48,752 bases of DNA from the NCBI RefSeq assembly GCF_000760295.1, contig NZ_JNBA01000021.1, forward strand, positions 1 to 48,752. The letters are read 5' to 3'. Origin of the DNA: Prochlorococcus sp. MIT 0701 (GTDB taxonomy: Bacteria > Cyanobacteriota > Cyanobacteriia > PCC-6307 > Cyanobiaceae). This document shows positions 1 to 48,752 of the stretch, piece after piece. The stretch's first letter is position 1; each line of letters starts with the position of its first letter. The position numbers and the translations under genes are program-made. The notes beneath the pieces are model-generated. The model worked only from the letters and a program-made list of their open reading frames with translations. It had not been told where the DNA came from and ran no database searches.

Positions 1-1498
1 TTGATCATCTCCAGCGCCACCAAGAAGAACATCATCATCGCTACCACCAAAGATCACTTCATCTGCAGACGTTCCAGTTAATGAATCCTTATCATCAGAA
101 CCAATGATTCTTGGATCTCTCAAGCTATCAGGAAGAACACTAAAGAATGATTTCGTGTAAAGCTCAATATCATTCCCATCACCACCTTCATAAGTCAAGA
201 AAAGATCAAGTTTTCCTCCCTTCTCACTTTTAAAGCGGCCTACAGAATCGCCTTCATTGAGGCCATCGTATTCACCAGCGAGATCTCCATCAACTTTGGC
301 AATCACAAAGGAATCACCAGCAGAAAGCTTAAAGCCATCAATCAGTGAAACATCGAGGTCTCCTGCAAGTTCTAGATCACCGGTAATTTCAATCCAGTCG
401 TGTTCTGTTGCGGTGCGATCGCCATCTCCGTGGTAAGTGCCGCCTAGTTCTATTTCTTTAGTACTGCCTTCCTTTTGATACAGGTTCCCGTCGATGAAAT
501 AACCACCGGAGGAACTGCCTGGGCTCAGAGCCCCGCCTTTGTCATTAATTATATTTCCTTCATGAGTCCCAGTGCCACTCAGAACACCTCCTTTTAAGTT
601 TGTAAATGTTCCTTTAGTGGTGTCAATATTGCCGTCGTTAACAAAGGCGCTGTAATTGCAAACTTTCCCTGCATTGATGAATTGGCAGCCAGAGAGCACT
701 TCAACTGTGTAAATATGGTTTTCAACAATTCCACCTTTGTTATTATAAAATGTTGAGTGATGGAGTGGCGATATAGTATCGTCAGCGGTACCGACCTCAA
801 GTACAGAAAACGAAGCATTCTCATGATTTATGTCTGGATTACCCAAGTTGATTGTCCCATAATTCTCGATAGTCGCGCCGTAACATAACCAATTTGCGCT
901 AGAATTAAAATTTACAGTTCCATTATTGATAAATTTGTCGTCATTATTCAAATAATTATCTTTTTCTCCAACAGTAATAGACGTCTCACCGTGTTCGAAA
1001 TCACCAATTGTCCCATCGTTTTGAAATTGACTTCCCATAGAAAGTTTTATCTCCCCTCCCAAGATAGTGCCATCTTTTTCATTTTTAGGCATTATACTTG
1101 GGTCATAATCACTACATTGAATAGATAAACTTTTAATAATACCGTGATTTAACAAACCTCCCACGCCAGAATATTCCTTAACAAAGTCTCCTCCATCAAT
1201 CAATCCCGAATTCGCGTTAATCAAAGCTGCCATAAGCTCAAATCCAACCCCGTCAATCTCTGTGCCAGAAATAGTGCCATTGTTGTATAATGTTCCCACC
1301 AAATTAATAGATGTATTCTCAATATGACCGTTATTTGTCAAGTCTTCTAGCGTAGAGTTATACGCCCAAATGCCTACATCTATTTCGGAGTCAATTATTG
1401 ATCCATTATTAGTATAGGAATTCATAGTCGCATCAATTTTTACGCTTTGCAGCGTGTTACCTTTTGGATTTGGGTTTGGGTAGTTCTGGTTAGCCATT
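1..1498 (-). CDS. RTX-type secreted surface protein, C-terminus beyond left edge
   Basis: The reading frame is open from an ATG at 1498 down to base 1, giving 499 residues with the C-terminus outside the window. There is no N-terminal signal peptide, as expected for type I secretion. The first 300 or so residues are rich in Asn, Gly, Ile and Thr, with repeated NNG-T-I patterns that suggest a beta-solenoid passenger. After an LSPG-type motif comes a block (GSTKEIELGGTY, DWIEITG, GDSFVIAKVDG, LTYEGGDGNDIELY) and then the start of RTX nonapeptides (FGGSDDDVLLGGAGDD). That C-terminal block is nearly identical to the protein at 2600-4366, while the N-terminal parts do not match. Function is unknown; an adhesive or surface role is inferred from the architecture. 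The region is AT-rich compared with the housekeeping genes. Confidence 0.8.
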
Positions 1499-1559
1499 TA
1501 CAAAAGATAGACTATTTACATGCTAGCCAAGAGTCACCTTCCTAGCCATAGGCTGACCA

Positions 1560-1904
1560 TTGAAAATTCATTATGATATAGATAGTACGTATACAGTCAA
1601 TTTTCTGCAAGATTCATGTCTGCTTATTATTCATTTTAATTTATCAATGAGTTGGGTCGGCTGGCTGAATGGTGATCGCAGCTGGATGTATGGGGTGAAT
1701 GCTGGCTATGACAGCCGGCCAATGAATACAGGCAATGCTGATGCTTTTATCAGGGACGCCAAATCTGTTAGTGATCGCCGTGATGTCTTCTTTCAGCAGG
1801 TTGCTCCATCTCTAGAAGCAGTCTCTGATAGCTGGAACTTCAATGACTATGGGCTCTTCCCGATTGGCGATACAGAACATGTTCTTAATGACCATTACCA
1901 CTGA
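1560..1904 (+). pseudogene. Fragment of inverse-autotransporter (intimin/invasin-type) beta-barrel
   Basis: About 80 residues, from SMSWVGWLNGDRSWMYGVNA to LFPIGDTEHVLNDHY, resemble the beginning of the inverse-autotransporter beta domain that anchors intimin/invasin-like proteins in the outer membrane. I recognise the style WLNGDRSWMYGVNAGYDSRP from cyanobacterial members. Intact barrels need some 250 residues; here the match stops abruptly near 1900 and the first 30 residues look unrelated. Its end overlaps the 3' end of the broken transposase at 1895-2437 by ten bases, so insertion or deletion at that point probably destroyed the gene. It is most likely a non-functional remnant. Recognition is by eye only. 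Confidence 0.5.
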
Positions 1905-2437
1905 ATATCACCATCTGTGATTCCATTTGCCCCGCGGAACTTCACAGCAACTTGATGCCAATCCTCAGGAATTTTATTGAGGCGAATATCCCAAGCCCAT
2001 GGCAATTGCTGTTGGCCTGGTGAAACCCTCTTCTTCTTGCTTCTAGTTCTTGCTCTGCTCACCAGTCGTTTGAGCATGCGACTACCCCAGTGGCACTTAG
2101 GAGCAGCTTTACTCTGATGGCGGTAGTGCTTACAGAAACGCTCATAGCGCCTGGAGCATCGATCAAGCGTTGTCGATAGCTTTAAAAAGGCTGCCTGCCA
2201 TTCATTGATGCCATCTGCTGTGAACCTGCTGTAGTGGCCAAATTTGCTATAGGGATCAAAGAATCCTTTCCTTACACCTGCTGCTTTGAGATTGGCATGG
2301 ATATATCTGAGCGTGTTCAACATTCGCCGGTGATCTTTGGGGTGGATCGGCGTTGAGAAGTATCTGCCCTCCCAGAAGTGCCCCAACGAGCACCAGGCAC
2401 TACCAAAAAGGGCGCTAACGAAGGCAACAGCAGGCAA
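1895..2437 (-). pseudogene. N-terminally truncated REP-associated (Y1/IS200-like) transposase
   Basis: The 180-residue frame contains GHFWEGRYFSTPIHPKDHRR, LNTLRYIHANLKAAGV, YSKFGHYSRF and a basic tail (RARTRSKKKR). This resembles the C-terminal half of REP-associated tyrosine transposases, which have the W-E-G-R-Y-F and R-Y-I-H-x-N blocks. The N-terminal part, which in this family carries the His-x-His metal-binding pair, is missing: the first 17 residues look unrelated and the frame begins inside the domain. The protein is therefore probably inactive. It lies between two RTX genes and abuts the inverse-autotransporter fragment. A perfect 10-bp hairpin lies about 110 bases beyond its 5' end. 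Confidence 0.6.
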
Positions 2438-2548
2438 TCAGAACGAACCCAGCGACGGCGAATGCATTAGCAAACATTCAACTCCGCAAGGGCCATGAGG
2501 CAAGAAATGATGCGCCCAGCTTGTCAGCAGATCAAGCGCTCAGCTAGA

Positions 2549-2579
2549 GCCATCAAGGCATCGTTTGAACCTTGATGGC
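2549..2579. repeat. Perfect 10-bp inverted repeat (hairpin)
   Basis: GCCATCAAGG at 2549-2558 pairs exactly with CCTTGATGGC at 2570-2579, leaving an 11-base loop. It lies just after the stop codon of the RTX gene at 2600-4366 (minus strand). There is no T-run after the stem on either strand, so it is not a classical intrinsic terminator. It could be an mRNA 3'-end structure or a REP-like element belonging to the neighbouring transposase remnant. Confidence 0.6.
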
Positions 2580-2599
2580 ATAACAACGGTTTCTATAGC

Positions 2600-4366
2600 T
2601 CAGATAAAGTCAATACAATCAGCAGCCAGGAACTCATCTTTATCGACATCCAGCAATGTGGTGTGAATAGCAATTCCTTTAATTAATAGATTATCACCAA
2701 CTTGCTGGAATGATAAGTAAACACCTTCTCCCACGACAAGCTGATCATTCTCATCGATTGAGAAAGACTCATAGATATCCTCTCCGCTACTGAGGATGTA
2801 ATCATCAGCGCCACGATCACCTTTAAGGGTGTCATCTCCTAAGCCACCATCGAGCGTGTCATTACCATTGCCTCCAGTGACTTGATCATCTCCACCGCCT
2901 CCTAGCAAAATATCATCATCGCTACCACCAAAGATCACTTCATCTGCAGACGTTCCAGTTAATGAATCCTTATCATCAGAACCAATGATTCTTGGATCTC
3001 TCAAGCTATCAGGGAGAACACCAAAGAAAGACTTGGTATAAAGCTCAATATCATTCCCATCACCACCTTCATAAGTCAAGAAAAGATCAAGTTTTCCTCC
3101 CTTCTCACTTTTAAAACGGCCTACTGAGTCTCCTTCTTTGAGGCCATCATAATGACCAGTGAGATCTCCATCAACTTTGGCAATCACAAAGGAATCACCA
3201 GCAGAAAGCTTAAAGCCATCAATCAGTGAAACATCAAGGTTTCCTGCGAGTTCTAGGTTGCCAGTAATTTCAATCCAATCGTGTTCTGTAGCGGTGCGAT
3301 CGCCATCGCCGTGATAAGTGCCGCCTAGTTCTATTTCTTTAGTACTGCCTTGCTTTTGATACAAGTTACCATTAATCAAATGACCACCTGCTGAATTGCC
3401 CGGGCTTAATGTACCAGGAGTTATTACATCACCTATTATCAAACCAGTGCCACTAAGGGTCCCATTGTTAGTGAATGTTCCACCAATGGTAAGTATATTT
3501 CCATTGTTGACGATATTAGCACCTTTATTGTTAGTCAAAACTCCACCTTTTGAATAATCATCTACTCCGCTTGAGTTGTCAAAAGTTGCATTTGATTCGA
3601 TTGTTAGAGTTGACTGATTACAGTTGAAAAATTCACCCCCGTCTCCTGGAGTTGCCCCATTTTGGTTATTATATTCCCCCTTTGATTCAATAGTAACTTT
3701 TGCTGCATACTGAGTTCCAGTACTATCCTTCTGGCCGTTGTAAAAGGTTTCTATTGAACTGATTTTACCCGAGCCAATAATACTGCCATAATTGTAAAAA
3801 AGTTGCTGGCCATTGATAGATCCCGAGTATAATATTTTTGACGAATTATAGCATATACCTGCCAAGTCAATCGTAGCGTCCTTTGATTCCGTGGTCCATT
3901 TTTTACTGGTCAATGCACCACCAATTGTCATTTCCTTTGCGTCCCAAAAGTCCAGCTTGCCATAATTATTGGTTATCCCTAAAGTTATATCTGCATCGAT
4001 TCCCCCCGTAAAAGTTCCCCAGTTGTTAATCTGGCTGCTCTCATCGCAAAAAAGCTTTCCATTAGTGAAAAAAGTTGCATCAAAATTATGAGTATCTTCG
4101 CCTGCATTAGATATATAACCACCTCGCAGGACATTGATCGTACCTCTTATTTTTCCTTGGTCTGCGAAAGTTGCTCCTGGTTTGTTTAAAAATTTCCCTC
4201 CATCGGCTACATTAAAAGTAGCTGAGCTTGAAGTCGTGGCGTTTTCCAAATCACCAGTATTTGTCAATACACCCGAACGGCTGATTGTATAGTTTAAATT
4301 ATTTTCTCCTCCATTGATTGTAAGGCTATCAAGTAAGAGTTGGCTCGCTGGTGGGATCTGAGTCAT
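2600..4366 (-). CDS. RTX-type calcium-binding secreted surface protein
   Basis: This 588-residue protein has no signal peptide. Residues from about 1 to 320 form an Asn/Gly/Thr-rich passenger with repeated FTNNGTLSGTG-like units, as in beta-solenoid autotransporter passengers. Residues from about 320 to 450 (LSPGNSAGG, GSTKEIELGGTY, DWIEITGNLELAG, GDSFVIAKVDG) form a conserved module. Residues from about 465 to 530 carry RTX nonapeptides (FGGSDDDILLGGGGDD, GGNGNDTLDGGLGDDTLKG), which bind calcium and mark type I secretion substrates. The last 50 residues are probably the secretion signal. The C-terminal module is shared almost residue for residue with the gene ending at the left edge. No secretion genes are visible nearby. 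The role is unknown; a surface-layer or adhesive function is inferred. Confidence 0.85.
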   Translation of the reverse strand: MTQIPPASQLLLDSLTINGGENNLNYTISRSGVLTNTGDLENATTSSSATFNVADGGKFLNKPGATFADQGKIRGTINVLRGGYISNAGEDTHNFDATFFTNGKLFCDESSQINNWGTFTGGIDADITLGITNNYGKLDFWDAKEMTIGGALTSKKWTTESKDATIDLAGICYNSSKILYSGSINGQQLFYNYGSIIGSGKISSIETFYNGQKDSTGTQYAAKVTIESKGEYNNQNGATPGDGGEFFNCNQSTLTIESNATFDNSSGVDDYSKGGVLTNNKGANIVNNGNILTIGGTFTNNGTLSGTGLIIGDVITPGTLSPGNSAGGHLINGNLYQKQGSTKEIELGGTYHGDGDRTATEHDWIEITGNLELAGNLDVSLIDGFKLSAGDSFVIAKVDGDLTGHYDGLKEGDSVGRFKSEKGGKLDLFLTYEGGDGNDIELYTKSFFGVLPDSLRDPRIIGSDDKDSLTGTSADEVIFGGSDDDILLGGGGDDQVTGGNGNDTLDGGLGDDTLKGDRGADDYILSSGEDIYESFSIDENDQLVVGEGVYLSFQQVGDNLLIKGIAIHTTLLDVDKDEFLAADCIDFI

Positions 4367-4564
4367 TCTAAATCAAGTTGATTTTGATTTATTGATATCA
4401 CTTATCCTCAGCTTTTATAAAAAGCATGCCTGCGCTTGATGATTTACTTAACAATCTTGAAGCTTATCCAGTAAAAAATTCCCCAGCTTCCAAGAAGCTT
4501 GCTACAAATTTCCCGATCGGTTTTATACACCCCTAGACAAAACAAACTGCCGAATCCTTACGCC

Positions 4565-4876
4565 CTACTCGGCATCTAACAAAGCATCGATTGTGACGGC
4601 AGATCGAACTAAGGCCTGGTAGCGCTGCAGAACACGGCGATTGCGATCCAACCAGCGTGCTGGATCATGAGCTTGAGCTGAACTTGCAGCAACATCAAGG
4701 CGAGGGGCTTCGCCATCAAGCAATTCCAGCTCATCCTGCTGCTGAATCAAAGCAACCACCAACTCATGCAAGCGCCGACGGCGGTCAAGCACAAACGCAT
4801 CCTGTTCCTGTTCCGTTTTCTGCACCTTGCCCGCTATCTCGTCCGCCATCTTGCCCACCAACACACTGTTCACCAT
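4565..4876 (-). CDS. Conserved hypothetical protein, Glu/Leu-rich helical
   Basis: The product is 103 residues, charged and almost entirely helical in composition (for example KTEQEQDAFVLDRRRRLHEL and QQDELELLDGE). It has no membrane segment or signal peptide and only isolated charged repeats. The gene is divergent from cobL, with 50 bases between the two start codons, so they may share a promoter region. An overlapping plus-strand frame runs through it from 4657, but that is the upstream extension of the cobL frame. I believe small proteins of this type are found in picocyanobacteria, but I do not recognise a family or function. Confidence 0.6.
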   Translation of the reverse strand: MVNSVLVGKMADEIAGKVQKTEQEQDAFVLDRRRRLHELVVALIQQQDELELLDGEAPRLDVAASSAQAHDPARWLDRNRRVLQRYQALVRSAVTIDALLDAE

Positions 4877-4926
4877 TCAAGGCAACGACAAGTCAGCCAT
4901 ACAACCTCTCAGCCGAGAATGACAAC

Positions 4927-6222
4927 ATGCCCGCCTCAATCAGCTCCGCAGCGATCCACGTCATCGGCACCGATGCCGCAGGCTTAGATCACCTTGCTTC
5001 GCCATTGCAAGAGCTAGTGCTCTCAGCCGAAGCGGTGGCTGCACCCCGTCGCCTGTTACCGCAACTGCCGAGCTGGTGGCAGCAGCAGCAAACGGATCAG
5101 CCTTTGCCAGAACTGATCGCCAGCGATCAACCAGAGGCTCTGATCGCCTGGTTGCACCAGCTACAGGGCACCGCCGTCGTGCTTGCTAGCGGCGACCCGC
5201 TCTGGTTCGGCATCGGCAGGCGACTACTCGAGGCCTGTCCTGCTGATCAACTGCATTTCCACCCAGCACCTTCTTCGCTGCAACTTGCCTTTGCCCGGCT
5301 TGGACGCCCTTGGCAGGATGCCGCCTGGATCAGCCTGCATGGCCGTAACCCGGCCCCCTTGGCTCAAAAGCTGCAACAACGCCCCGCAGCTCTAGCTGTA
5401 CTCACCGATCCCAGCCGCGGCGGAGCCGAAGAGGTGCGTACGATTTTGCGCGCTTCTGGCCTGGAAGCTGCCTATGCAGTTTGGCTTTGCGAACAGCTCG
5501 GACACGCCAATGAACGGGTGCAACGGCTGACGCCACAGGATGCCTTGCCATCGGATCTTCATCCCCTACACATGGTTGTGCTGCTTGCCGAACAAGCTGC
5601 TCCACCAGGAGATCCAGCCAAGCTTCCCTTGTTCGGTCTTGACGATGGCTTGTTCCTGCAGCACAGCGATCGCCCTGGCCTGATGAGCAAACGGGAGCTT
5701 CGTGTTCAGCTCCTCGCAGAGTTAGAGCTGCCAGAACAGGGCGTGCTCTGGGATTTAGGCGCCGGAGTCGGCAGCGTTGGCTTAGAGGCCCTACGCCTGC
5801 GCCCACAACTGCAATTGCTTGCTGTTGAAAAACGTGGTGGCGGCGCAGCGCTGATCAAGGCCAATGCTGCCAGGCTTGCTGTTCAGCCTGCTGCTGTGCT
5901 CGAAGTCGAGGCCCTCAGCCTGCTCAATGGAACTGATCTACCAGCAAAACTCAGCAACCCCGATCGGGTGCTCCTAGGCGGTGGCGGCCGCCAGCGAGCT
6001 GCTCTACTCAAGGCCGTTGTGCAAAAACTTCAACCACATGGAGTCGTCGTGATTCCACTGGCAACCGTTGAGGCCATGGCAGAACTCAAGCCCTTACTTC
6101 AAGATTGCGGTTGCACCGTGAACGTGAGTCAACATCAAGCCTGGAGGGGCCTGCCGCTGGCAGACGGCACCCGCATGGCGCCGATGAACCCGGTGATGAT
6201 CCTTAAAGGCACGATGCCTTAA
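4927..6222 (+). CDS. cobL: Precorrin-6Y C5,15-methyltransferase (decarboxylating), CbiE-CbiT fusion
   Basis: CobL methylates precorrin-6Y at C-5 and C-15 and decarboxylates the acetate side chain, a late step in the corrin ring of cobalamin. The N-terminal half (residues 1-200) is a CbiE-type tetrapyrrole methylase, with HVIGTDAAGLDHLA and VVLASGDPLWFGIGRRLL. The C-terminal half (from about 230) is CbiT-like, with the SAM-binding motif WDLGAGVGSVGLEALRL. At 431 residues it matches two-domain CobL proteins. I chose ATG 4927 because the CbiE domain begins a few residues later; the frame is open upstream to 4657, but that segment overlaps the divergent gene. The stop overlaps that of the convergent DUF192 gene by four bases. 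Confidence 0.92.
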   Translation: MPASISSAAIHVIGTDAAGLDHLASPLQELVLSAEAVAAPRRLLPQLPSWWQQQQTDQPLPELIASDQPEALIAWLHQLQGTAVVLASGDPLWFGIGRRLLEACPADQLHFHPAPSSLQLAFARLGRPWQDAAWISLHGRNPAPLAQKLQQRPAALAVLTDPSRGGAEEVRTILRASGLEAAYAVWLCEQLGHANERVQRLTPQDALPSDLHPLHMVVLLAEQAAPPGDPAKLPLFGLDDGLFLQHSDRPGLMSKRELRVQLLAELELPEQGVLWDLGAGVGSVGLEALRLRPQLQLLAVEKRGGGAALIKANAARLAVQPAAVLEVEALSLLNGTDLPAKLSNPDRVLLGGGGRQRAALLKAVVQKLQPHGVVVIPLATVEAMAELKPLLQDCGCTVNVSQHQAWRGLPLADGTRMAPMNPVMILKGTMP

Positions 6223-6752
6223 GGCTGCCAATCAACAGGCTTCGGCAAAGGTTGAATCTGCACAACATCACCAACCTTGATGGATAGCCGTGCTGCCTCC
6301 CCGGCCGCCAACTCCACTACTCCATCCGCCGGTAGCTTCGGGCCATAACTCGGGCAGGGCAAATGCGGGCAAACAGGCACAGCCGCCTCAATCGCAATCA
6401 CGCGACCCTGATTAACAAACACCATGTCAAGCGCAGCCAAGGTGTTATGCATCCAAAAACGCAATCGCCTTGCAGGCTGAAACGGAAACCACATGCCCTG
6501 GCCTGATGGCAAGGCAGGGCGCTGCATCAATCCCAAGCGCTGTTCCTCAGCTTGATCGGCAACCTCCAAAAGCAAACAGGAGCCGCTTTCAAGGCACCAC
6601 TGAGCCTCAAGAGGCAGATGCTGAGGCGGGGGCTCTGCCCGCACTCCAATAGATGAAAGAGCGCTGAGACCTACCGCCAGCCCACCCCAGAGCAGAGGGA
6701 ACCGCAATCTCTTTCCCCACCCCCACTGCAAGCAGAGGGCCCTGCAGCTCAT
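6219..6752 (-). CDS. DUF192 family exported protein
   Basis: The protein has a basic start followed by a hydrophobic stretch (about residues 19-38, ending IGVRA), which looks like a signal peptide or anchor. It then has a full DUF192 domain: [47 protein letters not shown] and a C-terminal GDVVQI strand. DUF192 is a small secreted beta-fold of unknown biochemical function. Its ATG overlaps the stop of the upstream nadK gene in an ATGA arrangement (6749-6752), so the two are probably translated together. Its 3' end overlaps that of cobL. Confidence 0.85.
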
Positions 6753-7657
6753 ACTCGATCAGGTTTAGCAACATGCGGCAAACCCCAGCCCAACTTGTTG
6801 CGCAACACCTGGAAGAACTCGTGATCTGCCAAGCGCACAAATCTCACAGGATGATCACTACGACGAATCAGTACTCGGTCTTCCGGCCACACATAACAAC
6901 CCGCACTGCCATCAACAACCATCATCAAGCGATCAGCCGTCGCTGGAAACACAGTCACTGGCTCCTGGTCGCTAAAAACCAGCGCTCTTGACGCCAGCGA
7001 ATGAGGGGCAATCGGTGCAAGCTGAAGCACCGGGCACTCAGGTGTAATCACCGGGCCTCCTGCACTGAGTGCATAAGCCGTTGATCCCGTAGGCGTCGAG
7101 AGGATCACGCCATCAGCAGAGATATCCACCGGCGCATGACGACCAATGGCGACTTCGAAATGACACATGCTCGTGAGCGGTTCACGATGCAAGGCCATTT
7201 CATTGAGGGAGAGTGCCTCCCAGCGGCGCTGATCACCACGCATCACACTCACCACCAGAGTGCAACGCTCCTCAATCGTCCACTGCTTGTTAAGCACCTG
7301 CTCAATCACCCGATCGAGATCAGCCAAATAGGCCTCCGCCAGGAAGCCAAGGTGTCCGGTGTTGATGGTGAGAATTGGCACCTGCACAGGAGCTGTCTGA
7401 CGTGCCGCCGAAAGCACGGTGCCATCACCGCCCAGGACAATCGCCAGTGCCATCGAGGCATCGAATCCCTCAGGTACGCACGCGTTGTAACCAAGCAGGC
7501 GCAAATGCTGATCTGGATTGGCAAAGCCAACCATTCCGCCAGAACTACTTGCTCTGACCACTTCGATACCAGCCTGTTCAAGCCGCGACTGAAGGGTCAA
7601 TGCGGTCTCTACCGCCAACTCTTTGCCGTCATTAACGATCAGTCCGACACAGGACAC
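6749..7657 (-). CDS. nadK: NAD kinase
   Basis: This enzyme phosphorylates NAD to NADP in the cytoplasm. The 302-residue protein has the diagnostic [14 protein letters not shown] motif, then [10 protein letters not shown], the conserved Asn-Glu pair in [10 protein letters not shown], and [20 protein letters not shown], all in the usual order and spacing. Length is normal. The gene lies downstream of pheS on the same strand with a gap of about 100 bases, and overlaps the following DUF192 gene by ATGA. Cyanobacteria often carry two NAD kinases and I cannot say which one this is. Confidence 0.95.
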
Positions 7658-7759
7658 CGATCGAATGAACCAAACAACGACCTCACTTTATGGGGATTCA
7701 GCTGTTTTTGGATGCAGCAACGCGTTGATGCTTCATCCAGTGCACGATCGGCTATCGAC

Positions 7760-8767
7760 TCAAAACTGCTCAAGGAAGCGCAGATCACTCGTATAAAGCC
7801 TGCGAATGTCGTCGATGCCATGACGCACCATGCAGAAGCGTTCCACACCAAGGCCTGCCGCAAACCCACTCCAGCGCTCTGGATCAAGCCCCAGTCCTTC
7901 TAAGACTGCAGGATCAACCATGCCGCAACCCATCACCTCCAGCCAACGCCCACGCCACTGCACATCCACCTCAGCCGATGGTTCGGTAAAGGGGAAATAA
8001 CTAGCCCGAAATCTCACCGGCATATCGCCAAAGAAGGCCTTCAGGAAGGCCATCACCGTGCCGCGCAGATGGCTGAAGTCAAGGCCTTCATCAATGGCCA
8101 ACACCTCAACCTGATGAAAGACAGGCGAATGGGTCGCATCCACTGCATCACGCCGATACACCCGACCTGGCGCCACAATCCTTACCGGCGGAGGATTCTG
8201 CTCGAGATGGCGAATCTGCACTGGCGAGGTGTGGGTACGCAGGAGCAGATTGCCGCCCAGATAGAACGTGTCCTGCATGTCCCGAGCGGGATGGTCCTCG
8301 GGAATATTCAAGGCAGAAAAGTTGTAGTGATCGGTCTCCACCTCCGGGCCTTCAGCCACCCGATAGCCCAAACCACAAAACAGATCCACGATCTGCTCAG
8401 TTGTTGTAATCAAGGGATGACGATGGCCCACAGGAATGCCACTGGAAGGCGCAGTGACATCAATCGTTTCCCGCACCAGCCGATCAGCCAAGACTGCCGC
8501 TTTCACCACCTGCAACCGTTCCCCTAGCAGGTTTTGCACCTGTGTTTTAAGCACATTGGCGCGCTGACCAACAAGCGGTCGCTCTTCACTAGGGAGCTTT
8601 CCCATCGCCCCGAGAACACCAGACAAGCGACCTTTCTTGCCCAACAGGCTCACCCGCAATTGCTCCAAGGCATCCGCATCTGCGGCAGCAGCGATAGCAG
8701 ACACCGCCTCAGCCTCGAGGGCATCAAGCTGGTCGGTGAGCTGCTGCAAAGAGATAGTGGCGCTCAC
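7760..8767 (-). CDS. pheS: Phenylalanyl-tRNA synthetase alpha subunit
   Basis: PheS is the catalytic subunit of the alpha2-beta2 enzyme that charges tRNA-Phe. The 335-residue protein has an N-terminal coiled coil (residues 1-85, with [17 protein letters not shown]), then the class II core: [20 protein letters not shown], motif 2 around [13 protein letters not shown] and [20 protein letters not shown], and motif 3 as [20 protein letters not shown]. Length and motif order are standard. surE is transcribed divergently, with an 18-bp tandem repeat in the space between. pheT is not adjacent, which is common in cyanobacteria. Confidence 0.97.
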
Positions 8768-8790
8768 TGAAAAAAGATCGCAGCCACTGA

Positions 8791-8826
8791 CTTTAGGCAG
8801 TCATCATGCTTTAGGCAGTCATCATG
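8791..8826. repeat. Exact 18-bp tandem duplication between pheS and surE
   Basis: CTTTAGGCAGTCATCATG occurs at 8791-8808 and again, without any change, at 8809-8826. The pair lies in the 88-base divergent intergenic region, 30 bases upstream of the surE ATG. A recent duplication is the simplest explanation. It may alter promoter spacing for either gene. Confidence 0.9.
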
Positions 8827-8855
8827 ATTAAGTTCCCCGCAGTGGATACAAGGAG

Positions 8856-9665
8856 ATGACTCCGTTGCGAATTCTGATTAGCAATGATGACGGAGTTTTA
8901 GCTGAAGGCGTCCGCTGCCTCGCCGCTGCCGCCGCCAGCCGCGGCCATAGGGTCACAGTGGTCTGTCCCGACCATGAGCGCTCTGCTACCGGCCATGGCC
9001 TCACCATCCATACACCCATCCGAGCAGAACGTGTCGATGAGCTCTATGGGCCAGGTGTGACGGCTTGGTCATGCAGTGGCACGCCGGCAGATTGCGTCAA
9101 GCTGGCCCTATCGGAACTCTTGGCAGAGAAGCCCGATCTGGTGCTATCCGGGATCAACCATGGCCCCAACTTAGGAACTGATGTGTTCTGTTCAGGCACG
9201 GTGGCCGCAGCAATGGAAGGAACCCTTGAGGGATTGCCGGCGCTTGCGGTTAGCGTCGCCTGCTTCCAATGGAGGGATTTCCAGGCTGCTGCTGAGTTGG
9301 CGATGGATGTTGCAGAGAATGCATTGGCAGACCACTGGCCCAACAACCTGCTGCTTAATCTCAACATTCCCCCCTGCCATCCAGAGCAGATGGGATCACT
9401 GCGCTGGACTCGCCTTTCAATACGCCACTACGAGGAACAGTTCAGTCGACGTGTCGATCCGCACAGCCGCACCTACTTCTGGTTAGCAGGAGAAGTGGTT
9501 AAAGATCTTGAGACCGCCGGCGATGGTCCACGCGACTGGCCCAGCGACGTGGCCCAAATCGAAACAAATTCCCCCTCCTTGACACCCATCCAACCCGATC
9601 TGTTTTGGCGTGGTGATCTTTCTGCTCTACCAGCAGCATGCGTAGCCAATCAACCAGTGCGATAA
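8856..9665 (+). CDS. surE: 5'-nucleotidase SurE
   Basis: SurE is a metal-dependent phosphatase acting on nucleoside 5'- and 3'-monophosphates. The sequence begins [20 protein letters not shown], with the Asp-Asp metal ligands, continues with [20 protein letters not shown], the [11 protein letters not shown] block, [20 protein letters not shown] (Asn ligand) and TVAAAMEG, and has a normal length of 269 residues. An AGGAG Shine-Dalgarno sequence lies just before the start (aaggagatgact). The 3' end overlaps that of the convergent DUF3611 gene by 16 bases. Confidence 0.96.
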
Positions 9666-10213
9666 ATCCTCTGCAACAACCAAAGCGAAAAGATCAGACC
9701 AACCAAATGGGCAAATAACACCTGGGTGTTGCTCAGAACCGAAAGCATCTCCAAGGAGGTGATCGGGTAATTATCTAATGCGGAACGCCCTGCACCAATC
9801 GAGATTCCCGGCGCTTGCATCGACGCCTGTACAAACAAACTTCCAGCCAACGACTGATAGCCAATGGAGGAGAACACCAACCCCAGTAGATCAACAATCA
9901 CGCCCCGCTTGAGCAGACGACTGGTCTCACCACGGCTGGGGCGAACAGCACTGTTGAGAGCCCTGCCGAGGCGAACGATCAGCCAACCCTGCCAAAGGCT
10001 GTAGAGCAAAAACAAGAACGCCAAGCTTGTCAGCGACAAGCCAGGACCAAGCCCTAGTGCTCGCTCCGAGTTGCGGGCCAAGCTGCTGCCGATGTTGTTG
10101 AACAACAGCACGCCAACAACAACAACCCCAAGCACTGTCTGTATCCAAAAACGAATCCATCCCATACGACGCAACCCGAGCGAAACCATTTGAAGATCGA
10201 GAGGGTCAGCCAT
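9650..10213 (-). CDS. DUF3611 family membrane protein (Tic21/PIC1-like)
   Basis: The 187-residue protein has four hydrophobic segments (about residues 20-40, 60-80, 105-125 and 162-182) and matches the pattern of DUF3611. Plant members are Tic21/PIC1 of the chloroplast inner envelope, where roles in protein import and in iron transport have both been proposed. In cyanobacteria it would be a cytoplasmic or thylakoid membrane protein. Recognition rests on length, membrane layout and phrases such as [20 protein letters not shown] and [19 protein letters not shown]. It is divergent from ribF and convergent with surE. Confidence 0.7.
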
Positions 10214-10258
10214 CCAAGTTCTTGCGGCGGTCGTTCAAACTTGCCATCTACGCGCGCC

Positions 10259-11191
10259 ATGTGCACGGCCACCTTGATTCCTCTCTACCCCCCTCAGCAG
10301 GCACGCACCCCGACAGCGCTTGCCCTCGGTAGTTTCGATGGCCTTCATGCTGGCCATCGCCGCGTCATTGAGGCTGTTGTAAACAATGCTCCTGGCGTGC
10401 CGACGGTAGTGAGTTTCTGGCCCCATCCCCGCGAAGTGCTCTATGGCGAACCGCGACTCAGACTGGATCTGCCTGCCGAAAAAGTCTGCCTGCTCGCTCC
10501 GCTTGGTGTCGAACAACTTGTACTTGTGCCCTTTGATCGTGCTCTGGCATCCCTCAGTGCCGAAACCTTTGTAAAGCAAATGCTGATCCACACCCTCAAA
10601 GCACAGCGCATTGCCGTTGGGGCCAACTTCCGCTTCGGACGGAATCGTGAAGGCGACACAACCACCTTGCAGCAGCTCGCCACAGCCGCCGGAGTGGAAG
10701 TGATGGTGTTGCCAATCCTTGAAGACACAGAGGGGCGGATGAGCAGCAGCCGCATCCGCTCCGCTCTCAGCGAAGGCGATCTAGAGGCAGCAACGACCCT
10801 GATGGGCCGACCCTATTGCTTCCGCGGCCGTGTCATACGCGGCCGCGGTCTAGGGCAAAAATTGGGCTGGCCCACAGCCAACTTGCAAGTTGATGGTCGC
10901 AAATTCCTGCCAGGTCTTGGGGTCTATGCCGCCTGGGTATCAGTGGAAGATCAAGGCGAACCCCTTGCTGCCGTGATGAACTTGGGTCCCCAACCCACAG
11001 TGGATCCAACATCGCCCTCCGCCGTAGAGGTCCATTTGCTGGATCAGCAAATGGACCTGGAAGGATGCGAGTTGTTGGTTGAACCACTACAGAGACTTCG
11101 AGGCCAGCAACGCTTCGCAAACCTTGAAGAACTCAGTACCCAGATTGGCCGCGATGCCGACCTAGCGCGCACCAAATTGAAGGCCCGATAA
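10259..11191 (+). CDS. ribF: Bifunctional riboflavin kinase / FAD synthetase
   Basis: RibF makes FMN from riboflavin and then FAD. The N-terminal nucleotidyltransferase domain starts at ALGSFDGLHAGHRRVIEAV, continues with GANFRFGRNREGD and has SSSRIRSALSEGD. The C-terminal flavokinase domain has GRVIRGRGLGQKLGWPTANL and AVMNLGPQPTVD. The product is 310 residues, as expected. I chose ATG 10259; the frame extends to an ATG at 10190, but that would overlap the divergent DUF3611 gene and add residues without homology. Confidence 0.94.
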   Translation: MCTATLIPLYPPQQARTPTALALGSFDGLHAGHRRVIEAVVNNAPGVPTVVSFWPHPREVLYGEPRLRLDLPAEKVCLLAPLGVEQLVLVPFDRALASLSAETFVKQMLIHTLKAQRIAVGANFRFGRNREGDTTTLQQLATAAGVEVMVLPILEDTEGRMSSSRIRSALSEGDLEAATTLMGRPYCFRGRVIRGRGLGQKLGWPTANLQVDGRKFLPGLGVYAAWVSVEDQGEPLAAVMNLGPQPTVDPTSPSAVEVHLLDQQMDLEGCELLVEPLQRLRGQQRFANLEELSTQIGRDADLARTKLKAR

Positions 11192-11211
11192 GCCATCGTC
11201 AAAAGGCAAGA

Positions 11212-11304
11212 TCACGCAGGGGTGGGATAAGCATTCGTCAAACCCCAAACAATGAACACCCCGATCCCACCTAAAAGAACAACCCCCCAGATCAGAACGT
11301 TCAT
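11212..11304 (-). CDS. Putative 30-residue single-span membrane protein
   Basis: In the gap between ribF and thiE the minus strand encodes MNVLIWGVVLLGGIGVFIVW followed by ten residues ending in Pro-Ala. This is one strongly hydrophobic helix with a short polar tail. An in-frame ATG nine codons upstream (11331) gives a 39-residue version with an acidic N-terminus (MDNSGSDST). Photosystem, cytochrome b6f and NDH-1 complexes of cyanobacteria contain many single-helix subunits of this size, but I cannot match this to a named one. It is convergent with ribF and divergent from thiE. Confidence 0.5.
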   Translation of the reverse strand: MNVLIWGVVLLGGIGVFIVWGLTNAYPTPA

Positions 11305-11366
11305 GGTGCTATCTGAACCACTGTTGTCCATGATCGGAATGGGGATGCAATTGTGCCAAGACTGCC

Positions 11367-12428
11367 ATGAAATCGATGCCTGTCGCCCCGATCGCAGATC
11401 TACGTGTGGCTCAGCTGATCGATGCCAACCTCGATCGAGCTCGAGAAGGACTGCGCGTCGTCGAAGACTGGTGCCGCTTCGGCCTAGATCGTGAAGACCT
11501 TGTGGTGACTCTCAAAGACTGGCGTCAGAGACTGGGTCGCCATCATCACGACAGCTACAAACAGGCACGCTCCACTGCTACAGATCAAGGGATCGGCCTC
11601 AGTCATCCAGCTCAGCAAGAGCGGCACGAACCATGGCATGTTGTGGCAGCCAACTGCGCACGCGTTCAAGAAGCTCTACGCGTGCTGGAAGAGTTCGCCC
11701 GGCAGCCAGATCCTCAGCTGGCTGCCAGCGCTGCTGAAATCCGCTATGGCCTCTACGACCTAGAGGTGACCGTGTTGCAGGCCAACACAGGCAAAAAGAG
11801 ACGCCAACAACTTCAGACCTGCAATCTTTGCCTGATTACGACATCACAATCCGATCTAGCCAACAACGATCTACTCAGGACAGTGAGCGCAGCACTAGTA
11901 GCTGGCATTGACATGGTGCAATACCGCAATAAAGAAGCTAGCGACTTGCAACGACTGACTCAAGCAAAAGAGCTGGCCAGCCTATGCAGAAAGCATGGGG
12001 CACTATTCATCGTTAATGACCGAATCGACCTAGCCCTTGCGGTGGATGCCGATGGTGTTCATCTCGGCCAGGACGACCTCCCCACAGACGTAGCAAGGGG
12101 ACTCATCGGCAGCGAACGGCTACTGGGTCGAAGCACCCAATTCCTTGCCCAGCTTCAAAAAGCTGAAGCTGAAGGCTGCGACTATCTAGGAGTGGGGCCT
12201 GTCAACAGCACAGCCACCAAACCGGAACGACAACCAATTGGGCTTGCCTATATCAAAGAGGCATCCAAAGCCACCCAGCTACCTTGGTTTGCCATTGGTG
12301 GCATCAACATCTCAAACCTAGAAGCAGTACGTCAAGCCGGAGCAAAACGAATCGCTGTGGTCGGAGCGATCATGAATTCCCAAGATCCTGCCGCTACCAG
12401 CCTTCAACTACTAGAGGCTCTGAGATGA
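11367..12428 (+). CDS. thiE: Thiamine-phosphate synthase with N-terminal ThiD2-like domain
   Basis: ThiE joins HMP-pyrophosphate and thiazole phosphate to form thiamine phosphate. The first 135 residues (AQLIDANLDRAREGLRVVED, CARVQEALRVLEEFAR) form the ThiD2-type domain found in cyanobacterial and other fusions, associated with HMP-phosphate kinase activity. The remainder is the TIM-barrel synthase: DMVQYRNKEASD, ALFIVNDRIDLALAVDADGV, HLGQDDLP, YLGVGPVNSTATKP and AIGGINISNLEAV. At 353 residues it matches fused forms. The gene overlaps thiS by the ATGA at 12425-12428, indicating coupled translation. A frame internal to it from 11252 is a shadow. Confidence 0.94.
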   Translation: MKSMPVAPIADLRVAQLIDANLDRAREGLRVVEDWCRFGLDREDLVVTLKDWRQRLGRHHHDSYKQARSTATDQGIGLSHPAQQERHEPWHVVAANCARVQEALRVLEEFARQPDPQLAASAAEIRYGLYDLEVTVLQANTGKKRRQQLQTCNLCLITTSQSDLANNDLLRTVSAALVAGIDMVQYRNKEASDLQRLTQAKELASLCRKHGALFIVNDRIDLALAVDADGVHLGQDDLPTDVARGLIGSERLLGRSTQFLAQLQKAEAEGCDYLGVGPVNSTATKPERQPIGLAYIKEASKATQLPWFAIGGINISNLEAVRQAGAKRIAVVGAIMNSQDPAATSLQLLEALR

Positions 12429-12637
12429 AACTGATGGTGAATGGTGAAATCAGGGACATCGAGCCAGAACCGATGCCAACCTCGCTGGCGGCAGTGATCG
12501 AACAGCTGGGCTACCACCCTCGCCTTATCGTCGTGGAGTTCAACGGCACGATCCTGACACCAAACCACTGGCAGGAGCAGCTGGTGCAGGACATGGACCA
12601 ACTGGAAATCGTCACTATCGTCGGCGGAGGTTCCTAG
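12425..12637 (+). CDS. thiS: Sulfur carrier protein ThiS
   Basis: ThiS is a ubiquitin-fold carrier that delivers sulfur as a C-terminal thiocarboxylate to thiazole synthase. The ORF gives 70 residues beginning MKLMVNGEIRDIEP, with FNGTILTPNHW and ending IVTIVGGGS. In most ThiS proteins Gly-Gly is the last pair; here a single Ser follows GGG, which would need removal, or the Gly next to it may still be exposed after processing. The start is fixed by the ATGA overlap with thiE. Same operon, same pathway. Confidence 0.9.
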   Translation: MKLMVNGEIRDIEPEPMPTSLAAVIEQLGYHPRLIVVEFNGTILTPNHWQEQLVQDMDQLEIVTIVGGGS

Positions 12638-12662
12638 AGTTAAGACCAACCGCCGCAACGTT

Positions 12663-13640
12663 TTGGCCCGTTTGCCAAACCTTCCCTCCAGACGCACGCT
12701 CAGCCGCTGGCTGACTGCTCTATTGCTGCCGCTCCTGGTAGCAGGCTTGATTCTTGTTCAACCCGAGCCAAGCCATGCCGCTCGTGGTGGACGCATCGGA
12801 GGGGGAAGCTTCCGTGCTCCCTCAATGCCACGCAGCAGCGGTGGTATGCGCGGCGGCTATGGAGGAGGTTATGGAGGGTACGGCGGGGGCTACCGCGGAG
12901 GTGGCATCGGTTTTCCCTTCCTTATTCCCATATTTGGTTTCGGTGGTGGCGGCCTTTTTGGCTTCCTGATTCTGATGTCAATTGTGGGCGTGTTGGTCAA
13001 TGCCGTACGTGGTGGTGGCAGGGGAAATGCCGCCCTCAATGGTTCAGGCGAACTCGCTCAACGGCCCACTGCGGCTGGACCGGTCACCATGCTGCAATTG
13101 CAAGTAGGACTTCTGGCTAGCGCCAAGGCTCTGCAGGAAGACCTGCGCGAACTTGCGGCCTCAGCACAAACAGGCAGTTCAAGCGGGCTGCAACGGGTTC
13201 TGCAGGAAACCACCCTTGCCCTTCTGCGTCAGCCAGAGCTCTGGGTTTACGCCAATGTAGAAAGCGGCAGCGTGCCGTTTGCTTCGGCAGAAGCCACATT
13301 TAACCGTCTTTCGATGACCGAACGCAGCAAATTGCGCGCGGAGGTGACCTCAAATGTTTCCGGTGAACGACGAACTGATGAGCTTTCAGAAAAGAGCGCC
13401 GGCGAGGCCGATGCAGCAAATGAATACATCGTCGTCACGGTTTTGGTTGCATCCAGCAGCCGCATCAAGCTGAGCGAATCAATCAGCGGAGAGCAGCTAC
13501 GAGAAAGCCTTCGCATCCTTGGCTCCACCTCTTCAACTGATTTGATGGCCCTAGAGGTGATCTGGCAACCCGAAGGTCGAGGCGATGTTCTTAGTGCAGA
13601 AGAGGTTGTGACGTCCTACCCCAACTTGCAGCACCTCTGA
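12663..13640 (+). CDS. DUF1517 family membrane protein
   Basis: The 325-residue protein has a basic start and hydrophobic stretch (about residues 10-38, LLLPLLVAGLILVQPEPSHA), which looks like a signal peptide. A Gly/Tyr/Arg-rich segment (GGYGGGYGGYGGGYRGGG) follows, then a second hydrophobic segment (FPFLIPIFGFGGGGLFGFLI), then a soluble alpha/beta domain. This arrangement is that of DUF1517, found in cyanobacteria and chloroplasts, with no established reaction. No ATG is available upstream of the conserved part; the frame appears to start at TTG 12663, 25 bases after thiS. Confidence 0.8.
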   Translation: MARLPNLPSRRTLSRWLTALLLPLLVAGLILVQPEPSHAARGGRIGGGSFRAPSMPRSSGGMRGGYGGGYGGYGGGYRGGGIGFPFLIPIFGFGGGGLFGFLILMSIVGVLVNAVRGGGRGNAALNGSGELAQRPTAAGPVTMLQLQVGLLASAKALQEDLRELAASAQTGSSSGLQRVLQETTLALLRQPELWVYANVESGSVPFASAEATFNRLSMTERSKLRAEVTSNVSGERRTDELSEKSAGEADAANEYIVVTVLVASSSRIKLSESISGEQLRESLRILGSTSSTDLMALEVIWQPEGRGDVLSAEEVVTSYPNLQHL

Positions 13641-13768
13641 TTACTTACCCCGATCAAGAAGGCCTAAAAGCAGGTCTTCACAAAATCTTCCACAAAGAAT
13701 GATCGTCATGAACCAAACACATGGCCTAAGTATTGATACTTTGATTCGAACACATTCCTGCACCCACC

Positions 13769-13936
13769 TTGTCTGCCGCGTCCCGACCTGACCCCCGTGC
13801 AATGGAATGGCAAACCAATGGTGAATTGGCTCGTGGTGATCTATTTGAACTAGTTCGCCGTTTGCGTGATGTTGAATTGCCTAGTCACAGCAACGAACTA
13901 TGGCGACTTGGTGCCAAATACGAAGAATCAGATTGA
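13769..13936 (+). CDS. Small conserved-looking protein, 44 or 55 residues
   Basis: The frame gives MEWQTNGELARGDLFELVRR followed by LRDVELPSHSNELWRLGAKY and EESD. ATG 13802 gives 44 residues; a TTG at 13769 gives 55. The composition is that of a compact helical protein (amphipathic LARGDLFELVRRLRDVEL), not of random translation. I believe similar small proteins occur in marine cyanobacteria, but I cannot name a family. No membrane segment. A second small frame follows after 65 bases on the same strand. Confidence 0.55.
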   Translation: MSAASRPDPRAMEWQTNGELARGDLFELVRRLRDVELPSHSNELWRLGAKYEESD

Positions 13937-14001
13937 ATCCCGGCGCTCCCCTTGCGCGAATCAAATAGGTAGCCCATGGTTCGCTCAATCAAGAGAAGTG
14001 C

Positions 14002-14166
14002 ATGGGTTCACGTTCGTTGCATTGGGTGAATACACCCGTTTTGGTGGAAGCCCTGATGCGCTACGAACAGAACCGCTTGCCACGATCAATGAGGCTCTGG
14101 GTTGAACAGCTACTTGAGCTCAGCCCCCAGGACTCTCACCAGTTGCTGTCTCACGATCCTGATTAG
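14002..14166 (+). CDS. Small helical protein, 54 residues
   Basis: The frame from ATG 14002 reads MGSRSLHWVNTPVLVEALMR, then YEQNRLPRSMRLWVEQLLEL and SPQDSHQLLSHDPD. It has the look of a folded helical domain (VLVEALMRYEQ, MRLWVEQLLEL). It starts 65 bases after the preceding small gene in another frame, and its stop overlaps the stop of the convergent larB by four bases (14163-14166). The two small frames could be two genes or one frameshifted gene. Function unknown. Confidence 0.5.
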   Translation: MGSRSLHWVNTPVLVEALMRYEQNRLPRSMRLWVEQLLELSPQDSHQLLSHDPD

Positions 14167-14846
14167 TAATTGATAGCTCTTTCGGTTGTCGCGACTGGCT
14201 TGAGCATGCGCAGTGCCGCCATAGCAGCTCCATAGCCATTATCAATATTCACCACCACCAGACCAGGAGCACAACTGGCGAGCATTCCCTCAAGGGCTGT
14301 ACGGCCCCCAGCACTGACCCCATAACCCACTGACACGGGAACACCAATCACAGGCTGTGGCACAAGCCCTGTCAACACTGTCGGCAGTGAGCCCTCCATT
14401 CCTGCACAGGCAATCAGCACCTTGGCTCGTTGCAGCCTTACCAACTGATCGAGAAGCCTTTGCAAGCCAGCAACACCCACATCCAGCAAGAGTTCGCTCT
14501 GGATGCCATGCCAACGCAATGCCAATGCGGCTTCCGCCGCTACTGGCAGATCGCTGGTACCACCACTAAGCACCACGACCTCACCAAGTGCCGGCAACAA
14601 GATCGCCGGATCCCCGAGCGTGAGGCAACGGGCCTGAGCATGAAACTGCACATTGCCAAGTAGCTCGGCCACTGCCACCGCCTTGGCTTGATCAACCCGA
14701 GTCACCAAGGCCAGTTCACCCGCAGCCTGAAAACGACTCAGACATGCTGCGATCTGTTCACTGGTCTTGTACTCACCGAAGATCGCCTCCACCATGCCAA
14801 GCCGCTGCCGCCGCTGAAGATCCAGCCGTACCTGCGACTCAGTCAC
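14163..14846 (-). CDS. larB: Nickel-pincer cofactor biosynthesis protein LarB (PurE-like)
   Basis: LarB carboxylates nicotinic acid adenine dinucleotide and releases AMP, the first step to the nickel-pincer nucleotide cofactor. The 227-residue protein has a helical N-terminus with FGEYKTSEQIAACLSRF and then a PurE-like fold: VVLSGGTSDLPVAAEAA, LLIACAGMEGSLPTVLTGLV-type core (as VLIACAGMEGSLPTVLTGL), VIGVPVSVGYG and VVNIDNGYGAA. Its ATG overlaps the stop of the upstream TIGR03792 gene (14843-14846). larC and larE are not in the window. Confidence 0.88.
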   Translation of the reverse strand: MTESQVRLDLQRRQRLGMVEAIFGEYKTSEQIAACLSRFQAAGELALVTRVDQAKAVAVAELLGNVQFHAQARCLTLGDPAILLPALGEVVVLSGGTSDLPVAAEAALALRWHGIQSELLLDVGVAGLQRLLDQLVRLQRAKVLIACAGMEGSLPTVLTGLVPQPVIGVPVSVGYGVSAGGRTALEGMLASCAPGLVVVNIDNGYGAAMAALRMLKPVATTERAINY

Positions 14847-15280
14847 TGAGGCACCAATTCGCCTTCAAATTGCAGCAAGAAAGGATGACCACTGGCCTGG
14901 CCTGTGCCCTCACGGGCCAGCTGTTCAAAGCGTGCCTGCACAGCATCCACCTCAGCCTGTGGAATCGATTTCCACTGTTCTCTACTGGCCCAACGAATCA
15001 ACAAGATGCCCTCCTCCTGTTCAGCGTCCCAAAAAATATCCCGCCCCAAATAGCCACTCTGCTTCGCGAGCCAGGGTTCCCAACTGCCCTGCTCAGCTTT
15101 AAGCCAGGCCTCCCGTGCATAGGCCGGCACCTTGATGCGCAGATGCTCTACGACAGCAACGTCATAACCGCCATCAGGGTCATCATGACTAGTGGCAATC
15201 GCGACATCAGGATGACCAGACAGCATCACCAGAAAGCTAAGAAGAAAGGAAATCAACCTAGACAAGGTTCTGCAATTCAT
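14843..15280 (-). CDS. TIGR03792-type exported protein
   Basis: A hydrophobic N-terminus (residues 8-30, [21 protein letters not shown]) indicates export or membrane anchoring. The rest is a small alpha/beta domain of the dimeric ferredoxin-like (antibiotic monooxygenase) kind: [40 protein letters not shown] and [13 protein letters not shown] recognise this as the cyanobacterial family TIGR03792, without known function. It overlaps its neighbours on both sides by four bases (ATGA at 15277-15280 and 14843-14846), so it is translated as part of the trmD-ispF / larB operon. Confidence 0.75.
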
Positions 15281-16509
15281 GTCAGGCCTATCTGCTGCAA
15301 CAGTGCTACCGCCTGACTACTCATGCCTTCCTCTCGACCTTCCGGTCCAAGGCCTTCATTGGTGGTGGCCTTCACACCCACGGCATCCAATTCCACCCCC
15401 AACCGTTGCGCCAGGTTGCTGCGCATCGCATTGATGTGAGGCTTGAGCTTGGGTCGCTCAGCAACCACCACGGCATCGACATTCAAAACCTGCCAGCCGC
15501 GATCCCTTACCAGAGCTACAACCTGCTCAAGCAGCATCAAGCTATCGGCCCCTTTCCAGCGTGGATCATCCGGCGGAAAATATTTGCCGATATCGCCTAA
15601 AGCAAGAGCCCCAAGCAAGGCATCCATCAGCGCATGAACAAGCACATCAGCATCGCTGTGACCATCGAGCCCCAACCCATCGGGATGATCAAGTGTCACT
15701 CCACCAAGAATCAAGGGGCGACCGGGCACTAAGCGATGAATGTCATAGCCGTTGCCGATACGAAACTGCATGGAGGCAGAACCATGGGACTCCATTGTCA
15801 GTGTTGACGATTGCTGCTGATCAGACCAGCGAACATAGAGATCCGGACGACGGTGCTGCGTACGCAGCTGCCGCTGTTGCTGTCGCCACAGAGCAATCGC
15901 ACCATGATCACCACTGCGCAACACATCTGGAACAACCATGCCGCGAAAATTCGCTGGCCTTGTGTAGTGAGGATGCTCGAGGAGGACATCGCTATGACTC
16001 TCATCCTGCAGCGACTCTGCCGTTCCAACAGTTCCAGGTAACAACCTCACCACCCCATTGATCACCGTCATCGCTGGTAGCTCACCACCGGTGAGTACAA
16101 AATCCCCTACAGACACCTCCTCATCGGCCAAAATTCTGATCCGCTCATCAAAACCTTCGTAATGACCGCAGATCAGCACAAGCTGATCGTGATCCACTAC
16201 CCAACGATGCAAATCCTTCTGGCATAGAGGTTTTCCCTGAGGGGTCAGAAGCAGCACCCGCCGTCGCGCCTGAACAGGAATCGCCTCAACAGCAGCAAAG
16301 ACTGGTTCTGGCTTAAGCACCATGCCAGCACCGCCGCCATAGGGCTGATCATCAACCTTGTGGTAGCGATCCGTGGTGTAATCGCGAGGATTATGGGTGT
16401 GCAAGGCAGCGATGCCAGAGGCAAAAGCACGACCAATCACCCCGAGTTCACCAAGAGGAGTAAACGCCTGTGGCACCAAAGTCACTACATCGAGGCGAAA
16501 AGGAGCCAT
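15277..16509 (-). CDS. trmD-ispF: In-frame fusion of tRNA (guanine-N1) methyltransferase and MECDP synthase
   Basis: One uninterrupted frame encodes two complete enzymes. Residues 1-235 are TrmD, which makes m1G37 in t[41 protein letters not shown] and [14 protein letters not shown]. After a polar linker (about [19 protein letters not shown]) the last 164 residues are IspF of the MEP isoprenoid pathway: [49 protein letters not shown] and [10 protein letters not shown]. No stop separates them. ATGs at 15795 and 15771 could still start IspF separately. I used ATG 16509; the frame extends ten codons upstream. It is followed by overlapping TIGR03792 and larB genes. Confidence 0.9.
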
Positions 16510-16686
16510 CACCTTCAGGCCGCCAAATGGGAGAACCAAAGGATCTGCGCACAGACGCTGTGCAAGCTCATCCGCTGATCAGCGCACCCCTGAAGAAATA
16601 ACCTCAGCCGAAAAGACTTTAAAAAGGGGTTTGGAAGATCAATCATTCGTCAATCCTCTCAGTCGCCCATTTGAAACGGGCAATAA

Positions 16687-17637
16687 TCACTTGCCCTCAT
16701 AACCAAGCTCCGCCAATCGCGCTGGCTTAGAGCGCCAATCAGGAACCACCTTCACAAACAGTTCTAGGTAGACAGGGCCATCGATCAAGGTCTGCATCTG
16801 CAAGCGCGCTCCCTGACCAATGGTCTTCAACATCGAGCCTCCCTTGCCGATCAGGATCCCCTTCTGGCTCTTGCGTTCCACCAGCACGGTGGCCAACACA
16901 GCCGTCCTCCCCTGTTTGCCTGGCCGTCCATTGGCAACAGGCATCTCTTCAACCCGGTCAATGCTTACCGCCACGCTATGGGGCACCTCCTCACGGGTAT
17001 GCATCAGCACCTGCTCGCGAATCAGTTCAGCCAGCAGCACCCGCTCCGGCTGATCACACACCATCTCGGCTGGATAGAGCTGGGGGCCTAGTGGCAGCTG
17101 CCCCACTAAAGCTTCTACAAGCCCATTGCATCCCTCACCACTAATCGCACTGCAACGTATGAGCGGCCAAGCAGAGTCTGCCAACAGCTGCCGATAAGCC
17201 TCCTCCGCCGGCTCTTGTTGCTGCTCTGCAACAAGATCCCACTTATTAAGAGCAACTAACACCGGCAGATCCTGCTGGCGTAGCAGTTCCACGATGAAGG
17301 CATCGCCACGACCGGGAGGTTCACAGCCCTCAAGCAGAAGCAACACCAGGTCAACCTCACCAATGGCTGCACGGGCGCTTTGCACCAGCCGTTCACCAAG
17401 CAAATGGTGAGGTTTGTGAATCCCAGGGGTATCCACTAGCACCATCTGAGCCTCGGGGGTGGTAACGATGGCCCGCAGCCGATTGCGCGTGGTCTGCGCC
17501 ACAGGAGAAGTAATCGCCACCTTCTCTCCCACCAACTGATTCACCAAGGTGGATTTGCCCACATTGGGCCTGCCAATTAAAGCGACAAAGCCGGAACGAT
17601 ATCCCTCAGGGAGAGACTCCATGGCGTCAGGTGACAT
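16687..17637 (-). CDS. era: GTPase Era
   Basis: Era binds 16S rRNA and helps 30S maturation. The G domain has GRPNVGKSTLVNQLVG (G1), VDTPGIHKPHHLLGE (G3) and ALNKWDLV (G4), and the C-terminal KH domain has ERKSQKGILIGKGGSMLKTI. The product is 316 residues from ATG 17637 (or 311 from 17622). The frame extends to 17718, but that would overlap the divergent gene at 17689 and adds no homology. Length is typical. Confidence 0.95.
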   Translation of the reverse strand: MSPDAMESLPEGYRSGFVALIGRPNVGKSTLVNQLVGEKVAITSPVAQTTRNRLRAIVTTPEAQMVLVDTPGIHKPHHLLGERLVQSARAAIGEVDLVLLLLEGCEPPGRGDAFIVELLRQQDLPVLVALNKWDLVAEQQQEPAEEAYRQLLADSAWPLIRCSAISGEGCNGLVEALVGQLPLGPQLYPAEMVCDQPERVLLAELIREQVLMHTREEVPHSVAVSIDRVEEMPVANGRPGKQGRTAVLATVLVERKSQKGILIGKGGSMLKTIGQGARLQMQTLIDGPVYLELFVKVVPDWRSKPARLAELGYEGK

Positions 17638-17688
17638 GACCTGGCTCAATGTGGCCCCATAGCCTGACTGAAAGCATGCATAACGTCC

Positions 17689-18210
17689 ATGAGCACCCCA
17701 GCGCCAAGCTTTGAACAAGCGATTGAAATCACCGCTCAGTGGCTGAGGCTATGGGAAGAGGGCGAACTCAGTGATGAAGTCCTCGCCGACCGGGTCGAGG
17801 AATTGGTGGCCAGTCGTGATGGCGCCCGTGGATTCTTTGTGGTGAGCCTGGCAGGGGATTCCCCACTGATGGACCGCCTCCCCGAAGCCCTGGTGATGCA
17901 ATTAAGGGCTGCAGGAGACGGTGTCGTTGACCTGACCGTCCGCAACCTAGCGATGAGCACGGCGATGGCCATCCACCATCAACGCGCAGGCGATATGGCA
18001 CAGCAGGCTGGATCGAAAAGAGTGACATCCCGCTGCACTGAACTGCTGCGTCTGCTCGAACCTAAGTCCGTCAAAACAAGACTAGAACAACTGCTTGAGG
18101 CTGTTCAGCACAACCATGGGGAAGATGTCGCCTTCCTCAATCGCTGGGGTTATGACGACGAGCAGAAGCAAGCCATTACAGCCTCAATCGAGGCCATCGC
18201 AGAAACATGA
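17689..18210 (+). CDS. Conserved cyanobacterial protein of unknown function
   Basis: The 173-residue product is soluble and mostly helical. The N-terminal half includes FEQAIEITAQWLRLWEEGEL and GFFVVSLAGDSPLMDRLPEA; the C-terminal 65 residues contain SRCTELLRLLEPKSVKTRLE and AFLNRWGYDDEQKQAI. I do not recognise a named domain. It is divergent from era with about 50 bases between starts. Its last 198 bases recur, at roughly 80% identity by my hand alignment, at 22802-22999, the far side of the sulfatase block. This gene is the intact copy. Confidence 0.75.
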   Translation: MSTPAPSFEQAIEITAQWLRLWEEGELSDEVLADRVEELVASRDGARGFFVVSLAGDSPLMDRLPEALVMQLRAAGDGVVDLTVRNLAMSTAMAIHHQRAGDMAQQAGSKRVTSRCTELLRLLEPKSVKTRLEQLLEAVQHNHGEDVAFLNRWGYDDEQKQAITASIEAIAET

Positions 18211-18290
18211 ATGGCTTTAGCAATAGCTGATTGACTGGCCTATTGATTTGTCTATTGATCTAGTACTCAGGTTGAGCTCAGCTTGATAGC

Positions 18291-18366
18291 AAACAGTGGA
18301 AATAAAACAGTGGAAGTTAAACAGTGGAAATTAAAATTAGAAATTAAAAGTGGAAATAAAATAAAC
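18291..18366. repeat. AT-rich short tandem repeat, unit about 14 bp
   Basis: Three neighbouring copies of AAACAGTGGAAATT-like sequence (18291, about 18305 and 18320) are followed by two degenerate pieces (TTAGAAATTAAAAG, TGGAAATAAAAT). The array fills the space between the stop of the gene at 18210 and the stop of the transporter at 18370, just where the accessory block begins. It is too short and irregular for a CRISPR array. Confidence 0.7.
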
Positions 18367-18369
18367 AGC

Positions 18370-19317
18370 TCAAGTTCCCATCGCCAACCGCTTGCGCCAA
18401 TTCAAGAAAGGAGTCGAAAAAATAATTGTGAGCAATAAATAAGTCAGGATCGAGAGTTTGAGTTCAAGCATCTGCGGGGCATTGATCTGGGCAAACAAGA
18501 GTGCCAAGCCTGGATTTCGCATGGAGGTCACCAGTGAAACAGTGGTTCGCTCTTGGGGATCCGGCCCCGCTAGCAGATAACCGATCAGCAACGATGCGAT
18601 CACCATGACGGCCATAAATCCCAACGCCAGCAGGTTCTTGCTGGCAAAAGGAATGATTAAGGGAAAGGCCTTAACAAGAATCACCACCAGGACCAGCAGC
18701 AGCAGCACATTGGCAAGCTTGTTGAAGAACGGCTCAGCACGTTCGGCCCAAGCTGGTAACCAGCTGCGTAGAAACAGACCTAAAAACAACGGCAAGATCT
18801 GAACCTGGCCCACATTCATCGCCACATGCATAGGTCTGATGTCCCAACCTTGCCCTTTAAAAACAGTCGTGAACAACTCATTCATCAGGGGGATTGAAAT
18901 AATCGCTGCAATCGCCGCAGCCATCTGCAAGTAGCCAGCCATCTGAGCATTGCCGCCTGCTTTTCCCGCTTTGCGCAGTGTGAGCGGAGCACTTGGGCAA
19001 ACCGCCATCAGAGCAATCGACAATCTCGCAGGCTGAGACAACTCCAAGCTGAGCGGAAGCCAGAGAATGATCATCGCTACCAACGGCACCAGCACACAGG
19101 TGCCCAGCAAGACGCGCAGCAACAATGCGGAGCGGTTTCGGATCAGATCAAAGTGGTTGTCGCGCAGGTTGAGCCCTAGCGCGAACATGATCAGGAATAG
19201 TGCTCCAGGAATCAGTATGTTCATCAATACAGTTGTGTCTTGAAGGTCAAAAGAGAAGCCAAAAGAACGAACAAATTCAGCCGGTCTGAGCGCCTTGAAT
19301 GAGCAACACCAAGGCAA
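18370..19317 (-). CDS. Sodium-dependent transporter, BASS (bile acid:Na+ symporter) family
   Basis: The protein is strongly hydrophobic with about nine or ten membrane helices. Family-like features are ALFLIMFALGLNLR near the N-terminus, MAVCPSAPLTLRKAGKAGGN and SLVTSMRNPGLALLFAQIN. BASS proteins move organic anions with sodium; plant and bacterial members carry pyruvate, glucosinolates, steroids and other acids, so the substrate cannot be read from sequence. The frame from 19317 overlaps the DUF202 gene by 41 bases; a start at ATG 19224 (MNILIPGALF) is the alternative. The neighbouring sulfatase makes an organic sulfate or its product a plausible substrate, as an inference. Confidence 0.85.
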   Translation of the reverse strand: MPWCCSFKALRPAEFVRSFGFSFDLQDTTVLMNILIPGALFLIMFALGLNLRDNHFDLIRNRSALLLRVLLGTCVLVPLVAMIILWLPLSLELSQPARLSIALMAVCPSAPLTLRKAGKAGGNAQMAGYLQMAAAIAAIISIPLMNELFTTVFKGQGWDIRPMHVAMNVGQVQILPLFLGLFLRSWLPAWAERAEPFFNKLANVLLLLVLVVILVKAFPLIIPFASKNLLALGFMAVMVIASLLIGYLLAGPDPQERTTVSLVTSMRNPGLALLFAQINAPQMLELKLSILTYLLLTIIFSTPFLNWRKRLAMGT

Positions 19318-19660
19318 CTGCTCCGATCATGATCAGGGCAGTCGCCGTAGCCGTCGTGATCGAAAATTGATCGGTATAGAAATAGTCATCCCGTTTGATC
19401 TGGCGCAAATTAAGGCGATGCTGACGTGTTGAAGCCGCCATCGCCAAAATGCCGATCAACACAAAGCCGATCGCGACTAGCCGCACACTCAGATCAACGT
19501 GAGCACTCTCACCCAGGCGACTTCTTTTGATCGCACCAAGGATCTTGTCAAGACCAAATCCGAAGCTGATCAATGACAAGCAAGTTCGTATCCAGGCCAT
19601 CAGTGTGCGATCTGCAGCACCCCTGTTGCGTTGCTTGGCGAGTTCGTTGCTGAGACTCAT
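19277..19660 (-). CDS. DUF202 (YidH-like) membrane protein
   Basis: The 127-residue protein starts with a polar segment leading to RTLMAWIRTCLSLISFGFGL, the mark of DUF202. It has three hydrophobic segments (about residues 25-45, 65-85 and 100-122). Function is unknown for the family. It overlaps the BASS transporter gene downstream by 41 bases and its ATG overlaps the stop of a possible small frame upstream by four bases. It is probably co-transcribed with both. Confidence 0.85.
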   Translation of the reverse strand: MSLSNELAKQRNRGAADRTLMAWIRTCLSLISFGFGLDKILGAIKRSRLGESAHVDLSVRLVAIGFVLIGILAMAASTRQHRLNLRQIKRDDYFYTDQFSITTATATALIMIGAVALVLLIQGAQTG

Positions 19661-19872
19661 CGTGGTCGTTCGTGGAGGGTGGGGGGCCTTTTCTGTTCTG
19701 CATCGATTACTCGAACCAGGGACACGTTGAGAAACGTGCGAAAAATGGCGACAGCCGTGGGGTTGATCAAGTTCTCATCATTGCCGTCTTTGGTGCTGGA
19801 AGCAATCTCAGCACCAGCTAAGCGGAGGCAGTAGCGACTGACGAGTGTGAGCAACAAGCAAAACCAAGACAC
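19657..19872 (-). CDS. Possible small protein coupled to DUF202 gene
   Basis: A 71-codon frame begins with a hydrophobic stretch (MSWFCLLLTLVSRYCLRLAG) and continues with a polar part containing ENLINPTAVAIFRTFLNVSL. It stops in an ATGA overlap with the DUF202 start. That overlap is the only support, apart from the fact that the 300-base gap between DUF202 and the formylglycine enzyme holds nothing else I can recognise. It could equally be chance. Confidence 0.25.
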   Translation of the reverse strand: MSWFCLLLTLVSRYCLRLAGAEIASSTKDGNDENLINPTAVAIFRTFLNVSLVRVIDAEQKRPPTLHERPR

Positions 19873-19959
19873 CTCGCAGCGAAAGGTTGGCCAACGGAGT
19901 ACACAAAATCAGCTTCAGGGATTGCAACAGAGAGCCAGGCAACTTCAAGACGTTCACCA

Positions 19960-20967
19960 TCAATCCTGCGATTGCACACGAATGATGCAACGAAACCCCT
20001 GATGGCAGGTAGACGTATCGATCCCCTGGGCCATCCGTGCAGCTGGTCGATAGCGACGGCAATAGCTTGGTGCACAAAGGAAGGAACCTCCCTTGACCAC
20101 CTTGCGTGGACTATCACCGTGTTGAGAGCTGGTATCAATGCTGGCCTGCTCTTGTGCTCCGCGCGGATTCTGAATCGTGCAACAGCCTCCCGCAGCCTTA
20201 TGGACTTGGAGCCTGGCCTGATGATCGTGATACCAATCGTCGGTCCACTCCCAAACGTTGCCGATCATGTCGAGTAGACCGTAGCCATTTGCCGGGAAGA
20301 TGCCGACAGGGGAGGTTCGCTCCCAACCATCTAAGCAGCTGTTGTAATGGGGGAAATCACCATGAAATGTATTGGCCATAAGCCTGCCGCCAGGATGAAG
20401 TTCATCCCCCCAGGCAAACTCGGCGGCTTCTAATTCAGCTCGAGCAGCACGCTCCCACTCCGCTTCGCTTGGCAACTGCTTACCTGCCCAGGCGGCATAA
20501 GCCTGGGCATCTTCATGGGTGACATGCACCACAGGGTGTTGCTCACGCCCCTTGATCGAGCTCCCCGGCCCTTCAGGATGGCGCCAATTCGCCCCTGGCA
20601 GATACTTCCACCAGCGATAGGGATCTGCTGTTCCGACAGGCCCGGATGGCGGTACAAAAACGATCGAAGCGGCAGCCAGCAACTCAGGCAGGGCGTCAGG
20701 GTAGGCCGCTGGATCAGCGGGTTTTTCGGCAACGGTCTGATGGCCCGTGGCCTTGACGAACTTCCGAAACTGCCCGTTGGTGACAGGCCCACGGTCAATC
20801 CAGAAACCTTCGACGCCGACTCGATGTGCAGGCGCTTCCTCCGGGTAATGATCATTGGAACCCATCTGGAACAAACCACCGGGAATCCAAACCATCTCTC
20901 GCGCCGGTGGTCGACCAGGTGGGCGTTTGACGGAAGCAGGAGAGAAGGAAGAATCAGCGGCAGTCAT
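19960..20967 (-). CDS. Formylglycine-generating enzyme (sulfatase-modifying factor)
   Basis: This enzyme oxidises the active-site cysteine of sulfatases to formylglycine. The 335-residue protein has the whole FGE-sulfatase fold: MVWIPGGLFQMGSNDHYPEE, VEGFWIDRGPVTNGQFRKFV, PVVHVTHEDAQAYAAWAGKQ, LPSEAEWERAARAE, GLLDMIGNVWEWTDDWY, and KGGSFLCAPSYCRRYRPAAR with the two redox cysteines at about 298 and 303, then GFRC. The cysteine pair separates true formylglycine enzymes from the many related folds that lack it. No signal peptide is present, so it acts in the cytoplasm. It lies 165 bases downstream of the sulfatase that carries the target motif. Confidence 0.93.
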   Translation of the reverse strand: MTAADSSFSPASVKRPPGRPPAREMVWIPGGLFQMGSNDHYPEEAPAHRVGVEGFWIDRGPVTNGQFRKFVKATGHQTVAEKPADPAAYPDALPELLAAASIVFVPPSGPVGTADPYRWWKYLPGANWRHPEGPGSSIKGREQHPVVHVTHEDAQAYAAWAGKQLPSEAEWERAARAELEAAEFAWGDELHPGGRLMANTFHGDFPHYNSCLDGWERTSPVGIFPANGYGLLDMIGNVWEWTDDWYHDHQARLQVHKAAGGCCTIQNPRGAQEQASIDTSSQHGDSPRKVVKGGSFLCAPSYCRRYRPAARMAQGIDTSTCHQGFRCIIRVQSQD

Positions 20968-21080
20968 AGGGGGCGGGGTGGAAAGAGCTGAAACTCCCTA
21001 CGCAAATGTGCTTGATCACAATCGGTTGATGATGGCTGCTTTTGCTCAGCCTGGCCAAGCCGATTCAGAGCTCAAGCCAT

Positions 21081-21116
21081 AAAACCAGGCGGCATGTCCA
21101 TCAAGACAAGCCGCCC
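21081..21116 (-). terminator. Probable intrinsic terminator after the sulfatase gene
   Basis: GGCGGCATGT (21088-21097) and ACAAGCCGCC (21106-21115) pair at nine of ten positions around an eight-base loop. Read on the minus strand, the stem is followed by TGGTTTTATGG, a weak T-tract. It lies 17 bases after the sulfatase stop. Because the T-tract is short, read-through into the formylglycine enzyme gene is possible. Confidence 0.5.
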
Positions 21117-21132
21117 ATCCTTTGGGAAAGCC

Positions 21133-22635
21133 TCAGGACTGCCCTGATGTACTCGCCATCTTCTCCAGAACTCGAGACAAGTTGAAGCTGGCCGCCTTAT
21201 GGCGGGGTGGAAACTCCTTGAATGAATCGAGGAAATGGGCGACATAAGCCTGTGCTGGCGACAACAGGAAAATGTGATCGATATACCACTCCCAATAGGA
21301 GTTGGAGGTGATATCAGCGCGCTCGTAGGGATCGGTCTTGAGATTGAAGACCTTCGGAATGCGCAGGGTGGTGAACGGTTCCGCCCAAACCTGCAAAGTC
21401 CCTACCGCTCGCTGCTCCATGAACACAAACTTCCAGTTGTCGTAACGCAGGGCCGTGAGATCGCCATCGTCACTGAAGTAAAAGAATTCCGAGCGGGGGC
21501 TCTTGTCGGTCTTGCCCGTCCAGTAATCGAGCATGTTGTAGCCATCGAGATGCACCTTGAAGTTTTTGCTGCCGACCTGATGCCCAGCCTTGAGTTTGGA
21601 CTTGATATCCGACTCCCCTGCAATGGCAAGAATTGAGGGCAACCAATCCAGGTGACTGACAATCTCGGTGAAGAGGGTGCCTGGAGCAATCTTGCCTGGC
21701 CAACGCACCAATGCTGGTACGCGATAGGCACCTTCCCAGTTTGAGTTCTTCTCATTACGGAAAGGAGTCATGGCACCATCGGGCCAACTGTTCATGTGAG
21801 GACCGTTATCGGTGCTGTACATAACGAGGGTGTCATCAGTCACACCCAGCTCATCCAGTAGGTCGAGCATCTCGCCAATGCAATCGTCGTGATAGAGCAT
21901 GGCGTCGTGATATTCCGACTGCCAGCGACCAGCACGGCCCTTGTCTTCTGGACGGACATGGGTACGGAAATGCATATGGGTGGCGTTGAACCACACGAAG
22001 AAAGGCTCGCCTGAGGCCACCACATCACGAATGAATCGCTTGGCTTCCCTCAGGAACTCTGAGTCGCAGGTTTCCATACGCTTTTTGGTCAGCGGTCCGG
22101 TGTCCTCAATGCGCTGCGTGCCATCAGGATTGGCCCAGCAGTGCATCACCCCACGGGGCCCGAATTTCTTACGGAAATCAGGAAAATCTTCTGGTTTGGG
22201 ATAGTCGTCATGCTCCGGTTCCTCCTCAGCATTGAGGTGATAGAGGTTGCCGAAGAACTCATCAAAACCGTGAGCCGTCGGCAGATGTTCATCGCGGTCA
22301 CCGAAATGGTTCTTACCAAACTGACCAGTGCGATAACCAAGCGGCTTTAACAACTCGGCAATGGTGGGGTCTTCAGCTGCATAGCCAATCTCTGCACCTG
22401 GCATCCCCACCTTGCTGAGGCCGGTGCGGAACACACTCTGGCCAGAGATGAAGGCGGCCCTACCTGCGGTGCAGCTCTGCTCAGCGTAGGAATGGATGAA
22501 GCGGCCACCCTCTTTGGCAACACGATCAATATTTGGGGTCTGATAGCCCATCAAACCATCGCTATAGCAGCTGAGATTGCTCTGGCCGATATCGTCTCCC
22601 CAGAGAATCAGAACATTTGGTTTTCCGTTAGGCAT
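21133..22635 (-). CDS. Type I (formylglycine-dependent) arylsulfatase
   Basis: It hydrolyses sulfate esters. The 500-residue protein has the alkaline-phosphatase-like fold: WGDDIG with Asp14 and Asp15 as calcium ligands, the nucleophile motif Cys55-Thr-Ala-Gly-Arg59 (C-x-A-x-R form), Lys109 and His110 near GQFGKNHFGD, His220 in NATHMHF, and STDNGPH with Asp276-Asn277. These are the expected active-site elements in order. There is no signal peptide, so the enzyme appears cytoplasmic and substrates must be imported. The formylglycine enzyme follows downstream. The natural substrate is unknown. Sulfatases are unusual in streamlined picocyanobacteria. Confidence 0.93.
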   Translation of the reverse strand: MPNGKPNVLILWGDDIGQSNLSCYSDGLMGYQTPNIDRVAKEGGRFIHSYAEQSCTAGRAAFISGQSVFRTGLSKVGMPGAEIGYAAEDPTIAELLKPLGYRTGQFGKNHFGDRDEHLPTAHGFDEFFGNLYHLNAEEEPEHDDYPKPEDFPDFRKKFGPRGVMHCWANPDGTQRIEDTGPLTKKRMETCDSEFLREAKRFIRDVVASGEPFFVWFNATHMHFRTHVRPEDKGRAGRWQSEYHDAMLYHDDCIGEMLDLLDELGVTDDTLVMYSTDNGPHMNSWPDGAMTPFRNEKNSNWEGAYRVPALVRWPGKIAPGTLFTEIVSHLDWLPSILAIAGESDIKSKLKAGHQVGSKNFKVHLDGYNMLDYWTGKTDKSPRSEFFYFSDDGDLTALRYDNWKFVFMEQRAVGTLQVWAEPFTTLRIPKVFNLKTDPYERADITSNSYWEWYIDHIFLLSPAQAYVAHFLDSFKEFPPRHKAASFNLSRVLEKMASTSGQS

Positions 22636-22783
22636 GAAGAATGAAATCGCAAGATGTAGAGGCGATCATGACCACCCATCAAAGGGTATGCAATCCACAG
22701 CAACTTGCACACAATCCCAAATCACAGTCGTAAATAAATTCAAATACGCGATATCACATCAACGATATAAGGTTTAACAGGTC

Positions 22784-22999
22784 ATGGTCCTTAGTGGTCT
22801 GTCGAAAAAAGTGACATCCCGCTGTACTGAACTGCTGCTGCGGCTCGAACCTGAGTCCGTCAAAACAAAACTGGAACAACTGCTTGAGGCTGTTCAGCAC
22901 AACCGCGGGGAAGATATCAATTTTCTCGATCGCTGGGGCTACGACGTGGATCAGCGAAAGGCCATCGGCGACAGCATCGTTGCCATCGCTGAGAGCTAA
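22784..22999 (+). pseudogene. Diverged copy of the 3' end of the gene at 17689-18210
   Basis: The 71-residue frame contains KKVTSRCTELLLRLEPESVK and FLDRWGYDVDQRKAIGDSIV, matching the last 66 residues of the protein at 17689-18210. Nucleotides 22802-22999 align without gaps to 18013-18210; by hand I count about 41 differences in 198, most of them in the second half. The N-terminal 107 residues of the parent are missing. An ATG at 22784 could start a short protein, but the simplest view is a displaced gene end. Confidence 0.75.
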
Positions 23000-23007
23000 T
23001 TCATCAA

Positions 23008-24366
23008 TCAGAAGGAAAAGCTCATCTGCAGGCCGAGCACCAATGGATCATCCACATCGCCCTTGCCCATCGGATTGAAGATGTATTGAACCCCCGGCTG
23101 AATCGAGACATTGCTGCCGAGCATGAACTGATAACCCAATTCCAGGGCTGATTCCCAAATCGGACCATCAGCGATGTCTCGGCTCCAGTTGGCATTGGCC
23201 AGTCCGATCACAACGGCATCGTGAGGGCGATTGCGGAACAGACCTTTGCCGACCCAGCCCCCGGCATAAGTGTTGGGAACATCCTGGACGCTCTGAGTCA
23301 ATCCATAAGTTGCATTGGCCCACAACCGGCCATCGAGCACCAGCCCCCCGAAGTCCCAGGGCACTGAGACCAGACCATAGACACCTTCGTTGCTCTGAGA
23401 GATCTTGCCACTGCCATTCACCAGTGGGAACTGCCAGTTGCCGATCCATCCACCTAACTGCAACCCCGGTTGCGGAAGACCGGACACGTAGTAAACCTCC
23501 AGCTCATCCTCTGGGACGATTACCACGGATCCATCCTCGAGACGTCTTGCCGCCTGGGGCTTCCCGGAAGCGAATGGCACATTCAACTGCACGAACTGGG
23601 CCAGACCATCGCTATCGCGAATCTGAAAATCAGCGCCATGGAATGCCGGTTCCGCCCCATCTGGGTTGATCTGGTAAGTCCCTGAACGGACATGAGGTCC
23701 GTCCACCTCGCCGAGATAAAACACGAACCCGTATTGGTTCGCCGGATAGGCCATCACCGGTAGGGAATTGGGAATCCCCCAGTTCTGCCCGCAGAAACCG
23801 TTGTTGGTGTAAAAGCAATAAAGAGGCGATGAAGCGAAGTCATCGAAGGTGGCGAATTTGCCGAACTTCATCTTCAGCAGGCCATCCTCAGCTTGATTGC
23901 GCTCCAGCCAGAGTCCCGCCAACCGAAACGTCTGCCCATAGCCGTAGATCTGCTGAACGGCGAGCTCGTTGGGAATCTTCTGCGAGAGGCTGGTGCCTGA
24001 TCTCTGGGACGCTGTGATATTCAACGTCCAGTGGTCGATCTCCTGCCATTCGCTCGCCTCCTTGCCGAAGCCGCTTGAGAAGGCCGAATTAATGGCAACA
24101 TTGTGGGTATAGGTTCCCGTCTGCTGATTGCCTCCACTCGGGTTAGCGTCAATCTCGTTGGTGTAGTTGAACGACAGGCGGATCCACTCTGGAAGCCAGA
24201 GCCAGTCATGCAACCAGGGCTGCGCAATCACTTCGAGCCTTTCGACATCAAGGGATAGTTCAGTGCGGTCTTCGAGCGGTTCAGCACGGACAGCAACCAA
24301 TGACGATGCCACCAGACTCAGGCAGGCCATAGCCCTTAGTAGTCCAACGCAAAAAGAACGCATCAC
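23008..24366 (-). CDS. OprB-like carbohydrate-selective porin
   Basis: A signal peptide (residues 1-28, ending AVRA) leads into a beta-rich protein of 452 residues ending in phenylalanine, as outer-membrane barrels do. The last strands, GYQFMLGSNVSIQPGVQYIF followed by NPMGKGDVDDPLVLGLQMSF, follow the OprB C-terminal pattern. Short beta segments alternate with polar loops throughout. The usual cyanobacterial SLH domain is absent; the protein is more like proteobacterial OprB. It lies 62 bases downstream of the sugar permease gene on the same strand, suggesting a joint uptake unit. Confidence 0.75.
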   Translation of the reverse strand: MMRSFCVGLLRAMACLSLVASSLVAVRAEPLEDRTELSLDVERLEVIAQPWLHDWLWLPEWIRLSFNYTNEIDANPSGGNQQTGTYTHNVAINSAFSSGFGKEASEWQEIDHWTLNITASQRSGTSLSQKIPNELAVQQIYGYGQTFRLAGLWLERNQAEDGLLKMKFGKFATFDDFASSPLYCFYTNNGFCGQNWGIPNSLPVMAYPANQYGFVFYLGEVDGPHVRSGTYQINPDGAEPAFHGADFQIRDSDGLAQFVQLNVPFASGKPQAARRLEDGSVVIVPEDELEVYYVSGLPQPGLQLGGWIGNWQFPLVNGSGKISQSNEGVYGLVSVPWDFGGLVLDGRLWANATYGLTQSVQDVPNTYAGGWVGKGLFRNRPHDAVVIGLANANWSRDIADGPIWESALELGYQFMLGSNVSIQPGVQYIFNPMGKGDVDDPLVLGLQMSFSF

Positions 24367-24428
24367 GAACAGGGAGAAAGAGGCTTAAAGCGAATAGACC
24401 CTTGGAGAGAGCCTTGCTGATCAGACCA

Positions 24429-25871
24429 TCAGGCCATCTCCTCCAGCTCCTTGCCTTTGGTCTCCCTGACGAAAAACAGCACGAGGAAGAAGGAGATCGC
24501 CGCAGCCGTGGCGTACAGGCCGTAGGCGAGTGCAGGACCTGAGCGTTCCAGCAAGCCAGGAAAGGTGTCGGAAATTATGAAATTGGCAATCCAATTGACC
24601 ATGGCGCACAGCCCGATTGCCACAGCACGGATGCGGTTGTTAAACATTTCTCCGAGCATCACCCACATCACCGGTCCCCAGGAGAAACCGAAGGCGAACA
24701 CGAACAGATTGGCGGCAATCAAAGCCACGATGGCTCCTGCCCCGGCAAGGTGAGGCGAACCGTTGACGAGAGGGGCACCGGCAAAGGCCCAGCTCATCAC
24801 GCCGAGGTTCACCGCCATCAAAACCGAACCAGCCAAAAGCAGGGGCTTGCGGCCGAGACGATCAATAAATGCAATCGCAATGAAGGTGGTAACGACATTT
24901 GTGATCGAGGTGATCACCGTGACGATCAGACTGTCCTCGGCGCTGAAACCAACGGCCTGCCAGAGGACGCTGGAGTAATAGAAGATCACATTGATGCCCA
25001 CAAACTGCTGGAAGATCGCCAGCATCACTCCGGTCCAGATGATCGGCAGCAGGATGGTGTGGCGATCGAACAGTTCACTTAACTTGCCTTGATGGGTGTT
25101 AACCAGGCTGCTCTGGATCCTGGCAATCACCTGATCTGCAGGTTCATGCAGCGTTTTTTCAATCACCGCCTTCGCACGCTGCGTCAAACCTTTCTGCACG
25201 AGATAGCGAGGACTCTCTGGAATGCCGATCACAAGTACTGCGTAAAGAGCTGCGGGGATGATTTCAGACATGAACATCCAGCGCCAGGCAGCTAGAGGAC
25301 CGATCACTGAAACTGGATTCTGATCAGAAGTAAAAAGAACAATGACGTAATCGAACAGCAACGCCAGGAAAATACCGATAACAATCGCCAGCTGCTGTAG
25401 TGAGCCAAGCTGTCCGCGCATTGATGCAGGAGAGATCTCGGCGATATAAGCGGGCGCCAACACACTGGCGAAACCGACGGCCAGACCACCAACGACCCGC
25501 CAGATGATCAGGGTGGTAATCGTTGGGGCAAGAGCAGCGCCGATGGAACCAACAAGAAACATCAGTGCAGCAACCAGCATGCTGTTGCGACGACCGATTC
25601 GATCGGAGAGCCATCCAGCGGTGAACGCTCCCAATGCGGAACCCAGCAAAGCTGAGGCAACAGCAAAGCCGAGGGTTTCCTTGGAGACGGTGAACGCGGT
25701 ACCAATCGCACCGACAGCTCCATTGATCACTGCCGTGTCGTAGCCAAAGAGAAACCCTCCTAAGGCTGCTGAAATTGCAATCTGAAGAATGAAACGTAAA
25801 CGTCGTCTCTTATTTCTCTGATCAGAAAGCTGATTAGAGGGGTCCAAAAGCTGCTTCTTTGCTAACGGCAA
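24429..25871 (-). CDS. Sugar-porter MFS permease (glucose/xylose type)
   Basis: Twelve membrane helices and the sugar-porter signatures are visible: ALGGFLFGYDTAVINGAVG, DRIGRRNSML, GGLAVGFASVLAPAYIAEIS, IPESPRYLVQKG, QQFVGINVIFYYSSVLWQ, DRLGRKPLLLAG and the C-terminal RETKGKELEEM. The length of 480 is standard. Relatives such as GlcP of Synechocystis take up glucose or fructose by proton symport. The substrate here is not determined; the position beside a porin and close to a sulfatase suggests a sugar or sugar derivative. Likely operon with the porin downstream. Confidence 0.92.
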   Translation of the reverse strand: MPLAKKQLLDPSNQLSDQRNKRRRLRFILQIAISAALGGFLFGYDTAVINGAVGAIGTAFTVSKETLGFAVASALLGSALGAFTAGWLSDRIGRRNSMLVAALMFLVGSIGAALAPTITTLIIWRVVGGLAVGFASVLAPAYIAEISPASMRGQLGSLQQLAIVIGIFLALLFDYVIVLFTSDQNPVSVIGPLAAWRWMFMSEIIPAALYAVLVIGIPESPRYLVQKGLTQRAKAVIEKTLHEPADQVIARIQSSLVNTHQGKLSELFDRHTILLPIIWTGVMLAIFQQFVGINVIFYYSSVLWQAVGFSAEDSLIVTVITSITNVVTTFIAIAFIDRLGRKPLLLAGSVLMAVNLGVMSWAFAGAPLVNGSPHLAGAGAIVALIAANLFVFAFGFSWGPVMWVMLGEMFNNRIRAVAIGLCAMVNWIANFIISDTFPGLLERSGPALAYGLYATAAAISFFLVLFFVRETKGKELEEMA

Positions 25872-25932
25872 TGCAACTCTGATTTAAGAGCCTGCAACCA
25901 GTGCCGCAACAGATCTCAACTGAATCAAGCAA

Positions 25933-25958
25933 CAAAAAAGCCCCGCATAAGCGGGGCT
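25933..25958 (-). terminator. Intrinsic terminator after the Bax1-I gene
   Basis: AGCCCCGC (25939-25946) and GCGGGGCT (25951-25958) form a perfect 8-bp GC-rich stem with an ATAA loop. On the minus strand the stem is followed by a run of six T. It lies about 20 bases after the stop of the gene at 25980-26720 and separates it from the sugar permease gene. Confidence 0.9.
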
Positions 25959-25979
25959 GAAGCATTCTTCTTTCTGAGT

Positions 25980-26720
25980 TCAGTTACGTCGACCGCCACC
26001 TTGAATGGCAATGATTAGACGCAAAATGAAGATGAACAGATTGATGTAGGTGAGATACATCCCTAAAGCACCTGAAAGGTACTGATCATCCGTGTAGGTG
26101 CGAGGCATCGTGTAGAAGTCCACGAAGGCCATGCCTACAAAGAGCACCGTGCCAAAGCCGGCGATCATCAATTCAAAGGTGCCGATTGCGAAAACCTGCG
26201 GAGCAAAAATGCTGCCAATCAGTTGCACCACCATGGCGATGATCAAGCCGATCAGACCAAGACCAACCACCCCTTGAAGAGCCTGACCGACGCTGTCGCT
26301 CATGCGCCTACCAACAACCGAGGCAATCGCAAAGGTGAGACCAGTCGCCAAAGCAGCGATACCGATAGAGGCCGCACCAGCAACGGCGACAGCCTGAAGA
26401 ACCAAACCAGTGAGGGTGAAACCCGTCAACAGGCTGAAGGTGGCCAGCAGGGGAAGAGCGGTGGCGTTATTGCCTTTTTTTGCTGCATTCTGGGCAACAA
26501 AGAAAAGGATGAACCAGGGGATGATCGCAATCAGCGACAAGGGTTGGAAAGCTTGCCAACCCATGGATTGAACAGTGGCGATCCCTCCCAACACGCCAGC
26601 GGCGGTGAGCACCATGCCACCACCCACATAGGGCAGGGCCTTGTTAACGACATTGGGGCCAACCAAGGCGCTGGATTGCGCCTCGCGAATGGCCTCCTGA
26701 AAATTGCTGCTTGCCGGCAT
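25980..26720 (-). CDS. Bax inhibitor-1 / TMBIM family membrane protein
   Basis: The 246-residue protein is hydrophobic with about seven membrane helices after a polar N-terminus (MPASSNFQEAIREAQSS). The family-like parts are FVGMAFVDFYTMPRTYTDDQ and ALGMYLTYINLFIFILRLI. Bacterial members (YccA, YetJ) modulate membrane proteases or act as pH-dependent calcium leaks; the role in cyanobacteria is not established. It is separated from the downstream sugar permease by a strong terminator and from phoH upstream by 76 bases. Confidence 0.85.
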   Translation of the reverse strand: MPASSNFQEAIREAQSSALVGPNVVNKALPYVGGGMVLTAAGVLGGIATVQSMGWQAFQPLSLIAIIPWFILFFVAQNAAKKGNNATALPLLATFSLLTGFTLTGLVLQAVAVAGAASIGIAALATGLTFAIASVVGRRMSDSVGQALQGVVGLGLIGLIIAMVVQLIGSIFAPQVFAIGTFELMIAGFGTVLFVGMAFVDFYTMPRTYTDDQYLSGALGMYLTYINLFIFILRLIIAIQGGGRRN

Positions 26721-26796
26721 GGCTCACCAGATCATTTAACCCAGTTACTTTGCCAGTAAAAAAGGGGTTTTGCTGATTTTTTGAGTGCGGGTCTCC

Positions 26797-27768
26797 CTAT
26801 CGTTGATCTCGGCGTGCATAAGCCTCAACCACCTTTTGCACAAGCGGGTGACGCACCACATCTGCAGAGGTGAGGCGACAGACAGCGACACCGTTGATAT
26901 CAGCGAGCACCTCAGCAGCATCCACAAGGCCGCTGAGCTGGCCCGCTGGCAGATCCACCTGGGTGGTGTCACCCGTGACAACCATGCGCGAATGCTCCCC
27001 AAGCCGGGTGAGCACCATGCGCATCTGAGCCGGCGTTGTGTTCTGAGCCTCATCGAGGATCACAAAAGCCTCTTCCAAGGTGCGCCCTCGCATGTAAGCA
27101 AGGGGGGCCACTTCGATCACCCCCTTCTCCAGCAATGTGGTGGTTTTCTCAGCTCCTAGTAGGGCGTGAAGAGCGTCATAAAGCGGACGCAGATAAGGAT
27201 CGACTTTCTGCTGTAGGTCACCGGGAAGAAAACCCAGGCGTTCACCGGCCTCTACCGCCGGGCGAGTCAGCACCAGGCGCTCAACCTTTCGCTCACTCAG
27301 CATGCGCACTGCCAACACTGTGGCCAAAAAAGTTTTACCCGTTCCTGCAGGCCCAAGAGCGAAGGTGAGATCGTGGCGCTCCATAGCCTCGACATAAGCC
27401 TTCTGGCGCAATGTCCTCGGCCGCAGCAGGTTGCCTCGCTGACTGCGGGCCAACACCTGATCAGCCAATTCAGCATGAGCATCCCTACGGCCAGTATCAA
27501 GAGCCGTAAGCGCCGCCTGCAAATCAACAGCTGAAACAGCCTGGCCTTCTTGCCACAGAGGTCTGATCAACTCAACCACTGCTGCGGCACGTTCCAATTG
27601 AGCAGGGCGGCCGCCGATCACAAGCTGAAGCCCCCTAATCACCAAAGAAGCCCCGGTTAAGGCCTGAAGGTGATGCAATGTCTGTTCACCGTTGCCTGCA
27701 AGAGCCAGCGCAGCGTCAGTATCGGGAAGATCCAGAACGAAGCGACCCTCTGAGGTGACTCCGGCCAT
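26797..27768 (-). CDS. phoH: PhoH-like P-loop ATPase
   Basis: The 323-residue protein has a small N-terminal domain (residues 1-110, FVLDLPDTDAALALAGNGEQ) and a PhoH ATPase core: FALGPAGTGKTFLATVLAVR (Walker A), VLTRPAVEAGERLGFLPGDL, FVILDEAQNTTPAQMRMVLT (Walker B) and GDTTQVDLP. PhoH proteins are linked to RNA metabolism in several bacteria. It is tightly downstream of rpsP (eight bases between stop and start), a common arrangement near ffh. Confidence 0.93.
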   Translation of the reverse strand: MAGVTSEGRFVLDLPDTDAALALAGNGEQTLHHLQALTGASLVIRGLQLVIGGRPAQLERAAAVVELIRPLWQEGQAVSAVDLQAALTALDTGRRDAHAELADQVLARSQRGNLLRPRTLRQKAYVEAMERHDLTFALGPAGTGKTFLATVLAVRMLSERKVERLVLTRPAVEAGERLGFLPGDLQQKVDPYLRPLYDALHALLGAEKTTTLLEKGVIEVAPLAYMRGRTLEEAFVILDEAQNTTPAQMRMVLTRLGEHSRMVVTGDTTQVDLPAGQLSGLVDAAEVLADINGVAVCRLTSADVVRHPLVQKVVEAYARRDQR

Positions 27769-27776
27769 GCAACAAC

Positions 27777-28145
27777 TCAGGCTTCTGTGTTGTCAGCAGG
27801 AGTTTCCTCAGCCTTTGCTTCTGCAGCTTGTTTGGCCACATTCTTTGCACCAGCCTTGCGGGCTTCAGCCTGCTTGGCCTTACCAACAACCTCAGCAGGG
27901 CGAACGGTCTTTTCAATCAGCCCGCCTTTCTCCAACAAAGATCGAACTGCATCAGTGGGCTGAGCTCCCTGACTAAGACGCAAACGCAGTGCCTCAGTGT
28001 CGAGCCGCGTTTCCTTCGTGCGAGGGTTATAAAAGCCAAGCTCCTGTAAAGGGCGACCGTCACGACGAGAGGTGCTGTTACAGGCCACGAGGCGGAAACT
28101 CGCTTCCCGCTTCTTGCCAAACCGCTTCAGGCGGAGCTTGATCAT
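27777..28145 (-). CDS. rpsP: 30S ribosomal protein S16
   Basis: The start [20 protein letters not shown], then [18 protein letters not shown] and [16 protein letters not shown], are those of bS16. At 122 residues it is longer than usual: the last 35 residues form an Ala/Glu/Lys-rich tail ([20 protein letters not shown]), typical of picocyanobacterial S16. It lies between ffh (upstream) and phoH (downstream) on the same strand. Confidence 0.97.
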
Positions 28146-28226
28146 CGTGGCCCTAAGTTCGTAAAAGGTGGATTGTTCAGCGGTGTTTTAAACACACGCC
28201 AAACAACAACCATAGCCTGCGGCCAA

Positions 28227-29711
28227 TTACAACTGTCCAAACCCCTTCTTCTTTTTCACCGGTCGCTGACGCCTAGGGGAACCACCACCGCGACCACCTG
28301 AAGCTGGCTCTGGCATGCCTGCGCCTCCCATGCCAGGCATGCCACCACCAGGCCCCCCCATACCGGGCAACCCTCCACCCATTCCTGGCATTCCAGGCAT
28401 TCCTGGCATGCCACCGCCCTTACTCATCTGCTGCATTAAGCCACGCATTTTCTGAAAATCAGCCAAAACTTTGTCCACGTCAGCGGAGCTGTGGCCACTC
28501 CCACCAGCGATACGACGACGACGAGAAGGCTGTGAAGCAAGCAATTCAGGCTGATTGCGCTCATCAGCAGTCATCGAGCCAATCATTGCCTCGATGCGCT
28601 TGAGCTGCTGCTCTCCCTGTTTGAGCATGCCGTCATCCAGCTTGTTCATGCCCGGCATCATCTTGATCAAACCACCGAGGGAACCCATCCGTTTAATCAG
28701 TCGCGTCTGTTGCAGGAAATCCGAGAAATCAAACGAGGCTTCCTGCAGCTTCTTCTGCATCTTCTCAACATCAGCAAGCTCCACCTCCTTCTGAGCTTTC
28801 TCCACCAGGGTGAGCACATCGCCCATACCGAGGATGCGGCTGGCCATGCGTTCCGGATGAAAAGGCTGTAAAGCCTCAACTTTTTCACCAGTACCGATGA
28901 ACTTGATCGGCTGACCACTCACCTTGCGAATCGAAAGCGCAGCCCCACCGCGGGAATCACCATCCAGCTTGGTGAGAACAGATCCAGTGATACCAACCTT
29001 GTCGTGGAAGGCCCGAGTGAGTTCAGCCGCCTCCTGACCGATCATCGAATCCACCACCAAGAGCACTTCATCGGGCTCTACGGCAGAACGAATCCGCACC
29101 ATTTCCTCCATCATCTCGGTATCGATCTGAAGCCGACCTGCCGTATCCACTAACAAGGTGTCAAAACCTTCCTCACGCGCCTTGGCAAGTCCTGCTGCCG
29201 CAATCTCCTCAGGTTTGACATCGTCTCCGAGGCTGAACACATCCACTCCGATCTGCTCGCCAAGGGTGCGGAGCTGATCAATGGCAGCCGGCCGATAGAC
29301 ATCAGCAGCAACCATCAGTGGCCGCTGACCCTGATCTTTGAGGTGAAGTCCAAGCTTCGCTGTGGCAGTGGTTTTGCCAGCCCCCTGCAAGCCAGCCATT
29401 AGCACCACCGTTGGTGAATCTTCAGCCTCAGCCATGGGAGCGTTATCACCACCCATCACCTCCACCAGCTGCTGATGCACCACCTGAACAAACTTCTGAT
29501 CAGGAGTCACACCTCGAACCACTTCGGCACCCAACGCCTTCTGCCGCACCTCGTCGACAAACTCGCGCACGACCTCAAGACTCACATCAGCCCCTAAAAG
29601 GGCACGTCGCACCTGCTTAAGAGCATCCTCAACATTGGTATCGCTGATCTTTGCCTGGCCTCTCAGCCCCTTAACTGCATCTTCAAAGCGGGCTGAAAGT
29701 TCTTCAAACAT
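28227..29711 (-). CDS. ffh: Signal recognition particle protein Ffh (SRP54)
   Basis: Ffh binds SRP RNA and signal sequences of membrane proteins. The NG domain shows LMAGLQGAGKTTATAKLGLH, MVAADVYRPAAIDQL, LLVDTAGRLQID, TKLDGDSRGGAALSI and GTGEKVEALQPFHPERMASR. The M domain has KRMGSLGGLIKMMPGMNKL, methionine-rich as required. The C-terminal tail after about 430 is unusual in its Gly/Met/Pro repeats (PGMPGMPGMGGGLPGMGG) and ends in a basic segment (RRQRPVKKKKGFGQL). Length 494. Confidence 0.97.
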   Translation of the reverse strand: MFEELSARFEDAVKGLRGQAKISDTNVEDALKQVRRALLGADVSLEVVREFVDEVRQKALGAEVVRGVTPDQKFVQVVHQQLVEVMGGDNAPMAEAEDSPTVVLMAGLQGAGKTTATAKLGLHLKDQGQRPLMVAADVYRPAAIDQLRTLGEQIGVDVFSLGDDVKPEEIAAAGLAKAREEGFDTLLVDTAGRLQIDTEMMEEMVRIRSAVEPDEVLLVVDSMIGQEAAELTRAFHDKVGITGSVLTKLDGDSRGGAALSIRKVSGQPIKFIGTGEKVEALQPFHPERMASRILGMGDVLTLVEKAQKEVELADVEKMQKKLQEASFDFSDFLQQTRLIKRMGSLGGLIKMMPGMNKLDDGMLKQGEQQLKRIEAMIGSMTADERNQPELLASQPSRRRRIAGGSGHSSADVDKVLADFQKMRGLMQQMSKGGGMPGMPGMPGMGGGLPGMGGPGGGMPGMGGAGMPEPASGGRGGGSPRRQRPVKKKKGFGQL

Positions 29712-29726
29712 GATGCCAACGTGCCA

Positions 29727-29767
29727 AGGGCTATGAGCTCATCGTAAAAAGCGATGGCTAGCCCTTA
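29727..29767. other. Nested inverted repeat between ffh and ftn2
   Basis: AAGGGCTA (29727-29734) pairs with TAGCCCTT (29760-29767), and inside it CATCG (29741-29745) pairs with CGATG (29753-29757). The structure lies in the 69-base gap just before the ffh start. No T-run follows on the minus strand, so it is not a standard terminator of ftn2; it may be an RNA leader structure of ffh or an mRNA processing site. Confidence 0.55.
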
Positions 29768-29780
29768 GGCAAAACAGTGA

Positions 29781-31802
29781 TTATTTGCCGCTGATGTATT
29801 CATGCAGGCGCCAACGATCGGCATCACGACCAAGGATGTAAGTCACCGAAAGATCCTTTTGCGGCGTTTGGTCAACAACCTTGCCGGCAGCATCAAAGCG
29901 TTGATCGCGATAGGTCACAACTGCATTCAGCTCAATACGCTGCGGCGTTCGACTCACCACCTCTACAGAGCTGATGCTGGCCACAACCTTCTGGGTCTCA
30001 GCTAAAGCAACATCCCTGGCACGCTCTTGCGTCACGCGCTGCACTAATGGATCTCTTGCAACCTCAGGCAAAGCATCACTCTTGCCACCAGCAAGCACAA
30101 CTGCCTTGTTGCTGAGCCAGGCCTGAAGCAGGCCTTTGAGCTGTGCCTGATTCGGCTGCTCCAAAGTAAGCGGCTCAACCACAGCGCTGACAGGGACTTG
30201 AGGCTTGAGGACCTCCTCTTGCAGTGTGGCTGTGGGTGGCGCTGTGACTTGAGGCTGATCAGCAGCCGTGCTGACTGAAGGACGAGGACGTTGACCAAAC
30301 AAACTGAAGCCTGCAAAGGCTGCAATCAGGGCCGCAAAGACAACAGAACCGATCAGCACCGGCCGCGTGGGACGTGGCAGATCTGCTAAACGATCAATCC
30401 ATGCAATGCCATCGCTGGCAAACTCATCAGAGCTCGGGTCAGATGCAGGTTGACCAACCTCAGGCCCACCAAGAGAGAGGGGCAAAATCCCATCGGGATC
30501 AAGAGGAGCCCAAGGGAAGGGTTGCTTCAAAGACGATTCTGAGAAGGCCTTACCTAAAAAGGCCTTACCTAAAGACGAAGCACGATTCTCGCTGCGTTCC
30601 AGGCGTTCGACATAGGCCTGAACATCCCGATCAGCAAACCAAGCCTCCAGATCAACGGCCTCCGCATCCACATCCCTATAACCGGGAAGCACATCCCCTC
30701 GCAGCCAAGAGCGGCAGTACTCGCAAAAAGCAGCCAATTCATCGCCAGGGTGGCTGTTAAGACAGTCCTTCAGTCGAGGATCTGTACTGCGCAGAAAGCG
30801 CTCCTGAGCGCGGCCTACATCTCCGAGCAAGAGGTCCAAGCAACCCAGCATCGGCAACGGGTCGAATCCAGCGAGTTCAAGACTCTCTAAGTGCTGCCGA
30901 GCTTCCTGCACCCGTTCAGGCTTCCGACGCGAAAATCCAACAGCAGCGAGAGCCAACCCACCAAGAAAACCCGCATCTGCTGATCCGGCTTGCTGCCAGC
31001 GCAGGTAAAGATCAACCTGTTCCTGAACTGTCAAAAACTTTCTGATCTGCTTGAAGAAGTTGTCAAATTCGGACTGATCAAGACCCCCAGGTGCAGGCGA
31101 TGGGGCCGTTCCCTCAAGGCCTCCTCTCTGGCTCACAAAGTTGTCAAGTAGGCGCAGTCCCTCCTGGTGAGAAACCTGATCACCAAGATCCCGACTCAAT
31201 AAGTCGAGAATGCGATAGGGCAGAAGAACATCTAAATCGTTCTCAAGCTTGTGGCACTCTTCGGAGAGCTTGCCCATCCTCTGCAGCAACTGAATCCCGT
31301 CATGCAGAAGAGACGCTGCTGCTTCATAACGGCGTTGTTCCTGTTCCTCAGCGGCTGCAGCCCGACAGGCCAGCGCCAACAACAAAGCGAGGTCAGCTTC
31401 TCGTTCGCTACCTAGCGCCGGGGACTGGGGCGGCTGCAATCCCTTAGAGGCGAGATGAAAGACCTCATGAGGAGAATTAGCTTCAAACAGCAAGATCAGC
31501 CCTGCCACCTCTCTACTAGGTGACACATCAAGACCGGCGGTCTCGCCTGGATGATCACGACTGAGCTCCAACAAGGCAGTCTCATAGGTCTGACGCCGTG
31601 GCGGATCGGTCAGCAAATCTGCTGAAAGCCGCAACAATTCTGCCCGCTGAGTTAAAACCTCATGGGTAAAACCTTGGTCAGGGCAGCGATCCAACCTCAA
31701 CTCCAAGGCCCGCAAAATCGCCTCACTGTCTGCCGAAGGACTGACACCCAGCAAGCGGAAATGATCAATTGGCAGGTCCACCAGCTGCTCAGCGATTGGC
31801 AT
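29781..31802 (-). CDS. ftn2: Cell-division protein Ftn2/ZipN (ARC6 homologue)
   Basis: Ftn2 anchors and organises FtsZ at the division site in cyanobacteria; ARC6 does so in chloroplasts. The 673-residue protein begins with a J-like domain (LPIDHFRLLGVSPSADSEAI) and a large helical region, has one membrane span (around residues 490-512, LIGSVVFAALIAAFAGFSLF) and a C-terminal IMS-type domain (LKGLLQAWLSNKAVVLAGGK, VTYRDQRFDAAG, DRWRLHEYISG). An exact 15-bp tandem duplication at 30544-30573 doubles the residues LGKAF. It is divergent from pdhA. Confidence 0.92.
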   Translation of the reverse strand: MPIAEQLVDLPIDHFRLLGVSPSADSEAILRALELRLDRCPDQGFTHEVLTQRAELLRLSADLLTDPPRRQTYETALLELSRDHPGETAGLDVSPSREVAGLILLFEANSPHEVFHLASKGLQPPQSPALGSEREADLALLLALACRAAAAEEQEQRRYEAAASLLHDGIQLLQRMGKLSEECHKLENDLDVLLPYRILDLLSRDLGDQVSHQEGLRLLDNFVSQRGGLEGTAPSPAPGGLDQSEFDNFFKQIRKFLTVQEQVDLYLRWQQAGSADAGFLGGLALAAVGFSRRKPERVQEARQHLESLELAGFDPLPMLGCLDLLLGDVGRAQERFLRSTDPRLKDCLNSHPGDELAAFCEYCRSWLRGDVLPGYRDVDAEAVDLEAWFADRDVQAYVERLERSENRASSLGKAFLGKAFSESSLKQPFPWAPLDPDGILPLSLGGPEVGQPASDPSSDEFASDGIAWIDRLADLPRPTRPVLIGSVVFAALIAAFAGFSLFGQRPRPSVSTAADQPQVTAPPTATLQEEVLKPQVPVSAVVEPLTLEQPNQAQLKGLLQAWLSNKAVVLAGGKSDALPEVARDPLVQRVTQERARDVALAETQKVVASISSVEVVSRTPQRIELNAVVTYRDQRFDAAGKVVDQTPQKDLSVTYILGRDADRWRLHEYISGK

Positions 31803-31885
31803 AAAACTCTAGACATTGGAAGGGATTTTGCCCATTCCTAATCAACGGACCATTACAGTCGTTACTCGAATGACGGTCGTCTGTC

Positions 31886-32977
31886 ATGAGCCAGAAAACC
31901 TCCGTGAGCTCAGACCAAAGCACGGCAAAACCCCTGGCAGCCGGCCGCCATGGCGAGAGAATCTCCACGCTAATCAGCTCCAAACGCGCCAAGATTGATC
32001 GTCAGATCGGCCTAGAACTCTTCCGAGACATGACCCTTGGGCGACGCTTCGAGGACAAATGTGCCGAGATGTACTACCGGGGAAAAATGTTTGGCTTCGT
32101 TCACCTCTACAACGGCCAAGAAGCCGTTAGCACAGGTGTGATCGGTGCCATGAAACGCCAGCACGATTGGTTTTGCAGTACTTATCGCGATCACGTTCAT
32201 GCCCTTAGCGCCGGAGTACCCGCCCGCGAAGTAATGAGTGAGCTCTTCGGCAAGGAAACCGGCTGTAGCAAAGGTCGTGGGGGCTCTATGCATCTGTTTT
32301 CGCAAGAGCATCACCTCCTAGGAGGATTTGCCTTCATCGGCGAAGGGATTCCCATCGCCCTGGGGGCAGCCTTCACCAGTCGCTATAAGCGGGATGCCCT
32401 GGGTGATGCCAGCAGCAATGCTGTAACAGCAGCTTTTTTCGGTGACGGCACCTGCAACAACGGCCAGTTCTTTGAGTGCCTCAACATGGCGCAGCTTTGG
32501 CAGCTGCCAATCCTTTTCGTTGTCGAGAACAACAAATGGGCCATTGGCATGGCCCATGAGCGAGCCACCAGTGAACCGGAAATCTGGCAAAAAGCTGCTG
32601 CCTTCGGGATGGCCGGCGAAGAGGTTGACGGCATGGATGTTCTCGCCGTAAGAGCTGCCACTCAGAGAGCAATAAAAAGAGCCAGGGCTGGTGAAGGCCC
32701 CACCCTGCTGGAGTGCCTCACCTATCGATTCCGTGGCCACTCTCTTGCTGATCCAGATGAACTACGCGCCGAAGAGGAAAAGCAATTCTGGGCAAAACGA
32801 GATCCCATAAAGGCTCTTGAAAAGGATCTCACCTCTGATTCTTTGGTGCGTGCTGATGAACTGCGGGCTATTGAAAAAGAGATCGATGCGGAAATCAATG
32901 ACTGCGTGGAATTTGCTCTTGCAGCAGCCGAACCAAATCCCAAGGAACTCACTCGCTACATCTGGGCTGAAGATTGA
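31886..32977 (+). CDS. pdhA: Pyruvate dehydrogenase E1 component, alpha subunit
   Basis: PdhA with PdhB decarboxylates pyruvate using thiamine diphosphate, feeding acetyl-CoA synthesis. The sequence has [65 protein letters not shown], and the ThDP-binding motif starting [20 protein letters not shown] and ending ENNKWAIG, then [16 protein letters not shown]. The length of 363 is standard. The first 35 residues are polar and less conserved. Divergent from ftn2, with 83 bases between starts. Confidence 0.96.
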
Positions 32978-33042
32978 TACCCGTCTTGATCACTAAGTAC
33001 TGGAAGCAAGCAGAGGCAACAACATAAAAAAGTAAGGCAGTT

Positions 33043-33984
33043 TCAGATCCCGTTGGGCACCCTACGCGTGAGGTTACGCAGCTTGCGCAAGGCCTTTAAT
33101 TCCACTTGACGAACACGCTCACGCGAGACTTCCATTAAGCGACCAATCTCAGCCAAAGTGTGTCGATCATGGGTTTCTAGACCAAAACGGAGCTTAAGGA
33201 CATGCTGCTCCTGCTCACTGAGATGGCTGAGCCAACGCCCGAGCTGCTCATGATGAATACGCTGCTCCACCTTGTCGAGAGGTTCGCCAAGAGAGGAATC
33301 AGCGATCAGATCACCAAGAAAACTTCGTCCTTCTTCGCCATTCACTGGCGCATCCAAACTGCTGGTTGTTAGCGCCTGACGCAGCAAAGAATCGAGTTCA
33401 TCAAGAGGGATATCCATCGCTTCTGCGATCTCGAAGCGACTGGGCATCGCTCCAAGCTTGTGAGCCAAATCCAGAGAAACCTTTCGAATCGTGGTCAGCC
33501 TTTCACTGAGATGTACAGGAAGGCGAATCGTGCGCGACTGGCACGCAATCGCACGTGTCATGCTCTGACGAATCCACCAAAACGCATAGGTCGAAAACTT
33601 GTAGCCACGGGTTGGATCAAACTTTTCAACAGCACGCTCTAAACCAAGTGAACCCTCCTGAATGAGATCGAGGAGTTCCAGTCCTTTGCCTTGATATTTC
33701 TTGGCAACACTCACAACAAGACGAAGATTGGCCTTCATCATGCGTTCCTTGGCACGACGACCAATGCGAATCATGCGACGCTGATGTGTCGTGAACTCCT
33801 TATCATCAGGCGCAACTGAGCCGTCTTGAGTGAGACTCATCATCGTCTGAACTTGATTGCCAAGTTCAATCTCCTCAGCAGGGGTAAGCAGAGGTATCCG
33901 CCCAATCGTTGTGAGGTACCAGCTGACAGGATCAGAACTTCTACGCCTCTGTGTTTCTGCTGATTTAGGCGCTGCTGAAACCAT
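33043..33984 (-). CDS. Group 2 sigma-70 family RNA polymerase sigma factor
   Basis: A primary-like but non-essential sigma factor of 313 residues. It lacks region 1.1 and starts with region 1.2 (DPVSWYLTTIGRIPLLTPAE). Region 2 shows MKANLRLVVSVAKKYQGKGL, LLDLIQEGSLGLERAVEKFD and FSTYAFWWIRQSMTRAI. Region 3 follows (IRLPVHLSERLTTIRKV), and region 4 ends with HTLAEIGRLMEVSRERVRQV. Picocyanobacteria carry several such factors for stress and light responses; which one this is cannot be said. Convergent with pdhA. Confidence 0.93.
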   Translation of the reverse strand: MVSAAPKSAETQRRRSSDPVSWYLTTIGRIPLLTPAEEIELGNQVQTMMSLTQDGSVAPDDKEFTTHQRRMIRIGRRAKERMMKANLRLVVSVAKKYQGKGLELLDLIQEGSLGLERAVEKFDPTRGYKFSTYAFWWIRQSMTRAIACQSRTIRLPVHLSERLTTIRKVSLDLAHKLGAMPSRFEIAEAMDIPLDELDSLLRQALTTSSLDAPVNGEEGRSFLGDLIADSSLGEPLDKVEQRIHHEQLGRWLSHLSEQEQHVLKLRFGLETHDRHTLAEIGRLMEVSRERVRQVELKALRKLRNLTRRVPNGI

Positions 33985-34129
33985 TTCAACGGCTCCTGAT
34001 TTATTTGGACAGAAATTGTCCTACAAATTTCAGCAAAACCCTGCAGCTTTAAAAAAGCTTTCGGATTTATGCAGAGGAGTCGAAATAATTAGGTATTTAT
34101 CGTTTGCATTCATACCGTTTGATGTGCCC

Positions 34130-35692
34130 TTAATCACATTCATTTGATTGCAAGCTAATCGTGAGTTCCGCAAGGGATTGAGCGATAGAACCTGCTGAAC
34201 TGCCTTGACGGCATCGACGTGCAGCCTCGGCATGAAGAAACGCCACTACGGCCAAAGACTCACCCTGGCAAGCCTGAGCCTTAGCAGCATCCATAGATCC
34301 CAAGCCAGCTGCATAACCAGCCAACAGATCCCCAAGCCCAGTACGAGCAACCCAACTAGCTGTCTCTCCTAGCTGCCAGGCGGCACCAGACGGATCCGCA
34401 ACCACACTGTGTGCTCCCTTAAGCAGCACAGCTGCCCCACAAAGCCGGGATGCTTCCAGAGCCGCATCGAGAGGTTGCCGATCCTTGAGTTGCGGAAACA
34501 ATCTCCTGAACTCACCTGCATGAGGAGTAATCCAGGTGTTCCCTTGGCGCTGCTGTAACCATTGCCATCCTTCAGTGGCCAGCGCCAATCGATTCAGACC
34601 ATCAGCATCCAACACCAACAAGCCTGCAAAGCGCTGCAACGGTTCTGCCAACAATGACCAAGGTTCTCCACCTCGACCTAAGCCTGGCCCAATCAAGACG
34701 GCATCGAACCGGCTGAGCTCATGACTAGCCAGCCAATTAGCCACGGCCATGCCACCTGCCGTAGAACTCTCAAGCGCGGCTGCTAAGACAACTTCAGGCG
34801 CCACTTGCCAAAGCTGATCCGCTACTGCAACAGGCACAGCGGCTTGAATGCTGCCAGCACCGCTAGCGATAGCACCCTGAATGGCCAGAGAAGCCGCCCC
34901 AGGGTAATCATCACTACCAGCGATCACCAACACCCGCCCTCGTTCGTATTTCATCGCGCTTGCTGCTGGATGCTGCCAGGGAAGGGTGGCCACATCCGCA
35001 GAACAGATCCGCCGGGGTTGCGACTCTGGCAACTGCTTCAACAAGATCTCCGGCACGCCCATATCAACCCGCACCAGACGGCCAACCTGATCGATCGCCG
35101 CATCCTGAATAAGGCCTTGCTTGAGCAACCCCACAGTGAGTGTCGTCATCGCCACGGCGGCGCCGCCTGGGAAAGGGATGCCGGAATCTGAACACAGCCC
35201 TGCAGGCACATCCAAACTCACCAACTTGCCTGGCTGGCAGCGCTGGCGCGCCTGCAACAACGTTGCCAACGTTTCAGGGAGCGGGCGGGATTGTCCCAGC
35301 CCAAACAGAGCCTCGATCCATAGAGACTCACCAGCAACATCAGGAGCGTTATCTAGTTGCTGAATGCCAAGCCATTTAACGTAAGTCCAATGCTGGACCG
35401 TTAATGGTTGACGGATCGGCAAGGGCGCCCAGAGCTGGACCTTCACCCCTGCAAGGTGCAACTCCCTGGCCACCACCAATCCATCACCACCGTTATGGCC
35501 AGGGCCCACCAACACCACCACACCATCTGCCAACAACTCAGACTGTTGGCGAAACCAAGCCGCCATCGCCTGGCCTACTTTTTCCATCAAAGCAGCCACC
35601 GGCAAGCCGCTGGCAAACATCTCCTCTTCTAGAGCTGCCATCTGTGCAGCAGTAACCAAAAGATGATCAGCGTTCGATGGGGGCCAGGACAA
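34130..35692 (-). CDS. nnr: Bifunctional NAD(P)H-hydrate epimerase / ADP-dependent dehydratase
   Basis: The enzyme repairs hydrated NADH and NADPH. The N-terminal YjeF domain (residues 1-215) has [20 protein letters not shown] and [20 protein letters not shown]. The C-terminal kinase-like domain (from about 235) has [70 protein letters not shown] and [15 protein letters not shown]. At 520 residues it is the normal fused form. Divergent from mnmA, with about 50 bases between the starts used here. Confidence 0.94.
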
Positions 35693-35742
35693 GACTGGAG
35701 CGCATGGGACCTCACTATGAAGACATCATTGCGGTAACGCCT

Positions 35743-36972
35743 ATGCAACCGCCAATCCCAGCCCCCCTTAAGCATGTGTCTCGAACACCAGCCACCTCAG
35801 CAGTTGCAAAAGCCCTGACACGTTTGCAGTGTTGGCCAGGCGAGCAGCGTGTGGCGGTAGGGCTCTCTGGCGGTGTTGATAGTTCCCTCAGCGCCGCCCT
35901 ACTCGTAGAAGCGGGCTGGCAGGTGGAAGGTCTCACTCTCTGGCTGATGAGTGGCAAGGGCGCATGCTGCAGCGATGGGCTTATCGATGCCGCGGGCATC
36001 TGCGAACAACTCAAAATCCCTCATCATGTGGTGGATTCGCGCTCCACATTCCAAGCAGAAATCGTCGACCAACTCGTGCAGGGCTATCAACAAGGGGTGA
36101 CACCCTTACCCTGCTCACGCTGCAATCGCTCGGTGAAATTTGCGGCAATGCTCAGCTGGGCTGAAAAGGAACGCCAGTTACACCGTGTCGCCACCGGGCA
36201 CTATGCCCGTATACGCCATCGCGAGGATCCAGAATCTCAGCAAGCCTTACCTGGGGATGCCAGAGGACGGCACCAGCTTTTACGTGGTCTCGATCAGAAC
36301 AAAGATCAGAGTTACTTCCTCTATGACCTTCCTCAAGATGTGTTGGCAAAGGTGGTCTTTCCCTTAGGGGAGCTCACCAAAGCAGAGACCAGAAAGGAAG
36401 CAGAGCGATACGGCCTACGCACAGCTAAGAAAGCAGAAAGTCAGGATCTTTGCCTTGCTGATCACTACGGCTCAATGAAAGCCTTCCTTGACAATTACCT
36501 GCCTGCCAGGCAAGGCGAGATCGTGCTTCAAGACGGCAAAGTCGTGGGTGAACACGATGGAATCGAACATTTCACCATTGGCCAGCGCAAAGGCCTTGGT
36601 GTGGCCTGGCGAGAGCCGCTGCACGTGGTGCAACTTGACGCGGCAGCAAATCGCGTCATCGTTGCCCCTCGAGCAGAGGCGGGGCGAAACAGCTGCGTTG
36701 TGGGCGCAGTGAACTGGATTTCGATGGCACCGCCTAGCAGCACCATCAATGTGGAGGTGCAAGTGCGTTACAGAAGCGGACCCGTTGCCGCCCAGCTCAC
36801 CCCTATCGAAGCCACAGCAGAGGACATTGCTGGCGACCGTCCTCACCGCTGCCGACTGACCTTTAACGAAGAGCAATTCTCAATCACACCTGGCCAAGCT
36901 GCAGTGTTTTATGCCGCTGACGCAGTCCTCGGCGGCGGCCTGATCCAACAGATCAACGCAGCATCAAGCTGA
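35743..36972 (+). CDS. mnmA: tRNA-specific 2-thiouridylase MnmA
   Basis: MnmA thiolates U34 of tRNA-Lys, -Glu and -Gln. The sequence has the PP-loop [34 protein letters not shown], the first catalytic cysteine in [34 protein letters not shown], the second cysteine in AESQDLCL, and [17 protein letters not shown]. The 409-residue form starts at ATG 35743; an upstream frame to 35677 would overlap the divergent nnr gene. Convergent with lnt, with one base between the stops. Confidence 0.95.
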
Positions 36973-36973
36973 G

Positions 36974-38449
36974 CTAGGAGCGAAGACGCGACCAGCCAAG
37001 CCCAACCAGTCCAAAGAGCATCAAGCCAATCAAAGGTGCCTCACGCCAGCGGGTGTAACCGCTGATGCCTTGATGGAGATGCAAATCCGCCAGGCCAACC
37101 CCCTCCTTAAAAGGAGCCAGCAGTTGCTGCTGCTTGCCTGTCGCCAGAACCAAAGCAGAGGGGCCTGTGTTCGCAACGCTGAGTAGATCCCGCGCGGTTT
37201 CGATGCTGCGCAGCTGAGCCAAAGCAAGGAACTGGCGCTGCAAGGCCAAGGGATAGGGATCAAGATTGGCCACCGCCAACAACCATTGCGCTCCATCTGC
37301 GACGGCCTGGGCTAAAGCAGCCCCATCACTGAGCTCATAACATATGGCCACGGCAGCGTTAGGTCCTGGCCATTGCAACAAGCGCGAAGCAGCTCCAGGT
37401 TGAAGACCACCAACAGCTGATAAACCACGAAAAACACCACCAGGCAAAGCCGGTAGCCATTCCCCTAGCGGCACCAAACGGTGTTTGTCAATGAATGCTG
37501 AAGCCTGCCTTTCGCCGCGATCTACCACCAACAAAGCACTGCGTTGCTGACCGCGCAGCCAGCGAAAACCACCGCTGAGCAGGGGAAGCGGAGCAGGCCT
37601 GAGCAACACCTCATCAGGGGGGAGAAGGCCTTCTGGAGCCACCAACCAGGCAGCATCAAGCGCCTCAGCTCGATCGAGAGCATTTTGAAGAGCCTCAGGA
37701 AGGCGACGTTGCTGCGCCTCAGAAAACTTGCTGCGCGTAGGGATAGCGGGCTGCCAAGCAGCAACCGAAATGGGTGCGGTTGCATCTGATGAACGCAACA
37801 AACTCCAGCCAAAACCATGGGCCAAGAGCAAACACAGAAGCCCCACCAGCAAAGAACGACGCCAACCAACTCCACGACGCCAAGCCAGCGCCGTACGCCA
37901 TAACCACCAACCGATCAGCAGCTGAAGCGTGGCTAAACCTCCAGCCCCAAACCAGCGGGCCAAACCAGCCAAGGCTCGATCACCGGGCAAAAGGCTGCCG
38001 CCGACGCCAATCCAAAACAAAGGTGAGCGGGCCAACAGCACTTCCGCAAGCCCCCAGATCGAGGCCATCAGCAGGGCATGAAACACCTGAGCGCGGATGC
38101 CTGCTTCGCGCGTTGCCAGATGAGCAAGCCAGATTGCCAGCCAAGCCCAAAGCCCCACAAGCACTGCTGCTGCTGCACCGCAAAACAACCAAATTGATGC
38201 GGCGACAGGAACACTCAGGGGTGCAGGCACGCCAACCCAAGTGAGTGGATGCAACGCCAGCAACCAGCGATGGCTGAGCAGCACGGCCACAGCACCCCAA
38301 AGAGAGGCTGCAACTGGAAAGCGACAAGTCGACCAAAGCAAGGCCAGGGCCGGTGCCATCACAAGCAGCCCCCCCTGGGCAAGAGCAATCCCTGCCAAGA
38401 CACCACCAACCGCCCCTTGCAACAGCGCTAGGGATCGGTCATTGCCCAT
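36974..38449 (-). CDS. lnt: Apolipoprotein N-acyltransferase
   Basis: Lnt adds the third acyl chain to lipoproteins in the cytoplasmic membrane. The N-terminal half has about six membrane helices, and the C-terminal half is the nitrilase-like domain with the Glu-Lys-Cys triad: WLVAPEGLLPP (Glu), FIDKHRLVPLGEWLP (Lys) and AVAICYELSDGAALA (Cys). A last membrane helix ends the protein. ATG 38449 (MGNDRSLALLQ) is chosen; an in-frame ATG at 38482 lies within a 7-bp repeat array and adds 11 hydrophobic residues. Confidence 0.92.
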   Translation of the reverse strand: MGNDRSLALLQGAVGGVLAGIALAQGGLLVMAPALALLWSTCRFPVAASLWGAVAVLLSHRWLLALHPLTWVGVPAPLSVPVAASIWLFCGAAAAVLVGLWAWLAIWLAHLATREAGIRAQVFHALLMASIWGLAEVLLARSPLFWIGVGGSLLPGDRALAGLARWFGAGGLATLQLLIGWWLWRTALAWRRGVGWRRSLLVGLLCLLLAHGFGWSLLRSSDATAPISVAAWQPAIPTRSKFSEAQQRRLPEALQNALDRAEALDAAWLVAPEGLLPPDEVLLRPAPLPLLSGGFRWLRGQQRSALLVVDRGERQASAFIDKHRLVPLGEWLPALPGGVFRGLSAVGGLQPGAASRLLQWPGPNAAVAICYELSDGAALAQAVADGAQWLLAVANLDPYPLALQRQFLALAQLRSIETARDLLSVANTGPSALVLATGKQQQLLAPFKEGVGLADLHLHQGISGYTRWREAPLIGLMLFGLVGLGWSRLRS

Positions 38450-38453
38450 GGTC

Positions 38454-38490
38454 AACACCAAACACCAAACACCAAACACCAAACACCAAA
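38454..38490. repeat. Five tandem copies of a 7-bp unit at the lnt 5' end
   Basis: AACACCA is repeated five times without error from 38454 to 38488. The array lies immediately upstream of the chosen lnt ATG (38449) and is translated if the upstream ATG at 38482 is used. Since seven is not a multiple of three, a gain or loss of one unit would shift the upstream frame. Confidence 0.9.
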
Positions 38491-38914
38491 GCCATCTTGA
38501 CGCGGTTGCCGAACAGACAAAAGGCTGTGATCAATTCAGCAAAATGTCTCTAGCAGCTGTTTCTAAGAGGACTTGACAGCACGAGTTTGGTTGCTGATCT
38601 CCTCAGCAATGTCGCCAACGAGGCAGAATCAAGTTACTGTGTAATTGCGTAGGGCTAATGGCATCAGAGACAATGATATTCAGTTCAAGTTCTGAGAGTT
38701 AGTTGAGGGTATAACGATATTGGTTAGAGCTAAATAATTTTATTGCATTAATTGCAATGTCGAGCAAACATTTCATGCCTCACTTTGATCAACTGCACTG
38801 AAGGCTCAACTAGCTGGAGCAGCAGCAAAGGCAACTGAAACAGTAGAAATAACCCAAGCGCAGGCAAAAGCTGCATCTCCTGCCAGAATCATGTTGATTG
38901 ATCATTGAGATTCA
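38491..38914. other. Intergenic region without recognisable gene
   Basis: This 424-base AT-rich gap between divergent lnt and the FKBP gene has no convincing coding frame. A plus-strand stretch ending near 38909 is rich in Ala, Gln and Lys (KAQLAGAAAKATETVEITQA) but begins directly after a stop with no start codon, so it may be a gene remnant. Promoters for both neighbours must lie here; I see no clear motif. Confidence 0.5.
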
Positions 38915-39547
38915 GTGCGCGACATCTTCATCAGTGCAGCCGTCTTTGTGGTGTGCGTGATTGTGGCCTTTGTCAGCCAAATCGTTTCACCCTCAGTTGT
39001 CGTCGCCGACAGCAATGTGAATGCCGTTCAGGCGGAGGTGCGAACTGGCGAGCCAGCTGCTTTCAACATGGCAGTGCTTGAACTCGACCCAGACGATCCC
39101 AACCCAACACTGTTCAAGATGGCGATCAACGGCTCCAAGGCAGATGCCGCTGAAATCGATGCCATGCAAGCCAATGCCTCAGCCCTTGGCGGCCCAATCG
39201 AAGCAGAACCATCCCAACTGACTGCCAGTGGTCTGAGCATCACTGAGATCAAGATCGGCGATGGCCCGGAAGCCACAGCAGGCCAAACCGTTTCCGTTAA
39301 CTACCGCGGCACACTGGAAAACGGCCAGGAATTCGACAGCAGCTACAAACGTGGGCCGTTCGAGTTCCCCCTCGGTGCTGGACGCGTAATCAAAGGCTGG
39401 GATGAAGGCGTTGCCGGCATGAAGGTGGGCGGCAAGCGCAAGCTGGTCATCCCCCCAGAGCTTGGCTACGGAAGCCGCGGCGCAGGCCGTGTCATCCCTG
39501 GCAACGCAACGTTGATTTTCGAAGTCGAACTACTTGGCATCAAATGA
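38915..39547 (+). CDS. FKBP-type peptidyl-prolyl cis-trans isomerase, membrane-anchored or exported
   Basis: The start is a GTG at 38915. The first 32 residues ([20 protein letters not shown], then SPSVVVADS) form a signal anchor or signal peptide. A spacer of about 75 acidic residues follows, then a complete FKBP domain (residues 105-210): [56 protein letters not shown] and [12 protein letters not shown]. The enzyme should catalyse prolyl isomerisation in the periplasm or thylakoid lumen. The nickel SOD gene follows 90 bases later on the same strand. Confidence 0.92.
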
Positions 39548-39636
39548 TTTAAAGGCTGAATAGAAAATCAAATCAAAAGCAAACCCAATTAGCAATCAGC
39601 CTGGGTAGGCTCAGTTTGGCTTTCTCTACCTGCCAG

Positions 39637-40110
39637 ATGTTGCGCTCGGCACTTTCCACACTTCACAGCAACCTGCCGGCCTCTTTGGTCCAGGCTCACT
39701 GTGATGGCCCTTGCGGCGTTTACGATCCCGCCTCGGCAAGAGTCTCAGCTGAAGCCGTCGTATCGATGACCAAAAAGCTGCTCGAACTGCAGCCTCCCTC
39801 AGGGAACGATCCGGCTGCTTGGGCGGCTTACAACAACACCTTCTCCCGCTTCGTCGCCATCAAGGAAGAACAAGCTCAGCAAACCAAGAACGAGCTACTG
39901 ATCCTCTGGACGGATTATTTCAAGCCAGAGCATCTGGCAACTTTCCCGAATCTGCATGACATCTTCTGGAAAGCGGCCAAGCTATGCAGCGCCTGCAAGG
40001 TCAACATCGATCAATCCAAGGCAGATGAACTGATCAAAGCTGTGGAAGCCATTCACACGATGTTCTGGAAATCCAAGGGTCGTAATGACGCCTGGGTGAG
40101 AGCCAGTTAA
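39637..40110 (+). CDS. sodN: Nickel superoxide dismutase precursor
   Basis: SodN dismutates superoxide with a nickel centre. The mature N-terminus is HCDGPCGVYDPASARVSAEA: His1, Cys2 and Cys6 form the nickel hook. It follows a 20-residue prosequence (ATG 39637) that must be removed. The remaining helical domain is typical (AYNNTFSRFVAIKEEQAQQT, LLILWTDYFKPEHL, KAVEAIHTMFWKSKGR). The mature protein has 137 residues. The frame continues upstream to TTG 39616, but the ATG start fits the known precursor length better. sodX follows 10 bases downstream. Confidence 0.96.
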   Translation: MLRSALSTLHSNLPASLVQAHCDGPCGVYDPASARVSAEAVVSMTKKLLELQPPSGNDPAAWAAYNNTFSRFVAIKEEQAQQTKNELLILWTDYFKPEHLATFPNLHDIFWKAAKLCSACKVNIDQSKADELIKAVEAIHTMFWKSKGRNDAWVRAS

Positions 40111-40120
40111 GCCAACAAGC

Positions 40121-40477
40121 ATGATGCCAACAGCGAACTGGCGTTCGCTGTTCCTGCTGCTTTCAGGTCTTCGTCGCCATGCTCGTGTCGATGGAGACTC
40201 AATGAGCCCCAGCCTTGCCCCTGGCGACCTGGTGATCTTTCAACCGATCACCAGCGATGACAAGCAGCTCAAGCCTGGTTGTGTTGTGGTTGTCCGTCAT
40301 CCGTTGCAACCAGCAACCCTGCTGATCAAACGCCTGATTGCAATCAACAATTCCGGGCTGGAACTACGCGGTGACAACGAGCACGCAAGCACAGACAGCC
40401 GGCATTTCGGTTTGGTGAATCGCGACAACCTGCTTGGCATCGCTGAATGCGTATGGCGTGTTCCCTTCAGCGCATAA
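40121..40477 (+). CDS. sodX: Nickel SOD maturation protease (S26-like)
   Basis: SodX is a small signal-peptidase-like protein thought to cleave the SodN prosequence so nickel can bind. The 118-residue protein has the S26 motifs: RVDGDSMSPSLAPGDLVIFQ with the catalytic serine, then LLIKRLIAI with the general-base lysine, and ELRGDNEHASTDSRHFGLV. It is shorter than true signal peptidases and lacks a clear membrane anchor. It sits directly behind sodN, as in other genomes. Confidence 0.93.
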   Translation: MMPTANWRSLFLLLSGLRRHARVDGDSMSPSLAPGDLVIFQPITSDDKQLKPGCVVVVRHPLQPATLLIKRLIAINNSGLELRGDNEHASTDSRHFGLVNRDNLLGIAECVWRVPFSA

Positions 40478-40497
40478 GTGCCCAGCAAATTAGGCAA

Positions 40498-41178
40498 TCA
40501 AAGAAGCTGAGGGGATGTTTTCTGCAACCAAAAGAAGCCCGTGATGATCGATAGCCCACCGGTTGATCCCACCAGGAAGGGCAAGGCACGACGCCCCACT
40601 CGCAATGTGGCTAATGAAATCGCACAAACAACCGCGACCATCGCTGCTATGGAACCGAACAGATAAGCCGCCATATAGATCAAAGCCCCGAGAGGAGGCA
40701 AGGCCAGCGCGGGAATAACTGCAAGCAGATGGCTGGCCCCAGCCAAGCCATGAAGGAGACCAAGACTGGTTGCTGCATGAGCATGTCGCCCGTGCTTGTG
40801 TCGCCCTCGCAGATGCAGGTGCACATGTTGATGGTCATGGGCGTGACCATAGTTTTGCTGATGCGTGTGCTGATGGGTGTGGATATCCAGGCCAAGAGCA
40901 GTACGAATCGCCATCGCTCCAACCACAAGCAACGCCACTCCCACGCAGAATTCGGCCCAGGAGGACATGCGCTCGATATGGACGAGGTCTTTCAAAACAA
41001 TGGCAATGGTTGAAAGAACCAGAACACCTGTTGAATGGCCGACCCCCCAAGCAAGGCCACTGCGTAATGCCATAGCCGGCTTACGCAAGGCACTGGGTGC
41101 GATGGCAACAAGATGATCAGCACCACCCACCACATGAAGGGCTCCAGCAGCGAAGCCCGTGAGGATGCTGATCAGCAT
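40498..41178 (-). CDS. Nickel transporter (UreH/NiCoT-like) with histidine-rich loop
   Basis: About six membrane helices, with HVVGGADHLVAIAPSA near the N-terminus, GVGHSTGVLVLS and LLHGLAGASHLLAVIP, resembling nickel/cobalt permeases. A cytoplasmic or periplasmic loop (residues about 100-134) has 14 histidines within 35 residues, as in metal-binding loops. ATG 41178 gives 226 residues; the upstream frame to 41253 adds a segment without hydrophobic character. It is convergent with sodX, and this position supports a role in supplying nickel to SodN; a transporter next to sodN-sodX is known in marine bacteria. Confidence 0.85.
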   Translation of the reverse strand: MLISILTGFAAGALHVVGGADHLVAIAPSALRKPAMALRSGLAWGVGHSTGVLVLSTIAIVLKDLVHIERMSSWAEFCVGVALLVVGAMAIRTALGLDIHTHQHTHQQNYGHAHDHQHVHLHLRGRHKHGRHAHAATSLGLLHGLAGASHLLAVIPALALPPLGALIYMAAYLFGSIAAMVAVVCAISLATLRVGRRALPFLVGSTGGLSIITGFFWLQKTSPQLL

Positions 41179-41292
41179 GAATTCGAAACAGTCACGAAGA
41201 AGTCTGGCGGATTGAGGGTGGAATTGCGCTGATGCTACTGCTGAACGGATCAAACCCTGAAACCGTCATCAGCAGTAAGCCCGCCTCAAGGA

Positions 41293-43581
41293 TCAGTTCA
41301 CTAATTGTTCTTGGGGGAGAGCAGCAAGGAAGTCAACAAAACAGTCGCTTACCTCTTGATCAGCAAATAAGCGCTGCGAACGCTCGTTGATCAGAGCTCT
41401 CATCTGATTGGCGAAGTCGTCGTCTTCAAGCAAGCGCACAGAGATCTCCACATACTCTTCTCTTGAAGAAGCAATCAGCTCAGGCAACTCAAGAACCTCG
41501 AGCATCGCCAATGTGTGTCGGCCGCGCATAAAAGCTGTTGGCATCGAAACAACAGGACAACCCCTAGAGAATGCTTGAAATGAGCTATTGCCACCATTCC
41601 AATCAATCGTGTCTAGAGAATGATGAGCGATATCAAAAAACGCCACATAATCGGCGTACTCAAGCCGATGTAAAAAGCGAAGGTGCTGATCCGCATCAAG
41701 GCCTACATCAGCAAAGCGAATCTTGAGACGGTGATAGAGACGATCGGAAACGGAGGGATGACCCATATGAGCGACAAACAGAATTAAGGCATCCGGGAAG
41801 CGGCGGCAGATCTCAACAAACGTGCAATCGTTGCGTGGATGATATTTAAACGTGCTCTGCAGACTCAACAGCAAAGGACGATCTGCTGGAAGCTCAAAAC
41901 GGCTACGAAGGTCATCGCCTTGATGCACACTCAGTGGCACTGGATAATTCAGACCAGTACGAGGTAGTAACACCAATCGCTCGCTGTAGTGAGAGGCGGC
42001 ATCAGCCGATTCCATTCCCGCGCCACTGAGGTAGTAATCAATACATTCCGATCCCGTCGTGATCGGATGCCCCCAACCAACAGCCTGATAACGGGCCAAG
42101 CGAACACTGGCCGCGATACGACTAGCAGGATGCATCCCAACATCTGGAATCAATAGAAAATCCAGATCATCAGCACGGATCTGTTGCACAACTGCTTCGG
42201 CAGTTTCTGGTGTTAACGACAATTTGCGGTAACAACCAAGAGCAGCAAATCGCTGGGAAACTTCATCCTCATCGTCACCTAGATTGTAGGCATAAACATC
42301 ATAAGCAGGGTTATCGCGCAGAGGGTCCAACCAACCAAGCGCCCAGAATGTGCCATTGTGATTGCGTAGGTGAGGTGAAAGAACACCTACACGTAAAGGC
42401 TTTGAGCCATCGCCTTGATGAGGCTCAAGGGGAAGCATGTATGACGCGAGCCTGGGTTTAAGAATGCGTTTAAAAATCTCTGCAAGCTTGATCTGAAGAG
42501 GAAGATCATCCTCCATCTGATAAGACAGATAAAAGCTCGTTAATCCCCAACAATGGGAATAGATATCCTCGTAAACGGGATCGTCTTGGCTGAAGCCATC
42601 AAGCTGATCTAACAGTAAATCAAGAACATCATTATAACGAGATCTCCACTGATTAACGTCGTGCTCCGATTCATAAACAATCGGCAAGATATAAAGACTA
42701 ACCATCGTCTGTAAGCGTTTGTCTTCAAGACTTTCTGCAAACGCAAAGGCTTGTTGATGGAGGCCAAGTTCCAAATAACAACTCATCAAGCCTTGAATGC
42801 CTGTTGCCCGTTGCATAGGGTCAATCGGAAGCTCAAGAAACTTCTCAAACTCCTCAATAGCTAAGTCATGTTTTTTGACAGTGACCAGTGCCTGAGCAAG
42901 GTTTTGGCGGCAATGATCCGAAGACGCATCTGCAGTCAGTCCTAAACGATAAGTCGCGATGGCCTTCTCTTTCTGATCTAAGCCCGCAAGACATAGGCCA
43001 AGATTATTTAAGGCATCTGGATAAGCTGGCTGAACCTGCAGACAAAGACGGTAAGCCTCGCAAGCTTCTGGAAGGCGATTGAAATGGCGCAGTAGGTTGC
43101 CCAAAGCAAACGATGCTTTGTAATAATCAGGAACGTCAACAAGCAAGTTGCGCATACACTCTTCGGCCTGCGCATATTGTTCATATTCATACAATGCCAA
43201 GGCATAATTATGTCGACATTCAACAAATTCAGGATCGATCTTCAAGGCAGCTTGATAAGCCTCTAATGCCAAATCATATGAATTGATTGCACGCAGTGAA
43301 TTGGCGCGATTAAAGATAACAAATTTAGATAGAAAGTCTTGCTTTTCGGCCAAATCGAAACAGTCAAGTGCCTGTTGATGAAAACCTAAAATATGAGAAG
43401 AAAGGCCAAGCAGATAAGCCTCCTCCCCATTCAGAGATTGCAGTGCACAAAGCGATAGCTCATCATAAACTGTCTGAGCCTGACCTTCGAGAAGAAACTG
43501 GTAAAAATGATCAAGCCCAGCACTTGGCTGATTATGAGCAGACCAACCAACAGGGACCTCAGCGAGGGGCATCAGAAGCAA
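41293..43581 (-). CDS. TPR-containing GT41-family (O-GlcNAc transferase-like) glycosyltransferase
   Basis: The 762-residue protein has a TPR superhelix (about residues 50-300; YDLALEAYQAALKIDPEFVE, CEAYRLCLQVQPAYPDALNN, KAIATYRLGLTADASS) and a C-terminal GT41 domain. The latter starts at LRVGVLSPHLRNHNGTFWAL and has FLLIPDVGMHPASRI, AVGWGHPITTGSECIDYYLS, LLLSLQSTFKYHPRNDCTFV and LDTIDWNGGNSSFQAFSRGC followed by PVVSMP. GT41 enzymes transfer a sugar from a nucleotide sugar to proteins. No signal peptide, so it acts in the cytoplasm. A giant repeat adhesin lies 1.6 kb away. Confidence 0.88.
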   Translation of the reverse strand: MLLMPLAEVPVGWSAHNQPSAGLDHFYQFLLEGQAQTVYDELSLCALQSLNGEEAYLLGLSSHILGFHQQALDCFDLAEKQDFLSKFVIFNRANSLRAINSYDLALEAYQAALKIDPEFVECRHNYALALYEYEQYAQAEECMRNLLVDVPDYYKASFALGNLLRHFNRLPEACEAYRLCLQVQPAYPDALNNLGLCLAGLDQKEKAIATYRLGLTADASSDHCRQNLAQALVTVKKHDLAIEEFEKFLELPIDPMQRATGIQGLMSCYLELGLHQQAFAFAESLEDKRLQTMVSLYILPIVYESEHDVNQWRSRYNDVLDLLLDQLDGFSQDDPVYEDIYSHCWGLTSFYLSYQMEDDLPLQIKLAEIFKRILKPRLASYMLPLEPHQGDGSKPLRVGVLSPHLRNHNGTFWALGWLDPLRDNPAYDVYAYNLGDDEDEVSQRFAALGCYRKLSLTPETAEAVVQQIRADDLDFLLIPDVGMHPASRIAASVRLARYQAVGWGHPITTGSECIDYYLSGAGMESADAASHYSERLVLLPRTGLNYPVPLSVHQGDDLRSRFELPADRPLLLSLQSTFKYHPRNDCTFVEICRRFPDALILFVAHMGHPSVSDRLYHRLKIRFADVGLDADQHLRFLHRLEYADYVAFFDIAHHSLDTIDWNGGNSSFQAFSRGCPVVSMPTAFMRGRHTLAMLEVLELPELIASSREEYVEISVRLLEDDDFANQMRALINERSQRLFADQEVSDCFVDFLAALPQEQLVN

Positions 43582-43791
43582 GGTTTAACAACTCAAGGAT
43601 ACTGGAAGTAAGCCACAGGCTGCATGATGAAAAGAACAAGAGCCCTGATGGAAAAAGCCAGGTAAATACTCAGGGCAAAAAAGGTGATCAATTGATCAGA
43701 ATCGCTAGCATTAGCAATGCTTCAAGAACAGGCGAATAAGACTCATGCTAGCCTCTACCCCAAAAGATCAATCCCACACTAAGGCTAAAGT

Positions 43792-44241
43792 ATGTCAAGC
43801 AAATCTACATTTACAGCGCTAGCACTTACAACCCTTCTCATTCCAATCAATAGTGCCCATGCAGCAAAGATTAAAGGTGGGGAGATGATCACACAGACAC
43901 GCCCTTTGAGCAGCATTGGCTCAACAACAATTGGACTCGCTGAATTCAGAGACTTGAGAGATGTGACCACCTTGAATTTATGCTATTCGTTATCGCAGAA
44001 AGTCGATTACCAACCAGTAGCTACAGCATCAGTAGCTGCGATGACAAAGCTGATCACTGAACGCTACAAAGGGAAAGTGAGCGGCATGCCTGCGACTGCG
44101 AACACAGCCAAAGGCTTAAAGAATTGGATTGCAGGCAACATTCTCGTCAGAGCCTCATCGGTTTGTCCGAAAAATCTGCCAGCGACAGAACTTGAAGTCG
44201 CCGAAAAAATCAAACAAGCCTCGAAGAAAATCTCCCAATAG
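43792..44241 (+). CDS. Small secreted protein of unknown function
   Basis: The 149-residue protein has a clear signal peptide (residues 1-24, TALALTTLLIPINSAHA) and a mature part with two cysteines (in LNLCYSLSQ and SVCPKNLP), suggesting a periplasmic disulfide. It contains GSTTIGLAEFRDLRDVTTLN and TAKGLKNWIAGNILVRASSV. No family is recognised. It is alone between the divergent glycosyltransferase and the adhesin remnant. Confidence 0.65.
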   Translation: MSSKSTFTALALTTLLIPINSAHAAKIKGGEMITQTRPLSSIGSTTIGLAEFRDLRDVTTLNLCYSLSQKVDYQPVATASVAAMTKLITERYKGKVSGMPATANTAKGLKNWIAGNILVRASSVCPKNLPATELEVAEKIKQASKKISQ

Positions 44242-44432
44242 CAAGCCTGCACTAAATAGACTGAGCAGTAATTAAGGCGGCAACTTTCCTAATAAGGCTA
44301 ATAGGGGGGCAACCAACTAACCACTCTTCTTATCTTTCTAGACAGCAAAATAATAATACATTCAATCCTAAACAACACAAAAGTCAAGCCAGGATTGCTA
44401 ACAAAAGCCATTTAAGAGAAACCACGCCATAA

Positions 44433-44618
44433 ACAAACGAAGCACGCCAGGATCGCCAGGAAGCTCGTGATGAATTGAAAGAGCAGCGGCTGATCCTCAA
44501 ATCACAACAGGCTCAAATCAACATCTTGCTGCGCAAAATCAACAGCCCAATCGCTGAAGGGAAAGAGGAAAAGATTTCAGCAGTCGCTCGTCCTGTTGCT
44601 ATTGATCAGCAGCCCTAG
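44433..44618 (+). pseudogene. Coiled-coil C-terminal remnant, possibly of an adhesin or fibre protein
   Basis: A 61-codon open stretch without start codon reads EARQDRQEARDELKEQRLIL, then KSQQAQINILLRKINSP, and ends at TAG 44618. The heptad-like pattern is that of a coiled coil at the end of a trimeric adhesin or a fibre with an autocleaving C-terminus. It lies 590 bases before the giant YadA-like gene on the same strand, so it may be the tail of a deleted sister copy. Similarity judged by eye. Confidence 0.4.
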
Positions 44619-45209
44619 GCAAGCGAGTTCTAGGCAGAGAGTTGTCAGACAGGCCCGATCATTCAGGCGTTCTCTTCATCCAGCAAAATCGATACCAATC
44701 AGCTGATCCGGCCGGGAAAACTAGAAGGAAAAACTGAACGCATGCAGGCAGCAGGACAAAACCAACAGGCCTAAAGCAACACATCAGTTGATGCCTACTT
44801 CCTCGCTACAACAAGGCAAAGCAAACATCTCTGAGCACAATGCTGGCAGATTTCAAGACACCCCTAAATTGCTCTACCTAGCTTGCATTGAAAACAACAA
44901 GGCCAGTTAGTACAGCCCTACGACAGACAGCTAAAGCAGAACATTGCTATCACGATCAAAGAAAAGCTGGATCTATTGAATGCATACACTTCAACGGCAG
45001 AACATCCCGAACAGCTCCAGCCAATCTTCAGTATCACAGTTTTATGCTAATAGCAATTACAATTAGACAACGTGAAAAGGATGGCTGGGTGATGGGATAT
45101 GCATGCACAAGTACAAACATCCTACAAACAGTCAATAGAAATGGAATAGTGATTAATCATGCTATTTTTGAGGGTCACTATTCGCTTTTCGCAATCAAGA
45201 GGAACAAGG
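44619..45209. other. Intergenic region before the giant adhesin gene
   Basis: This 590-base AT-rich stretch has no recognisable gene. A 112-codon frame at 44888-45226 has an unnatural composition and runs into the start of the adhesin gene in another frame. The promoter of the adhesin is presumably near 45150-45200, but I see no definite -10/-35 pair. Confidence 0.5.
45197..45203 (+). promoter_or_regulatory. Ribosome binding site fixing the adhesin start
   Basis: AAGAGGA lies six bases before ATG 45210. This supports that ATG rather than the later in-frame methionine (45273), which would leave only a short N-region before the hydrophobic segment. Confidence 0.6.
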
Positions 45210-48200
45210 ATGAGCGGCAATTGTGATCACAAGCAGAAGGATCCCAAGGGTCAACATGGCTCAACCCATGAGATGCCGCAAGAGAAGGCCTCACTCAATA
45301 ATATTCTGACCACTCTTAGGCCAGCATTCCTACTGAAAAATGCAGGTTTTTTATTACTTCTCTTTTCCTGCAATCCAGCTGCTGCTCAAGTGTATGGAAT
45401 GTGTGGCACTGGCGAAGCTGAAATCGCAGGAAAAACCACTTTTGAAGAATTCACCCTTAAAGGGACTCAATCCAACGAGCTAGAAGTAAACACAACTGTA
45501 AACGTAACTGTAGATGTAGAAGTTGAAACAGCTGAAGAAGGAGCGGTTGAGGCGGTTGGTGAAGGTATAGGGGTTGTGACTGTCGAAGGAGCAGAAGAAG
45601 GAACAGGGGAAGGGGGAGGAACAGGGGAAGGAACAGGAACAGGAAAAGGGACTGCAAAAACAGATCTCGCTGGAATTATCACAGGTCCAGGTGGCCCTTT
45701 CAGCATTTCCACAGGGGTTGATGGAACCGAACCTGTTGTCATGGCGAAGTGTGGCAGTGGTGACGGCTACGCAACTCTTGGTGGATTTTCAGGAATGGGG
45801 GCGGTTGCTGTTGGCCCCGCTGAAGCAACTGGAGGTGGAAGCATTGCCGTGGGCGACAAAGCGCTTACGAGTGAGGATGCTGAATTTGCGATTGCTTTAG
45901 GAGCAGAAGCGAAAGGATTAGCCTCAGGCAGTGTTGCGATAGGAGTGAAAGCAAAAACTTACCTAGATGCTATTGGCGGAGTTGCTATTGGAACTGACTC
46001 AAAAGCTGGTGGTGTATCAAGTCTCGCTTTAGGTGATTCTGCAGCATCCGGGGGAGCAGGCAGTCTTGCTCTTGGCTTAGATGCTGTTACAGCAACTAGT
46101 GCAGCAAGTGCCCTTGCTATCGGTTCGGGTTCATACGCTGGAGGAACTGCAGGAATTGCCCTAGGCCTGAAATCATCAGCAATGGGAGCAGAAAGTATCG
46201 CTATTGGCTCTAACGCAAAAATAATTGATCCAGAATCGATAGGCAGCATGGCTCTTGGCAGCGACATCTCCATTACTGGCCCTCATTCGGTTGGAATTGG
46301 AGAAAACATGTATATCAACGGAGAAAACGTATTTGCTTCGGGCTATGGAATCAGTAATTCAAAAGGTGATTTCAACCTGATTGAAGGCAACAATAATCAC
46401 AATTGGGAAGGCAATCAAAACATCTTATCAGGTAACAACGTGAACAACGTTGCTGGAAGCAACAATATGCTTCAGGGCAACACAGTTACAAATACATCAG
46501 GCAATAGCAACATGCTTCAGGGCAACACAGTCACAAATACATCAGGTGATAAAAATATCTTAATGGGAAATAACGTGACAAACACTATTGGAAGCAACAA
46601 CCTAATTATGGGAAATGATATTCTCAATGTAGGCAGCTATAACGTACTTCTAGGCAACGCAGTCGGCTCTGGAGGCGCAATGAATGTCGCCATTGGCAAT
46701 CTTGCTGTTGTTGGAGCCACAACAACATCCATTGCTATTGGCAATTTAGCTGCAGTCGGTGAGGGCGCATCAGGTGCGATCGCCATGGGGAATGGTGCGG
46801 GTGTTGGAGTTGAGGCAGCTGGCAGCATCGCTATTGGCAATGGTGCAGGTGCAACTCTAGGTAAAAATCAAATTGCGATGGGCAACAATGTTGCTGTTGT
46901 AGGTGATTCAACTATTGCAATTGGCGACAACTCAAACTCAACTAAAGATGGCGCAATAAGTATCGGGGCCTATACCAAAGCAAGTGGCAAAGATGCATTG
47001 GCGATGGTAAGCGCATCAGCAAGTGGAGATAACTCCATTGCAATTGGCTCAGAAGATGCAAAAGCAGAAGGAGAAAGTGCAATTGCCTTAGGTAAAGCAG
47101 CTGCATCGACTGCAAATGAAGCGATTGCTATTGGCGCTGAAGCAAGTGCAAGCGCATCAGAGACAATTGCTCTCGGTGCTGGCGCAAATGCAAGCGCATC
47201 AGAAGCCATGGCGATCGGCACCGGAGCAGAAGCTACAGGCTCAGATGCTATTGCCCTTGGAACACGATCATCATCACAAGCGTCTGGATCTATCGCCATT
47301 GGCGAATATGCAACAGTCGAGGCATTAACAGAAAGCGATGCAGACCCTGATGATGCAATTGCCATCGGTGCATTATCAAGAGCTGCCGCGCCAGATACCA
47401 TTGCTCTTGGCGCAAGTTCCAATGCATCGGCCAATGGGGCGATTGCTCTAGGCAGTCTCGCCAATGCATCCGGTGCAAACGCAATCGCGATTGGATACGA
47501 CAGCGCAGCCAGTTACGCCAATTCATTCGTGCTTGGCACGAAAGCCGTCGCAAAAGGTGTCAATGCTGGCGCGATTGGCACGAAGGCTCAAACCACAGGC
47601 ACTGATGCCATGGCTGTTGGTGTTGGCGCCACTGCCAGTAACACAAGCTCCTTTGCTCTTGGCACTGGTGCAACATCTTCTGGCATTGATTCAGCTGCTT
47701 TTGGTGTTGACGCCACCGCGAGCGGCACCAATGCCATTGCCGTTGGTACCAATTCCATCTCAAGCGGCACCAATGCTCTCGCTTTTGGTGCTGGTGCTCT
47801 CGCCGATCAACCCAACTCCTTTGTTGTTGGTGCTGCTGCGCAAGCCTGTGGCGTCAATGCTGGTGCTCTTGGTGCTGCTGCCAATGCCTATGGAGCCAAT
47901 TCCATCGCTATTGGCGTTAAATCACAGGCCAATGGCGTCAATGCCACTGCGGTTGGCGTAGAGGCCTATGCCAAAGAAGCAGGCGCCATGGCCCTTGGCA
48001 CCAATGCGCAAGCCATTGGTACAAGCACCACCGCTGTTGGCATTAATTCCATCGCCACCGGCGCTAACAGTCTTGCCGCTGGTGCTGGCGCCAATGCCTA
48101 CGGTACCAATTCCACCGCCTTAGCCTTCCAAGCCAATGCCCAAGGAACCAATGCTGTTGCCCTTGGCGTACAAGCAAGCGCCACTGGCACCAGTGCCATG

Positions 48201-48752
48201 GCTTTTGGCACCCTCTCACAAGCCACAGACACCAATGCCACAGCGGTAGCACCAGGTGCCATTGCCAACGGTGCTAATTCCATCGCCATTGGCGTGATCT
48301 CCAAAGCCAGTGGCCAAAACGCTCAAGCCTTTGGTGTTAATGCCAATGCATCAGGCGTCAATGCCGTTGCTATCGCCAGCAGCTCCAATGCCCAAGGCGA
48401 TGATGCCATGGCCATCGGCGTTCTCTCCAAATCATCTGGCACCAATGCCATTGCCTTTGGCACCAATGCCAATGCCTCCGCTAATGGCGCCATGGCCTTT
48501 GGCTCAGCTGCCAATGCCTCAGGTGATGGCGCCATGGCCTTTGGTTCAGCTGCTAATGCCTCAGCTACAGACAGCATGGCGATTGGTGTCAATGCTGTCG
48601 CCAGTGCCAGCAACACCACCGCCGTTGGTCAATCCGCTCGCGCTACAAGTGCCAATGCCATGGCTCTTGGTCTCTTCTCCGAGGCCTCCGGTGATGTGGC
48701 TGTCGCCATCGGTATGAATGCTGCAGCACTCAGCTCCGACACCCTCGCAGCG
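45210..48752 (+). CDS. Giant YadA-head-like repeat adhesin, C-terminus beyond right edge
   Basis: The frame is open from ATG 45210 to the window end (1181 residues). A 42-residue polar N-terminus precedes a hydrophobic signal (NAGFLLLLFSCNPAAAQ), resembling the extended signal regions of large surface proteins. Residues 90-150 are a low-complexity Val/Thr/Glu/Gly segment. From about 198 on, 14-residue motifs of the type S-x-A-I-G-x-x-A-x-A-x-G-x-N repeat dozens of times, the left-handed beta-roll of YadA-type trimeric adhesins. Residues about 388-480 are an Asn-rich variant of about 16 residues. Ala and Gly codon use changes near 47.4 kb from GCA/GGA to GCC/GGC. Anchoring domain not seen. Confidence 0.85.
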   Translation, partial: MSGNCDHKQKDPKGQHGSTHEMPQEKASLNNILTTLRPAFLLKNAGFLLLLFSCNPAAAQVYGMCGTGEAEIAGKTTFEEFTLKGTQSNELEVNTTVNVTVDVEVETAEEGAVEAVGEGIGVVTVEGAEEGTGEGGGTGEGTGTGKGTAKTDLAGIITGPGGPFSISTGVDGTEPVVMAKCGSGDGYATLGGFSGMGAVAVGPAEATGGGSIAVGDKALTSEDAEFAIALGAEAKGLASGSVAIGVKAKTYLDAIGGVAIGTDSKAGGVSSLALGDSAASGGAGSLALGLDAVTATSAASALAIGSGSYAGGTAGIALGLKSSAMGAESIAIGSNAKIIDPESIGSMALGSDISITGPHSVGIGENMYINGENVFASGYGISNSKGDFNLIEGNNNHNWEGNQNILSGNNVNNVAGSNNMLQGNTVTNTSGNSNMLQGNTVTNTSGDKNILMGNNVTNTIGSNNLIMGNDILNVGSYNVLLGNAVGSGGAMNVAIGNLAVVGATTTSIAIGNLAAVGEGASGAIAMGNGAGVGVEAAGSIAIGNGAGATLGKNQIAMGNNVAVVGDSTIAIGDNSNSTKDGAISIGAYTKASGKDALAMVSASASGDNSIAIGSEDAKAEGESAIALGKAAASTANEAIAIGAEASASASETIALGAGANASASEAMAIGTGAEATGSDAIALGTRSSSQASGSIAIGEYATVEALTESDADPDDAIAIGALSRAAAPDTIALGASSNASANGAIALGSLANASGANAIAIGYDSAASYANSFVLGTKAVAKGVNAGAIGTKAQTTGTDAMAVGVGATASNTSSFALGTGATSSGIDSAAFGVDATASGTNAIAVGTNSISSGTNALAFGAGALADQPNSFVVGAAAQACGVNAGALGAAANAYGANSIAIGVKSQANGVNATAVGVEAYAKEAGAMALGTNAQAIGTSTTAVGINSIATGANSLAAGAGANAYGTNSTALAFQANAQGTNAVALGVQASATGTSAMAFGTLSQATDTNATAVAPGAIANGANSIAIGVISKASGQNAQAFGVNANASGVNAVAIASSSNAQGDDAMAIGVLSKSSGTNAIAFGTNANASANGAMAFGSAANASGDGAMAFGSAANASATDSMAIGVNAVASASNTTAVGQSARATSANAMALGLFSEASGDVAVAIGMNAAALSSDTLAA
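46374..46650. repeat. Asn-rich 16-residue repeats inside the adhesin
   Basis: At least five consecutive units of the form SNNMLQGNTVTNTSGN are encoded here. Two neighbouring units are almost identical in DNA (CTTCAGGGCAACACAGT in both, then ACAAATACATCAGG). The pattern has Asn ladders every few residues and differs from the Ala/Gly head repeats on each side. It looks like a distinct solenoid module. Confidence 0.75.

Follow-up and report, generated by a model that had tools for sequence, protein, structure and literature searches.

The window analysed here, a stretch of 48,752 nucleotides considered at its full length, ends with two divergently oriented genes. On the reverse strand, positions 41293–43572 encode a predicted TPR-GT41 protein glycosyltransferase of 759 aa from an ATG at 43572, upstream of which the reading frame stays open to a TTG at 43581. 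The gene is intact, with about eight TPR helix pairs and a GT41 domain (Pfam Glyco_transf_41, 68.9 bits for a cut-off of 25); the TPR helices span residues ~24–298 and the GT-B domain residues ~396–740 (P0001 numbering), and no N-terminal sulfotransferase domain was found in this protein. On the forward strand, positions 45210–48752 (alternative start at 45159) hold the 5′ part of a YadA-head adhesin of the trimeric-autotransporter type (Pfam, 242.2 bits). An earlier note on this DNA had described a GT41 glycosyltransferase near a giant adhesin: the transferase gene is indeed present, and the adhesin is a YadA-head protein with an incomplete reading frame, cut where the contig ends (48752). 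Its 3′ tail lies on another contig (C13, L104:3-479), at the contig edge and beside trpC; this 159-aa tail gave no YadA_anchor match, and the anchor region of this genome corresponds to an assembly gap. In relatives, YadA_anchor was found in 9/9 of the C-termini scanned and in both adhesins of Synechococcus sp. RCC307, with adhesin ORFs of up to 4803 aa.

The two genes are separated by about 1.6 kb, as previously noted, with a 149-aa ORF (43792–44241, forward strand) bearing a signal-peptide-like N-terminus, as judged by eye, and an adhesin-tail remnant lying between them. This remnant (44433–44618, forward strand, 61 codons plus stop) is the coiled-coil-like C-terminus of an adhesin copy in decayed form; it shares 60% identity over 57 aa with the tail on C13 and also matches the adhesin tail of a scar found in two congeners (G002 and G003, see below). 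The 149-aa ORF matched no family in Pfam or NCBIfam, and BLAST paired it with none of the relatives' ORFs that were collected. Its involvement in a glycosylation system is doubtful, and its candidacy as the counterpart of a conserved small secreted protein (cluster 3) was rejected, no match being found there. Neither RNA families nor tRNAs were detected in the window, in which GC content is 45–50% at 42–48 kb and 50–57% in most of the remainder, the first 4 kb excepted.

Within the GT41 family, several lines of comparison place the transferase as a putative OGT/SPINDLY-type TPR-GT41 enzyme, nearer to OGT and SPINDLY than to NGT. The profile of its catalytic domain scored 82.6 bits with TtOGT, 73.5 with SPINDLY, ~69–72 with human OGT and 67–68 with XcOGT, against 43–46 bits with HMW1C/NGT, and the NCBIfam equivalog model for NGT (NF049992) gave 42.3 bits on the protein, not approaching its cut-off of 1000. 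Residue K579, invariant in 13/13 of the transferases collected, aligned with K665 of SPINDLY and position 341 of TtOGT, the site of the K341M mutant named in a PDB title; we take SPINDLY K665 and TtOGT K341 to be the catalytic lysine, of which K579 would be the equivalent. The AF2 model was confident for the TPR part and of low confidence for the catalytic part, and its Foldseek matches, used for ranking only in view of the poor catalytic part and of TMq values of 0.25–0.41 in full-length GT41 rows, were headed by SPINDLY and OGT. OGT and SPINDLY are the best matches of the transferase in both sequence and fold. These protein O-GlcNAc and O-fucosyl transferases, whose targets are intracellular and regulatory, share with it the TPR-then-GT41 order and the conserved catalytic lysine, but the cyanobacterial enzyme differs in being genetically linked to a giant surface adhesin. 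Judged from its sequence, it looks like a Ser/Thr-glycosylating type and not an asparagine-glycosylating one. A similar layout is described for FlmG of Caulobacter crescentus, a soluble O-glycosyltransferase with a substrate-binding N-terminal TPR domain and a C-terminal GT-B domain, which also acts on an exported surface protein; it differs by its substrate, flagellin, and its donor, pseudaminic acid (PMC7591256).

An HMW1C-like mechanism, raised in the earlier note, would have the enzyme glucosylate asparagines of N-x-S/T sites (sequons), said there to be abundant in the adhesin. The HMW1C homologue of Kingella kingae is an N-linked NGT devoid of TPRs. This GT41 enzyme modifies Knh, a trimeric autotransporter of the YadA type with YadA-like heads, and both the surface amount of Knh and adherence require it (PMC9592894), which lends this reading some weight. 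Unlike it, the cyanobacterial transferase is OGT/SPINDLY-like, TPR-bearing, adjacent to its adhesin and, in most relatives, fused to a sulfotransferase. Haemophilus provides a related system, the HMW1 adhesin and its dedicated GT41 enzyme HMW1C being encoded side by side (PMC5303269), although HMW1 is a two-partner-secretion adhesin (PMC3983070), whereas in relatives of the window lineage the adhesin has a built-in YadA anchor, and the transferase scores nearer another GT41 branch; enzymes such as that of Kingella, termed ‘orphan’, are encoded at a distance from the adhesin (PMC5303269). HMW1C and the window transferase share one GT41 Pfam family, and NGT/HMW1C structures do match the transferase profile, at bit scores exceeded by those of OGT and SPINDLY. 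The sequons themselves gave contrasted results. In the 984-aa head region of the window adhesin, their density (1.63 per 100 residues) equals that of composition-preserving shuffles (1.63, z = 0.0), and the claimed richness is not borne out. GT-adjacent adhesins of other genomes (11 ORFs) contain 2.1–4.95 sequons per 100 aa, with an excess over shuffles (z ≥ 2.5) in 10/11, these z values being inflated by repeats that the shuffles ignore; ORFs with fewer than six head motifs were excluded from the count, which dropped G078 and G422. Three adhesin ORFs of GT-bearing genomes that are not adjacent to the transferase are enriched as well (z 6.7–7.7), but so are two adhesin ORFs (z 6.5 and 4.1) of G349, a genome 70% complete in which no transferase was found. 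Membership of the transferase in the HMW1C/NGT group was rejected on the model score, the profile ranking and the sequons, and with the N-terminal TPRs typical of OGT, SPINDLY and FlmG and the Foldseek ranking also pointing elsewhere, we regard asparagine glycosylation of the adhesin as improbable.

The link between the two genes is supported. Co-occurrence in other genomes, which the earlier note had suggested checking, was surveyed in part of the family, a sample of 400 genomes that counts the window's own and comes from a larger group, with thresholds of E ≤ 1e-60 for transferase orthologues and E ≤ 1e-6 for YadA-head adhesins. An orthologue was detected in 13 genomes, an adhesin in 22 and both in 12, i.e. 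a YadA head in 12/13 genomes with the transferase versus 10/387 without it (hypergeometric P = 2.8e-16, relatedness ignored). In 11 of the 12 genomes with both, distributed over seven genera, the genes are divergent neighbours at most ~2.2 kb apart, the distance between ORF ends being 66–430 bp in eight genomes and 1.3–2.1 kb in G028, G033 and the window. Furthermore, the congeners G002 and G003 display one scar beside trpC in which only 3′ pieces of the transferase and of the adhesin are left, indicating joint loss. The pairing of the two genes is real. One scan of the genome-contig collection returned two relatives.

This association is not absolute. A transferase orthologue is missing from ten of the 22 genomes with a YadA head, and such adhesins can consequently exist without the enzyme, while G293 carries the transferase family as three tandem copies that lack the sulfotransferase block, and not even at E 0.01 did this genome yield a YadA head. 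The adhesin of G219 is located ~10 kb from the transferase, and in both this genome and the window the usual partner adhesin type was absent at the thresholds used, which counts against a dedicated transferase. The enzyme might accordingly target pilin or other surface or cytoplasmic proteins, the adhesin being its neighbour through a shared mobile or hypervariable cell-surface island, as the lower GC (45–50%) at 42–48 kb of the window and the proximity of distant transferase relatives to a type IV pilin-like gene at one (L110) of five loci inspected would also allow. However, a divergent pair conserved with gaps of 66–430 bp in eight genomes, together with the joint loss, exceeds what island membership would lead us to expect, and we consider this explanation rather unlikely.

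In most relatives, the locus carries additional functions. A carbohydrate-sulfotransferase domain (Sulfotransfer_2, 50.6–81.1 bits for a cut-off of 22) precedes the TPRs in 11/13 transferases, G293 having TPRs in its place; a second sulfotransferase-like gene follows the transferase in 7/13 genomes, and a conserved protein of no assigned family (cluster 2) often follows it. Cluster 2 had no relative in the PDB (best E 0.7), and one of the two members scanned gave weak Pfam hints below cut-off (DUF707, 12.7 bits; Glycos_transf_2, 11.5 bits); a fold predicted by AF2 from one sequence (pLDDT 39) was set aside. The term ‘sulfotransferase’ does not appear in the main text of the FlmG paper (PMC7591256). 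The window transferase itself has no such domain and neither follow-on gene lies beside it, which counts against the reading favoured below. A hidden sulfotransferase remnant upstream was sought by tblastn, with the complete transferases of RCC307 and CH-040 as queries against 43561–45210, and discarded (no match at E ≤ 1), matches of cluster-4 and cluster-2 proteins in the same interval (E 0.27 and 0.33) were taken as chance, and a search of the window's genome for cluster 2, run without a positive control of its own, gave none at E ≤ 0.001. The sulfotransferases, a UDP-galactopyranose mutase in G299 (GLF, 181.7 bits), a similar G317 ORF assigned by BLAST clustering and a protein with a weak methyltransferase match (15 bits for a cut-off of 26.3), all of which occur in part of the clusters, could also suggest the synthesis of a sulphated surface polysaccharide, with the adhesin merely co-regulated or polysaccharide-binding. 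Yet the window lineage retains the transferase without any such gene at its side and, to our knowledge, all characterised GT41 enzymes with TPRs are protein glycosyltransferases, making this a very unlikely option. FlmG is such an enzyme (PMC7591256).

We propose, with a probability of roughly two in three, that the transferase works in the cytoplasm, guided by its TPRs, as a protein glycosyltransferase dedicated to picocyanobacterial YadA-type adhesins, with a linkage that is probably of the O type. Its TPR superhelix would hold the freshly made adhesin ahead of export, while the GT41 catalytic domain would add a sugar to many passenger side chains, most likely Ser/Thr; the adhesin would then pass through Sec and insert into the outer membrane by its own YadA anchor. 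In most relatives the sugar would probably be sulphated, as suggested by the sulfotransferase domain in the same polypeptide and by the follow-on sulfotransferase-like and cluster 2 proteins, the window lineage having retained the bare transferase alone. More tentatively, and at clearly less than even odds, these elements could compose a picocyanobacterial sulfo-glycosylation system for giant trimeric autotransporters, in which a sulfotransferase-TPR-GT41 polypeptide glycosylates the adhesin and also sulphates the added sugar before export, assisted by the second sulfotransferase and the partner protein, with a stripped version in the window lineage and congeners that lost enzyme and adhesin together. 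In the literature consulted, glycosylation of trimeric autotransporters concerns pathogens and N-linking enzymes; if true, our proposal would bring adhesin glycosylation into another branch of GT41 and into phototrophs, which are exposed to grazers, particles and phages. The transferase, adhesin, sulfotransferase and cluster-2-type partner genes are all present in Synechococcus sp. RCC307, a gene set that makes the idea directly testable.

The window is the whole of contig C21 (48752 bases), one of 53 contigs of a 2.59-Mb genome rated 99.98% complete. Its intact glycosyltransferase, built of TPRs and a Glyco_transf_41 domain (hereafter GT; 41293-43572, minus strand; 68.9 bits), is neighboured by a YadA-head adhesin that runs from position 45210 (alternatively 45159) to the window end (YadA head, 242.2 bits). 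Between the two lie an orphan 149-aa ORF and the decayed remnant of an adhesin tail, 60% identical over 57 aa to a 159-residue adhesin tail at the extreme start of contig C13, adjoining trpC. The adhesin ORF is interrupted by the end of C21, and synteny with Synechococcus sp. RCC307, which like Cyanobium sp. CH-040 belongs to the same family and whose trpC query is assigned to IGPS by its Pfam match (303 bits), suggests that its 3' tail lies on C13 next to trpC. We thus infer that C21 and C13 adjoin through the adhesin gene.

Screening 400 genomes of the family, own genome included (GT at E<=1e-60, YadA head at E<=1e-6), recovered GT in 13, a YadA head in 22 and both in 12 (hypergeometric P = 2.8e-16, relatives being counted as if independent). 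The co-occurrence that an earlier note had named as a check on its proposal of adhesin glycosylation was therefore found in 12 of the 13 GT genomes. These 13 are spread over 7 of 59 genera, some of which also hold GT-less members (g1, g5, g10 and g57). In the single exception, G293, which carries the GT family, no YadA head was detected even at E 0.01. Conversely, ten YadA-head genomes have no GT orthologue; among them are G349, whose genome is 70% complete, and G397 and G405, where matches to the GT query are confined to the TPR part. A first sample of 60 relatives including the own genome had given the same three genomes for both genes: the YadA head (E<=0.001) occurred only in the own genome, RCC307 and CH-040, also the only ones within the family part of that sample with full-length GT orthologues (51% identity in RCC307, 50% in CH-040). 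Many genomes of other cyanobacterial families in this sample have GT relatives at about 25-35% identity, and none of these 23 genomes has a YadA head.

The association extends to gene order. In neighbourhoods fetched for all 13 GT genomes (the window serving for the own genome), GT and the adhesin are divergent neighbours in 11 of the 12 genomes that have both, at distances between longest-ORF ends of 99 bp (G071), 175 bp (G090), 430 bp (G144), 246 bp (G169), 192 bp (G235), 66 bp (G261) and 373 bp (G299 and G317), rising to 1.3 kb in RCC307, with an AraC-type regulator inside, 1.6 kb in the window and 2.1 kb in CH-040, with a histidine-kinase-like ORF inside; in G219 the adhesin lies ~10 kb from GT. 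By eye, the GT-adjacent adhesins of other genomes share a basic N-terminus that is absent from the window adhesin, whose best match among the queried adhesins is that of G219 (57% over 1146 aa; 52% over the 297 N-terminal aa), so that the window genome and G219 combine GT with an adhesin of a different type. In 8 of 13 genomes GT is accompanied by a small secreted protein (cluster 3, e.g. L079:19672-19995) with conserved cysteines and, for the one member scanned, no Pfam family. Of the 11 pairs, 7 have its gene immediately after that of the GT-adjacent adhesin; in G219 it adjoins GT, and in G249 it neighbours an adhesin that has no GT.

Both genes have also been lost together. Two congeners, G002 and G003, align at 91-92% with window 40001-41581, which reaches the 3' part of GT, and at 94-95% with C13 from base 277, i.e. 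the adhesin tail end followed by trpC; an extra 84-bp GT piece (79-82%) lies between these blocks, and consecutive blocks are separated by no more than about 5 bp. The window adhesin remnant has its own match (54-71 bp), which falls on this adhesin-tail segment and so adds no piece to the scar. With no YadA head in either congener (at E<=0.001), this contiguous scar holding the 3' ends of both genes indicates their removal from one place, counted as one event since the scar is common to both genomes.

The earlier note had further proposed that GT may be an HMW1C-like enzyme N-glycosylating N-x-S/T sites in which the adhesin is rich. This richness was not recovered in the window, where the head region has 1.63 sequons per 100 aa, the level of shuffled sequences. 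N-linkage nevertheless draws some support from relatives: 11 GT-adjacent adhesin ORFs of other genomes contain 2.1-4.95 per 100 aa (z 0.9 to 11.5, at least 2.5 in 10 of 11), and seven further non-adjacent ORFs of GT-bearing genomes reach z 0.0 to 7.7, z being inflated throughout this comparison because shuffling ignores repeats. In 12 adhesin ORFs of eight GT-less genomes, densities span 0.35 to 3.83 per 100, with 9 of 12 within z 1.5 and higher values in G349 (6.5, 4.1) and G095 (2.2). Against N-linkage, GT homology is nearer to the O-linking OGT/SPINDLY branch. A catalytic-domain profile built from the 13 GT sequences scores TtOGT at 82.6, SPINDLY at 73.5, human OGT at about 69-72 and XcOGT at 67-68 bits, versus 43-46 bits for HMW1C/NGT, and the NCBIfam NGT model gives the window GT 42.3 bits for a cut-off of 1000. 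Foldseek of the AF2 model, weak in its catalytic part, ranks SPINDLY and OGT first (TMq 0.25-0.41), with no HMW1C among the best 50 rows. Moreover, K579, invariant in 13 of 13 GTs, aligns with SPINDLY K665 and with the residue mutated in the TtOGT K341M entry. N-linkage by GT is thus unsupported for the window adhesin and disfavoured by homology, but may still occur in the relatives.

Most likely, by analogy with two systems, GT would modify the adhesin in the cytoplasm, and the modified adhesin would then be exported by Sec. The TPR domain of the Caulobacter O-glycosyltransferase FlmG binds flagellin, and its GT-B domain carries out the modification of this protein in the cytoplasm (PMC7591256), and glycosylation of Kingella Knh, a YadA-headed autotransporter, by an HMW1C homologue is required for its surface amount and adherence (PMC9592894). 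The linkage, sugar and sulphation of the adhesin are matters on which we can only infer. Among the matches listed in open-licence literature on YadA/trimeric autotransporters, HMW1C, cyanobacteria, RCC307, FlmG and sulfotransferases, no title describes the GT-adhesin pairing, which is no proof of novelty.

A Sulfotransfer_2 domain opens 11 of the 13 GTs (50.6-81.1 bits, cut-off 22). It is absent from the N-terminus of the window GT and replaced by TPRs in that of G293, where three long TPR-GT41 proteins stand in tandem (L082:7530-18903) with no YadA adhesin, the first, which was the one scanned, having no sulfotransferase block. Downstream of GT are found a cluster 4 protein in 7 of 13 genomes, six of whose seven members pass the Sulfotransfer_2 cut-off (the one in G090 reaches 20.8 against 22), and a cluster 2 protein of no assigned function in 9 of 13; the three genes are tightly packed head to tail in RCC307. 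Less frequent are a Sulfotransfer_3 protein (cluster 5; four genomes, one member scanned), a UDP-galactopyranose mutase (cluster 23; two genomes, one member scanned) and a protein with weak resemblance to methyltransferases (cluster 14; two genomes). The own genome has no cluster 2 protein; its Sulfotransfer_2 matches over cut-off are on C24 and C27, away from the GT locus, with one below cut-off on C25.

YadA_anchor was detected in 9 of 9 adhesin C-termini scanned from relatives and in both RCC307 adhesins. The C13 tail, scanned as tenth query, has none; the anchor of the window genome's adhesin would lie within the assembly gap between contigs. Beyond the anchor, 128-169 residues, coiled-coil-like by eye, follow in 11 of 11 cases (L057, L056, L059, L072, L073, L074, L077, L079, L084, L086 and L097). 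As known YadA-type proteins terminate at the barrel, this segment looks like a periplasmic extension. Adhesin genes spread over two or three overlapping frames in L056:11109-17129 (RCC307, beside trpC) and L074:1785-7707 (G144) point to frameshifts within repeats, reflecting decay, phase variation or sequencing error.

Elsewhere, a distant cyanobacterium carries three tandem GT relatives (L110:7273-19072) in the vicinity of a TPR-like ORF and of a gene resembling those of type IV pilins (Pilin_GH, 95.1 bits), an arrangement seen in 1 of 5 loci looked at. In the window, two low-GC ORFs at 1-4366 have RTX calcium-binding repeats (21.3 bits, just below the cut-off of 23, for the first, which is cut by the contig edge; 32 bits for the second), and 39616-41253 encodes nickel SOD, the protease that matures it and, next to them, a membrane protein rich in His that, by eye, is a possible nickel transporter.
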